Origin: Ramlibacter sp. | GTDB lineage: Bacteria > Pseudomonadota > Gammaproteobacteria > Burkholderiales > Burkholderiaceae_C | Direction: 5' to 3' | Length of the DNA stretch: 43,736 bases | Assembly: GCA_021323335.1 (NCBI GenBank) | Contig: JAJTCN010000018.1 | Location: forward strand, 1-43,736 | Shown: positions 1 to 43,736 of the stretch, piece after piece | Layout: the number at the start of each line of letters is the position of its first letter | How positions within the stretch are numbered: the first letter of the stretch is position 1 | Notes under the pieces: model-generated | What the model saw: only the letters and a program-made list of their open reading frames with translations | Databases searched by the model: none | What the model was told of the DNA's origin: nothing | Position numbers and translations under genes: made by a program

Positions 1-602
1 ACCACCAGGTCGGCGTTCTGCAGGCGCGCGATCTGCATCTGGTAAGGCATGCCGCCCACCACGTTGGCGATGCGCAGGCCCCTGCAATGCTTGACCAGGT
101 CGATGGCGTCGGAGCAGACCTGCTGCGCCAGTTCGCGCGTCGGGCACAGCACCAGCGCGCCAGGGGTGGCGGCCTTGAAGGTACGCGGGTTCAGCGGGTT
201 CTTGCGGACGCGCTTGGGCGGCGTCTCGCCGCGGGCGATGGCGTCGTCATACGCCTTCTTTTCGGCTTGCTCGGCGGCGGCCTGCTGGGCCAGCAGCGTG
301 TGCAGCACGGGCAGCAGGAAGGCCGCGGTCTTGCCGCTGCCGGTCTGGCTGGAGACCATCAGGTCGTTGTACGCCTTGCCGTCGACGTGCTCGTGCGCCA
401 TCGCGAGGCCGATGCACTGCTGCTGCACCGTGGTCGGCTGGGTGAAGCCCAGGTCGGTCACGGCCGCGATCAGCTCGGGCGCCAGGCCCAGGGTCACGAA
501 GCCATTGGCCACGGGCGTCGCCTCGACGGATGCCGGAGCGGCGTCGATGGGGGCGAAGGTGGCGTCTTCGGCCACGGGAGAGTCTTGAATGAAGTCAGTC
601 AT
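1..602 (-). CDS. DEAD-box ATP-dependent RNA helicase, N-terminal part (runs off window)
   Basis: This is the first 200 residues of a DEAD-box RNA helicase, an enzyme that unwinds RNA duplexes using ATP in ribosome assembly or RNA decay. A Q-motif region (GFTQPTTVQQQCI) is followed by Walker A/motif I (SSQTGSGKT), motif Ia (PTRELAQQ) and a GG motif. The DEAD box and second RecA domain lie outside the window. A charged insert (EKKAYDD to KNPLNPRTFK) sits between motifs I and Ia, as I recall for RhlE-like helicases of Comamonadaceae. The ATG at 602 is the first in-frame start and gives an acidic leader of about 35 residues before the core. The family is certain; RhlE versus another subfamily is not. 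Confidence 0.9.
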   Translation of the reverse strand, partial: MTDFIQDSPVAEDATFAPIDAAPASVEATPVANGFVTLGLAPELIAAVTDLGFTQPTTVQQQCIGLAMAHEHVDGKAYNDLMVSSQTGSGKTAAFLLPVLHTLLAQQAAAEQAEKKAYDDAIARGETPPKRVRKNPLNPRTFKAATPGALVLCPTRELAQQVCSDAIDLVKHCRGLRIANVVGGMPYQMQIARLQNADLV

Positions 603-645
603 GGGTTTTCACGCGACGCTGCCCAGGGCGGGCGCGCCGTCATCA

Positions 646-671
646 GAATGGTTGGAGAACATCAACCATTC
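646..671 (-). promoter_or_regulatory. Hairpin in the leader of the DEAD-box helicase gene
   Basis: A perfect 9-base inverted repeat (GAATGGTTG ... CAACCATTC) with an 8-base loop lies 43 bases upstream of the helicase start codon. No T-tract follows on either strand, so it does not look like an intrinsic terminator for orn. Helicase genes are often controlled through their leaders, so a 5'-UTR role is a guess. The rest of 603-783 shows only a weak GCTGC/GCAGC hairpin at 710-725. Confidence 0.4.
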
Positions 672-783
672 CAACGACAAACAGGTCTTGCGGCCTGCGG
701 CCCTATCTAGCTGCCGGAAAGCAGCAAGCCATCGATTATGACAGGTTTCGGGTTTTCCCGCATCCCCCTGCGTTCGGCGAACG

Positions 784-1365
784 TCAGGCGAGCTTCAGGA
801 AGTGCTCGCGGTAGTGCACCAGCTCGTCGATCGACTCGTGCACGTCCGCCAGCGCGGTGTGCAGCTGGCGCTTGCGGAACGAGGCGTGCACCTCGGGCCG
901 CCAGCGCCGCGCGAGCTCCTTGAGCGTGCTGACGTCGAGGTTGCGGTAGTGGAACCAGGCCTCCAGCGTGGGCATGTACTTCACCAGGAAGCGCCGGTCC
1001 TGGCCGATGGTGTTGCCGCACATCGGGGTGGCGTGCTTCGGCACGTAGCGCATCACGAACTCCAGCACCTGCTGCTCCGCCTGCGCCTCCGTCACCGTCG
1101 AGGCGCGGACCTTGTCGGTCAGGCCGCTCTTGCCGTGGGTGCCCTTGTTCCACGCATCCATCAGGTCCAGCTGGGCGTCGCTCTGGTGGACCGCGATGAC
1201 GGGACCTTCGATGCGCGGCTCCAGGTGGGGGCCGGTCACGACGACGGCGATCTCGATGATGCGGTCGCGCTCCGGGTCCAGCCCGGTCATTTCACAGTCG
1301 AGCCACACGAGGTTCTGGTCGTTCTTCGCCAGGGTGGAGGTGGACTCTGCATTGCTCTCTGCCAT
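784..1365 (-). CDS. orn: Oligoribonuclease
   Basis: This 193-residue protein is the 3'-5' exonuclease that clears 2-5 nt RNAs, including pGpG from cyclic-di-GMP turnover, in the cytoplasm. DEDDh residues are visible: D23 and E25 in [11 protein letters not shown]123 in [11 protein letters not shown], then H169 and D174 in [10 protein letters not shown]. Length is close to the family norm of about 180, with an extra 12-15 residue N-terminal leader before [11 protein letters not shown]. The gene is divergent from the M48 peptidase gene, whose start lies 35 bases away, so the two promoters must share that gap or lie inside the reading frames. Confidence 0.97.
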
Positions 1366-1400
1366 GGGCGCATTGTCGCCGATGGCCTACCATTGCAGGC

Positions 1401-2663
1401 ATGGATCCCTCCTCCTCCCTCACCCTGGCCTTCGCCGCTTTCCTGCTGGCGGGCCTGGCCGTGAAGTTCTGGCTGTCGACGCGCCAGGTGCGCCACGTGG
1501 CGCGCCATCGCGACGCCGTGCCGCCGGCCTTCACCGGCACCGTCTCGCTCGCGGCGCACCAGAAGGCGGCCGACTACACGGTGGCCAAGTCGCGCGTCGG
1601 CCTGCTCGAAACCGCCTTCGGCGCCGCCGTGCTCCTGGGCTGGACGCTGCTGGGCGGCGTCGACGCATTGAACCGCGCACTCGTGGCCTGGCTCGGCACC
1701 GGCATGACCCAGCAACTCGCGCTGCTGGCTTGCTTCGCCGTCATCAGCGGGCTGCTCGACCTGCCGTTCACGCTGTACCAGACCTTCGTGGTGGAAGAGC
1801 GCTTCGGCTTCAACAAGATGACCTGGAAGCTGTGGCTGGCCGATGCGGTGAAGGGCACGGCGATCGGCGCGCTGGTCGGCCTGCCGATCGCCGCGCTGAT
1901 CCTCTGGCTGATGGGCGCCGCCGGCGACCTGTGGTGGCTGTGGGCCTGGGCCGTGTGGATGGGCTTCAACCTGCTGCTGCTGGTGATCTACCCGACCCTC
2001 ATCGCCCCGCTGTTCAACAAGTTCCAGCCGCTGGAAGACGAGACGCTGAAGGCCCGCGTCACCGCGCTGATGCAGCGCTGCGGCTTCGCCGCCAAGGGCC
2101 TGTTCGTCATGGACGGCAGCAAGCGCAGCGCCCACGCCAACGCCTACTTCACGGGCTTCGGCGCCGCCAAGCGCGTGGTCTTCTACGACACGCTGCTGTC
2201 CAAGCTGTCGCCGGGCGAAGTGGATGCGGTGCTGGCCCACGAACTCGGGCATTTCAAGCACAAGCACATCGTCAAGCGCATCGTCGCGCTGTTCGCGCTC
2301 AGCCTGGCCGGCTTCGCCCTGCTCGGGTGGCTGGCGTCGCGCGCCTGGTTCTACACGGGCCTGGGCGTGCAACCCAACCTGGCCGGCCCGAACGACGCGC
2401 TGGCGTTGCTGCTGTTCATGCTGGCGGTGCCGGTGTTCACCTACTTCATCTCCCCGCTCATGGCCCGCTTCTCGCGCAAGCACGAATTCGAGGCGGATGC
2501 CTTCGCCGCGCGGCAGACCAGCGGGTCCGACCTGGGCCGGGCGTTGCTGAAGCTGTACGAGGACAACGCCTCCACGCTCACGCCCGATCCGGTCTTCGTC
2601 AAGTTCTACTACTCCCATCCGCCGGCCTCCGAGCGGCTGGCGCGCCTCGGGGCGCCGGCATGA
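1401..2663 (+). CDS. M48 family membrane zinc metallopeptidase (STE24/CAAX protease-like)
   Basis: This 420-residue integral membrane protease resembles STE24/HtpX-type M48 enzymes, which cut membrane or misfolded proteins at the inner membrane. A hydrophobic N-terminal segment (residues 5-24) is followed by further hydrophobic stretches around 75-200 and 290-355. The zinc site is HELGH at residues 280-284, with the third ligand E364 in HEFEADAFA. The N-terminal domain with FVVEERFGFNKMT is typical of STE24 rather than HtpX. It overlaps the next gene by four bases (ATGA at 2660), so it heads a compact chain with the pterin dehydratase and rsgA genes. Its substrate is unknown. Confidence 0.93.
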   Translation: MDPSSSLTLAFAAFLLAGLAVKFWLSTRQVRHVARHRDAVPPAFTGTVSLAAHQKAADYTVAKSRVGLLETAFGAAVLLGWTLLGGVDALNRALVAWLGTGMTQQLALLACFAVISGLLDLPFTLYQTFVVEERFGFNKMTWKLWLADAVKGTAIGALVGLPIAALILWLMGAAGDLWWLWAWAVWMGFNLLLLVIYPTLIAPLFNKFQPLEDETLKARVTALMQRCGFAAKGLFVMDGSKRSAHANAYFTGFGAAKRVVFYDTLLSKLSPGEVDAVLAHELGHFKHKHIVKRIVALFALSLAGFALLGWLASRAWFYTGLGVQPNLAGPNDALALLLFMLAVPVFTYFISPLMARFSRKHEFEADAFAARQTSGSDLGRALLKLYEDNASTLTPDPVFVKFYYSHPPASERLARLGAPA

Positions 2664-2995
2664 CGGATCCGCTGCTGCAGGTGCGCAACGGGCCGCCGCC
2701 GCGCCGTGCGCTGACGCCGACCGAGATCGTCCGGCGGCTCGCCGATGTCCCCGGCTGGCGCCTCAGCGGCGACGGCGACGAGGTCGCCATCGAGCGCAGC
2801 TTCCGCTTCGCGAACTATTACGAGACCATCGCCTTCGTCAACGCGCTGGCCTTCGTGGCGCATGCGCTGGACCACCACCCGGACCTGTCGGTCCACTACA
2901 ACCGGTGCGACGTCCGCTGGCGCACGCACTCCGTCCACGGCATTTCGGACACCGACTTCGCGTGCGCCGCCCGCACGGACGGCCTCCTTGGCTGA
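2660..2995 (+). CDS. 4a-hydroxytetrahydrobiopterin dehydratase (pterin-4a-carbinolamine dehydratase)
   Basis: This 111-residue protein matches pterin-4a-carbinolamine dehydratase, which recycles the pterin cofactor of aromatic amino acid hydroxylases. The signature region HALDHHPDLSVHYNRCDVRWRTHSVHGISDTDFACA carries the conserved histidines and the closing T-x-x-D-F-x-x-A. No phenylalanine hydroxylase gene is in the window, so the usual partner is elsewhere or absent. The ATG at 2660 overlaps the M48 stop codon, and the stop at 2995 overlaps the rsgA TTG start at 2988, which suggests translational coupling of three genes. Confidence 0.93.
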   Translation: MTDPLLQVRNGPPPRRALTPTEIVRRLADVPGWRLSGDGDEVAIERSFRFANYYETIAFVNALAFVAHALDHHPDLSVHYNRCDVRWRTHSVHGISDTDFACAARTDGLLG

Positions 2996-3914
2996 CGCCG
3001 GCGATTCCTACTCCGGCCTGGTGGTGGCCGCCCACGGCCGCCACTGCCTGGTCGAATCCGCCGACGGCGTGCGCCGCCTGTGCCACGCGCGCGGCAAGAA
3101 GAACGAAACGGTCGTGGGCGACCGCGTGCAGTGGCGCATCACGGGCGACGAGGGGGTCATCGCCCGCGTGGAGCCGCGCCGCAACCTGTTCTACCGCCAG
3201 GACGAAGTCCGCACCAAGTCGTTCGCGGCCAACCTGGACCTGGTGCTGGTGCTCATCGCCGCCGAACCGGAGTTCTCCGAGATGCAACTGGCCCGCGCGC
3301 TCATCGCCGCGGAAGCCGAGCGCATCGCGCCGCTGATCGCCCTGAACAAGAGCGACCTGGTCGAGCCCTTCGAGCGGGCCTGGACGCGCCTGCTGCCCTA
3401 CCAGCACATGGGCTACGGCGTGCTGCCGCTGTCGCTGCGCCTGTCGAAGGACACCGACCACCAGCACCTGATGCAGCACCTGCGCGGCAAGACGACGCTG
3501 GTGCTGGGGCCGTCCGGCGCGGGCAAGAGCACGCTGATCAACCTGCTGGTGCCGCAGGCCCAGGCGCTGACCGGCGAGATCTCGCAGGCGCTCAATTCGG
3601 GCAAGCACACCACGACCGCGACCACCTGGTACTGGACCGACGACGAGCGAACCACCGCCATCATCGACTCGCCCGGCTTCCAGGAGTTCGGGCTGCACCA
3701 CATCGACCGCATGCAGCTCGCGGGGCTCATGCCCGACCTGCGGCCGCACGTCGCCAACTGCAAGTTCTACAACTGCACCCACCTGCACGAGCCGGGTTGC
3801 GGCGTGCTGGCCGCCGTCGCGCAGCAGCCGGGCGCGCGCAAGGACCAGGTGGAGCCCAGCCGCCATCGCATCTACCGGACGCTGTTCGAGGAACTCTCGC
3901 AAACGCGGTACTAG
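2988..3914 (+). CDS. rsgA: Small ribosomal subunit biogenesis GTPase RsgA
   Basis: RsgA is a circularly permuted GTPase that checks late 30S subunit assembly. An N-terminal OB-fold (GLVVAAHGRHCLVE...GDRVQW) is followed by G4 (NKSD), then G1 (GPSGAGKST) and G3 (DSPG), the permuted order diagnostic of YjeQ/RsgA. A C-terminal zinc knuckle is seen as NCKFYNCTHLHEPGCGV. I chose the TTG at 2988: it gives MADAGDSYSGLVVAAHGRHC, matching the usual N-terminus as I remember it, and no ATG lies between it and the OB-fold. Upstream in-frame codons are shadow of the dehydratase gene. Product is 308 residues, near family length. Confidence 0.95.
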   Translation: MADAGDSYSGLVVAAHGRHCLVESADGVRRLCHARGKKNETVVGDRVQWRITGDEGVIARVEPRRNLFYRQDEVRTKSFAANLDLVLVLIAAEPEFSEMQLARALIAAEAERIAPLIALNKSDLVEPFERAWTRLLPYQHMGYGVLPLSLRLSKDTDHQHLMQHLRGKTTLVLGPSGAGKSTLINLLVPQAQALTGEISQALNSGKHTTTATTWYWTDDERTTAIIDSPGFQEFGLHHIDRMQLAGLMPDLRPHVANCKFYNCTHLHEPGCGVLAAVAQQPGARKDQVEPSRHRIYRTLFEELSQTRY

Positions 3915-3970
3915 GCTCTTGCAGCGGCGCGGCCCGCCCCTATCTTCGTGGGAGGAGGAACCCTCGCCCG

Positions 3971-4423
3971 ATGAACCCGCTGCACGTCGTCTGCCCGCAT
4001 TGCCACACCACCAACCGCGTCCACACGGATGACCTGGGGAACGCGCCCGACTGCGGCAAGTGCCACGAGGCGCTTTTCACCGGGCATCCGGTCAACCTCA
4101 ATGCCACGGAGTTCGACCGCCACGTCATGCGCAGCCAGCTGCCGGTGCTGGTGGACTTCTGGGCGCCGTGGTGCGGACCGTGCCGCATGATGGCCCCGGC
4201 CTTCGAGCAAGCTGCGGGGCAGCTGGAGCCGCGCGTGCAGCTCGTCAAGGTGAACACCGACGAGGCGCAGGGCCTGGGCGCGCAGCTCAACATCCGCAGC
4301 ATCCCGACCATGGCGCTGTTCATCGGCGGCAAGGAAGTGGCGCGCCAGGCCGGCGCCATGGGCGCGGCCGACATCGTGCGGTGGACGCAGTCGCAGTTGA
4401 GCCGGGCGTCGACGGCGGCGTGA
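3971..4423 (+). CDS. trxC: Thioredoxin 2 (zinc-binding thioredoxin)
   Basis: This 150-residue protein is thioredoxin 2, a cytoplasmic disulfide reductase with an extra N-terminal zinc-ribbon. The ribbon cysteines are C8, C11, C28 and C31, and the redox site is WCGPC at 67-71. The cis-proline region SIPTMALF is present. A strong purine-rich Shine-Dalgarno (GGGAGGAGGAA) ends about 11 bases before the ATG at 3971, which fixes the start. It follows rsgA after 56 bases and may have its own promoter. TrxC is OxyR-regulated in E. coli, but I see no clear OxyR site here. The gene runs into the REP-like cluster on its 3' side. Confidence 0.96.
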   Translation: MNPLHVVCPHCHTTNRVHTDDLGNAPDCGKCHEALFTGHPVNLNATEFDRHVMRSQLPVLVDFWAPWCGPCRMMAPAFEQAAGQLEPRVQLVKVNTDEAQGLGAQLNIRSIPTMALFIGGKEVARQAGAMGAADIVRWTQSQLSRASTAA

Positions 4424-4427
4424 CGCG

Positions 4428-4535
4428 TGTCGGGGTCGCTTCGCGAACCCGACCTACGAAGTCCCACCCACTTCGGGGTCCCTTCGCGAACCCGACGCAT
4501 CCGGCGTAGGTCGGGTTCGCGCAGCGACCCCGACA
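4428..4535. repeat. REP-like GTAG palindrome cluster (three copies) between convergent genes
   Basis: Three copies of a short imperfect palindrome fill the gap between trxC and the CobD-like gene. Copy 1 (4430-4457, minus) and copy 3 (4506-4535, plus) begin with GTAGGTCGGGTTCGCG and end with ACCCCGA; copy 2 (about 4472-4495, minus) lacks the GTAG head. Each folds into a GTCGGG...CCCGAC hairpin, and copies 1 and 3 are inverted relative to each other, so the region can also fold as one large hairpin. The GTAG head and hairpin resemble REP elements mobilised by RAYT transposases. The likely local effect is bidirectional transcription termination or mRNA 3'-end protection. Confidence 0.85.
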
Positions 4536-4542
4536 TCCGGGC

Positions 4543-5541
4543 CTACCCGATCAACCGCGCCAGCGTCAGCAGCGCCAGCAGCACCATCCACAGCACCACC
4601 GAGCGCCACACCAGCCCCACCACGCTGCGCAGATGCGCGATCTCGGCCTCCCGGCCCGGCGTGCTGGTGGTGTCGAGCGGCGTGGCGGCGCTGTCGCCGG
4701 CGGCCTGGAAACCGCTGGTGGAGTTGGGCGCGAACACCGGCCGCAGCGCCTCGCCTCCGAGCCGCACGTTCACCGCGCCCGACGTCGCCGCGAGGATGAC
4801 GCCGTCGTTGTCGTCGGGAAAGCGCTGGGCAAAGTGGCGCCAGCTGTCGATGGCTTCCTCGAAGCTGCCGACCACCGCGAACGCCATCGCCGTCATGCGC
4901 GCGGGCAGCCAGTCGACCACCTTCCACGCACCCGCCGCGGCGGATTGCAGCGCCTCGCTGGCCGGCTGCACCTGCATGCGGCTGCGATGGCGCCAGTAGC
5001 GCGCCACGAATTCGGCCATGCGGTACAACACCGCCCCGGCCGGCCCGAAGCCCAGCGCCGCGAGGATGGAGAACCAGGCCAGCACGCCGAACACATGGCG
5101 GTGCGCGGCCAGCACCGAATATTCGATCACGTGCCGCACGATCTCGCTGCGCGGCAATTCGCCCGCGTCCACCCGCTGCCATTGCGCCAGCAGCGTGCGC
5201 GCGCGGGTCTCGTCGCCGGCCTCCAGCGCATCGCGGATGTCGGTGAAGTGATGGCTGAATTGCCGGAAGCCGAGCGTCGCATAGAGCACCACCACGCTCC
5301 ACACCACCGCCGCCGGCCAACCCACCCACAGCAGCAGGGCCCAGTGGATCGCCAGCGCCAGCACGGCCGGCCCGACGACGGCGAGCAGCCACGACACCCA
5401 GCCGTGCTGCGGGCCGCCGGCATCGAAGTTGCGGCTGACCCATCGGGCCCAGACCCGCAGGCCGGAGTGGATAGCGTTGTGCGGTCCCAGCGGCCGCACC
5501 TGCTCGATCAGCAGGGCGAACAGGATCGCGAAGAAGGACAT
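4543..5541 (-). CDS. CobD/CbiB-family (AmpE-like) integral membrane protein
   Basis: This 332-residue inner-membrane protein resembles the CobD/CbiB family (adenosylcobinamide-phosphate synthase) and the related AmpE group. It opens with MSFFAILFALLIEQVRPL, typical of the proteobacterial AmpE/CobD-like branch. Hydrophobic segments appear near residues 1-15, 48-90, 150-175 and at the C-terminus (WRSVVLWMVLLALLTLARLI). The conserved block AVVGSFEEAIDSWR resembles the CbiB substrate region. No other cobalamin genes are nearby, so a true cobalamin role is doubtful. It stands 30 bases upstream of the NUDIX stop in the same direction and so could be transcribed after it. Confidence 0.85.
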   Translation of the reverse strand: MSFFAILFALLIEQVRPLGPHNAIHSGLRVWARWVSRNFDAGGPQHGWVSWLLAVVGPAVLALAIHWALLLWVGWPAAVVWSVVVLYATLGFRQFSHHFTDIRDALEAGDETRARTLLAQWQRVDAGELPRSEIVRHVIEYSVLAAHRHVFGVLAWFSILAALGFGPAGAVLYRMAEFVARYWRHRSRMQVQPASEALQSAAAGAWKVVDWLPARMTAMAFAVVGSFEEAIDSWRHFAQRFPDDNDGVILAATSGAVNVRLGGEALRPVFAPNSTSGFQAAGDSAATPLDTTSTPGREAEIAHLRSVVGLVWRSVVLWMVLLALLTLARLIG

Positions 5542-5571
5542 GCGCGGATGATAGCCGCGCCGTCGGGATGC

Positions 5572-6288
5572 TCAGGCTGCCAGGAAGCGGTAGAAGTTGC
5601 GCAGCATGCCCGCTGTTGCGCCCCAGATGAAGCGCTCCCGGGCGCCATCGGCATAGGGCATGGAGAACCATTCGCGCCGGATGCCGCTGAACTCGATGGC
5701 GTGCCGGCGGTGGTGGGACGGGTCCATCAGGAAGTCCAGCGGGACCTCGAAGGCATCGGCGACCTCGTGGGGATTGAGGACGAGGCGGTAGTCCGGGTGA
5801 ACCAGCGCGATGACCGGCGTCACGATGAACATCGTGCCCGTGGTGTACGTGGGCAGGTCGCCGAGCACCTCGGCGAGGCCGCGCTCCAGCCCGATTTCCT
5901 CGTGCGCCTCGCGCAGCGCCGTATCGGCGGGATCGCGGTCGGTCTCGTCCCGCTTGCCGCCCGGAAACGCCACCTGGCCCGAATGGGTGGTCATGTGCAC
6001 GGTGCGCTCCGTCAGCAGCACCATGGGCCGCTCGCGCATGACGATCGGCACCAGCACCGCCGCGTGGGCCGGTTCCCGGTCGGTGAAGCGCGGCTCGGAC
6101 CGCAATTCCTGCTCCCACGCCGGCGGCTCGGCGAAGCGCCGGCGCAGTGCCTCGGGCCGCAGGTGCGCGGTCGGCACCGGGGGCAGGTGGGCGTCGACGC
6201 CGACCACCGGAACTTCGCGGGGATCGAAGTTGGGCAGCTTGGACAGGGGCGTGTCCGGGGGGATGACGGCGGAAGGATCGATGGGCAT
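5572..6288 (-). CDS. NUDIX hydrolase, CoA pyrophosphatase (NudL)-like
   Basis: This 238-residue enzyme carries a canonical Nudix box at residues 110-134 (GGKRDETDRDPADTALREAHEEIGL), which binds Mg2+ and cleaves nucleoside diphosphates linked to another group. The following block (GLAEVLGDLPTYTTGTMFIVTPVIALV) and the late WGATAGMLRNFYRFL resemble the CoA pyrophosphatase subfamily (NudL/YeaB). The ATG at 6288 is preferred because codons further upstream run through the rplS terminator hairpin. The gene follows rplS in the same direction, but the terminator lies between them, so it probably has its own or read-through expression. The substrate is inferred by family only. Confidence 0.9.
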   Translation of the reverse strand: MPIDPSAVIPPDTPLSKLPNFDPREVPVVGVDAHLPPVPTAHLRPEALRRRFAEPPAWEQELRSEPRFTDREPAHAAVLVPIVMRERPMVLLTERTVHMTTHSGQVAFPGGKRDETDRDPADTALREAHEEIGLERGLAEVLGDLPTYTTGTMFIVTPVIALVHPDYRLVLNPHEVADAFEVPLDFLMDPSHHRRHAIEFSGIRREWFSMPYADGARERFIWGATAGMLRNFYRFLAA

Positions 6289-6304
6289 GGTGGCGACAGA
6301 ATGC

Positions 6305-6336
6305 AAAAACCGCCGCAAGCTCAGGCCGGCGGCGGT
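6305..6336 (-). terminator. Rho-independent terminator after rplS
   Basis: Read on the minus strand, an 8-base stem ACCGCCGC/GCGGCGGT with a 12-base loop is followed directly by five T residues. It lies 22 bases beyond the rplS stop codon and ends the rpsP-rimM-trmD-rplS operon, upstream of the NUDIX gene start at 6288. Confidence 0.8.
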
Positions 6337-6358
6337 CTTGGCGGGGAGCGGTCTCCGC

Positions 6359-6748
6359 TTATTCGGCGGTGGCCGCTGCTGCCTTGGTGCCCCTCTGGGC
6401 CAGCTTTTCCTTGATGCGCGCCGACTTGCCGCTGCGCTCGCGCAGGTAGTACAGCTTGGCCCGGCGGACATCGCCGCGGCGCTTGACTTCGATGCCGGCG
6501 ATCAGCGGGCTGTAGGTCTGGAAGGTGCGCTCCACGCCTTCGCCGCTGGAGATCTTGCGCACGGTGAAGGCGCTGTTCAGGCCGCGGTTGCGCTTGGCGA
6601 TGACGACGCCTTCGTAGGCCTGCGCGCGCTTGCGGCTGCCTTCGACGACGTTGACGGACACGATCACGGTGTCGCCGGGGGCGAACTCGGGGATCTTCTT
6701 GCCCAGGCGGGCGATTTCCTCTTGCTCGAGGGTCTGGATCAGGTTCAT
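6359..6748 (-). CDS. rplS: 50S ribosomal protein L19
   Basis: This 129-residue protein is ribosomal protein L19, at the 30S-50S interface. Conserved blocks are [28 protein letters not shown] and [33 protein letters not shown]. It is the last gene of the rpsP-rimM-trmD-rplS operon, in its usual order. It is separated from trmD by 147 bases, far more than the 10-12 bases between the other members. That spacer holds three successive hairpins that may control its separate expression. Confidence 0.98.
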
Positions 6749-6819
6749 TTGGGTCTCACTTCGATCTTGTCCGCGCTACACCGCAATGCGAAGGCGTTGC
6801 TTCTGGTTTTGTCCTGGAG

Positions 6820-6865
6820 TCCGCCTTTGGCGGATGAAGCCACCAGAGGTGGCTCCGAATTCGGA
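6820..6865 (-). promoter_or_regulatory. Three consecutive hairpins in the trmD-rplS spacer
   Basis: The spacer holds TCCGCC-TTT-GGCGGA (6820-6834), AGCCACC-AGA-GGTGGCT (6838-6854) and the perfect palindrome TCCGAATTCGGA (6854-6865). They are almost contiguous and sit 72-117 bases upstream of the rplS start on its transcript. No U-tract follows, so simple termination is unlikely. RNA processing between trmD and rplS or control of L19 translation are possible roles, by inference only. Confidence 0.5.
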
Positions 6866-6895
6866 CGGCCGGACAGAGGATCGGGAAGCCCGAGA

Positions 6896-7639
6896 TTATA
6901 GCTTGGCGAGGAAAGCCTCGTCCACCGGGGTCAGGCGGCCGGCCCGGCGGGCCGCCGCGATCAGGTCCGGACGGTGCTTCGCCGTGATGGCCAGCCGCTG
7001 CCGGCGCCGCCATTCGGCGATGCGCGCGTGGTGGCCGGACAGCAGTTCTTCGGGCACCTTCCGCCCTTCCCAGTCCTCGGGCCGGGTGTAGTGCGGGCAG
7101 TCCAGCAGGCCGTCCAGCGCCGGGTTGAAGCTGTCCTCCTGGTGGCTGCCGGCGTCGTTCAGCACGCCCGGTTGCAGGCGGGCCACGGCGTCCAGCAGGG
7201 CCATCGCGGCGATCTCGCCTCCGGACAGGACGAAGTCGCCCAGGCTCAGCTGCACGTCCACATGGGTGTCGATGAAGCGCTGGTCGATGCCTTCATAGCG
7301 GCCGCAGACCAGGATGGCGCCCTGGCTGGCCGACCACCGCTCCACGCCCGCGTGGTCCAGCCGCTCCCCGATCGGGGAGAAGAGAACCACGGGCGCGGCA
7401 TCGGAGCGCTCCGCCTTGACGGCGGCCAGGCAGCGCGCCAGCGGTTCGGCCAGCATCACCATGCCGGGGCCGCCGCCGAACGGGCGGTCGTCCACGCGGC
7501 GGTAGTTGCCCTCGGCGAAATCGCGCAGGTTCCACAACCGCACGTCGACCTGCTTCGCCTCGTAGGCACGGCGGGTCACGCCCGCTGCCAGGAAGGGCGC
7601 GAACAGTTCGGGGAACAGGGTGATGACGTCGAAGCGCAT
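6896..7639 (-). CDS. trmD: tRNA (guanine-N1)-methyltransferase TrmD
   Basis: This 247-residue SPOUT enzyme makes m1G37 in tRNAs reading CNN codons and so prevents +1 frameshifting. The N-terminus MRFDVITLFPELF, the DDRPFGGGPGMVM block, ILVCGRYEGIDQRFI and LSLGDFVLSGGEIAAMALLDAV of the trefoil-knot SAM site, and the C-terminal HHARIAEWRRRQ region are all typical. It lies 12 bases downstream of rimM in the ribosomal operon. Length and order match the family. Confidence 0.98.
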   Translation of the reverse strand: MRFDVITLFPELFAPFLAAGVTRRAYEAKQVDVRLWNLRDFAEGNYRRVDDRPFGGGPGMVMLAEPLARCLAAVKAERSDAAPVVLFSPIGERLDHAGVERWSASQGAILVCGRYEGIDQRFIDTHVDVQLSLGDFVLSGGEIAAMALLDAVARLQPGVLNDAGSHQEDSFNPALDGLLDCPHYTRPEDWEGRKVPEELLSGHHARIAEWRRRQRLAITAKHRPDLIAAARRAGRLTPVDEAFLAKL

Positions 7640-7651
7640 GGCGCCGGCGAC

Positions 7652-8248
7652 TCAGTAGTCCGCCTGCCAGTCGACCGTGATGCGACGCGCCGGCAGGTCC
7701 ACGTCGTCCACGTACGCGGCCACGAAGGGGATCATCCGCTCCGCCGGCTTGCCCTCTTCCTCGTACGCGATCACCAGCACGGTCTGCGGCCCGGTGGACA
7801 GCAATTCCTTGACGCGGCCCAGGGCCAGGCCTTCGCGGTTGACCACGTCCAGGCCGAGCAGGTCGACCCAGTAGAACTCGTCCCGGGCGGCCGTGGGAAA
7901 GGCGGACCGGGGCACGAAGACGCGGGCGCCCTTGAGCAGTTCGGCGACGGCGCGGTCCTCCACGCCGTCGGCGCGGGCCACCACGGAGTCCGAATGGTCC
8001 TTGCTTTCGCGCACGCGCAGCAGGACCGTGCCGGAGAAGGTCTTGGCGCCTCTCTCGGACGGCTGCAGGTACCAGCGCTTGGTGGAGAACAGCGCCTGCG
8101 GATCGGCGCTATGGGGGAGGACGCGAAACCAGCCCTTCACCCCCCAGGCATCGGCGATGCGCCCGACTTCGATGGCATCGGCGGGAAGTTCCGCCGGTTC
8201 GATGTCCGCCGGCAACGCGGGCGTTGCCGGACGGCCGGACGCCGCCAT
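7652..8248 (-). CDS. rimM: 16S rRNA processing/maturation factor RimM
   Basis: This 198-residue factor helps 30S head assembly by binding S19. The N-terminal RimM domain begins at IEVGRIADAWGVKGWFRVLPHS, and the C-terminal PRC-barrel contains EFYWVDLLGLDVVNREGLALGRVKELLSTGPQTVLVI. The ending RMIPFVAAYVDDVDLPARRITVDWQADY is typical of the family. An N-terminal extension of about 25 residues (MAASGRPATPALPADIEPAELP) precedes the domain. It lies 10 bases after rpsP and 12 bases before trmD, so the three are certainly cotranscribed. Confidence 0.97.
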   Translation of the reverse strand: MAASGRPATPALPADIEPAELPADAIEVGRIADAWGVKGWFRVLPHSADPQALFSTKRWYLQPSERGAKTFSGTVLLRVRESKDHSDSVVARADGVEDRAVAELLKGARVFVPRSAFPTAARDEFYWVDLLGLDVVNREGLALGRVKELLSTGPQTVLVIAYEEEGKPAERMIPFVAAYVDDVDLPARRITVDWQADY

Positions 8249-8258
8249 GGACCGGCCC

Positions 8259-8525
8259 TTAAGCGGCGGCCGGGGCGGTCGCCGGGAGCACGCCCGCCTT
8301 CAGCAGGCGCTCCACGGTCGGGGACGCCTGGGCGCCCACGCCGCGCCAGTAGGTGAGGCGGTCCTGCGCGACGCGCAGCTTTTCCTCGCCATCCTTGGCC
8401 AGCGGGTTGTAGAAACCCAGCCGCTCGATGAAGCGGCCGTCACGGCGCACGCGCTTGTCGGCGACGACGATGTTGTAGAACGGACGGGCTTTCGCGCCGC
8501 CGCGGGAGAGTCGAATGACGACCAT
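8259..8525 (-). CDS. rpsP: 30S ribosomal protein S16
   Basis: This 88-residue protein is ribosomal protein S16 ([43 protein letters not shown]). It is the first gene of the operon with rimM, trmD and rplS. A Shine-Dalgarno (GAAGGA) lies about 7 bases before the ATG. Only 15 bases separate this start codon from the proposed TTG start of the divergent GNAT gene, so the operon promoter must sit inside the GNAT reading frame, unless the GNAT start is further downstream. Confidence 0.98.
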
Positions 8526-8540
8526 GATTTATCCTTCGGG

Positions 8541-9071
8541 TTGACTTTGCGCCCGAGCACCGAGCAGGATCTTGCTGCCATCACGTGGATCTACGCCCAC
8601 CACGTGACCCACGGAACGGGCACCTTCGAGACCTCGCCGCCCAGCGAAACCGACATGGCGGCGCGGCGCGCCGACGTGCTTTCCAAGGGCCTGCCCTACC
8701 TGGTGGCGGAGAACGACGGGCAGGTGCTCGGCTTCGCCTACTGCCAGTGGTTCAAGCCCCGCCCGGCCTACCGGTTCTCGGCCGAGGACTCGATCTACCT
8801 GCACCCCGACGCGGCGGGCCAGCGCATCGGCAACAAGCTGCTGACCGAACTGGCGAAGCAGGCCGAGGCGACCGGCCTGCGCAAGCTGATCGCCGTGATC
8901 GGTGACTCGGCCAATGCACGCTCGATCGGCGTGCACCGGGCGGTGGGCTTCCGCCACGTCGGCACCATCCAGTCCTGCGGCTGGAAGTTCGGCCGCTGGC
9001 TGGACATCGTGATGATGGAAAAGTCGCTCGGCGAAGGCAGCCGCACCGCGCCGGAAGCGCCCGCCGCATGA
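8541..9071 (+). CDS. GNAT family N-acetyltransferase, phosphinothricin/MnaT-like
   Basis: This 176-residue acetyltransferase resembles the PAT/MnaT branch, which acetylates amino-acid analogues such as phosphinothricin or methionine derivatives using acetyl-CoA. Diagnostic blocks are ITWIYAHHVTHGTGTFET near the N-terminus, the AYRFSAEDSIYLHPDAAGQRIGNKLL acetyl-CoA loop, and NARSIGVHRAVGFRHVGTIQSCGWKFGRWLDIVMMEKSL. The start is a TTG at 8541 (MTLRPSTEQDLAAI) because no ATG occurs before residue 38; a second TTG two codons on is an alternative. Its stop overlaps the TM2 gene start by four bases (ATGA), so the two are coupled. Substrate is not determined. Confidence 0.87.
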   Translation: MTLRPSTEQDLAAITWIYAHHVTHGTGTFETSPPSETDMAARRADVLSKGLPYLVAENDGQVLGFAYCQWFKPRPAYRFSAEDSIYLHPDAAGQRIGNKLLTELAKQAEATGLRKLIAVIGDSANARSIGVHRAVGFRHVGTIQSCGWKFGRWLDIVMMEKSLGEGSRTAPEAPAA

Positions 9072-9523
9072 AGAACAAGACCATCGCCGCCTGGCTGGCC
9101 TTCCTCGGCGGCCCGCTGGGGCTGCACCGCTTCTACCTGCACGGCGCCGGCGACTGGCTGGGCTGGCTGATGCCGCTGCCCACGCTGCTGGGCGCCTACG
9201 GCGTGCTGCGCATGTGGAACCTGGGCCAGGACGACGCGATGAGCTGGCTGCTCATTCCCTTGCTCGGCTTCACCGTGGCGGGCTGCTGCCTGACGGCCAT
9301 CGTCTATGGCCTGCGCAAGCCGGAGGAATGGAACGCCCGCTTCAATCCCGGCGCCGACGCGCAGGCGCCCGCCGGGCAGACCGGCTGGGCGACGATCTGG
9401 GCGATCGCCCTGTCCCTGATGTTCGGCGCCGCCGTGCTGATGTCCAGCATCGCCATCAGCTTCCAGGGCTACTTCCAGAGCCAGGTCGAGGAAGGCCGAC
9501 GAAGCCGCTCGCGGGGATCGTGA
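9068..9523 (+). CDS. TM2-domain-like small membrane protein
   Basis: This 151-residue protein begins MKNKTIAAWLAFLGGPLGLHRFYLHGAGDWLGWL, a recognisable TM2-type N-terminus (hydrophobic helix, GLHRFY turn, second helix). Two to four membrane segments can be drawn, the last near residues 108-135 (GWATIWAIALSLMFGAAVLMSSIAIS). Function of the family is unknown. It overlaps the GNAT gene by four bases. The last ten residues (EGRRSRSRGS) are read from the antisense of the convergent pit gene, which it overlaps by 68 bases, so its native tail may have been lost. Confidence 0.75.
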   Translation: MKNKTIAAWLAFLGGPLGLHRFYLHGAGDWLGWLMPLPTLLGAYGVLRMWNLGQDDAMSWLLIPLLGFTVAGCCLTAIVYGLRKPEEWNARFNPGADAQAPAGQTGWATIWAIALSLMFGAAVLMSSIAISFQGYFQSQVEEGRRSRSRGS

Positions 9524-10469
9524 AGATCCAGGCCCAGACGATGTTGCCGGCGACGCCCCAGCGCACCGCGCTCATGCGGTGCGTGGAGCCGACGCCCACG
9601 ATCGCGCCGGTGATGGTGTGCGTGGTGGAAACCGGGATGCCGAGCCCCGTCGCGATGAACAGCGTCAGCGCGCCGCCGGTCTCGGCGCAGAAGCCGCCGA
9701 CCGGCTTGAGCTTGGTGATCTTCTGGCCCATGGTCTTGACGATGCGCCAGCCGCCGAACATCGTGCCCGCCGCGATGGCGACGTAGCAGCTGATGATCAC
9801 CCAGCCCGGCGGCGAGGACGCACCCGCGGCCACGTAGCCGGTGGCGATGAGCAGCATCCAGATGATGCCGATCGTCTTCTGCGCGTCGTTGCCGCCGTGG
9901 CCCAGGCTGTACGCGCCCGCGGACACCAGCTGCATCCGCCGGAACCACTTGTCCACCTTCGACGGCCGGGTCGAGCGGAAGACGTTGGACACCAGCACCA
10001 TCATCAGCGAGCCCAGGATGAAGCCGAGCGTAGGCGAGATGAAGATGAAGATCACTGTCTTCCAGATGCCGGCGGCGACCAGGGCGCCCGCGCCCGCCTT
10101 GGCGATGACGGCGCCGCAGATGCCGCCGATCAGCGCATGCGAGGAGCTGCTGGGAATGCCGTACCACCAGGTGATCACGTTCCAGGTGATCGCGCCGACC
10201 AGCGCGCCGAACACCACGTGCGTGTCCACCACGCCGGGCTCGACGATGCCCTTGCCCACCGTCGCCGCCACGCTGAGGTGGAAGACGAAGATCGCGACGA
10301 AATTGAAGAAGGCGGCGAACAGCACCGCCTGCGCCGGCTTGAGCACGCCGGTGGAGACGACGGTGGCGATGGAGTTCGCCGCGTCGTGGAAGCCGTTCAT
10401 GAAATCGAACAGCAGGGCGACGACCACCAGGAGAACCACGACCCAGAGGGCCGTCTGAGCGACTTCCAT
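9456..10469 (-). CDS. pit: Low-affinity inorganic phosphate transporter (PiT family)
   Basis: This 337-residue inner-membrane protein moves inorganic phosphate, probably as a metal-phosphate complex driven by protons. PiT signatures are visible: FDFMNGFHDAANSIATVVSTGVL near the N-terminus and FIATGLGIPVSTTHTITGAIVGVG with AVRWGVAGNIVWAWIFTIPAS near the C-terminus. About nine to ten membrane helices can be traced. The C-terminus after TIPASGF is unusual (VGLPRPGSGSSPGS), with a polar tail instead of the second half of the final helix, because the frame runs into the antisense of the TM2 gene. The DUF47 gene lies nine bases upstream, the standard pairing for Pit in proteobacteria. Confidence 0.92.
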   Translation of the reverse strand: MEVAQTALWVVVLLVVVALLFDFMNGFHDAANSIATVVSTGVLKPAQAVLFAAFFNFVAIFVFHLSVAATVGKGIVEPGVVDTHVVFGALVGAITWNVITWWYGIPSSSSHALIGGICGAVIAKAGAGALVAAGIWKTVIFIFISPTLGFILGSLMMVLVSNVFRSTRPSKVDKWFRRMQLVSAGAYSLGHGGNDAQKTIGIIWMLLIATGYVAAGASSPPGWVIISCYVAIAAGTMFGGWRIVKTMGQKITKLKPVGGFCAETGGALTLFIATGLGIPVSTTHTITGAIVGVGSTHRMSAVRWGVAGNIVWAWIFTIPASGFVGLPRPGSGSSPGS

Positions 10470-10478
10470 CGGTGGTCC

Positions 10479-11126
10479 TCAGGAGTTCTCGAGCACGATG
10501 CCTTCGACGACGTTGGCAACGTCCTCGCACTTGTCGGTGATGGTCTCCAGCAGCTCGTAGATGGCCTTGAGCTTGATCACCTCGCGCACGTCGGGCTCCT
10601 CGCGGAACAGCTTGCTCATGGCCGAGCGCATCACGCGGTCGGCGTCCGACTCCAGCTTGTCGATCTCCTCGCAGGTCTTCAGCGCCGCCACGGCCGTGTC
10701 ATGGTCCGACAGCTTGCTGAGGAAGCCGACCGCCTCCTTGACGCGCTCGCAGCAGCGCACGCTCAGGTCCGTCAGCCGCGTGATCTCCTCCGTCATGTGC
10801 CGCACGTCGTACAGCGACATGGTTTCGGCCGAATCCTGGATCAGGTCCGCCACGTCGTCCATCGTGTTGATCAGCGAATGGATCTGCTCGCGGTCGATCG
10901 GCGTGATGAAGGTGGAGTGGATCAGGCGGTTGACCTCGTGCGTCACCTTGTCGGCGGCCCGCTCCGCGTGGTCGACCTCGCGCGCGTACTGCTCGCGCAG
11001 GTTCACGTCGGCATAGTTCGCCACCAGCTTGGCGAAGGCCTGCGCGCCTTCGACCATGCGCTCCGCATGCTGGTTGAACATTTCGAAGAAGTTGCCTTCT
11101 TTCGGGAGCAGTTTCTTGAAGAGCAT
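10479..11126 (-). CDS. DUF47 (PhoU-like) Pit accessory protein
   Basis: This 215-residue, largely helical and acidic protein is a DUF47 (PhoU_div) family member. These are PhoU-like helical bundle proteins that usually sit directly upstream of pit and are thought to regulate phosphate uptake. Typical blocks are MLFKKLLPKEGNFFEMFNQHAERMVEGA, EVDHAERAADKVTHEVNRLIHSTFITPIDREDI-like segments and LYELLETITDKCEDVANVVEGIVLENS-type ending. Several E/DxxxD pairs (DDVADLIQD, TDKCEDVANVVE) could bind metal, as in PhoU. It shares an operon with pit, nine bases apart. Confidence 0.93.
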   Translation of the reverse strand: MLFKKLLPKEGNFFEMFNQHAERMVEGAQAFAKLVANYADVNLREQYAREVDHAERAADKVTHEVNRLIHSTFITPIDREQIHSLINTMDDVADLIQDSAETMSLYDVRHMTEEITRLTDLSVRCCERVKEAVGFLSKLSDHDTAVAALKTCEEIDKLESDADRVMRSAMSKLFREEPDVREVIKLKAIYELLETITDKCEDVANVVEGIVLENS

Positions 11127-11178
11127 GGCGCGCGTGTTGTTGTGTCGGACCGGCGACGAGTGTACCCGTGGGGTCCGC

Positions 11179-11550
11179 TCAGGGATTGCGGAATATGAAA
11201 TAGACGGCGCCCGCCAGGCACAGCGCCGCCCACAGGTAATCCAGCTTCAGCGGCTGCTTCAGGTAGAACACGGCGAAGGGCACGAACACCGCGAGCGTGA
11301 TCACCTCCTGCATGATCTTGAGCTGGCCGACGCTGAAGCCGGCCTGCTGGAAGCCGATGCGGTTGGCCGGCACCTGCAGCAGGTACTCCGCCAGCGCGAT
11401 GCCCCAGCTGATGAGGGCCGCGACGTACCAGGGCGCGGTGGCGAGGTTCTTCAGGTGGCCGTACCAGGCCATCGTCATGAACAGGTTGGAGGCCACCAGC
11501 AGCAGGATGGTCTGCAGCGAGAACGGAATCGAGGAGAAGGTCGCGGTCAT
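11179..11550 (-). CDS. DUF486 family small membrane protein (DMT-like)
   Basis: This 123-residue protein has four hydrophobic segments and matches DUF486, a family related to the drug/metabolite transporter fold. Recognisable pieces are LASNLFMTMAWYGHLK-like VASNLFMTMAWYGHLKNL, the GIALAEYLLQVPANRIG loop and LKIMQEVITLAVFVPFAVFYL. No substrate is known. The ATG at 11550 overlaps the ATG of the divergent rluA gene by two bases, which is unusual; a later start would remove only a few residues. It ends 52 bases from the DUF47 start, in the same direction. Confidence 0.88.
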   Translation of the reverse strand: MTATFSSIPFSLQTILLLVASNLFMTMAWYGHLKNLATAPWYVAALISWGIALAEYLLQVPANRIGFQQAGFSVGQLKIMQEVITLAVFVPFAVFYLKQPLKLDYLWAALCLAGAVYFIFRNP

Positions 11551-12181
11551 GGACGCATTATCGGAAGGGCTGGTGTACGTGGACGAGCACCTGCTGGTGC
11601 TGGACAAGCCGGCGGGATTGCTGGCCGTGCCGGGCCGGGGCGAGGACAAGCAGGACTGCCTGGCGCTGCGCGCGCAGCGCCTGTGGCCCGACGCGCTGGT
11701 GGTGCACCGGCTGGACATGGCGACCTCCGGGCTGTTCCTGATGGGGCGCGGCATCGCCATGCAGCGACGCCTGGGCCGGGCCTTCGCCGAGCGCGAGGTG
11801 GACAAGCAGTACGAGGCCGTCGTCGCCGGCCAGGTGGAAGGGGACGCCGGCACGATCGACCTGCCGCTGGCGGCCGACTGGCCGCGCCGGCCGCTGCAGA
11901 AGGTGGACGCGGAACACGGGCGCCCCAGCCAGACGCGGTGGACGGTGGCCGCGCGCGCCGCCGACAGCACGCGGCTGCTGCTGGAGCCGCTGACCGGCCG
12001 CACGCACCAGCTGCGCGTGCACCTGCAGGCCATCGGCCACCCGATCCTGGGCGATGCGCTGTACGCTCCGCCGCAGGTGCTGGCCCGCGCGCCGCGGCTG
12101 CTGCTGCATGCCACCCGCCTGCGGCTGGCGCACCCCGAGGGCGGCGAGCCGCTGGTGTTCGAGAGCCCCGCACCGTTCTAG
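11549..12181 (+). CDS. rluA: RluA-family pseudouridine synthase (23S rRNA U746 / tRNA U32)
   Basis: This 210-residue enzyme isomerises uridine to pseudouridine. The catalytic block HRLDMATSG (D56) has the RLDMATSG form of RluA itself, and the rest follows RluA closely: DKPAGLLAVPGR, REVDKQYEAVVAGQ, LPLAADWPRRPLQKV, and TGRTHQLRVHLQAIGHPILGDALYAPP. It lacks the S4 domain of RluC/RluD, again as in RluA. It starts on an ATG that overlaps the divergent DUF486 start codon, so both genes lack conventional space for promoters. The exact start is therefore less certain than the identity. Confidence 0.92.
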   Translation: MDALSEGLVYVDEHLLVLDKPAGLLAVPGRGEDKQDCLALRAQRLWPDALVVHRLDMATSGLFLMGRGIAMQRRLGRAFAEREVDKQYEAVVAGQVEGDAGTIDLPLAADWPRRPLQKVDAEHGRPSQTRWTVAARAADSTRLLLEPLTGRTHQLRVHLQAIGHPILGDALYAPPQVLARAPRLLLHATRLRLAHPEGGEPLVFESPAPF

Positions 12182-12190
12182 GAGAAAGCC

Positions 12191-12805
12191 ATGTCCCTGC
12201 TTGCCCGCCGCCGCGTCGCCGCCGCGCTGGTCGCCCTGCCCTTCTGCTGGACCGGCGCACGCGCGCAATCGGCTGCCGCCCGGCGGCCGACGCCGGCCCA
12301 GACCGAAGGACCGTTCTACCCGGTGGAGTTGCCTGCCGACGCCGATGCCGACCTGCTGCGCAACGGCCGGCTGGCGTACGCGCAGGGCCAGCCCGCCTGG
12401 GTGGACGGCGTGGTGACCGACCTCGACGGCAAGCCGGTCGCCGGCGCGCAGGTGGAGATCTGGCAGTGCGACCACGCCGGCCGCTACCACCATCCGGGCG
12501 ACGGTGGCCGCGCGGACGCGGCGTTCCAGGGCTTCGGCCGCGTCACCGTGGGCAGCGACGGCCGCTACCGCTTCCGCACCATCAAGCCGGTGCCGTACAG
12601 CGGGCGCACCCCGCACATCCACGTCAAGGTGAAGCTGGCGCGGCGCGAGCTGCTGACCACGCAGCTGTACGTCGAGGGCGATGCGAACAACGAGCGCGAC
12701 TTCCTCTGGCGCCGGCTGGGCGCGGAGCGCGCGCTCGTGACCGTGCCGTTCCGCGCCGGCAGCGACGGGCTGCAGGCGAGCTTCCCGATCATCGTGGCGG
12801 TATAG
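12191..12805 (+). CDS. Exported intradiol-type ring-cleavage dioxygenase-like protein
   Basis: This 204-residue protein has a signal peptide (MSLLARRRVAAALVALPFCWTGARAQ) and an intradiol dioxygenase core. Fe(III) ligands can be placed at Y99 (HAGRYHH), Y136 (KPVPYSGRT), H142 and H144 (TPHIHVKV), the Tyr2-His2 set of protocatechuate/catechol dioxygenases. Between Y136 and H142 there are only five residues, much fewer than in the classical enzymes as I recall them, so the active-site lid differs. Export makes a role in central aromatic catabolism unlikely; cleavage of an extracytoplasmic catechol is a guess. It follows rluA by nine bases and has a good AGGAGAAA Shine-Dalgarno. Confidence 0.88.
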   Translation: MSLLARRRVAAALVALPFCWTGARAQSAAARRPTPAQTEGPFYPVELPADADADLLRNGRLAYAQGQPAWVDGVVTDLDGKPVAGAQVEIWQCDHAGRYHHPGDGGRADAAFQGFGRVTVGSDGRYRFRTIKPVPYSGRTPHIHVKVKLARRELLTTQLYVEGDANNERDFLWRRLGAERALVTVPFRAGSDGLQASFPIIVAV

Positions 12806-12813
12806 GATGGGGC

Positions 12814-13575
12814 ATGACCCAGCGACACCTCACCATCCTCACCGGCGCCTCCCGCGGCATGGGCCTTGCCATGGCGCAGCAACTCCTGGCCGAGGGCCAC
12901 GACCTGCTCTGCATCTCCCGCAAGCCGAATGAAGTCCTCGCGGCGCAGGCGATCGCCGCCGGCCGCGCGTGCGAACAATGGCCGCAGGACCTGGCGCGCG
13001 GCGAGACCGCCGCCGCGCGGCTGCAGACCTGGCTGCAGGCGCAGGACGCCAACAGCCTGGCTTCCGTCACCTTGATCAACAACGCCGGCCTCATCCCGCG
13101 CATCGCACCCCTCGACGACATTCCAGCCGACCAGCTGGTGGAGGCGATGCGGGTGGACCTCGAGGCGCCGATGCTGCTGACCGCCGCCTTCCTGCGGGCC
13201 ACCGCGGGCTGGAAAGTGCCGCGCAAGGTGCTGAACATCTCCTCCGGCCTCGGACGCCGCCCGATGGCGTCGCAGGCCGCCTATTGCGCGGCCAAGGCCG
13301 GCATGGACCTCTTCACGCGCTGCGTGGCGCTGGAGCAGGAGAAGCTGTCGAACGGCGCCCGCGTGTGTTCGCTCGCGCCGGGCGTGATCGACACCGACAT
13401 GCAGGTGCAGCTGCGCAGCGCCGACCCCAAGCGCTTCCCCGACATGGACAACTTCGTCGGCATGAAGGACAAGGGCATCCTGTCGTCCCCCGCCGATGCG
13501 GCCGCGCGCGTGCTGGCGTTCCTGCAGCGGCCGGATTTCGGCAGCAATCCGGTGGCGGATGTGCGGGACGCGTAA
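12814..13575 (+). CDS. Short-chain dehydrogenase/reductase, sepiapterin-reductase-like
   Basis: This 253-residue NAD(P)H enzyme is a classical SDR. It shows the cofactor motif TGASRGMG at residues 10-17, NNAG at 89-92, and the catalytic triad S143/S144, Y157 and K161 (NISSGLGRRPMASQAAYCAAKAG). The long, clan-like segment CSLAPGVIDTDMQVQLR and the GMKDKG loop resemble sepiapterin/benzil reductases. Its substrate cannot be named. It follows the dioxygenase gene by eight bases and ends the three-gene rluA-dioxygenase-SDR run before a REP-like element. Confidence 0.9.
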   Translation: MTQRHLTILTGASRGMGLAMAQQLLAEGHDLLCISRKPNEVLAAQAIAAGRACEQWPQDLARGETAAARLQTWLQAQDANSLASVTLINNAGLIPRIAPLDDIPADQLVEAMRVDLEAPMLLTAAFLRATAGWKVPRKVLNISSGLGRRPMASQAAYCAAKAGMDLFTRCVALEQEKLSNGARVCSLAPGVIDTDMQVQLRSADPKRFPDMDNFVGMKDKGILSSPADAAARVLAFLQRPDFGSNPVADVRDA

Positions 13576-13586
13576 CCGGTGAATTC

Positions 13587-13671
13587 GTAGGCCGGGGTGA
13601 GCGCGCAGCCGAACCCCGGTGGAGCATTGCCTTGATCACCGGGGTTCGGCTTCGCGCTCACCCCGGCCTAC
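13587..13671. repeat. REP-like GTAG palindrome pair between convergent genes
   Basis: Two copies in opposite orientation frame 17 bases: 13587-13620 (plus) and 13638-13671 (minus). Each starts GTAGGCCGGGGTGAGCGCG and ends ACCCCGGT, with the outer GCCGGGGT/ACCCCGG arms pairing. They fill the space between the SDR stop (13575) and the 2OG-dioxygenase stop (13673). They can form either two small hairpins or one long cruciform. Confidence 0.85.
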
Positions 13672-13672
13672 T

Positions 13673-14401
13673 TCAATCGCCCTGGAAGCCTCCCGCGCGC
13701 ACCGTCACCACCAGCGTGTCGCGATGACCTGACGCGCCTTCCGGCTGGATCGGCGTGGTCTCGTGCACCACCCGCTCGTCATCGAGCAGCAGCAGGCTCC
13801 AGGGTTCGGTCAGCGTGAAGCGCTGGCCGGCCGGGCCGTCGGCTTCGAAGACACGGGTCTCGCCGCCCTTGACGCCCTCGCGCGCGACCAGGAACACCCC
13901 CACCAGGTCGACGCCGTCCCGGTGCGCGCCCTCGGGCGTGGGCCGGCCGATGCCGCCCTCGGTGTCGATGCGGAACTGGTGCGCCTCGATGGACCAGGGG
14001 CGCGGCCCCTTCAAGTCGGAACTGGCCTGCGCCATCGCCCGCAGCAGGCCCGACCACGCCGGCTGCGCCACGACCTGCGGCGCCACCGGCTCGAACCAGC
14101 GCTGCATGCCGCCGTGCAATGCGTTGTATTCCACCGGCTGCCAATGCGCGCGATGCGGCGCCTGCGAGAGCCGCCCGCCCTCGGCGACGAAGCACGAGTG
14201 GCGACGGCGCCGGTAGCGCCCGCCGTCCTTCAGGTAGCCATCCGGCGGCAGGTCGTCCCACGAGGGCCGCAGCGCCATCAGGTCGTCGAGCGTGCAGCCG
14301 GCCAGCTGGCACACGGCCTGCGGACCGAGCACCGCGTAGCCCTGGCGGCGCAGCTGGGCGCCGAGCTGGTCGGCGGGTGTGTAGGCAGGGCTCAGGTGCA
14401 T
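13673..14401 (-). CDS. 2-oxoglutarate/Fe(II) dioxygenase, PF10014 (amino-acid hydroxylase-like)
   Basis: This 242-residue protein resembles the PF10014 2OG-Fe dioxygenases, whose known members hydroxylate free amino acids (for example L-isoleucine). Iron ligands fit H160-x-D162 (AHRDGVD) and H213 (VVHETT), and R227 (GHRDTL) is placed to bind 2-oxoglutarate. Other family blocks are QFRIDTEGGIGRPTPEG and WSLLLLDDERVVHE. It is the last gene of a run egtB-egtD-DUF427-this gene, 20 bases after DUF427. That context suggests an action on histidine, ergothioneine or a precursor, but this is inference only. Confidence 0.85.
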   Translation of the reverse strand: MHLSPAYTPADQLGAQLRRQGYAVLGPQAVCQLAGCTLDDLMALRPSWDDLPPDGYLKDGGRYRRRRHSCFVAEGGRLSQAPHRAHWQPVEYNALHGGMQRWFEPVAPQVVAQPAWSGLLRAMAQASSDLKGPRPWSIEAHQFRIDTEGGIGRPTPEGAHRDGVDLVGVFLVAREGVKGGETRVFEADGPAGQRFTLTEPWSLLLLDDERVVHETTPIQPEGASGHRDTLVVTVRAGGFQGD

Positions 14402-14421
14402 GGCCCGAGCTTACCCAAAGC

Positions 14422-14703
14422 TCAGGGCGTCACGTCCACGCCCTTCCAGAAGGCCACGCGGTCCTTCACCATCTCCGCTTCGGGCTTCGGGTCCGGGTAG
14501 TACCAGGCCGCATCCGGATTCAGCTCGCCGTCCACCATCAGCGAGTAGTAGCTCGCCTGGCCTTTCCACGGGCAGGACGTCCGGTGGTTGCTGAAGGTGA
14601 CGTACGCGCGATTCAGCGAGCTCGCGGGAAAGTAATGGTTCCCTTCCACCACCACCGTGTCGTCGCTCTCGGCGATGGTGACGCCCTTCCACGTTGCCTT
14701 CAT
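14422..14703 (-). CDS. DUF427 domain protein
   Basis: This 93-residue protein is a single DUF427 domain (MKATWKGVTIAESDDTVVVEGNHYFP...SNHRTSCPWKGQASYYSLMVDGE), a small beta-rich fold of unknown function. The SCPWKG-A-YY motif is the family's most conserved part. The ATG at 14703 is chosen because it lies 10 bases after the egtD stop and has AGGAGA just upstream; an in-frame start 12 codons further back would overlap egtD. The tight spacing points to cotranscription with egtB and egtD. Confidence 0.9.
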   Translation of the reverse strand: MKATWKGVTIAESDDTVVVEGNHYFPASSLNRAYVTFSNHRTSCPWKGQASYYSLMVDGELNPDAAWYYPDPKPEAEMVKDRVAFWKGVDVTP

Positions 14704-14713
14704 CGGTCTCTCC

Positions 14714-15637
14714 TCAGGGTGCGTGCAGCCAGTGGACACTGAACAGCCGCTCCGGGTCGGTCCACGCCGGCCCCGGGCGGAAGCCCGCGCGCACGGCCAT
14801 CGCGCGCAGGCCGTCCACGGTGAACTTGTACGAATTCTCGGTGTGCAGGCTCTCGCCTTCCTCCACCACGTAGCGCTCGCCGCCGAGCGTCACCACCTGC
14901 CGCTCGCGGCTGACCAGGTGCATCTCGATGCGCTGCAGCGCCGCGTTGTAGAACGCGTAGTGATGGAAGCGGGACAGCACGAAGTTCGTGCCCAGCTCGC
15001 GGTTGGCGCGCGCCAGCAGGTTCAGGTTGAAGGCCGCGGTCACGCCCTGCGCATCGTTGTACGCGCCGTGCAGCACGTGCGGGTCCTTCACCAGGTCCGC
15101 CCCCAGCAACAGGGCGCCGCCCTGCAGCATGGCGGCGGCGCGCTGCAGGAAGGCCACCGCCTCGTCGGGCGTGAAGTTGCCGAGCGTGGACCCCGGGAAG
15201 AAGCCGATGCGCTTGCCGCGCCCGGCGCGCGCTGGCAACGCGAGCGACTGCGTGTAGTCGCCCACCACCGGCTGGACGTCGAGGCCGGGGAACTGCGCGC
15301 GCAGGATGGCGGCGGAGTCCCGCAGGTGCTCGCCGGAGATGTCGATGGGCAGGTAGCGCGCCGGCCGGTCGAAGGCCTGCAGCAGCAGCCGCACCTTGCG
15401 CAGCGAGCCGGCGCCGAACTCGACGATCTCCGCGCCCTCCCCGGCCAGCGTGGCCATCTCGCCCGCGTTGCGCTGCAGGATGCCGATCTCGGTGCGCGTG
15501 GGGTAGTACTCCGGCAGCTCGCAGATGCGGTCGAACAGGCGCGAGCCTTCGGCGTCGTAGAAGTACTTGGGCGAGATGCTGCGCGGCCGGGTGGCCAGGG
15601 CCGCGGCGAAATCGATTGCGAATGCGTCCTGCGTCAT
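14714..15637 (-). CDS. egtD: L-histidine N-alpha-methyltransferase (ergothioneine biosynthesis)
   Basis: This 307-residue SAM-dependent enzyme trimethylates L-histidine to hercynine, the first step to ergothioneine. EgtD landmarks are SPKYFYDAEGSRLFDRICELPEYYPTRTEIGIL, the SAM motif EFGAGSLRKVRLLL, YLPIDISGEHL, and GKRIGFFPGSTLGNF. The C-terminal ENSYKFTVDGLRAMAVRAGFRP is also typical. The start overlaps the egtB stop by four bases (ATGA at 15634-15637), so the two are translationally coupled. With egtB it supplies hercynine to the sulfoxidation step. Confidence 0.95.
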   Translation of the reverse strand: MTQDAFAIDFAAALATRPRSISPKYFYDAEGSRLFDRICELPEYYPTRTEIGILQRNAGEMATLAGEGAEIVEFGAGSLRKVRLLLQAFDRPARYLPIDISGEHLRDSAAILRAQFPGLDVQPVVGDYTQSLALPARAGRGKRIGFFPGSTLGNFTPDEAVAFLQRAAAMLQGGALLLGADLVKDPHVLHGAYNDAQGVTAAFNLNLLARANRELGTNFVLSRFHHYAFYNAALQRIEMHLVSRERQVVTLGGERYVVEEGESLHTENSYKFTVDGLRAMAVRAGFRPGPAWTDPERLFSVHWLHAP

Positions 15638-16887
15638 GCCCCATCCCTGGCGAGCCTCAGCCCGCTGAACTGCCAGCGCGTGGCCGGCGGAAAGAAATTG
15701 CGGTAGCTCGAGCGCGCATGACCGGCCGGGGTGGCGACGCTGCTGCCGCGCAGCACCACCTGGCCGACCATGAACTTGCCGTTGTATTCGCCGACGGAGC
15801 CGGCCCAGGGCCGGTAGCCCGGATAGGGGTCATAGGAGGAACGGGTCCATTGCCATACCTGGCCGTGCAGGTCGCGCAGGCCCGGCAGGCCGGCCGCGGC
15901 CTCCCATTCCGCCTCGGTCGGCAGGCGCGCCCCGGCCCACTCGCCATACGCGGCGGCTTCGTAGAGGCTCAGGTGGCTGGCGGGCGCCGCGCGGTCCAGC
16001 GGCCGCACGCCGTCCAGGCCGTACACCTGCCAGTGCCCAGCCGGCGCGCGCGGGTCCCCCGGCGCGATCCAGTACGCGGGCGCCTGCCAGCCCTGTGCCT
16101 GCACCGCCGCCCAGCCGTCCGACAGCCACAGCGACGCGGTGCGATAGCCGCCGTCCTCGATGAAATCAGCGAACTCGCCGCAGGTCACCAACCGGTCGGC
16201 GATGCGGTAGGGCTGCAGCCACACGCGGTGGCGCGGGGTCTCGTTGTCGAAGGCGAAGCCCTCGCCGTCGTGGCCGATGTCCACGGCGCCGTCGGGTCCG
16301 GCGAGCCAGCCCGACCGAGGGCTGGTGGCCAGGCGCAGCGGTTGCGGCTCGGCGGCGCGGTAGGCCGGCAGCAGCGGATTGCACGACAGCGCATGGAGGA
16401 TGTCGGTGAGGACCAGCTCCTGGTGCTGCTGCTCGTGATGCAGCCCCAGTTCCAGCAGGGGCGCGGCCCCGCACCAGGCCGCTTCGGTGGCCGTGGCGAT
16501 GAACTCCTCGATGCCCGCGTCGACGTGCGCGCGGTAGCGGTGCACCTCGGCCAGGCCGGGCCGGGTGAGCAGCCCGCGCTGCGGCCTCGGGTGGCGTGGC
16601 CCGAGCGACTCGTAATAGGAATTGAACAGGTGGGACCAGCGGCTGTCGAAGGCACGGTAGCCCGGCGCGTGCGCGGCGAGGACGACGGCCTCGAAGAACC
16701 AGGACGTGTGCGCGAGGTGCCACTTGGTCGGGCTGGCATCGGCCATGGACTGCACGCACTGGTCTTCGGCCGACAGCGGCGCGGCCAGGGCCAGGGTATG
16801 GGCGCGGACCTCGGCGAAGTGGCGCGCCAGCGCGGCGCGTTCGTCATCCCGCTGCGCGCCGCGCGCGGGCGATGGGTTCAGGGACAT
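15634..16887 (-). CDS. egtB: Ergothioneine sulfoxide synthase (hercynylcysteine sulfoxide synthase)
   Basis: This 417-residue iron enzyme couples hercynine with a thiol (gamma-Glu-Cys or Cys) and O2. An N-terminal DinB-like helical domain carries H60 in WHLAHTSWFFE and the HX3HXE motif H151-H155-E157 (HHEQQHQE). A formylglycine-generating-type C-terminal domain ends LHGQVWQWTRSSYDPYPGYRPW...SSYRNFFPPATRWQFSGLRLA. No egtA, egtC or egtE gene is present here, so either a cysteine-using EgtB or distant partners is implied. The ATG at 16887 gives a short leader; longer upstream frames run into the neighbouring gene's territory. Confidence 0.95.
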   Translation of the reverse strand: MSLNPSPARGAQRDDERAALARHFAEVRAHTLALAAPLSAEDQCVQSMADASPTKWHLAHTSWFFEAVVLAAHAPGYRAFDSRWSHLFNSYYESLGPRHPRPQRGLLTRPGLAEVHRYRAHVDAGIEEFIATATEAAWCGAAPLLELGLHHEQQHQELVLTDILHALSCNPLLPAYRAAEPQPLRLATSPRSGWLAGPDGAVDIGHDGEGFAFDNETPRHRVWLQPYRIADRLVTCGEFADFIEDGGYRTASLWLSDGWAAVQAQGWQAPAYWIAPGDPRAPAGHWQVYGLDGVRPLDRAAPASHLSLYEAAAYGEWAGARLPTEAEWEAAAGLPGLRDLHGQVWQWTRSSYDPYPGYRPWAGSVGEYNGKFMVGQVVLRGSSVATPAGHARSSYRNFFPPATRWQFSGLRLARDGA

Positions 16888-17002
16888 GCGTCCGGATCTC
16901 CTGGAAACGCGCCGCCGGCGGCGGTGCTCGGCGGGGGCCCACCCTGCCAATTCATTACAGCACAGGGGAAAAAACCGCGGGGCGCGCCGCCCGCGGCACG
17001 GA

Positions 17003-17416
17003 TCAATCGCGGTCCTGCCAGGCGACCTGGGGTTCGCGCAGCTGCTTCCACTGCCCCCAGCGGCTCGGGCTGTTGTCGACGCGGACGAAGTAGACCGGGG
17101 CATCGCAGGCCGCCCACTTGGCGCAGTTCTGCTTCCACTTGCGCACCTGGCCCGGCGGGACGTACAGGTAGACCGGCTGGCCGCGCGGCGCGCCGATGGT
17201 CTCGTTGGCCACCACTGGCTGGGGGTAGATCAGCGGCGGCGGCGCCGCCGCGTTGCGCACGGCGATGCGGCCGTAGATGCCCGGCTTGAGCGGGCCGCCC
17301 GTCGTCACGTTGCGAAAGTCGCCGGCCTTCTCTTTCTGGGCGACGGCGGGGCCGCCGGCGGTGAGCGCCGCCAGGGCGAGGACCAGGTGCGTGGCTGGTG
17401 CGATCGTCGTTCTCAT
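17003..17416 (-). CDS. Hypothetical exported protein with predicted signal peptide
   Basis: This 137-residue protein has a signal peptide (MRTTIAPATHLVLALAALTAGGPAVAQ, cleavage after AVAQ-type site near residue 26). The mature part is small and contains two cysteines (QNCAKWAACDAPVYFVRVD), likely to form a disulfide in the periplasm. Blocks such as GDFRNVTTGGPLKPGIYGRIAVRN and PVYLYVPPGQVRKWKQNC are conserved-looking but I cannot name a domain. I do not recognise the gene. It lies 115 bases upstream of egtB in the same direction, with no obvious link to ergothioneine. Confidence 0.75.
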   Translation of the reverse strand: MRTTIAPATHLVLALAALTAGGPAVAQKEKAGDFRNVTTGGPLKPGIYGRIAVRNAAAPPPLIYPQPVVANETIGAPRGQPVYLYVPPGQVRKWKQNCAKWAACDAPVYFVRVDNSPSRWGQWKQLREPQVAWQDRD

Positions 17417-17656
17417 GAGGGGCTCCCGTCGTTACGGCTGTGTTCTACCCAAGCCGGCCGCGATCTCCGTGTAGGCGCACGTGAACTGAGAGGCGGCGAA
17501 TTTCCTCGCGGCATGTCGGACGGCGCCGACAGGACAGGGGCGCGCAATTCTGCTGATCCATGGGAAGTCCCCGCCAGGCGGTGCTTTTCAGTCCGCGCCC
17601 GGCTTTTTAGAATCCCGCCTTGCTCGCCACCCCCTGCCAACGGACCGGAGATCCCC

Positions 17657-18553
17657 ATGGGCAAATGGTTGAAACGCGGCGCCCTGGCCGCAGCGCTGCT
17701 GGTCGTCCTGGCCGCCGGCGCGGTGTTCGCGGGCCTGCAGCTGGCCGACCGGCGCATGGAGCGCCAGGTAGCCGTCCAGGTGAAGCCCGTGGCGCTGCCG
17801 GGCGATGCCGCTTCGCTGCTGCGCGGCAAGTACCTGTTCGCTTCACGCGGCTGCGTCGACTGCCACGGCGCGGAGGGCGCCGGGCGCGTGTTCGCCGACA
17901 ACGGCGGCGACCTGCGGATCAAGGGCCCGAACATCACGACCGGCGCCGGCGGGGTGGTGGCCTCGTACCGGCCCGAGGACTGGGTGCGCGCCATCCGCCA
18001 CGGCGTGGCGCCGGGCGGGCGACCGCTGCTGGTGATGCCGAGCGAGGACTACAACCGCTTCACCGATGCCGACCTGGCCGCGCTGGTCGCGTACGTGAAG
18101 TCCCTGCCACCGGCGCAGGGCACGGGCGCGGAGGTGCGGCTGCCGCTGCCGGCCCGCGTGCTCTACGGTTTCGGAGCGATCCAGGATGCCGCCGGGAAGA
18201 TCGACCACGGCCTGCCGCCGGCGCAGGCGGTCGCGCAAGGCGTGAACCTGCAGCACGGCGCCTACGTCGCCAACATGTGCCTGGGCTGCCATGGCGCGCA
18301 GCTGGCCGGCGGCAGGATTCCCGGCGGCCCGCCGGACTGGCCGGCGGCGGCCGACCTGAGGCCAGTGGCGAAATCCGGGATGGCGCCCTATGCGGACCCC
18401 GAGGCTTTCCTGCGGATGTTCAAGACCGGCCTGCGCCCGGACGGCACGAAGATCCAGGTGATGCCATTCGAGTCATTGCGCGAGATGAACGAGACGGACG
18501 TGCGGGCGCTGCACCTGTACCTGAAGAGCTTGCCGGCGCGGCTGCAGGGGTGA
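17657..18553 (+). CDS. Membrane-anchored diheme cytochrome c
   Basis: This 298-residue protein has an N-terminal membrane anchor (residues 8-28) and two cytochrome c domains. Heme sites are CVDCH (66-70) and CLGCH (208-212). Axial Met candidates are M127 (VMPSEDY) and M269 (QVMPFES). It resembles diheme c-type cytochromes that pass electrons from periplasmic dehydrogenases to terminal oxidases. No dehydrogenase gene is adjacent, so its partner is unknown. The ATG at 17657 is the first start after the promoter gap; 240 bases separate it from the divergent hypothetical gene, and I see no further gene there. Confidence 0.92.
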   Translation: MGKWLKRGALAAALLVVLAAGAVFAGLQLADRRMERQVAVQVKPVALPGDAASLLRGKYLFASRGCVDCHGAEGAGRVFADNGGDLRIKGPNITTGAGGVVASYRPEDWVRAIRHGVAPGGRPLLVMPSEDYNRFTDADLAALVAYVKSLPPAQGTGAEVRLPLPARVLYGFGAIQDAAGKIDHGLPPAQAVAQGVNLQHGAYVANMCLGCHGAQLAGGRIPGGPPDWPAAADLRPVAKSGMAPYADPEAFLRMFKTGLRPDGTKIQVMPFESLREMNETDVRALHLYLKSLPARLQG

Positions 18554-18559
18554 TGCATC

Positions 18560-18592
18560 GCCGGGGTGCGGCGGCGCCGCAACCCGGCCTAC
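18560..18592 (-). repeat. REP-like GTAG palindrome overlapping the methionine synthase stop codon
   Basis: A single copy on the minus strand starts GTAGGCCGGGTTGCGGC and ends GCACCCCGGC, with 12-base arms. The TAG stop codon of the methionine synthase gene is the TAG of the GTAG head (18589-18591), so the repeat has become part of the gene's end. The convergent cytochrome gene ends seven bases before the repeat. Confidence 0.8.
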
Positions 18593-19611
18593 GAGCCGTA
18601 GCGCTCGCGCGCCAGCGCGGCACCCTTGGCCAGCGCCTCCAGCTTGCGCAGCGCCACGTCGCGGTCCATCGGCGCCATGCCGCAGTTGGTGCACGGCATC
18701 AGCCGCTCGCGCGGCACGAACTGCAGGGCGCGGCCGATGGTGTCGGCCACCTGCTCCGGGGTCTCGACGACGTCGCTGGCCACGTCGATCACGCCGACCA
18801 CCACGTCCTTGCCCTTCAGCAAGGCCATCATGTCCGGCGGCACGTGCGAGTGGTAGCACTCCAGGCTCACCTGGTCGATGCTGCTGGCGGCCAGGGCGGG
18901 GAACACCTGCTCGTACTGCCGCCACTCCTCGCCCAGCGTCTTCTTCCAGTCGTTGTTGGCCTGGATGCCGTAGCCATAGCAGATGTGGACCGCGGTGGTG
19001 CAGGTGAGCCCCTGCGCCGCGCGCTCGAGCGCCTTCACGCCCCACTCCGCCGCGTCCTTCATGTACACGTTGAACGCCGGTTCGTCGAACTGGATGATGT
19101 CCACGCCGTCGGCCTGCAGCGCCAGCGCCTCCTGGTTCAGCAGCTCGGCAAAGGCGAAGGCCAGCTTCACGCGGTCGCCGTAGAAGCGGTCCGCCACGGT
19201 ATCGACGATGGTCATCGGCCCGGGCAGCGTGAACTTCAGCTTCTTCCGGGTGTGCGCCCGGGCGAGGCGCGCCTCGGCGGCGTGCACGCGGCCCTTCAGC
19301 CGCAGCGGCCCCACCACCTGCGGCACCATGGCCTTGTAGCGGTCGGCGCGGATGCCCATCTCGACCTTGTGCTCGAAGTCGATGCCCTCGACCTGCTCGA
19401 GGAAACCGTGCACGAAGTGCTGCCGTGACTGCTCGCCGTCGGTGACCACGTCGAGGCCCGCGTCCTCCTGGGCCTTCAGCCAGAGCAGCGTGGCGTCGGC
19501 CTTGGCCTGGCGCAGTTCGTCGCCTTGCGCGCGCCACTGCGGCCAGAGCTTCTGGGTCTCGGCCAGCCAGCCCGGCTTGGGCAGGCTGCCTGCAATCGTC
19601 GTCGAGAACAT
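18589..19611 (-). CDS. Short cobalamin-independent methionine synthase (MetE catalytic-domain family)
   Basis: This 340-residue protein matches the C-terminal catalytic half of MetE, which transfers a methyl group to homocysteine through a zinc thiolate. It contains TTIAGSLPKPGWL, DGEQSRQHFVHGF, IIQFDEPAFNVYM, the H-x-C site VHICYGYG and a late Cys in CTNCGMAPMD; together H, C and the final C match the zinc ligands. The N-terminal folate-binding half of true MetE is missing, as in archaeal and some proteobacterial short forms whose methyl donor is uncertain. The stop codon lies in a REP-like element. The ATG at 19611 has GGGAGGAG upstream. A 75-base divergent gap precedes the receiver gene. 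Confidence 0.9.
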   Translation of the reverse strand: MFSTTIAGSLPKPGWLAETQKLWPQWRAQGDELRQAKADATLLWLKAQEDAGLDVVTDGEQSRQHFVHGFLEQVEGIDFEHKVEMGIRADRYKAMVPQVVGPLRLKGRVHAAEARLARAHTRKKLKFTLPGPMTIVDTVADRFYGDRVKLAFAFAELLNQEALALQADGVDIIQFDEPAFNVYMKDAAEWGVKALERAAQGLTCTTAVHICYGYGIQANNDWKKTLGEEWRQYEQVFPALAASSIDQVSLECYHSHVPPDMMALLKGKDVVVGVIDVASDVVETPEQVADTIGRALQFVPRERLMPCTNCGMAPMDRDVALRKLEALAKGAALARERYGS

Positions 19612-19686
19612 CCGCCGGTCTCCTCCCGGGCGCCTTCTGGCCGGGTGCCGGACACCATACACCAAAGTATCATCGACGCTCCAGCC

Positions 19687-20094
19687 ATGCGTACCCTGCC
19701 CGACCCACAGAAGGCCAAGCCTTGCGTCCTGGTCGTCGACGACGACGAGGCCGTGGCATGGGCCATCGCGGGCCGGTTGGGCGGGGACTTCCGCGTCGTC
19801 GGCCTGACGGAGCCCGCGCAGGCGGTGCGGCGGGCGTGCGAGGAAAGGCCGGGGGTCATCCTGTGCGACATCCACATGCCTGGCCTGCAGGGCGACGAGG
19901 TCGCCTTCGCGCTGTCGCAGGATCCGCGCACGGCGCGCATCCCGCTGATCTACCTGACCGCGCTGGTCACGCCGGAGGAAGTGGCGGACCTCGATGGCGT
20001 GTTCGGCGACTACCCCACGGTGTCGAAGAGCGCGACCACCGAGGAACTGCGCGACCTGGTGAGCGCCGCGCTCGGCCTGCCGGACGATTGCTGA
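19687..20094 (+). CDS. Stand-alone response-regulator receiver protein
   Basis: This 135-residue protein is a lone CheY-like receiver with no output domain. Acidic pocket residues D18-D20 (VVDDDEA), phosphoacceptor D61 (LCDIHMPGLQGD), T91 (YLTAL) and K114 (TVSKSAT) are all present, so phosphorylation looks functional. No histidine kinase is adjacent; the nearest is the hybrid kinase about 7 kb away. Its stop codon (20092-20094) directly abuts the convergent LLM gene stop with no intervening base. Confidence 0.93.
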   Translation: MRTLPDPQKAKPCVLVVDDDEAVAWAIAGRLGGDFRVVGLTEPAQAVRRACEERPGVILCDIHMPGLQGDEVAFALSQDPRTARIPLIYLTALVTPEEVADLDGVFGDYPTVSKSATTEELRDLVSAALGLPDDC

Positions 20095-21108
20095 TCACGC
20101 CGGGGCGAGGGCGAACTCCCGCGCCAGCAACTCGTACGACCGGCGCTGCGCCTGCGGGTCCCACGTCCACGTGATCACCACCAGCTCCTCCAGCGCCAGC
20201 TCCTGCGCCAGCGCGCGCAGCTTCGCGGCGACTTGCGGCGCGCTGCCCACCATCGCCTTGGCGCGCAGCCCGCGGCGGTAGGCTTCCTCCGCCCCGGTGT
20301 AGTCGCGCGGCGCTTCGTCCGGTGGCAGCAAGGCGCCGAAGCGGCCGGTCTGCCGGTCGACGCGGGCGCGCTCGCGGCTGGCGAAGAGGCGCCAGGCTTC
20401 GTCTTCCGTGTCCGCGGCCAGCGCCCAGACGCAGGCGTTGGCCTGCGGCTGCTGCACCAGCCCGGGCTTGAACAGGTGCCGGTACAGGGCCAGCGCCTCG
20501 GCGCAGCCCTCGCCGTCGGTGATGAAGTGCGCGAAGGAGTACGGCGTGCCGAAGTGCGCCGCGAGCTGCGCGCCGTAGTCGGAGCTGCCCAGCATCCAGA
20601 GCTGCGGCGAGGTCGCGCCGCGCGGATAGGCCCGGATGCCGCGGCCGGGGTGGCCTTCCGGCATCTCCTCGCCCGCCACCCAGGCGTGCAGTTCGCGCAC
20701 CTGCTGCGGGAAGTGCTCGCTCGATCGCGGATCCGGGTTCAACAGGCGCGCGGTGCGATGGTCGCTGCCGGGCGCGCGGCCCACGCCGAGGTCGATGCGC
20801 CCCGGCGCCAGCGCGTCCAGCACGCGGAACTGCTCCGCCACCTTGAAGGGTGAATAGTGCGGCAGCATGACGCCCGCGCTGCCGATGCGGATGCGCGAGG
20901 TGCGCGCGGCCACCGCGGCCATCAGCACCTCCGGCGCGGTGCCGACGATCGTAGGCATGCTGTGGTGTTCGCTCACCCAGAACCGGTGGTAGCCGAGCGC
21001 TTCGCAGTGTTCGGCCAGCGCCAGGGTGGCGCGGATGGAGGCGTCATCCGGCTGGCCGGCGCGGGCGACCGACTGGTCGAGGACGGAGAGGCGCAAGGTG
21101 GGGGACAT
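20095..21108 (-). CDS. LLM class flavin-dependent oxidoreductase (MsnO8-like)
   Basis: This 337-residue enzyme is a luciferase-like flavin monooxygenase of the group 1 LLM type. Typical blocks are LSVLDQSVARAG, RFWVSEHHSMPTIVGTAPEVLMAAVAARTSRIRIGSAGVMLPHYSPFKVAEQFRVLDALAPGRIDLGVGRAPGSD and QLWMLGSSDYGAQLAAHFG. It uses reduced flavin and O2, but its substrate cannot be told. The ATG at 21108 (MSPTLRLSVLDQSV) is preferred over one six codons upstream because it matches the usual family N-terminus. The gene is divergent from DUF488 (53 bases) and abuts the receiver gene. Confidence 0.92.
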   Translation of the reverse strand: MSPTLRLSVLDQSVARAGQPDDASIRATLALAEHCEALGYHRFWVSEHHSMPTIVGTAPEVLMAAVAARTSRIRIGSAGVMLPHYSPFKVAEQFRVLDALAPGRIDLGVGRAPGSDHRTARLLNPDPRSSEHFPQQVRELHAWVAGEEMPEGHPGRGIRAYPRGATSPQLWMLGSSDYGAQLAAHFGTPYSFAHFITDGEGCAEALALYRHLFKPGLVQQPQANACVWALAADTEDEAWRLFASRERARVDRQTGRFGALLPPDEAPRDYTGAEEAYRRGLRAKAMVGSAPQVAAKLRALAQELALEELVVITWTWDPQAQRRSYELLAREFALAPA

Positions 21109-21161
21109 GCGCCGATTGTGGTTCAAGCGGCAGGGGCGGGTGCTCTGCTAGGCTTGCGGCC

Positions 21162-21548
21162 ATGGCCATCCGCATCGTCCGGCTCGGGACCCCGCGCGCT
21201 CCGGGGGAGGGGCTGCGCCTGGGCACCGTGCGGCGGCCGCCGCGCGGCGTGCCGAAGGAGGAGTTCGCCAGCCGGGACTTCTACGACGTCTGGCTGCCGA
21301 ACCTGTCGCCCACGGCGGAACTGGTGGCGCAGGGGCTGGCGGTGGACGACGACAGGGAGTGGGCGACCTTCCGCCGCAAGTTCGTGGCCGAAATGAAGAA
21401 GCCCGATGCGAGCCACCTGCTGGACATGCTGGCGGCGCTGTCGCACCAGGCGAACCTGGCGGTCGGCTGCTACTGCGAAGACGAGAGCCGGTGCCACCGC
21501 TCGATCCTGCGCGAGCTGCTCCAGGATCGGGGCGCTGAAGTGGTTTGA
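21162..21548 (+). CDS. DUF488 family protein
   Basis: This 128-residue protein matches the short DUF488 form: RIVRLGTPRAPGEGLRLGTVRRPPRGVPKEEFASRDFYDVWLPNLSP with WATFRRKFVAEMKKPDASHLLDMLAALSHQANLAVGCYCEDESRCHRSILRELL. The C-Y-C-E-D-E-x-x-C-H-R motif near residues 107-117 is the family hallmark, possibly a metal- or thiol-based site. Function is unknown. It starts 53 bases from the divergent LLM gene and ends just before a REP-like pair. Confidence 0.9.
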   Translation: MAIRIVRLGTPRAPGEGLRLGTVRRPPRGVPKEEFASRDFYDVWLPNLSPTAELVAQGLAVDDDREWATFRRKFVAEMKKPDASHLLDMLAALSHQANLAVGCYCEDESRCHRSILRELLQDRGAEVV

Positions 21549-21550
21549 AC

Positions 21551-21628
21551 GCCGGGGTGCGCTGGCGCGCAACCCGGCCTACGAAACGCCGGTCCCGGTA
21601 GGTCGGGTTGCGCGAAGCGCACCCCGAC
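21551..21628. repeat. REP-like GTAG palindrome pair between convergent genes
   Basis: Copy 1 (21551-21582, minus) reads GTAGGCCGGGTTGCGCGCC and ends GCACCCCGGC; copy 2 (21598-21628, plus) reads GTAGGTCGGGTTGCGCGAA and ends GCACCCCGAC. Each has 12-base arms with one mismatch in the same position. The pair lies between the DUF488 stop (21548) and the small exported protein stop (21633). Confidence 0.85.
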
Positions 21629-21632
21629 GCCC

Positions 21633-21872
21633 TCAGATCCCGAGGATCTTCTTCGCCTCGTTGAGATCCTTCATCGACTCGGCGTGCTTGCCGGCCTTGT
21701 GGTGGTCTTCGCCGCTCTTGCGCAGCTTGGCCACCTTGTCGGCGTTCTCCTTCGACAGCGCCGGCTTGGTCGACAGCTTGGCGTCGATCGCCTTCATTTC
21801 GACGGGGCAGTTGCTCGCCCAGGCGGCGCCCGCGAGGGCGATGCCGGCTGCGAGGACCAGGATTTGGCGCAT
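21633..21872 (-). CDS. Small exported protein with predicted signal peptide
   Basis: This 79-residue protein has a signal peptide (MRQILVLAAGIALAGAAWAS) and a charged, helical mature part of about 60 residues (CPVEMKAIDAKLSTKPALSKENADKVAKLRKSGEDHHKAGKHAESMKDLNEAKKIL). The last 40 residues look like a short helix-turn-helix repeat, resembling a TPR half unit (KAGKHAESMKDLNEAKKIL). A single Cys follows the cleavage site by two residues, so lipidation is possible but the box is weak. I do not recognise the gene. The ATG at 21872 is preferred to one four codons upstream. Confidence 0.75.
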   Translation of the reverse strand: MRQILVLAAGIALAGAAWASNCPVEMKAIDAKLSTKPALSKENADKVAKLRKSGEDHHKAGKHAESMKDLNEAKKILGI

Positions 21873-21903
21873 GGCAGTCTCCACGAAAATGAAAACGTAA
21901 ACA

Positions 21904-22794
21904 TTAGCGCGGCGGCCCGGGCGGCGCCTGAGCGTTTACCCCATCCTCCCGCTCCAGCGGCACCCCGCAGGCCCGGCAGTACCGCGCGTCCGCCGCGTGC
22001 CCCGTGGCGCCGCAACCGGGGCAGGCCTGCAGCAGCAGCAAGGGCTGCGTGTAGCGCAGGGCCGTCATTTCGGCGGTGACGATCCCCGTGGGCACCGCCA
22101 GCGTTCCCCAGCCCATCAGCATGATCACCGAGGCGATGAACCGCCCGACGTCGGTCTTGGGCGTGATGTCGCCGAAGCCCACCGTGGTGATCGTGGTGAT
22201 CGCCCAGTACACGGACGTGGGGATGTCGCGGAACCCGTGCTCCGGCCCTTCCACCACGTACAGCAGCGTGCCGAGCACCAGCACCACCATCAGCACCGCC
22301 GACAGGAACACCATGATCTTGCGCCGGCTGGCCGCCAGCGCCGCGCCGAGCATCTGGTACTCCACGACGTAGTCGGTGAGCTTGAAGATCCGGAAGATGC
22401 GCAGCAGCCGCAGGATCCGCACGTCGATGAGCGCCTGCGTCTCCGGCAGGAAGAAGGCCAGGTAGGTCGGCAGGATGGACAGCAGGTCGACGATGCCGAA
22501 AAAGCTCAACGCGTACTTCAACTGCCGCTGCACGCTCACGAGCCGAGCGATGTATTCCACCGTGAACAGGATCGTGAAGAACCACTCCAGCGCGTCGAGC
22601 ACGGGCCGGTTGTCGCGGCTCAGCGCCGACACGCTGTCCACGATCACGACGGCCACGCTGACCAGGATCGCCGTGACGATCACCTTGTCGAAGAGGCGCC
22701 CGGCCGGCGTCTCCGACTCGAAGATCACCTCGTGCATGCGCCGCCGCCAGGGCTGCGGCGGCTTGCCCAGTTCGGATTCGTTGCCGGGGACCAT
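21904..22794 (-). CDS. Voltage-gated potassium channel-like ion transporter with C-terminal zinc ribbon
   Basis: This 296-residue protein is a six-helix Kv-type channel. The voltage sensor S4 carries R126, R129, R132 and R135 (VRILRLLRIFRIFKL), and the selectivity filter is TVGFGD (204-209). After the last helix, C258, C261, C273 and C276 (CPGCG...YCRACG) form a double-CxxC zinc ribbon of about 20 residues, which is unusual for the family and may be a cytoplasmic sensor or assembly module. It ends 31 bases from the small exported gene start, and starts only four bases from the dehydratase stop, all in the same direction. Confidence 0.93.
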   Translation of the reverse strand: MVPGNESELGKPPQPWRRRMHEVIFESETPAGRLFDKVIVTAILVSVAVVIVDSVSALSRDNRPVLDALEWFFTILFTVEYIARLVSVQRQLKYALSFFGIVDLLSILPTYLAFFLPETQALIDVRILRLLRIFRIFKLTDYVVEYQMLGAALAASRRKIMVFLSAVLMVVLVLGTLLYVVEGPEHGFRDIPTSVYWAITTITTVGFGDITPKTDVGRFIASVIMLMGWGTLAVPTGIVTAEMTALRYTQPLLLLQACPGCGATGHAADARYCRACGVPLEREDGVNAQAPPGPPR

Positions 22795-22798
22795 CGCG

Positions 22799-23911
22799 TC
22801 AGGCGGCGGGTTGGCGGAACCGCTCCCACGCCTGCGGCGTCGGCGTGGTGCCGGCGCCGGGGACCTGGGGCAGGCGGAAGAAGCCGTCCACCACGTCGGC
22901 CGGCTCGGTGAAGCAGTCCTTGATCCAGGGGATGTACTCCAGCACCTGGCAGGCCGGGTGGGCGTAGCTGAGGTGCACGTGCACCTGGCTCATGTCGCCG
23001 GCGTGCGGCGCCACGGGCAGCCGGTAGCTGTGGGCCGTTTCGCAGACGCGCAGAACCTCGGTCAGGCCGCCCATGCGCGTCACGTCCGGCTGCACCCAGT
23101 GGATCGCCTGCTGGTGGAAGAACTCCGTGAAGGCATCCTGCGTGTACAGCTGTTCGCCGAGCGCCACCGGGATGCGGGTGGCCCGCGCGAGCTGCGCATG
23201 GCCCTTCACGTCGTCGTACCAGAGCGGCTCCTCGAACCAGTACACGTCGTGCTCCTCCGCGCCGCGGCAGAAGCGCAGGCAGGTGGCCAGGTCCCATTTG
23301 CCGTTGCCGTCGATGGCCAGGGTGACGTCCGGCCCGACCGCCTTGCGCACCGCGGCCAAGCGCCGCAGGTCGCGTTCGACCGTCGAACCCACCTTGATCT
23401 TGATGCCGCTGAAGCCCTGCTCCACCGCCCGGCGCGCGCCGGCCACCAGCTGCTCGTCGCCGATCGACAGCCACCCGATGTCGGTGTTGTACGCGCGGAC
23501 CTGGTCGCGCACCTGGCCGCCCAGCAGCTTCCACAGCGGCACGCCGTCGGCCTTGGCCTTCAGGTCCCAGAGCGCGACGTCGATGGCGGCTTGCGACAGC
23601 GTGGTGATGCCGGCACGGCCGATCCATTGCAGCGCCGGGTTGCGGGCGAGCTTGAGCCACAGCCGCTGGACGTCGCGCGGATCCTCGCCCACCAGCAGCG
23701 GCGCATGGCAGGTCTCGATGCAGCGGGTGATCAGCTGGTCGCCGGGCAGGTAGGAATGGGTGCCGGTGAAGCCGTAGCCGGAAAGGTCCGTGTCGGTATC
23801 GATGCGGGCGCCGACCACGCCCCAATGCGTGATGCTGTGCGTGCTGTCGGCGATCTGCGAGCCGGTGACCGGCACGTGCAGGATGAAGGGTTCGACCTTC
23901 GTGATCTTCAT
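22799..23911 (-). CDS. Enolase-superfamily sugar-acid dehydratase (mandelate racemase/MLE family)
   Basis: This 370-residue enzyme belongs to the mandelate racemase/muconate lactonizing family. Metal ligands are D201 (LAIDGNG), E227 (WFEEPL) and E253 (LGEQ). Bases are K171/K173 (GIKIKVGS, the KxK motif) and the D276/H303 dyad ([16 protein letters not shown]), as in mandelate-racemase-subgroup acid-sugar dehydratases (galactonate, rhamnonate and similar). The substrate is not decidable from sequence. It sits four bases from the channel gene and 27 bases after the flavoprotein stop; no sugar transporter is beside it, though a TRAP system lies 12 kb away. Confidence 0.9.
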
Positions 23912-23938
23912 GGTGTCTCCGTTCGTTCTGGCGCCATG

Positions 23939-24841
23939 CTACAAGCGGTTGTGGATCGCCGTGCTGGCGATGGCGGCATGGCCCGTCGCCACGCTGATCT
24001 GGTTCAGGTCCACCGCCACGTCGCCGGCCACGTAGAGGCCGTCCACCGTCGTCTGCTGGTGCGAGTCGACTTCGAGCTGGCCGTTGTCGCGCGCGCGGGC
24101 GCCCAGCGCGGTGGCGAGCTCGCAGGCGGTGACCAGGCCGAGCGCGGGATAGAGGGTGTCGAACTCCAGCACCTGCCCATTCTGCAGTTCCACCCGCACG
24201 CCGGCGCCGTCGACGCCGCAGTCGATGCGATGCGGCGGGCTGTCGGCGATGCGCACGCCCGCTTCGCGCAGGCGCGCCAGGTCCGGTGCGCCGACCTCCT
24301 CCTGCGTGGCCATGGAAAGCCACGTCACCTCGTTGTCCCAGTTGGCGATGAAGAGCGATTCGCGCAGCCCGTGGCCGGCGCGCCCCAGCACCGCGACGCG
24401 CTGGTGCTGCGTCTCGAAGCCGTCGCAGATGGGGCAGTAGCGCACCTGCCCCGCCTTCATCGCCTGCAGGATGCCGTCGATCTCCGGCTCGACGTCGCGC
24501 GCGCCAGTGGCGAGCAGGACGAAGCGGGCGCGCCACGTGCCCTGCGCGCTCTCGGCGCGGAAGGTGCCGTCGTCCAGCCGCCGCAGCGACTGCACCCGCG
24601 TCTGCTCCGCGGGCACCGCGTACTTCGCCGCATGCTCGCGCAATCGCCGCAACAGCTCGGGCCCCTCGATGCCGTCCGGAAACCCCGGCACGTTGCGGGT
24701 GCGCGGGATGCGCTGCAGGCGGCTGCCGCCGTCGTCCAGCACCACGGCGCGGCGCTTGTAGCGGCCGAAGTAAACGGCCGCGGTCAGGCCGGCCGCGCCG
24801 CCGCCGATCACCAGGCAATCCAGCAATTCATCGTTCGTCAT
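23939..24841 (-). CDS. Thioredoxin-reductase-like FAD/NAD(P) oxidoreductase
   Basis: This 300-residue flavoprotein has the TrxR architecture. The FAD motif is GGGAAG (13-18), the redox disulfide C136-P-I-C139 (YCPICDGFE) sits where TrxB has CATCDG, and the late FAD block is TVDGLYVAGDVAVDLNQISVATGHAAIAS. The NADPH motif region (VAVLGRAGHGLRES) is degenerate compared with the standard GGGxSA. A redox role with a thiol or ferredoxin partner is likely; thioredoxin as substrate is unproven because trxC lies 20 kb away. It is followed by the dehydratase gene and preceded by DUF2269 (9 bases). Confidence 0.9.
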   Translation of the reverse strand: MTNDELLDCLVIGGGAAGLTAAVYFGRYKRRAVVLDDGGSRLQRIPRTRNVPGFPDGIEGPELLRRLREHAAKYAVPAEQTRVQSLRRLDDGTFRAESAQGTWRARFVLLATGARDVEPEIDGILQAMKAGQVRYCPICDGFETQHQRVAVLGRAGHGLRESLFIANWDNEVTWLSMATQEEVGAPDLARLREAGVRIADSPPHRIDCGVDGAGVRVELQNGQVLEFDTLYPALGLVTACELATALGARARDNGQLEVDSHQQTTVDGLYVAGDVAVDLNQISVATGHAAIASTAIHNRL

Positions 24842-24850
24842 GGGTTCGTT

Positions 24851-25327
24851 TCAGTCGGCCCAGGGCAGGCTCTTGGCCACCATCAGCCAGAAGATCAGGA
24901 GGAAGACCAGGAAGGCGACGCAGCCGAGGCCCGTCCACCAGTGGAACAGGCGGTCGTACGCCGCGGGCACCGGCGCCCCGCTGCGCTGCGCCTGCGCCAT
25001 CAGGTTGCGCATGCGGATCTGGATCACCACCACCGGCAGCCAGCACGCGATCGCCACCCCGTACAGCACCAGCGACCAGGCCACCCAGGGCGTGGAATAC
25101 GGCAGGTCCAGCATGTGGACCAACGCCAGGCCGCTGACCGGCTGCAGGACGGCGGTGGTGGTGGTCAGCAGCCAGTCCGCGAGCACGACGTTGCGGGTGG
25201 CCATGGCGATCCCGCCCACCTGCCGGCGCAGCGTGGCGGCGAACAGGTGGAAGGCCGAGCCGACGCCCGCGCCGAACAGGATCGTCGACGACAGCACGTG
25301 GATCCACTTCAGGACGAGGTAGTCCAT
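24851..25327 (-). CDS. DUF2269 integral membrane protein
   Basis: This 158-residue protein has four hydrophobic helices and begins MDYLVLKWIHVLSSTILFGAGVGSAFHLF, the usual start of DUF2269 membrane proteins. Histidines lie in the first helix (WIHVLSS) and next to the later GLALVHMLDLPYSTPWV segment; heme binding is conceivable but not known. Its ATG overlaps the stop of the upstream SDR-fusion gene by one base (TGATG), so they are coupled. The flavoprotein gene follows after nine bases, suggesting a three-gene operon. Confidence 0.88.
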   Translation of the reverse strand: MDYLVLKWIHVLSSTILFGAGVGSAFHLFAATLRRQVGGIAMATRNVVLADWLLTTTTAVLQPVSGLALVHMLDLPYSTPWVAWSLVLYGVAIACWLPVVVIQIRMRNLMAQAQRSGAPVPAAYDRLFHWWTGLGCVAFLVFLLIFWLMVAKSLPWAD

Positions 25328-26607
25328 CAGGCACGCCGGGGCTCCAGGCCCCACAACAGCAGGATGGTGGCGAGGATCGGCAGGTTCTTCGAGATCGGCC
25401 CGTAGGGGTGCAGCCAGTATTCCGGCAGGAACAAGGTGACGAGCGCGGTGTAGCCGGCGACCAGCGCGAACTGCGCCAGCCAGACCCGGCGGCGCCACCG
25501 CGCGGGCGCGGTGAGCGTGAGCACGCCCAGCAGCAGGTCCAGCACGGCGGAGCCGTAGAGGGCCAGCGCGGCGGGCATGCCGTGCAGGCCGACGCGGGCC
25601 AGCAGTTCGTAGCTGTCACGCACCGGGTAGAGGCCGAAGGAGACGATGGCCGTCCAGATCCACATCAGGGCGAGCGCGATGCGCAGCACCGGCAGCCAGA
25701 GATCGAGCACGGCCTCGCGACGCGCCGCCTCGCTTGCTTGCGGTCGGATGAACTCGCGCGGCGGCCGCGGAGCCTGCGGCAAGAGGCCGACCAGCCCGTT
25801 GTCGTCGGTGGCGTTGCCGGCCAGCAGCATGTCCGCCGTTTCCGCGTCCAGCATGCTGCCCGGCAGGTGGCCGGCGATGGCGGCGCCGAGACGGAACAAC
25901 GGCGCGGGCATCGGCACGATCCACTGGCGGCGGCTTTCGCCCAGCGCCTCGCGCAGGTCGCCGAGGTAATCGCGCAGTGCCATCGGCCTCGGCCCGGCGA
26001 ACGCAAGGGTCTCGATGCCGCGCGGCGGCGACTCCAGCAGGCGCACGATGCCCTGCACCACGTCATCGATGTGCACGGGCTGCACCAGCATGCGGCCCCC
26101 CTGGGGGAACGGCAGCAGCGGCGCCACCGCCAGCTTGTTGAACAGCGTCGTGCTGGAGCCGCCCGGCCCATACACGAGCGACGGCTGCACGATCGCGCCG
26201 CGCAGCGGCAGCGTCCGCAGCACGTCGTCGGCCGCCTTCTTGCTGAGGTGGTAGCCGGAACGCGCGCCCTCGTCCGCGCCCAGGGCCGAGACTTGCACCA
26301 CGGTGCCGACCCCGGCCGCGACGCAGGCGCGGAACAGTTCGCCCGGCGCCTCGGCGTGCAATGCGTGGAATGTCTGTCCGCCCTGCTCGCGCAGGATGCC
26401 CACGGCGTTGACGGCGGCGTCGATGCCGGCCAGCCGCGGCAGCCACCAGTCGCGCGAGGGAACTTGCGCGTAATCGGCCTGCACCACCGCTTGCCCGGGC
26501 GGGCCGGCGCTCCGCTGCACGCGCACCACCACGTGGCCACGCTGCTCCAGCGCCTGCGCGACAGCTCGGCCGATGAATCCGGTGGCACCGGTGAGGAGGA
26601 TTCGCAT
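25327..26607 (-). CDS. SDR/NAD-dependent epimerase-like protein fused to a DoxX-type membrane domain
   Basis: This 426-residue protein combines an N-terminal extended SDR domain and a C-terminal membrane domain. The cofactor motif TGATGFIG is at residues 6-13, and a YHLSKKAADD block (Y-x3-K) gives the catalytic pair. Residues about 285-426 have four hydrophobic helices (LRIALALMWIWTAIVSFGLYP... WLAQFALVAGYTALVTLFLPEYW... LPILATILLLWGL), resembling the DoxX-like group. Such fusions are known in Burkholderiales and usually adjoin DUF2269, as here. The role may be in quinone or lipid redox chemistry at the membrane, but this is inference. The ATG at 26607 gives MRILLTG. Confidence 0.88.
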   Translation of the reverse strand: MRILLTGATGFIGRAVAQALEQRGHVVVRVQRSAGPPGQAVVQADYAQVPSRDWWLPRLAGIDAAVNAVGILREQGGQTFHALHAEAPGELFRACVAAGVGTVVQVSALGADEGARSGYHLSKKAADDVLRTLPLRGAIVQPSLVYGPGGSSTTLFNKLAVAPLLPFPQGGRMLVQPVHIDDVVQGIVRLLESPPRGIETLAFAGPRPMALRDYLGDLREALGESRRQWIVPMPAPLFRLGAAIAGHLPGSMLDAETADMLLAGNATDDNGLVGLLPQAPRPPREFIRPQASEAARREAVLDLWLPVLRIALALMWIWTAIVSFGLYPVRDSYELLARVGLHGMPAALALYGSAVLDLLLGVLTLTAPARWRRRVWLAQFALVAGYTALVTLFLPEYWLHPYGPISKNLPILATILLLWGLEPRRA

Positions 26608-26717
26608 GGGAAAAGCAGTCAGTGCCTGCAGTCTAGCCAGCGCGGGCACCACGCGGGGCCGTTACCCTTTGAGAGCACGGCCCCACGGATGCGGCCGGCC
26701 TGCCTAGACTGGGCCCC

Positions 26718-27185
26718 ATGACGACCTGGAAAGAAGCCTTGCGCGAAGGCGCAGTCTCCGGCAGCCTGGCCAGCGTGCTGTCGGGCACCTACCTGGCCTG
26801 GCGCGGAGCGCGGCACGGCGAGATCGCCGCGCCCCTCAATGCGGTGAGTCACTGGTTCTTCGGCGACCGCGCGCTGCGGCAGGACGAGCCGAGCCTGACG
26901 TACACGCTGACCGGCTACCTCACGCATCACGCCGCGTCCATCTTCTGGGGGGTGCTGCATGCCAAGGCGTGGGGTGCGCGCGAACGGGCGAAGCAGCCCT
27001 TGCCGGCCGCCGCCGGCGCGGTGGCCGCGGCGGGCGTGGCCTGCTTCGTCGACTACCAGCTCACGCCGAAGCGCCTGACCCCCGGCTTCGAGCATCGGCT
27101 CGGGCGGCCGGAGATGGCGAACGTCTATGCCTGCTTCGCTTTGGGGTTGATGATCGGCAGCATGGCGATGCGGGGCCGCCGGTGA
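26718..27185 (+). CDS. Hypothetical membrane protein
   Basis: This 155-residue protein has three or four hydrophobic segments (ASVLSGTYLAWRG, THHAASIFWGVLHAKAW, AAAGAVAAAGVACFVDYQL, NVYACFALGLMIGSMAM) separated by charged loops. I recognise no family. The sequence THHAASIFWG and FFGDRAL suggest an ordered loop. It is divergent from the SDR-fusion gene (110 bases) and convergent with the histidine kinase gene, with a REP-like element between. It is kept as a real gene because its length and codon use match the neighbours and it does not lie over another gene. Confidence 0.7.
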   Translation: MTTWKEALREGAVSGSLASVLSGTYLAWRGARHGEIAAPLNAVSHWFFGDRALRQDEPSLTYTLTGYLTHHAASIFWGVLHAKAWGARERAKQPLPAAAGAVAAAGVACFVDYQLTPKRLTPGFEHRLGRPEMANVYACFALGLMIGSMAMRGRR

Positions 27186-27192
27186 ACGGCAG

Positions 27193-27257
27193 ACCGGCGG
27201 TGAGCGGTAGGCCGGCGGTGAGCGCGTAGCCGAACCCCGGTGACCGAACCCCGGTGA
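27193..27257. repeat. REP-like GTAG palindrome with degenerate tandem copies
   Basis: One intact copy (27207-27241, plus: GTAGGCCGGCGGTGAGCGCG to ACCCCGGT) is flanked by partial duplications: ACCGGCGGTGAGCGG before it and a second CCGAACCCCGGTGA after it (27244-27257). The pattern suggests slippage or partial duplication inside the element. It lies between the hypothetical membrane protein stop (27185) and the kinase stop (27258). Confidence 0.75.
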
Positions 27258-28949
27258 TCAGACCTCCGCCTTGTCCCGGTCCTTCGCCGACTCCAGCATC
27301 GCGCTGACGGCGTCGCCCAGCTGCGCGATGTCGAAAGGCTTGCGCAGCAGGCGCGGCTTGCCCGCCAGGCGTTCCACGGCCGCCATGTCGGCATAGCCCG
27401 TCGCCAGGATCACCGGCACGTCGCCGACCAGCTTGCGCGCCTCCGAGATCACCTCGGCGCCGGTCATGTCGGGCATCGCGTAATCGACCACCAGCAAGTC
27501 CGGCTTGATCGTGCGCAGCTGCACCAGGGCTTCGGCGCCGTTCGCCGCTTCGGTGACCTTGTAGCCGATGAGGCTGAGGCACTCGACGATCACGCGGCGG
27601 ACGTCCGGGTCGTCTTCGACCACGAGGATGTGGCAGGCGCCGGCCATGGCGGGCATGGCCGTTTCGCGCGCCACGACTTCATCCACGCCGTCCTCGTCGG
27701 CCTGCGGGAACAGCATTTCCACCGTCGTGCCCTCGCCTTCGACGCTGCGGATGCGGGCGATGCCGCCGGACTGGCGGGCGAATCCGTAGACCTGGCTCAG
27801 GCCCAGGCCGGTGCCGCTGCCCACCGGCTTGGTGGTAAAGAAGGGGTCGAACACCTTGGGCAGCACGTTGGCGGGAATGCCCGAGCCGTTGTCGCTCACC
27901 GAGAGCAGGACGTAATCGCCGTCCGGCACGTCGCGGTCGCCGTCGATGTAGCGCGTGCCGGTGGTGATCTTCAGCTTGCCCTCGGACATGGCGTCCTTGG
28001 AGTTCACCGCCAGGTTCAGCACCGCCATCTCGAGCTGGCCCGGGTCCAGCAGCACGGTCGCCTCTTCCTCGCACAGGTCCATCTCGACCTCGACGCCGGA
28101 GCCGACGGAGATTTCCAGCAGGTCCTTCATGCCCAGGATCAACTGGTTCACCCGCGTGACCTTGGGCATCAGCGACTGGCTGCGGGCGAAGGACAGCAGC
28201 TGGTTCGTGAGGCGGGCGCCCCGGCGCGCGGCGCTCTTGGCGCGATCCACCACGGGCTTGACCTTCTCCTCCTTGGCGTAGAGGGAGACCAGCTCGAGGT
28301 TCATGTTCACCACGTGCAGCAGGTTGTTGAAGTCGTGCGCGATGCCGCCGGTGAGCCGGCCGATCGCCTCCATCTTCTGCACCTGCGTCAGCGCCGCCTG
28401 CGCGCGCTCGCGCTCGTTGATCTCCTTCATCAGGCGATCGTTGGCGCTGGCCAGCTCCCTGGTGCGGCGCAGGATGCGGTCTTCGAGCTCGCCGTTCAGG
28501 CGCTCGAGCTCGGTGCGGGTGCGCTTCAATTCCTCGAGGTGCTCGCGCGCCGCATACTGGCGCCTGCGCGCGCGCACCGCGGATTCGGCGGCGCTGGCCA
28601 GCGTCTCGGCATTCAGCGGCCGCTCCAGCAGCACCAGGTTGCCCAGGCTGTGCAGCGAGCGAAAGTCCTTCTGCGGCCGCCGCCCCTCGCGCTTGGTGGC
28701 CAGAACGACGAAGGGGAAGTCGGACCATGGCGGCTGGTTGTTCAGCCAATGCAGCAGCCGGTCTTCGGCCATGAGGTCGGGCAGGGCCTCCTCCGTCAGG
28801 ATCACGGCGGCCGCGCCCTCCTGCAGGCATTGGAGAAGCTCGTCTTCCGTGGTGCAGACCTGGGCCTCGATGCCCTGGTGGGTGAGCACGCCATGGACCA
28901 CCGCACCATCGCGGCCCCGGGGCGCATGGATGAGGACACGAAGTTCCAT
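27258..28949 (-). CDS. Hybrid sensor histidine kinase with N-terminal degenerate receiver
   Basis: This 563-residue protein has an N-terminal receiver-like domain (1-125), a coiled coil (about 130-195), a HisKA domain with H205 (GRLTGGIAHDFNNLL), a HATPase domain with N316, DNGSG (353-357) and GTGLGL (379-384), and a C-terminal receiver with DD446-447, D489, T517 and K537. The N-terminal domain has Glu (E53) where the phosphoacceptor Asp would be, so it may act as a docking or constant module. No membrane helix is present, so the kinase is cytoplasmic. It overlaps the KaiC-like gene by one base (TGATG), so both come from one mRNA, and the ATPase is the natural signalling partner. Confidence 0.95.
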   Translation of the reverse strand: MELRVLIHAPRGRDGAVVHGVLTHQGIEAQVCTTEDELLQCLQEGAAAVILTEEALPDLMAEDRLLHWLNNQPPWSDFPFVVLATKREGRRPQKDFRSLHSLGNLVLLERPLNAETLASAAESAVRARRRQYAAREHLEELKRTRTELERLNGELEDRILRRTRELASANDRLMKEINERERAQAALTQVQKMEAIGRLTGGIAHDFNNLLHVVNMNLELVSLYAKEEKVKPVVDRAKSAARRGARLTNQLLSFARSQSLMPKVTRVNQLILGMKDLLEISVGSGVEVEMDLCEEEATVLLDPGQLEMAVLNLAVNSKDAMSEGKLKITTGTRYIDGDRDVPDGDYVLLSVSDNGSGIPANVLPKVFDPFFTTKPVGSGTGLGLSQVYGFARQSGGIARIRSVEGEGTTVEMLFPQADEDGVDEVVARETAMPAMAGACHILVVEDDPDVRRVIVECLSLIGYKVTEAANGAEALVQLRTIKPDLLVVDYAMPDMTGAEVISEARKLVGDVPVILATGYADMAAVERLAGKPRLLRKPFDIAQLGDAVSAMLESAKDRDKAEV

Positions 28950-30466
28950 CAGGACCTTCCGCGCCGGTCGCTGTCGCCAAGCAGCGGCAGGTCGCCGCGG
29001 TACGCGGTGACGCCGCTCAGCACGCCTTCGAAGTCGGTCAGCTCGTTGCCGAACTCCAGCCCGCGCGGGCCCAGGCGAAATTCGCGGATGGTCTGCTCAT
29101 GGTGGTTGGTGCGGCTCTTGACCATCGAGACGGCCTTCAGCAGCTTGCCCCGCGCCTCGAAGAAGCGGAACAGCAGGATCGCGTCGGACAGGTAGCTCAT
29201 GTCCACCTCGCTGCGGATCTCGCCCAGCACGCCGTGCTGCCCGAGGATCAGGATGGTGACCACGCCCCGATGGTTCAGGTAGGTCAGCAGCTCGTGCATC
29301 TGCAGCAGCAGGTACTTGCTGCCCGGCATCGCCTGCAGGTAGGCATTGATGCTGTCGATCACCACCATGCGCGAACCGTCTTCCTCGACGGCGTTGCGCA
29401 CCATGTGGGAGAACTCGCCGGCGGACATTTCCGCGGGGTCGAGCGGGACGATCCGCAAGCTGCCCGACGCGATGTAGGGCTCGATGTCGAGGCCCAGGGC
29501 CCGGGCGCGGACCACCAGCGTCGGCAGGCCTTCGTCGAACAGGTAGTAGGACGCCTTCTCGCCGCGCTTGAGAGCCGCGAGCACGCAAGCTATCGCGGTG
29601 GTGGTCTTGCCGACGCCGGAGGGGCCGCTGAACAGCGTGTTGGTGCCGGCGACGAGCCCGCCTCCCATCATCTCGTCCAGCTTCGCCACGCCGCTGCTGA
29701 CGACGCCGGTGTCGTTGAGGAGGCGATGTTCCGATGCCACCAGCCGCGGGAACACGGCCACGCCGCCCGTGTCCAGGATGTAGTCGTGCTCGCCGCCGCG
29801 GAACTTGATGCCGCGCATCTTCATCACGCGCAGGCGGCGGCGCTCCGGCCCGTACTGGTCGACCGCCTGTTCGAGGTTGATGACGCCGTGGGCGATGCTG
29901 TGCAACTGCAGGTCGGTGGCGCTCGTGGACCGGTCGTCCAGGAACAGCACGGTGCAGCCATGGTCGGAGAAGAACTTCTTCAGCGCGAGGACCTGGCGCC
30001 GATATCGCAGCGGGTCCTGCGCCAGCAGGCGCATCTCCGACAGGCTGTCGAACACCACCCGCCGCGGGCCCAGCTTCTCCACCTGCGCGATCACGCCCTG
30101 GACCGTCTCGCCCAGTTCGATCTGGGCCGGATGCAGGATGGACTGTTCGAGCTCCGGGCTCAGGCCCTCCTCGCTCACCAGTTCGAAGAGCTCGATGCCG
30201 TCGAGGGTCCAGCCGTGCGAAGCCGCGACCGTCCGGAGCTCGGCTTCCGTCTCGGAGAGCGTGACGTACAGCCCTTTCTCGCCGTTGCGCGCGCCCTCGA
30301 TCAGGAAGTGCAGGCCCAGCGTGGTCTTGCCGGCGCCGGGGTCGCCCTCGACGAGGTAGACATGCCCGGTGGGCAGGCCTCCGCCCAGGACGTCGTCGAG
30401 CCCGGCGATGCCGGTCGAGGCGCGTTCCTGTACCGGAATGTGAGAAGTGGGTGTGGGTCGTTTCAT
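28949..30466 (-). CDS. KaiC-like double RecA ATPase, paired with a hybrid kinase
   Basis: This 505-residue protein has two RecA/KaiC domains. Walker A motifs are GDPGAGKTT (41-49) and GPSGVGKTT (281-289); Walker B Asps are D140 (VVFDS) and D371 (MVVIDS). The acidic pair after each Walker A is SE (71-72) in the first and DE (311-312) in the second, so the first domain lacks one Glu of the canonical EE. In the second domain S424 aligns with the KaiC Ser431 phosphosite, and Y425 replaces Thr432. It overlaps the kinase by one base. No kaiA or kaiB is here, so a phase-keeping clock is unlikely; a phosphorylatable stress-signalling ATPase is more plausible. ATG at 30466. Confidence 0.92.
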   Translation of the reverse strand: MKRPTPTSHIPVQERASTGIAGLDDVLGGGLPTGHVYLVEGDPGAGKTTLGLHFLIEGARNGEKGLYVTLSETEAELRTVAASHGWTLDGIELFELVSEEGLSPELEQSILHPAQIELGETVQGVIAQVEKLGPRRVVFDSLSEMRLLAQDPLRYRRQVLALKKFFSDHGCTVLFLDDRSTSATDLQLHSIAHGVINLEQAVDQYGPERRRLRVMKMRGIKFRGGEHDYILDTGGVAVFPRLVASEHRLLNDTGVVSSGVAKLDEMMGGGLVAGTNTLFSGPSGVGKTTTAIACVLAALKRGEKASYYLFDEGLPTLVVRARALGLDIEPYIASGSLRIVPLDPAEMSAGEFSHMVRNAVEEDGSRMVVIDSINAYLQAMPGSKYLLLQMHELLTYLNHRGVVTILILGQHGVLGEIRSEVDMSYLSDAILLFRFFEARGKLLKAVSMVKSRTNHHEQTIREFRLGPRGLEFGNELTDFEGVLSGVTAYRGDLPLLGDSDRRGRS

Positions 30467-30575
30467 CCAATGCCAACAGCCGCGCAAGGACGAGCGGCTG
30501 CTGCGGGGCAATGCTATCTGCAACCCGGCAGCGGCCATGTAGGCCGTGGCCGACAATGCCGATCCGACTGGCTCG

Positions 30576-32267
30576 TCAGCCGGCCTCCGCCTCCTGCAGG
30601 CTGCGCCACATCACCTTGCCGCTGCCGCTCTTGGGCAGCGCCTCCACGAACTGGACGATGCGGGGCACCTTGTAGACCGCCATGTGCTCCCGGCACCAGT
30701 CGATGACGTCCTGCTCCGCGACCTGGCCCTTGAAGGCGGGCCGCAGCACCACGACCGCCTTGACGGTCTCGCCGCGGTACTCATCCCGCGCGGAGATGAT
30801 GCAGGCCTCCTGGATGGCGGGGTGGCGGAACATCAGCGCCTCCACTTCCGCCGGCCACACCTTGAAGCCCGACGCATTGATCATGCGCTTGAGGCGGTCG
30901 GTGAGGAAGAAGTAGCCGTCCTCGTCCATCCGGCCGAGATCCCCCGAACGGAAGAAGCGCTTGCCCTCGAACTCGATGAAGGCGGCGTCCGTGGCCTCGG
31001 GCCGCTTCCAGTAGCCGTCGAACACCATCGGCCCGTGCATGATGATCTCGCCCTGCTCGCCGACCGGCATCTCGGCGAAGGTCTCCGGGTCCACCACCCG
31101 CGCGTCGCAACTCATGAAGGGGATGCCCAGGCACTGCTGCCTGGGCGCGTCCGGCGGGTTGCTGTGCGAGGGCGCGGCGGTCTCGGTGAGGCCGTAGCCC
31201 TCCACGTAGCGCAGGCCGAACTGATCGAACAGCCGCTGCGCCACGGCCTGCGGCATCGCCGCCCCGCCGCCGCCGATGTGCGCCAGGCTCGACAGGTCGT
31301 ACTGTTCGAAGTTCGGGCTGGCCAGCAGGTCGATCACCATCGTCGGGATGTTCGTCCAGGTCGTGACCCGGTAGCTGGAGATCAGCCGGCCCGCCACGTC
31401 GCGGTCCCAGCGCGGCATCATGACCAGCGTGGAGCCGGTGTAGATGTTCGCGTGCATCACGCTCACCATGCCGGTGATGTGGAACATCGGCACCACCAGC
31501 AGTGTCACGTTCTCCGGCGTGGCGTTGCCCCAGACACTGGAGGCCATGGCGTTGTGCAGGAGGCTGCGATGCGGATGCATGCAGCCCTTGGGATGCCCGG
31601 TGGTGCCGCTGGTGTAGGGCAGCACGGCCAGGTCCGCCGGGCCAACGTCCGGCTGGGGCAGCGGCAGCGTGTTGTCCATGGCATCGGTCCATGCCATCAC
31701 GTCCCCGCCGGCCAGTTGCGGCAGCGGGTGGCGCGTGAGCAGCCAGGGCTTCCACGCATCGGGCATCGCGCGGGCTTCGTCCGCATCCGCGTCGAACGCA
31801 TCGGTGAATTGCGTGACGATCATGTGCGCGAGGCGCTGCTCCGGCGGCAGCTGCGCGTCGGCCTTCGCGATCTCGGCGGCGAGGTCGGCGGTGGTGATGG
31901 CCACCTTCGCATCCGGGTCGACGATGTAGTGCTTCAGCTCCTCCGCCCGGTTCATCGGGTTGACGGGCACCACGACGGCATTGGCGCGCAGGATCGCGAA
32001 ATGCGCGACCAGCAGCTGCGGGCAGTTCTGCATGTCCAGCAGCACGCGGTCGCCCTTGCGCACGCCCATGGCATGCAGCCGCGCGGCGAGCCGCTCGGCC
32101 TGGCGCTGCACTTCGGCATAGGGATAGTGCCGGCCGAAGAAGACGACGGCGGACCTGGCGGGGTAGCGCCGGGCGCTGATGGCGAGGTTGTCCCACAGCG
32201 AGGTGGCGGGGACGGTGAGGGCGTGCGGCAGGCGCCGGGGCCAGAACTTGTGATGCGGGCGGTCCAT
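30576..32267 (-). CDS. Long-chain fatty-acid-type acyl-CoA ligase (AMP-binding)
   Basis: This 563-residue ANL-family enzyme activates a carboxylic acid to its acyl-AMP and then acyl-CoA. Core motifs are LPYTSGTTGHPKGCMHPHRSL, the GYGLTETAAPS segment, FRSGDLGRMDEDGYFFLTDRLKRMINASGFKVWPAEVE, and the final lysine in LPKSGSGKVMWRSL. Length and domain order are standard. The substrate is likely a medium- or long-chain fatty acid, but aryl acids are possible. It is followed in the same direction by the KaiC-like gene 109 bases away, with no obvious link. Confidence 0.93.
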   Translation of the reverse strand: MDRPHHKFWPRRLPHALTVPATSLWDNLAISARRYPARSAVVFFGRHYPYAEVQRQAERLAARLHAMGVRKGDRVLLDMQNCPQLLVAHFAILRANAVVVPVNPMNRAEELKHYIVDPDAKVAITTADLAAEIAKADAQLPPEQRLAHMIVTQFTDAFDADADEARAMPDAWKPWLLTRHPLPQLAGGDVMAWTDAMDNTLPLPQPDVGPADLAVLPYTSGTTGHPKGCMHPHRSLLHNAMASSVWGNATPENVTLLVVPMFHITGMVSVMHANIYTGSTLVMMPRWDRDVAGRLISSYRVTTWTNIPTMVIDLLASPNFEQYDLSSLAHIGGGGAAMPQAVAQRLFDQFGLRYVEGYGLTETAAPSHSNPPDAPRQQCLGIPFMSCDARVVDPETFAEMPVGEQGEIIMHGPMVFDGYWKRPEATDAAFIEFEGKRFFRSGDLGRMDEDGYFFLTDRLKRMINASGFKVWPAEVEALMFRHPAIQEACIISARDEYRGETVKAVVVLRPAFKGQVAEQDVIDWCREHMAVYKVPRIVQFVEALPKSGSGKVMWRSLQEAEAG

Positions 32268-32390
32268 GGAACGGGAATCTCCTGGGCCCGACGATAGCCA
32301 ATGGGTCGGCGCGCGGCATGGGGGGAAGCCCCACGCGCGGTCGCGCAGGCGACGCGCGGGCGGCTGGCGCGGCCGGGGCACAATGCGCCG

Positions 32391-33371
32391 ATGAGAAGTC
32401 GTTCCATCCCCACGCTGGTCGCGGCCCTCCTGCTGCTGGCGGCCCAGGCCGGACTGGCCTTCGACCTGCAGGGCCATCGCGGCGCGCGCGGGCTCTCGCC
32501 GGAGAACACCCTGCCGGCGTTCGCCCGCGCCCTCGATCTCGGCGTCTCCACGCTGGAGCTCGACGTGGCGGTCACCGCCGACGGCCAGGTGGTGGTCGCG
32601 CACGACCCCTACCTGAACCCGGCGTTCACGCGCGACGGCAACGGGCAGTGGCTGGAGGGCGCCCGCGGGCCGCTGATCCGCTCGCTGACGCTGGCGCAGC
32701 TGCGCGCCTACGACGTCGGCCGCATCCGCCCCGACGCGCCGTATGCCCGCACCTTCGCCGGCCAGCAGGCGGTGGACGGCACGCGCATCCCCACGCTGGC
32801 GGAAGTTTTCGAGCTGGTGCGCGAACGCAAGGCCGGCCACGTGCGCTTCAACATCGAAACCAAGCTGTTCCCGAACCGGCCGGACGACACCGTGGGCGTG
32901 GAGGCGATGGTGGAGGCCGTGCTGCGCGTGGTCCGCGACAGCGCGATGCGCGAGCGGGTCAGCATCCAGAGCTTCGACTGGCGCAGCCTGCAGCGGGTGC
33001 AACAGCTGGAGCCGAACATCCGCACCGTGTACCTGACGATCCAGACCGCCAACAACGACAACGTGCGCGACCCCGCCTGGACGGCCGGCATCCAGTTGGC
33101 CGAGCACGGCAGCGTCCCGCGGCTGGTGAAGGCCGCCGGCGGCGGGACCTGGTCGCCCAATGCCGGCGCGCTGACGCAGGCCCTCGTCGACGAAGCGCAC
33201 GCGCTGCGGCTCGCGGTGATCCCGTGGACCGTCAACGACCCGGCCGACATGGACCGGCTGGTGGGATGGAACGTCGACGGCCTGATCACCGACTACCCGG
33301 ACCGCCTGCGCGAGGTCCTCCAGCGCCGCGGCGTCGCCCTGCCCCCGCCCGCGCCCGCCGCCGCCCGCTGA
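32391..33371 (+). CDS. Exported glycerophosphodiester phosphodiesterase
   Basis: This 326-residue protein has a signal peptide (MRSRSIPTLVAALLLLAAQAGLAF) and a GDPD domain. Typical parts are GHRGARGLSPENTLPAFARALDLGVSTLELDVAVTADGQVVVAHDPYLNP, with H29/R30 and E38 of the active site and the D/E residues that bind divalent metal. It hydrolyses glycerophosphodiesters to glycerol-3-phosphate and an alcohol, in the periplasm. The gene is close to GlpQ but no glycerol-phosphate transporter is beside it. Its stop lies one base before the next gene's GTG, so they are cotranscribed. Confidence 0.93.
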   Translation: MRSRSIPTLVAALLLLAAQAGLAFDLQGHRGARGLSPENTLPAFARALDLGVSTLELDVAVTADGQVVVAHDPYLNPAFTRDGNGQWLEGARGPLIRSLTLAQLRAYDVGRIRPDAPYARTFAGQQAVDGTRIPTLAEVFELVRERKAGHVRFNIETKLFPNRPDDTVGVEAMVEAVLRVVRDSAMRERVSIQSFDWRSLQRVQQLEPNIRTVYLTIQTANNDNVRDPAWTAGIQLAEHGSVPRLVKAAGGGTWSPNAGALTQALVDEAHALRLAVIPWTVNDPADMDRLVGWNVDGLITDYPDRLREVLQRRGVALPPPAPAAAR

Positions 33372-33372
33372 C

Positions 33373-34017
33373 GTGGCGGGGCACGACCACCACGGCCACG
33401 ACCATGGCCACCACCACCACGAACTGCCGGACGGACCGGTGCCGCCGGGCTATCGCCGCATCCTCTGGATCGCGCTCGCCGTCAACGCCCTGATGTTCCT
33501 GCTGGAGGTGGGCGGCGGCGTCTCCTCCGGCTCCGTGTCGCTGCTGGCGGACGCGATCGACTTCTTCGGCGACGCGGTGAACTACGGCCTGTCGCTGGCC
33601 GTGCTGGCGATGGGCCTCGCGGCCCGCGCGCGCGCGGCCCTGTTCAAGGCGGCCACCATGATCCTGTTCGGCGTGGCGGTGCTCGCCCGCGCTGGCTGGG
33701 CCGCGTGGAACGGCGAGCCGCCGCAGGCGCTGACGATGGGCGTGATCGGCACGCTCGCGCTGCTGGCGAACGTCGGCGTGGCCGTGCTGCTCTATGCGTA
33801 CCGGGAAGGCGATGCCAACATGCGCAGCGTGTGGCTGTGCACCCGCAACGATGCCATCGGCAACGTGGCGGTGCTGGTGGCTGCGGTGGGGGTGTTCGGC
33901 AGCGGGACCCGCTGGCCCGACCTGCTGGTCGCGGCGGCGATGGCGGCCCTGGCGCTCACCGCCGGACTGAGCGTCATGCGGCAGGCCCGGCGGGAGCTCG
34001 AGAAGACGGGCGCCTGA
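33373..34017 (+). CDS. Cation diffusion facilitator-like transporter with His-rich N-terminus
   Basis: This 214-residue membrane protein starts GTG and opens MAGHDHHGHDHGHHHHELPDG, a metal-sensing or metal-buffering histidine tail. Helices contain ALAVNALMFLLEVGGGVSSGSVSLLADAIDFFGDAVNYGLSL, matching the CDF signature with D residues in helices 2 (LLADAIDFFGD) and 5 (CTRNDAIGNVAVL). The usual C-terminal cytoplasmic domain is missing, so it is a short CDF variant, probably for Zn, Co or Ni efflux. The start is fixed by the upstream gene end one base before it. It ends in the first unit of a 27-base tandem repeat. Confidence 0.9.
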   Translation: MAGHDHHGHDHGHHHHELPDGPVPPGYRRILWIALAVNALMFLLEVGGGVSSGSVSLLADAIDFFGDAVNYGLSLAVLAMGLAARARAALFKAATMILFGVAVLARAGWAAWNGEPPQALTMGVIGTLALLANVGVAVLLYAYREGDANMRSVWLCTRNDAIGNVAVLVAAVGVFGSGTRWPDLLVAAAMAALALTAGLSVMRQARRELEKTGA

Positions 34018-34080
34018 GCGCCCCACAAAGGAAAGGGCGCCTGAGCGCCCGGTCAAGGAAAGGGGGCGACTGCGCGCCCC
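34008..34080. repeat. 27-base tandem palindromic repeat at the 3' end of the cation transporter gene
   Basis: Two consecutive 27-base units (34008-34034 and 34035-34061) each begin GGGCGCCTGAGCGCC and end AAGGAAA; a third shorter variant (34062-34080) carries GGGGGCGACTGCGCGCCCC. Each unit contains an imperfect GGGCGC/GCGCCC hairpin. The first TGAGC includes the transporter stop codon (34015-34017). The region separates two convergent genes and probably acts as a terminator on both strands. Confidence 0.75.
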
Positions 34081-34085
34081 GGGGA

Positions 34086-34373
34086 TCAGCGCAGGATCTT
34101 TGCGATGATGAAGCCCGCGGCGAAAGCGGCGCCGAGCGCTGCCAGCGGGTTCGCGCGCACCTGGTCGCGCGCCATGTTGCCGTACTCTTCCTGCAGGCCC
34201 ATGATGCGCTCGCTGCCGCTGCCGAACTTCTGCTCGAGCGAGTCGACGGCCTCGTGCAGGCTCTGCGCCATGCGGCGGACGCGGTTGGCGTCGCCGTTCA
34301 GGCTGCCATTGGCGGCGCTGGACGCCTCGGTGCTGGTGGGGAAGGGGTTCTGGGTGGTCGTGTCGGCGTTCAT
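34086..34373 (-). CDS. DUF883 (ElaB/YqjD-like) membrane-anchored protein
   Basis: This 95-residue protein has a polar, helical N-terminal part (SEAS...LHEAVDSLEQKF) and a C-terminal glycine-rich anchor helix (RANPLAALGAAFAAGFIIAKIL), the DUF883 layout. The E. coli relatives YqjD, ElaB and YgaM bind ribosomes at the membrane in stationary phase. The ATG at 34373 is preceded by GAGAGAGGAAAA. The upstream region carries an 18-base motif that also occurs upstream of the lytic-transglycosylase gene, suggesting joint stress control. Confidence 0.88.
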   Translation of the reverse strand: MNADTTTQNPFPTSTEASSAANGSLNGDANRVRRMAQSLHEAVDSLEQKFGSGSERIMGLQEEYGNMARDQVRANPLAALGAAFAAGFIIAKILR

Positions 34374-34463
34374 GTGTTTTCCTCTCTCGGCGGGTCGTTG
34401 GGAAACGAATGCCGGCGCGTGCCGGCGGAAGGGTCCACTGTAGGAAGCCCAACGATAGCTTAC

Positions 34464-34495
34464 TGTCGGAGAATGCTCTGGACCGCATGTAGGAC
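34464..34495 (-). promoter_or_regulatory. Shared 18-base motif upstream of the DUF883 gene, with GTCCTACA box
   Basis: On the minus strand GTCCTACA (34495-34488), six bases, then CCAGAGCATTCTCCGACA (34481-34464) lie about 90 bases upstream of the DUF883 start. The same 18-mer (16/18 identical) and an inverted GTCCTACA box occur upstream of the gene at 38688-39521. No other copy was noticed in the window. Confidence 0.55.
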
Positions 34496-34546
34496 TTGTC
34501 CTGCCGGTTTGCGGTCGAGCTGGCCGGACGCAGTGGACAATAGGGC

Positions 34547-35524
34547 ATGGCAAGCTCCATCACCGACGTAGCCGGCATCGAGGTCGGACATTTCACGGAC
34601 ACCCGCCGTCCCACCGGCTGCACGGTGGTGCTCGCGCGTGGCAGCGCGGTCGGCGGCGTGGACGTGCGCGGCGCCGCGCCCGGCACGCGCGAGACCGACC
34701 TGCTCCACCCTTCCAACGTGGTCGAACGGGTGCACGGCATCCTGCTGGCCGGCGGCAGCGCCTGGGGCCTGGATGCGGCGAGTGGCGTGATGCGCTGGCT
34801 GGACGAGCAAGGCGTGGGCATGACGGTCGGCCCCGCCCGGCTGCCGATCGTGCCCGGCGCGGTGCTGTTCGACCTGCCGCTGGGAGACGCGTCGATCCGC
34901 CCCGACGCCGCGGCCGGCTACGCCGCGTGCCAGGCCGCGTCGCGGCAGGCGCCGGCCGAAGGCAACGTCGGCGCCGGCGCCGGCGCGGTGGTCGGCAAGA
35001 TCTTCGGTTTCGACCGGGCGATGAAGGGCGGCATCGGCACGGCGTCGGTCACGGTCGCCGGCGTCACGGTGGGCGCGATCATCGCCTGCAATGCGCTCGG
35101 GGACGTCATCGACCCGGACACCGGCGCCGTGCTGGCCGGCGCGCGCACGCCCGACGGCCGCAAGTTGCTGGACACGCGGCGCGCCCTGCTGCGCGGCGAC
35201 GAGGCCAAGCCCATGCTGGCCGGCAGCAACACCACCATCGGCGTGATCGCCACCGATGCGGTGCTGGGCAAGATGCAGGTCGGACGCCTGGCGACCGTGG
35301 GCCACGACGGCCTGGCGCGCACCATCAACCCGGTGCACACCCTGTCGGATGGCGACACGCTGTTCGCGCTGGCCACCGGCGAGAGCGGGCGCACGCTGGG
35401 CATGATGACGCTGGTGGCCATGGCGGCCGAAGCGACGGCGCTGGCCGTCGTGCGGGCGATCCGCACGGCACGGGCCGTCCGCGTCGGCGCCATCCATCTT
35501 CCTGCTGCTGGCGACCTCGCCTGA
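34547..35524 (+). CDS. P1 family peptidase (DmpA/L-aminopeptidase-like)
   Basis: This 325-residue enzyme belongs to the self-cleaving Ntn-fold P1 family (DmpA, beta-aminopeptidases, L-aminopeptidase/D-esterase). Key blocks are GIEVGHFTDTRRPTGCTVVLA, ILLAGGSAWGLDAASGVMRWL, EGNVGAGAGAVVGK and GSNTTIGVIATDA, with the likely cleavage and nucleophile at residues 226-230 (GSNTT). It is made as a precursor that cuts itself into two chains. The ATG at 34547 fits the conserved N-terminal GIEVGHFTD region. It is convergent with the TRAP large permease, six bases apart. Confidence 0.92.
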   Translation: MASSITDVAGIEVGHFTDTRRPTGCTVVLARGSAVGGVDVRGAAPGTRETDLLHPSNVVERVHGILLAGGSAWGLDAASGVMRWLDEQGVGMTVGPARLPIVPGAVLFDLPLGDASIRPDAAAGYAACQAASRQAPAEGNVGAGAGAVVGKIFGFDRAMKGGIGTASVTVAGVTVGAIIACNALGDVIDPDTGAVLAGARTPDGRKLLDTRRALLRGDEAKPMLAGSNTTIGVIATDAVLGKMQVGRLATVGHDGLARTINPVHTLSDGDTLFALATGESGRTLGMMTLVAMAAEATALAVVRAIRTARAVRVGAIHLPAAGDLA

Positions 35525-35530
35525 CGCGGG

Positions 35531-36856
35531 CTACCAGCCGATCACCTTGGGCAGCCAGGTGGCGATGGCAGGGAACTGGAACACCAGCAGCAGCCCCAGC
35601 GCCTGCAGCGCGATGAAGGGGAGCACCCCCAGGTAGATGTGCTTCGTCGTGATCTGCGGCGGCGCCACGCCCCGCAGGAAAAACAGCGCCCAGCCGAACG
35701 GCGGCGTGAGGAACGAGGTCTGCAGGTTCACCGTGATCAGCATGGCCAGCCACACCATGTCGACGTTGGCGGCCACGAAGATCGGCAGGAACAGCGGCAC
35801 CGCGATGTAGCTGATCTCGATCCACTCGATGAAGAAGCCCAGCACGAAGATCAGCGCCATCAGGAACCAGATCGCGGTGTTGATGCCGCCCGGCAGGAAG
35901 GCGAACAGGTCCTCGATCAGCTTCTCGCCCTGCAGGCCGCGGAAGGCCAGGCTGAACACCTGCGAGCAGATCAGGATGAACAGCACCATCGCCGACGTGC
36001 GCGTGGTGCTGCGCATCACCTCGCGCAGCACGCCCAGGTTCAGCCGGCCGGCGAGGCCCACCACGAGGATGGAACCCAGCGCGCCCATGGAGGCGGCCTC
36101 GGTGGGCGCGGCGATGCCGGCAATGATGGAGCCGAGCACCGACAGCACCAGCGCCAGCGGCGGCAGCGCCACCTTCAGCACGCGCAGCCAGAGCTCGCGG
36201 CGCGGCAGGGCGTCGCGCTCGGCCCGCGGGACCGGGGGCATGGCATCGGGCCGGATCATCCCGTAGACGACGATCCACGCCATGTACAGGCCGGCCAGCA
36301 GCAGGCCCGGCAGCACGGCGGCGGCGAACAGCGTGCCCACCGACAGCTGCATGATGTCGGAGAGCAGGATCAGCACCAGGCTGGGCGGGATGATCTGCCC
36401 CAGCGTGCCGGAGGCGCAGATCGCTCCGCAGGAGATCGCCGGGTCGTAGCCCCGGCGCAGCAGGGTGGGCAACGTCAACAGGCCGAGCGTGATCACCGTG
36501 GCGCCGACGATGCCGGTGGTGGCACCCATCAGCACGCCGACGCCGATGATGCCCAGCGCCATGCCGCCGCGCAGCCCGCCCGCCAGGTGGCCGATGACGT
36601 CCAGCAGGTCCTCGGCCAGCCTCGATTTCTCCAGCATCACGCCCATGAAGACGAACAGCGGAATGGCGAGCCACTGGTAGTTGGCGACCACGCCGTAGAT
36701 GCGCGCGGGCAGCAGGTTGAACAGCGACTCGCCGAAGCCGAGGAAGCCGAACAGGAAGCCGCTGGCCGCCAGCGTGATCCCGACGGGCACGCCCAGCATG
36801 AGGAAGGCGAAGAAGCCCACCAGCAAGCCGATGGCCAGCCACTCTTGCGGGCTCAT
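35531..36856 (-). CDS. TRAP transporter large permease (DctM)
   Basis: This 441-residue protein is the large membrane subunit of a TRAP transporter, which imports organic acids using the sodium or proton gradient. It has about 12 helices, with blocks LGVPVGITLAASGF, YDPAISCGAICASGTLGQIIPPSLVLILLSD, and NLQTSFLTPPFGWALFFLRGVAP near the C-terminus. Its start overlaps the DctQ stop by four bases (ATGA at 36853). It ends the dctP-dctQ-dctM order on the minus strand, and the P1 peptidase converges on it. Confidence 0.94.
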   Translation of the reverse strand: MSPQEWLAIGLLVGFFAFLMLGVPVGITLAASGFLFGFLGFGESLFNLLPARIYGVVANYQWLAIPLFVFMGVMLEKSRLAEDLLDVIGHLAGGLRGGMALGIIGVGVLMGATTGIVGATVITLGLLTLPTLLRRGYDPAISCGAICASGTLGQIIPPSLVLILLSDIMQLSVGTLFAAAVLPGLLLAGLYMAWIVVYGMIRPDAMPPVPRAERDALPRRELWLRVLKVALPPLALVLSVLGSIIAGIAAPTEAASMGALGSILVVGLAGRLNLGVLREVMRSTTRTSAMVLFILICSQVFSLAFRGLQGEKLIEDLFAFLPGGINTAIWFLMALIFVLGFFIEWIEISYIAVPLFLPIFVAANVDMVWLAMLITVNLQTSFLTPPFGWALFFLRGVAPPQITTKHIYLGVLPFIALQALGLLLVFQFPAIATWLPKVIGW

Positions 36857-37401
36857 CGCCGGACCCCGCGCAGGCGCAGCGCCGCGGCCACGCCCTGGGC
36901 CGCGGCCTGCAGGCCGAACACCGCGAAACCGACGGGGATGAGCGCCTTGAGCACCCAGCGGTGCGTCAGGCCCCCGGGGTCCGAGGAGATCTCGTTGATC
37001 GCATAGGCCTGCTGCACGAACTGGATCGAATAGCGGATCACCAGCCCGGCCAGCGCCACGGCGAACAGCGCGGACAACAGGTCGACGGCGGCCTGCGCGC
37101 GCGGGCCGAAGCGTGCATAGAACACGTCGACGCGGACGTGGTCGCCTTTCTGCAGCGCGTAGGTCATGCCGAACAGCACCAGCGGCGCGAGCAGGTGCCA
37201 CTCCAGTTCCTGTGCCCAGACCGAGCCGATGCTGAACGCATAGCGCAGCAGCACGTCCACTGCCATCAGGGCCACGATGGCGACCGACAGCCACGACGCC
37301 GCGCGGCCGATGCCGTCCACCACAGCGTCCACCGCGGCCGTGAACCGCACGGCCGCGCCCTCCCCCGCGGGTGCGGGCCCGCGCTCCCCGGAAGCGGTCA
37401 T
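36853..37401 (-). CDS. TRAP transporter small permease (DctQ)
   Basis: This 182-residue protein is the four-helix small subunit of a TRAP system. Conserved parts are IVALMAVDVLLRYAFSIGSVWAQELEWHLLAPLVLFGMTYALQKGDHVRVDVFYARFGPRAQAAVDLLSALF. The WAQELEWHLLAPLVLFGM block is typical of the larger DctQ variants that pair with TakP-like binding proteins. It lies four bases after the DctP stop and overlaps DctM by four bases. It has an extra N-terminal leader of about 25 residues (MTASGERGPAPAGEGAAVRF) before the first helix. Confidence 0.92.
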   Translation of the reverse strand: MTASGERGPAPAGEGAAVRFTAAVDAVVDGIGRAASWLSVAIVALMAVDVLLRYAFSIGSVWAQELEWHLLAPLVLFGMTYALQKGDHVRVDVFYARFGPRAQAAVDLLSALFAVALAGLVIRYSIQFVQQAYAINEISSDPGGLTHRWVLKALIPVGFAVFGLQAAAQGVAAALRLRGVRR

Positions 37402-37405
37402 CGCG

Positions 37406-38497
37406 TCAGGCCGCCAGGATCTTGTCGTGGTAAGGCCCCTCGCTGTAGCCGGACCACGCGTCGAACTTCTTCTTGTACGCCATGTACGAGTCGTGCACCT
37501 TCCGCGTCAGCGGGTCCTTCGCCGCGGCTTCCGCCAGCACCTGGTTGGTGGTCTCCCGCAGCTTCTTCAGCACTTCCTCGGGCAACGGTCGGGCGATCAC
37601 GCCCTGGTTCTTCATCAGGTCTTCCATCGCCTCGGCGTTGGTGCGCTGGCACCAGGCTTCGCTGATCACGTTGCAGGCGGCCGACGCGTTCTCGACGATC
37701 GCCTGCAGGTCCTTGGGCAGCTTGTCCCAGGCCGCCTTGTTGATCAGGAGTTCGGAGACGGTGGCCGTCTCGTGCCAGCCCGTCGTGTAGTAAAACTTGG
37801 CCGCCTTGTGCAGGCCCAGCTTGCGGTCCTGGAACGGGCCGACGAATTCGGCCGCATCGATGACGCCGCGCTCGAGCGCGGGGAAGATTTCGCCGCCCGG
37901 CAGCAGCTTCACGTCGACGCCGAGCGACGCATACACGCGGCCGGCGAGTCCCGGGATCCGCATCTTCAGGCCCTTGAAGTCAGCGCTGGAGCGGATCTCC
38001 TTCTTGAACCAGCCCGTCATCTGCACGCCGGTGTTGCCACAGGGCATGGCGACGAGCCCGAAGGGTGCATAGACCTCGTTCCACAACTGCTGGCCGCCGC
38101 CGTCGTACAGCCAGCCGTTGATGCCCTGGAAGTTCAGGCCGAAGGGCACGGCGCAGAAGTACTGGGCGGCGAAGGTCTTGCCGGTCCAGAAGTAGCTGTT
38201 GGCATGGTTCATCTCCACCGTGCCCGCGCGCACGGCATCGAATCCCTCGAGCGCAGGAATCAGCTCGCCGGCGCCGAACACCTGGATCTTCAGCCGGCCG
38301 CCGGACATCGCTTCGATGCGCCTGGCCAGGTCGGTCGCGCTGCCGGGCCCCTCCATGTAGAACGGCGAGCCCTTGCCGTAGGCGCTGGTCATCTTCCAGC
38401 TGAACGTCTGCTGCGCGTGCGCCACCGCGGGCAAGCCGAGCCCCGCTGCGGCGGCGACGGCGCCGCCAGTCAGCAACCTGCGTCTCTTCTGCATCAT
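37406..38497 (-). CDS. TRAP transporter substrate-binding protein (TakP-like DctP family), Tat-type signal
   Basis: This 363-residue periplasmic binding protein starts MMQKRRRLLTGGAVAAAAGLGLPAVAHAQ, a twin-arginine-type signal. The mature part contains WKMTSAYGKGSPFYMEGPGSATDLA, FGAGELIPALEGFDAVRAGTVEMNHANSYFW, MRIPGLAGRVYASLGVDVKLLPGGEIFPALERGVIDAAEFVGPFQDRKLGLHKAAKFYYTTGWHE. These match the TakP subfamily, which binds 2-oxo or hydroxy carboxylates. The ligand is not certain. The operon is dctP-dctQ-dctM. A nearby GntR/FCD regulator at 39723 might control it, but the lytic-transglycosylase gene lies between. Confidence 0.92.
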   Translation of the reverse strand: MMQKRRRLLTGGAVAAAAGLGLPAVAHAQQTFSWKMTSAYGKGSPFYMEGPGSATDLARRIEAMSGGRLKIQVFGAGELIPALEGFDAVRAGTVEMNHANSYFWTGKTFAAQYFCAVPFGLNFQGINGWLYDGGGQQLWNEVYAPFGLVAMPCGNTGVQMTGWFKKEIRSSADFKGLKMRIPGLAGRVYASLGVDVKLLPGGEIFPALERGVIDAAEFVGPFQDRKLGLHKAAKFYYTTGWHETATVSELLINKAAWDKLPKDLQAIVENASAACNVISEAWCQRTNAEAMEDLMKNQGVIARPLPEEVLKKLRETTNQVLAEAAAKDPLTRKVHDSYMAYKKKFDAWSGYSEGPYHDKILAA

Positions 38498-38636
38498 GCC
38501 AAGTCCTCGTTGCCGGCGGCAGCACCCGCCCCGTGGCCCCCGCGATTCGCGGGGAGCGAACCGTTGGCATGCAACCACCGTGCCCAGTCCCAGGCACCGC
38601 GGCGGTGCGGCTGAGCCACCGCACGCACCCAAAAGG

Positions 38637-38667
38637 AAAGCCGGCGGGCTGCGCGCCGGCCGGCTTT
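38637..38667 (-). terminator. Rho-independent terminator after the lytic-transglycosylase-like gene
   Basis: A 9-base stem AAAGCCGGC/GCCGGCTTT with a 13-base loop lies 20 bases beyond the stop at 38688, with TTTCCTTTT following on the minus strand. It separates this gene from the TRAP operon, which starts at 38497, so the two are probably transcribed independently. Confidence 0.8.
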
Positions 38668-38687
38668 GGTGCGGGGGAGGGGAAAAC

Positions 38688-39521
38688 CTAGCCGCCGTTG
38701 CCCTGGAACGAGGCGGTCATCAAGGCCGGCTGGTTCATGCGCGACTTCAGCTGGGCCAGTTGCGACTCCAGCTCGGCGGCTTCGCGGGCGCCGACGCGCG
38801 CGTTGGCGATGTGGCGCTGGGTCTCGATCGGCAGCTTGGCGGTGTTCAGGCCGTTCCAGGTGCTGCGGCCCTTGCTGGACAGGTTGTAGTAGATGGAAAC
38901 GCCCTCGCGCAACTTCGTCGCGTGCTCTTCGGGCGTGAGCTTCAGGTTGGCGATGCGCCTGGAACTCCACCGGGCCGCGTCCTTCAGGTGCAAGGCGGCA
39001 GCGTGCACGGCCTGCACCGGGTCCAGCGGGTCCGTCAGGCCGACGGCGCGGGCGGTGGCCGGCTCGAACTGGGCGATGCCCAGGTTCGGCGTGCCGTCCT
39101 TGCTGGCGCCCATGCGGGGGATCCACGAAGTCTCGGCATTGATGATCCCGTAGACGTCCGCATAGCTCAGGCCCACCTTGTCGAGGCCGGCGCGATGCGC
39201 CGCGGACTGCACGAGCAGCAGCCGCGACTGCGCGTCGGGCGTGTGCAACACGTCGCCCGCGAAGCGCACCGGCAACCAGCGCAGCTTGGTGCGCAGCTGG
39301 TCGTAGTACGCATCGACCTTGGCATTGAACGTCGCGGGCGGGGCCGGCTGCGTCGGCGCGGCTTCGGCCACGATCCTGCCGCCGTGCACCCGCTGGGCCA
39401 GCGTATCGGACACCGATGCGGAAGAGCCTCCGATCGATCCACTCAGCCCCGCGCCGAGCAGCAAGCCCAGCATCACGACGTTGTGCATGGAAGTCACCTG
39501 CGAGGCAATGCGCTCTGTCAT
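38688..39521 (-). CDS. Lytic-transglycosylase-like (SLT-domain) exported protein
   Basis: This 277-residue protein has a signal-like N-terminus (MHNVVMLGLLLGAGLSGSIGG inside residues 12-32) and an SLT-like domain around 105-200. The catalytic Glu would be E130 in GIINAETSWIPRMGAS, and NLGIAQFEPATARAV matches the GxxQ segment of goose-type lysozymes and lytic transglycosylases. Such enzymes cut peptidoglycan to the 1,6-anhydro product. The rest, rich in Ala and Gln, is not recognisable. The ATG at 39521 has an AGGAGA Shine-Dalgarno. The upstream region shares an 18-base motif with the DUF883 gene. Confidence 0.82.
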   Translation of the reverse strand: MTERIASQVTSMHNVVMLGLLLGAGLSGSIGGSSASVSDTLAQRVHGGRIVAEAAPTQPAPPATFNAKVDAYYDQLRTKLRWLPVRFAGDVLHTPDAQSRLLLVQSAAHRAGLDKVGLSYADVYGIINAETSWIPRMGASKDGTPNLGIAQFEPATARAVGLTDPLDPVQAVHAAALHLKDAARWSSRRIANLKLTPEEHATKLREGVSIYYNLSSKGRSTWNGLNTAKLPIETQRHIANARVGAREAAELESQLAQLKSRMNQPALMTASFQGNGG

Positions 39522-39569
39522 CCGGTCTCCTGCTCTGCGAAATGGCGAAGAAGACCAATGGAGGGGGCG

Positions 39570-39610
39570 TGTCGGAGAAAGTTCTGGCTGTTACAGCGTC
39601 CTGTCCTACA
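39570..39610 (-). promoter_or_regulatory. Shared 18-base motif upstream of the lytic-transglycosylase-like gene
   Basis: Minus strand CCAGAACTTTCTCCGACA (39587-39570) is 16/18 identical to the motif at 34464-34481; TGTAGGAC (39610-39603) lies 15 bases further upstream in inverted orientation relative to the other site. The motif ends 48 bases before the start codon at 39521. GAACTT resembles an ECF sigma -35 element, but no matching -10 is obvious. Confidence 0.55.
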
Positions 39611-39686
39611 TCGCTTGCCGGCGTGAAAAACTCTTGCGCTCCGGCGGCAGCCGGGAGCCGGCGCGTGAATTTTCCCGCTGCGCGGA

Positions 39687-39715
39687 TTGCGGAACGGATT
39701 GTATACATGTATAAC
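39687..39715 (+). promoter_or_regulatory. Candidate promoter of the GntR gene (leaderless transcript possible)
   Basis: A weak -35 TTGCGG (39687-39692) and a good -10 TATAAC (39710-39715) are separated by 17 bases. Transcription would start near 39722, right at the proposed GTG start at 39723, so the message may have no 5' leader. The -10 overlaps the palindromic operator. Confidence 0.45.
39702..39713. promoter_or_regulatory. Palindromic GntR/FCD operator
   Basis: TATACATGTATA is a perfect 12-base palindrome directly in front of the GntR gene, and its left half in TTGTATACA fits the TNGTNNACNA pattern of FCD/FadR-type operators. Because it overlaps the -10 region, it would allow autorepression. 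Confidence 0.6.
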
Positions 39716-39722
39716 TCAGCCG

Positions 39723-40370
39723 GTGCCAACCCCTTCCATTGCGACCACGACCTCCTCCGCGGTGACGGCGCTGCTGAGGCAGGCGCTCGATGCCGGCCGC
39801 TGGGCGTCCGGCCACCCGCTGAGGCAGGAGGAGATCGCGGCCGAGCTGGGCGTCAGCCGCGTGCCCGTGCGCGAGGCCCTGTTCCAGCTGCAGGCCGAAG
39901 GCCTGCTGCGCATGGTCCCCAACAAGGGGATGTATGTCCGGCACGAAAGCGCGGCCGACCTGCGCGAGCTGTTCAGGCTGCGCCGGCTGATCGAGACGGA
40001 CATGCTGGAGGAGGCGGTGCCGCTGCACACCGCGGCCACGATCAACCGCGTCGAAACCGTCCAGGCGGCGCTGGACAAGGCGCACGCGGTCGCCGACTGG
40101 ATCGCCGGCGATCGCGAGTTCCATGAATGCCTCTACGCTCCCGCGCAGCGCACCGAGTCGATGACCATCGTGCGGCGCCTGCGCTGGCGGGTCGACCGCT
40201 TCTACTTCGCGCGGATGAAGCCGGGCAGCCGCGCCCAGGGCTGGCATGAGGAGCATCACGCCCTGATCCGGGCCGTGCGCCGGCGCGACGCCAAGGCGGC
40301 CGCGCGCGTGCTGCAGGCGCACCTGGCGGAGACCGAGCGCAGCGCGCTGGCCGCGCTGCCGAAGACCTGA
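39723..40370 (+). CDS. GntR-family transcriptional regulator (FCD domain)
   Basis: This 215-residue regulator has a winged-helix domain (LRQEEIAAELGVSRVPVREALFQLQAEGLLRMVPNKGMYV) and an FCD ligand-binding domain (ELFRLRRLIETDMLEEAV... FHECLYAPAQ... WHEEHHALIRAVRRRDAKAAARVLQAHLAETE). FCD proteins sense small organic acids. The start is taken as the GTG at 39723 because a TTG further upstream (39687) would place the operator inside the gene. It leads a run with osmC (11 bases) and the GIY-YIG-like gene. Its targets could be those genes, itself or the TRAP operon; none is proven. Confidence 0.9.
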   Translation: MPTPSIATTTSSAVTALLRQALDAGRWASGHPLRQEEIAAELGVSRVPVREALFQLQAEGLLRMVPNKGMYVRHESAADLRELFRLRRLIETDMLEEAVPLHTAATINRVETVQAALDKAHAVADWIAGDREFHECLYAPAQRTESMTIVRRLRWRVDRFYFARMKPGSRAQGWHEEHHALIRAVRRRDAKAAARVLQAHLAETERSALAALPKT

Positions 40371-40381
40371 GGGGAAAGGCC

Positions 40382-40864
40382 ATGGCGAGCTACGGATGCA
40401 CCGTCGAATGGAGCCGCGCCGACGCGGTCTTCACCGACCAGAAGTACAGCCGGGCGCACGCCTGGCGCTTCGACGGCGGCGCCGTGGTGGCCGCCTCGAG
40501 CTCACCGCATTCCGTGCGTGTTCCGCTGTCCGACCCGGCGGCGGTGGATCCGGAGGAGGCGCTGGTCGCCGCGGTCTCGAGCTGCCACATGCTGTGGTTC
40601 CTGTCGCTCGCGGCCCAGCGCGGCATCGTCATCGAGAGCTACCGCGACGCCGCGGAGGGCCGCATGGGCACGTTCGGCGACGGCCGGCGCGGCATCGTCG
40701 AGGTGCTGCTGCGGCCCGCCGTCCTGGTGGGCGGCGGCGTGGCGCCGGCCGACGGCGAGATCGAAGCGCTGCACCACGCGGCGCATGAACACTGCGACAT
40801 CGCGCATTCCATCCGCGGCGAGGTGCGCGTGCAGGGCAGCTGGCGCGCCGGGGACGCGCGCTAG
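40382..40864 (+). CDS. OsmC-family peroxiredoxin-like protein
   Basis: This 160-residue protein matches OsmC/Ohr-family thiol peroxidases. The two redox cysteines are C68 (AAVSSCHMLWFLSLAAQRG) and C138 (HEHCDIAHSIRG), with E59-E60 in the DPEEALVAAVSSCHM block near the first. It reduces organic hydroperoxides. Closest to the OsmC (not Ohr) branch because of the DPEEALVAAVSSCHMLWFL segment and the C-terminal HSIRGEVRV. It is 11 bases after the GntR gene with a GGGGAAAGG Shine-Dalgarno, and two bases from the next gene, so the three form an operon. Confidence 0.92.
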   Translation: MASYGCTVEWSRADAVFTDQKYSRAHAWRFDGGAVVAASSSPHSVRVPLSDPAAVDPEEALVAAVSSCHMLWFLSLAAQRGIVIESYRDAAEGRMGTFGDGRRGIVEVLLRPAVLVGGGVAPADGEIEALHHAAHEHCDIAHSIRGEVRVQGSWRAGDAR

Positions 40865-40866
40865 CG

Positions 40867-41199
40867 ATGGCCCGGCGCGGCAGGCAGCACTATCACGTCT
40901 ACGTGGTGGAGCTGGGCGACGCGGTGTGGAACAACGCGCGCTTTCGCCGCTGCAACCCGGATTACCGGCTCGGCATGCCGTTCGTGTATGTCGGCATGAC
41001 CGGGCTGGACCCCGACGTGCGTTTCGACAAGCACAAGGCCGGCATCCAGGCCAACAACTTCGTGCGCGAGCACGGCCTGCGCCTGCTGCCGGCGCTGTAC
41101 GAGATGTACAACCCGATGCCTTATGGGGCGGCGTGCGAGATGGAGGTGGAGTTGGGGATCGCGCTGCGCGAGAAGGGCTTCGGGGTGTGGCAGGCGTGA
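40867..41199 (+). CDS. GIY-YIG-like small protein
   Basis: This 110-residue protein starts MARRGRQHYHVYVVELGDAVW and has VYVGMTGLDPDVRFDKHKAG, resembling the two beta-strand motifs of GIY-YIG nucleases (HVYVVEL ... FVYVGMT, with R at DVRFDKHK). A catalytic Glu candidate lies in ACEMEVELGIALREKGFGVW. Similar short proteins in Burkholderiales are often misnamed. If real, it may be a nuclease, but no DNA context supports it. It follows osmC by two bases and ends at a REP-like cluster. Function remains unassigned. Confidence 0.7.
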   Translation: MARRGRQHYHVYVVELGDAVWNNARFRRCNPDYRLGMPFVYVGMTGLDPDVRFDKHKAGIQANNFVREHGLRLLPALYEMYNPMPYGAACEMEVELGIALREKGFGVWQA

Positions 41200-41205
41200 A
41201 CCTTC

Positions 41206-41325
41206 ACCGGGGTTCGCCTTCGGGCTCACCCCGGCCTACGACGAACGCCGGAAGACCGTAGGCCGGCGGTGAGCCCGAAGGCGAACCCCGGTGGTGCCGG
41301 CGGTGAGCGCGAAGCCGACCCCGGT
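41206..41325. repeat. REP-like GTAG palindrome cluster (three copies) between convergent genes
   Basis: Copy 1 (41206-41239, minus) starts GTAGGCCGGGGTGAGCCCG; copy 2 (41258-41292, plus) starts GTAGGCCGGCGGTGAGCCCG; copy 3 (41296-41325, plus) lacks GTAG but keeps GCCGGCGGTGAGCGCG and ACCCCGGT. They fill the gap between the GIY-YIG-like stop (41199) and the DUF1631 stop (41326), which directly follows copy 3. Confidence 0.85.
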
Positions 41326-43404
41326 TCAAGCGCTCAACGAATTCCGCCAAGCCGCCTGCGCCACCGCGTCGAGCGCGCCGTCCACCACCGGATGCGCGGA
41401 CACCAGACGCAGCGTGCCCTGCGCCAGCATCTGGTTCAGCTTGCGGCGCGTCATCGACCGCGTGGTGCCGTTGGCGTGCGTGAACATGAACAGCAGGCCA
41501 TGCGGGCTGCACCACGTGAGCTGCCAGCGCTCCCAGCCATCGACCTGCAGGTCCACGAAAGCGCCGATCGCCATCTCCTGCGCCGGCAGCGTCTCCGGCT
41601 CCCACGCCGAGGAGCCGAGCGGGATCGGCTGCTCGGGCACGTAGCCGGATTCGTAGATCTCCAGCGGCGCCAGCCAGGTGTCCACCTTCTCGGGCACCGG
41701 TTCCGGCGGCCGCGTCGTCGCGCCGCTGGCGGACAGCGCCAGCTCGTGCAGCGCCGCCAGCAGGTTGAGCCAGCGCTGCGTGTCGGCCGGCAGGTGGTCG
41801 ATGCCCGCCAGCCCCGCCCGGATGCGCTCGGCCAGCAGCGCCTGCTGGCTGGCCACGCGGGCGGCCAACGCCGGCTGCACGCCCCACAGGACCGTGGGCA
41901 CCACCCATCCCTGGCCGCCCGGGTCTTCCGCGCCGGTGGTGTCCACCAGCCGCGCCTGCGCCATCACCTGGGCCCACGGGCCGGTCAGGAAGGCCAGCGC
42001 TTCCGGCGGCGCACCGGCCGCATCGGGCCGCTCCAGCACCTGCCGGCCCATGCGCTCGGCCAGCAGGTTGCGCTGCTCCGCGCGCATCAGCGCGCGCACC
42101 GCGCGCTCCTTGTTGCGGCGGCTGCGCGGCTGCGCCTCGGCCCACGCTTCCTCCAGCGCATGCAGCGCGATCTCGAAAGTCTCCGGCCCGCTGCTGCGCG
42201 CGTCCAGCATCGCCTCGGTGGCCTGCTGCAGGCCCTCCATGAAACCGGCGAAACCGGGCTCTTCGCCCGACGTCCAGGCCAGGCTGCGCTGCGTCACCTG
42301 CTCCAGCAGCTGGCGGGCGGGATGCGAGCGGTCGCTGAAGAAGCGCGGATCGACCAGCGCCAGGCGCAGCAGCGGCGGCTCCAGCTCGCGCACCACCTCG
42401 CGCACGGCGGGCACCAGCCGCGGGTCCCGCGCCAGCTGGTCCACCATCAGGTGCACGACCTCCAGCCCCAGCGCCTGCGAGGGGCGCCTGGCTTCCTGCC
42501 GCAGCGCTTCGCGGAAATTCACCATGCTGTCCTGGCTGTCCGCCGGCATGGCGGCCTGCCGCTGGCGCAGCTGCAGCATCAGCTGGTCGACCTTGCGCAG
42601 GTCCTGCACCATCTCCAGCGCCGCCGGCACGGTGTGCGAGAAGTCGGTCTCGCCGAAGACGATGACGGCCTCGTCGGCGCCCTCGCCCGGCTCGCCCGCC
42701 AACAGCTTGCGCAGCTCGCGGATGGTGAGCTGGGTGGCCTGGTCGCGCGCCTCCTGCGGCACCGCGTCGCCCGCCGGCTCCGGCGCGGCGCTTCCAGGCG
42801 GCTGCAAGCGCTGGGCGATAGCCACGTAGCCTTGCGCGAGTTCCCCGGCCATCAGCGGCGGCAGGTAGCGCAGCCAGCGGCGCCGCACGCCCGGTGACAC
42901 CGGGCTCTGGCGGACCAGCCGGTTGATGCTGCGCACATAGACCTCGGGCCGCAGCGGATGGCGGCCGGGTGCGCCGTGCGGGGTGAGCTGCAATGCGGCC
43001 AGCGCCGACTCGAGCCGGGCGAGCTGCGGCCACACGCCGGCTTCGAGGTCGCGCACCGCGCGCACCAGGTCCGTGTTGTCCTGCAATTGCTCGTCGCCCA
43101 GCAAGGGCAGGGCCTCGAAACTGAGGGGGGAGACGCGTTCGCCGGCGATGGCCTGGGCGAATTCCGCCAGCAGGGCCTGCGGGAAGGCCTCGACCAGCGC
43201 CTGCTGCTGCTCACGCAGCACCTCCAGCGCCTCCAGCAGCAGGCTGCGCTCCACCACGTCCTGCAGTCCGGCCGCCACTTGCGGCAGTTCGGCCGCGGCC
43301 CGGGCCAGCGTGGTGTTCAGGAGGGTGGCTCCGCCCAGCGCCGCATCCTTGATGCACGCCCGGTACAGCGACTGGTACTGCGGTTGCTTGCTGGTGCCGC
43401 GCAT
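41326..43404 (-). CDS. DUF1631 family protein
   Basis: This 692-residue, helix-rich cytoplasmic protein matches DUF1631, a large uncharacterised family of betaproteobacteria. N-terminal MRGTSKQPQYQSLYRACIKDAALGG, the YVRSINRLVRQSPVSPGVRRRWLRYLPPLM segment, and a C-terminal PilZ-like beta block (GAFVDLQVDGWERWQLTWCSPHGLLFMFTHANGTTRSMTRRKLNQML) are typical. The C-terminal block hints at cyclic-di-GMP or membrane-associated signalling, but the RxxxR/DxSxxG pattern of true PilZ is not evident. The ATG at 43404 (GAGGGGGCGGG upstream) is preferred to one 29 codons further up. Function unknown. Confidence 0.9.
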   Translation of the reverse strand: MRGTSKQPQYQSLYRACIKDAALGGATLLNTTLARAAAELPQVAAGLQDVVERSLLLEALEVLREQQQALVEAFPQALLAEFAQAIAGERVSPLSFEALPLLGDEQLQDNTDLVRAVRDLEAGVWPQLARLESALAALQLTPHGAPGRHPLRPEVYVRSINRLVRQSPVSPGVRRRWLRYLPPLMAGELAQGYVAIAQRLQPPGSAAPEPAGDAVPQEARDQATQLTIRELRKLLAGEPGEGADEAVIVFGETDFSHTVPAALEMVQDLRKVDQLMLQLRQRQAAMPADSQDSMVNFREALRQEARRPSQALGLEVVHLMVDQLARDPRLVPAVREVVRELEPPLLRLALVDPRFFSDRSHPARQLLEQVTQRSLAWTSGEEPGFAGFMEGLQQATEAMLDARSSGPETFEIALHALEEAWAEAQPRSRRNKERAVRALMRAEQRNLLAERMGRQVLERPDAAGAPPEALAFLTGPWAQVMAQARLVDTTGAEDPGGQGWVVPTVLWGVQPALAARVASQQALLAERIRAGLAGIDHLPADTQRWLNLLAALHELALSASGATTRPPEPVPEKVDTWLAPLEIYESGYVPEQPIPLGSSAWEPETLPAQEMAIGAFVDLQVDGWERWQLTWCSPHGLLFMFTHANGTTRSMTRRKLNQMLAQGTLRLVSAHPVVDGALDAVAQAAWRNSLSA

Positions 43405-43439
43405 GCAGCCCGCCCCCTCGTGTTTTTGGAAGTCCTGGA

Positions 43440-43482
43440 CCCCCGCCTGCTCTTGAACGAATGGGCCCCCGCCTGCGCGGGG
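43440..43482. repeat. CCCCCGCCTGC direct repeats and CCCCGC/GCGGGG hairpin
   Basis: CCCCCGCCTGC occurs at 43440-43450 and 43466-43476; the second copy forms a CCCCGC-CTGC-GCGGGG hairpin (43467-43482). It resembles a second short dispersed palindrome family that I recall from related genomes, different from the GTAG type. It lies between ettA and DUF1631, both on the minus strand, and may help stop ettA transcripts, though no U-tract follows. Confidence 0.5.
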
Positions 43483-43510
43483 ACGCTTCAAACGCTCGCT
43501 GCGCTCGCTT

Positions 43511-43736
43511 TTATTTCAGCGCCTTATACCGCACCCGGTGCGGTCTTGCACCCTCTTCTCCGAGGCGCTTCTTCTTGTCCGCCTCGTATTCCTGGTAGTT
43601 GCCGTCGAAGAAAACCCACTTGGCCTCGTCTTCGGCAGCCAGGATGTGGGTGGCGATGCGGTCCAGGAACCAGCGGTCGTGGCTGATCACCATCACGCTG
43701 CCGGCGAATTCCAGCAGCGCGTCTTCCAGGGCGCGC
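43511..43736 (-). CDS. ettA: Energy-dependent translational throttle protein EttA, C-terminal end (runs off window)
   Basis: The last 75 residues of an ABC-F protein are present: the H-loop MVISHDRWFLDRIATHILAAEDE, then WVFFDGNYQEYEADKKKRLGEEGARPHRVRYKALK. This ending matches EttA, which binds the ribosomal E site and gates translation by ATP/ADP ratio. The preceding signature and Walker motifs are outside the window. The TAA stop at 43511-43513 is clear. Confidence 0.92.
   Translation of the reverse strand, partial: RALEDALLEFAGSVMVISHDRWFLDRIATHILAAEDEAKWVFFDGNYQEYEADKKKRLGEEGARPHRVRYKALK

Follow-up and report, generated by a model that had tools for sequence, protein, structure and literature searches.

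In a 43,736-nucleotide stretch of DNA from Ramlibacter sp. (hereafter the window), the ergothioneine genes egtB and egtD are followed at short spacing by a gene of the DUF427 family and by a gene for a PF10014 Fe(II)/2-oxoglutarate dioxygenase. This arrangement raises the question of whether the two downstream genes belong to the ergothioneine pathway, and whether the dioxygenase extends it towards a new product, as a preliminary description of this DNA had proposed. The reading that we favour, and consider probable, is that the products of egtB and egtD would make the sulfoxide intermediate directly from cysteine, that the DUF427 protein likely serves the same pathway, and that the dioxygenase is an independent enzyme probably acting on a common free L-amino acid. 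Read in this way, the locus separates two look-alike neighbours: the dioxygenase, the attractive candidate for a new natural product, turns out to be widespread in the family, and DUF427 gains a functional lead.

Gene Content of the Locus

The four genes are as follows.

15634..16887, minus strand: egtB, for a hercynine sulfoxide synthase resembling that of Chloracidobacterium (by similarity, type II); 417 aa; TIGR03440, 524 bits
14714..15637, minus strand: egtD, histidine N-alpha-methyltransferase; 307 aa; first 4 bases shared with the end of egtB
14422..14703, minus strand: DUF427 (PF04248), a candidate ergothioneine accessory of the short 93-aa subfamily with a predicted beta-tent fold; 109.6 bits
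13673..14401, minus strand: PF10014 Fe(II)/2-oxoglutarate dioxygenase, probably orthologous to MpDO (3pl0); 242 aa; 233.4 bits

All four open reading frames (ORFs) are intact and lie on the minus strand, and the spacings are -4 bases between egtB and egtD, +10 between egtD and DUF427 and +20 between DUF427 and the dioxygenase; together with the family scores, this bears out the gene calls, coordinates and spacing first given for the block. The 93 residues of DUF427 are counted from an inner ATG, the longest frame beginning 12 codons earlier. A Pfam scan of 46 other translations from the window (6, plus 40 scanned at E up to 1e-10; a subset of its ORFs, some being overlapping frames) revealed no further egt genes.

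A Probable Cysteine-Using egtB-egtD Pair

Both core enzymes score above the curated equivalog cut-offs, EgtB at 524.4 against 360 bits for TIGR03440 and EgtD at 400.5 against 290.9 bits for TIGR03438, and EgtD matches the solved EgtD 4uy6 with 218.7 bits. The best solved relatives of EgtB are the structures of the type II enzyme of Chloracidobacterium thermophilum (8qf6, 6qki, 6o6l), which align across almost the full length of the query at 467 bits, the next group reaching 117 bits. The selenoneine synthase SenA (NF041186) was considered for this gene and rejected, the score of 337.2 bits lying below the cut-off of 420. Residues R98 and R101 of the query align with R103 and R106 of the C. thermophilum enzyme (6qki index, counted by hand), which have been named as binding the cysteine-side substrate (PMC9103826); the query is shorter than its relative around residues 330-340. 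By similarity, then, this EgtB would be a type II, cysteine-using enzyme.

Such an assignment bears directly on the pathway genes that are missing from the locus. The lack of egtA, egtC and egtE had been taken to leave both the sulfur supply and the final lyase in question. The first of these is answered by the type of EgtB: because the protein is closest to the cysteine-using Chloracidobacterium type, the absence of egtA and egtC calls for no new chemistry. As to the second, the egtE C-S lyase model found nothing at its cut-off in the whole assembly (89.7% complete), where the best match was 63.4 bits against a cut-off of 400. A C-S lyase may be encoded elsewhere in the genome, possibly in divergent form. 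The egtB-egtD pair of Methylobacterium aquaticum 22A is likewise tandem and without a clustered egtA, egtC or egtE (PMC4621440), and a type II EgtB has been reported for Methylobacterium (PMC11993508). Unlike that pair, egtBD is here followed by DUF427 and, in some genera including this one, by the PF10014 dioxygenase. The best reading of egtB-egtD itself is that of an ordinary ergothioneine gene pair, in which EgtD would trimethylate histidine to hercynine, the type II-like EgtB would join cysteine to hercynine to form the sulfoxide, and the lyase encoded elsewhere would release ergothioneine. It would represent a cysteine-using bacterial branch with no clear final lyase at this locus.

A Dioxygenase That Does Not Track the Pathway

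The case for an extended four-gene pathway, in which the dioxygenase would act on histidine, hercynine or ergothioneine and yield a hydroxylated product not yet described, begins with the locus itself: the genes share a strand, the gaps are 10 and 20 bases, and PF10014 enzymes are described as using free amino acids (PMC3684760). It also draws on relatives. With contigs and positions compared by eye across 150 genomes of the family, and coordinates taken for the 27 with at least two of the genes near each other, 13 of the 90 genomes that have both egtD and the dioxygenase carry them within 3 kb of each other (on one strand, and within about 2.1 kb), and in 10 the two are less than 500 bases apart. 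This order exceeds chance, recurs in about 12 of the 141 genera sampled and persists where the next flanking genes differ. Recurrence of the order is thus borne out for some relatives, but 77 of the 90 genomes keep egtD and the dioxygenase apart.

What speaks against the extended pathway is the distribution of the dioxygenase, which is near-universal in the sampled family (129 of 150 genomes; 120 of 141 genera) and independent of egtD. Within the family, 90 of the 129 genomes with the dioxygenase have egtD, as do 10 of the 21 that lack it (p = 0.078 uncorrected). This association weakens to p = 0.25 when the count is confined to genomes of higher completeness and to p = 0.46 once genome size is taken into account; across the order sample the corresponding counts are 8 of 19 and 42 of 111 (p = 0.80). 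Twelve genomes hand-picked for having the dioxygenase and no detected egtD had no egtB above the cut-off, seven of them holding weaker EgtB-like matches. The proposal that the dioxygenase extends ergothioneine biosynthesis is not supported by these counts, and we reject ergothioneine tailoring by this enzyme. Since the gene occurs in most sampled relatives whether or not they have the pathway, and its substrate is probably a common amino acid, a new ergothioneine-derived product at this locus is unlikely, and the extended pathway as a whole we regard as highly improbable. Ergothioneine is reported to be importable by non-producers (PMC9732360), so it may be a substrate of the dioxygenase even where egtBD is lacking.

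Among the best 80 of 583 related dioxygenase loci, a selection biased to close kin for that reason, egtD lies within 3.5 kb (centre to centre) in 16, and within the same distance UspA is found in 21 and a TonB receptor in 20. More than 5 kb of upstream sequence is available in 50 of the 64 loci without egtB or egtD. Neighbours were scored here by targeted searches, neighbour clustering having yielded clusters mixed by spurious frames. In four of the 80 loci (L010, L011, L015, L016) an opposite-strand hemerythrin gene separates the dioxygenase from DUF427. The egt-linked loci occupy more than one place in a quick dioxygenase tree with many weak forks, a scatter that could reflect a real link in those genera.

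The protein itself matches Methylibium petroleiphilum MpDO (Mpe_A2762; 3pl0) with 292 bits. The title of that PF10014 entry names no substrate, and a literature search by structure code for a substrate of 3pl0 or of related structures returned nothing beyond the papers cited here. All 81 dioxygenase sequences retain H160, D162, H213 and R227, which we take to be the HxD...H plus R site of PF10014 2OG-Fe dioxygenases. They also share a core of 91 residues conserved at 97% or above, which is the same with or without egt genes nearby and extends to Oxalobacteraceae, Lysobacteraceae and Myxococcaceae loci that lack such neighbours, a further point against the extended pathway. A residue signature specific to linkage was considered and rejected because the differences overlap between linked and unlinked sequences; at residue 149, for example, G occurs in 13 of 17 egt-linked and D in 42 of 48 unlinked proteins, so the egt-linked proteins do have some residues in common, although not exclusively. 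Solved relatives at 19-27% identity include IDO (6lnh), HrmJ (9dqp) and BelL (8jms), whose substrates are described as free amino acids (PMC3684760, PMC10764440), although these enzymes differ in having specialised roles (4-hydroxyisoleucine formation; cyclopropanation of L-6-nitronorleucine). By analogy, the substrate here is probably a common free L-amino acid and not ergothioneine. With Fe(II) and 2-oxoglutarate the enzyme would act on this other substrate, and it may share a transcript with the ergothioneine genes here, so that in some genera it would be made together with them. A single enzyme screen could give a function to a gene present in 120 of the 141 sampled genera.

DUF427 as a Candidate Accessory

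The distribution of DUF427 is of another kind. In the order sample, egtD is present in 21 of 22 genomes with DUF427 against 29 of 108 others (p = 1.3e-9), and in the phylum sample in 22 of the 42 genomes with DUF427 and 24 of the 177 others (p = 3.3e-7), both values being uncorrected for kinship and genome size. Within the family, 72 of the 89 genomes with DUF427 and 28 of the 61 others have egtD (p = 1.7e-5, or 0.015 after size, kinship uncorrected), 17 of the 89 DUF427 genomes thus being without egtD; of three size classes, only that of genomes of 4.5 Mb and above shows a significant association. All of these counts pool the short and long DUF427 subfamilies.

Physical linkage follows in part. 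In 20 of the 72 family genomes with both, profile matches place DUF427 no more than 100 bases from egtD, and it is at the egtD locus in 3 of 20 other genomes in the order sample and in 7 of 21 others in the phylum sample, 5 of these from one genus; in most genomes with both it stands away from egtD. It is beside egtBD at loci L199, L200, L201, L203 and L204. Counted by family, it directly adjoins egtBD in one genome from each of three other families of the order and in two genomes from a family outside the class. Both egtB-egtD-DUF427 and DUF427-egtB-egtD recur in several families. The earlier suspicion that DUF427 belongs with the pathway is supported by the way it accompanies egtD, and in part adjoins it, in several families, and judged from gene content DUF427 likely serves the ergothioneine pathway as a candidate new accessory. 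In the literature collection searched, no earlier link between DUF427 and ergothioneine was found.

It may be asked instead whether DUF427 and the dioxygenase form a two-gene module of their own, with DUF427 as partner of the oxygenase and egtBD only joined on. The two lie within 100 bases of each other in 14 of the 81 family genomes with both; 4 of these 14 have no detected egtD (G211, G168, G130 and G169, the last 74% complete), and the genes overlap by 4 bases in L047 and, by the longest frame, in L179. Against this, DUF427 tracks egtD and not the dioxygenase across the order, where a strong dioxygenase match occurs in 2 of 22 DUF427 genomes and 17 of 108 others. Moreover, DUF427 abuts egtD with the dioxygenase far off or on another contig in seven genomes (G189, G234, G182, G195, G206, G237, G204) and 12 kb away in an eighth (G198), and the paired genes may themselves be remnants of a four-gene cluster after loss of egtBD. 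We therefore consider such a module improbable. Even so, DUF427 has some tie to the dioxygenase as well, given the adjacency in those four genomes and a weak co-occurrence in the family (DUF427 is in 81 of the 129 genomes that have the dioxygenase and in 8 of the 21 that lack it; p = 0.053).

As to what the protein might do, it reaches the PF04248 family score and is predicted to adopt the beta-tent fold; the solved DUF427 protein RSPH17029_0682 (3djm) is 28% identical to it. As described in PMC4287342, DUF427 is without the zinc site of most beta-tent domains (Mis18/yippee, cereblon), and the fold is shared by MsrB. MsrB-like chemistry was accordingly considered. The 50 entries shown by VIA-align include no MsrB, which does not count against such chemistry. 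Of 40 aligned sequences, 2 (L012, L147) lack Cys44, which argues against an essential cysteine there. ECDomainMiner ties PF04248 to deoxyhypusine monooxygenase, at a score of 0.333 graded "Silver." Within our preferred reading, the ligand of this small beta-tent protein, which has conserved aromatic residues, would be hercynine, ergothioneine or an S-oxidised intermediate. A more specific version, which we offer tentatively and think rather unlikely, is that the short DUF427 subfamily is a dedicated, so far undescribed component of bacterial ergothioneine metabolism acting between EgtB and the lyase, its aromatic residues caging the trimethylammonium group of hercynine or ergothioneine or shielding the S-oxidised intermediate, and that it is coupled to the dioxygenase as a second module where egtBD has been lost.

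Flanking Elements and the History of the Block

Three further features border the block.

17003..17416, minus strand: small ORF upstream of egtB, family not assigned; without a Pfam match
16974..16997, minus strand: terminator-like hairpin with a run of T, lying between egtB and the ORF upstream of it
13587..13671, no strand assigned: inverted repeat (35-base), copy of a dispersed REP-like element, just past the dioxygenase stop; arms 97% complementary

The small ORF bears on how the four genes came together. Two Acidovorax and two Curvibacter loci have a homologue of it immediately before the dioxygenase, with no egt block there, and in Ramlibacter-type loci it lies upstream of egtB, so that the egt block behaves as a segment either inserted or deleted would. 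This accords with a neighbourhood formed by chance and kept by descent, in which neither downstream gene is related to ergothioneine and egtBD arrived beside both once; the lineage-specific neighbours of the dioxygenase point the same way. A single event is hard to reconcile with the association of DUF427 with egtBD in both gene orders and in several families, and we judge this history unlikely.

Between positions 12000 and 18500 of the window, no Rfam element matched at gathering scores. The hairpin at 16974..16997 is weak, two overlapping sites having been found against a mean of 1.1 in shuffled sequences. The inverted repeat at 13587..13671 is a possible transcript end; the core pattern of its REP-like element, with up to two mismatches, occurs 68 times in the assembly, against 4 for a reversed control.

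Organization of the Locus

The locus is probably best described as an egtBD pair, accompanied by a DUF427 gene that is a candidate accessory of ergothioneine metabolism and by a separate, widespread dioxygenase. The arrangement egtB-egtD-DUF427-PF10014 given in the preliminary description is borne out: the four genes lie on one strand with spacings of -4, +10 and +20 bases, in that order, and all pass their family cut-offs.

15634-16887, minus strand: egtB (NCBIfam equivalog cut-off passed)
14714-15637, minus strand: egtD (NCBIfam equivalog cut-off passed)
14422-14703, minus strand: DUF427 gene (Pfam cut-off passed)
13673-14401, minus strand: PF10014 dioxygenase (Pfam cut-off passed)
17003-17416, minus strand: small ORF without a Pfam family, 5' of egtB
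13587-13671, also 21565-21582 and 41222-41239: REP-like dispersed palindrome, GTAG-type (pattern search)

A weak terminator-like hairpin lies between the four-gene unit and the small ORF. The 35-base inverted repeat 3' of the dioxygenase stop is a single copy of the dispersed REP-like family, the core pattern of which has 68 matches in the assembly (at most 2 mismatches) vs. 4 for a reversed control. Several copies form inverted pairs close together, as in BIME-type repeats. Elsewhere in the window, a KaiC-type ATPase ORF stands immediately 5' of a histidine kinase/response regulator ORF, with one base in common (27258-30556, minus strand); the two constitute a KaiC-linked signalling pair.

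Distribution and Linkage of the Dioxygenase

The dioxygenase is an independent gene, and a likely orthologue is present in 129 of 150 family genomes (141 genera); egtD is carried by 100 of the 150. Within this family sample, egtD is present in 90/129 genomes with the dioxygenase vs. 10/21 without (p = 0.078), an association that stands at p = 0.25 among the more complete genomes and at p = 0.46 in a logistic model including genome size. Among 130 genomes of the order, egtD occurs in 8/19 with a strong dioxygenase match vs. 42/111 without (p = 0.80), or in 11/29 vs. 39/101 when all 29 matches are counted. The proposal that the dioxygenase tailors a new ergothioneine-derived product is therefore unlikely, given the family result after genome size and that of the order. 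In 12 genomes hand-selected for a dioxygenase and undetected egtD, egtB exceeds its cut-off in none, and seven have weaker EgtB-like matches.

The egt-dioxygenase order is kept in only part of the relatives: the two genes lie within about 2.1 kb on the same strand in 13 of the 90 family genomes holding both (12 genera), and not in the remainder. In the order sample, outside the window's own genome, they are at least 48 kb apart wherever one contig carries both. Among the best 80 dioxygenase loci from named genomes, neighbours within 3.5 kb (centre to centre) include egtD (16 loci), UspA (21), a TonB receptor (20) and fumarylacetoacetate hydrolase (4). Ramlibacter accounts for several of the dioxygenase's named relatives at 78-87% identity. 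Homologues of the small ORF stand immediately 5' of the dioxygenase, with no egt genes between, in L030, L038 (Curvibacter), L056 and L077 (Acidovorax), and the egt block thus appears to come or go as one unit between two older neighbours.

Other settings differ by lineage. The TonB receptor gene is immediately 5' of the dioxygenase in 20 of the best 80 loci, and in the maps of two loci with this setting (L033, L079) it is preceded on the same strand by a DUF6702-type gene and a peptidase M1 gene, the latter family being assigned in L033; this lineage-specific setting may be a sign of peptide or amino-acid metabolism. In four Lysobacteraceae loci (L025, L058, L062, L071) the dioxygenase is followed by fumarylacetoacetate hydrolase and a GST-like gene, which we take to be maleylacetoacetate isomerase-like. 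Such genes are of the kind that serves tyrosine breakdown.

DUF427 as a Candidate Accessory

The part worth pursuing is DUF427, as a candidate ergothioneine accessory, rather than a dioxygenase product. A literature search excluding subscription papers and preprints found no paper treating ergothioneine and DUF427 together, and none of a sample of passages from DUF427 papers deals with ergothioneine. DUF427 directly precedes the dioxygenase in four genomes of the family where egtD went undetected (G211, G168, G130 and G169, the last 74% complete), overlapping it by 4 bases in G211 (locus L179, longest frame taken), as also in one Rhodoferax MAG (L047). This pairing could be what is left of the four-gene order, or else another partnership of DUF427. 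Co-occurrence of the two is weak in the family (p = 0.053) and absent in the order sample (2/22 DUF427 genomes vs. 17/108 others). A hemerythrin gene on the opposite strand separates them in L010, L011, L015 and L016, and a disulfide-oxidoreductase gene does so in L013, L019 and L022. That the short DUF427 subfamily is a dedicated component of bacterial ergothioneine metabolism, coupled to the dioxygenase where egtBD has been lost, seems to us doubtful. Because DUF427 and egtD are apart in most genomes holding both, our confidence in this reading, and in that of an egtBD pair with an accessory DUF427, is slightly reduced. A DUF427-dioxygenase pair also occurs on a contig filed as Sorangium cellulosum (L014, 1-7488). 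In the dioxygenase tree this pair clusters with rows of the Ramlibacter type; the contig is perhaps a contaminant, or the pair a recent transfer.

EgtB and the Remaining Pathway

Among solved structures, EgtB matches best the C. thermophilum enzyme, in three entries (467 bits), with the SenA group next (117 bits). R98 and R101 of the window's EgtB align, counted by hand, to R103 and R106 of 6qki, which are named among the residues binding the cysteine-side substrate (PMC9103826). Since EgtB of this type, type II, uses cysteine instead of gamma-glutamylcysteine (PMC11993508), and egtBD is described in tandem with egtA, C and E located elsewhere (PMC4621440, which also cites selection for egtB-egtD clustering), the lack of egtA and egtC at this locus is, judging from sequence, ordinary. 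In E. coli, some type II EgtBs of Methylobacterium give ergothioneine where EgtC activity is absent (PMC11993508). For EgtE, no model match in the assembly exceeds the cut-off (best, 63 of 400 bits). Two family genomes without detected egtD encode EgtB-like proteins below the egtB cut-off (C69 of G211, 183 bits; C23 of G169, 249 bits), which are possibly SenA- or OvoA-like.
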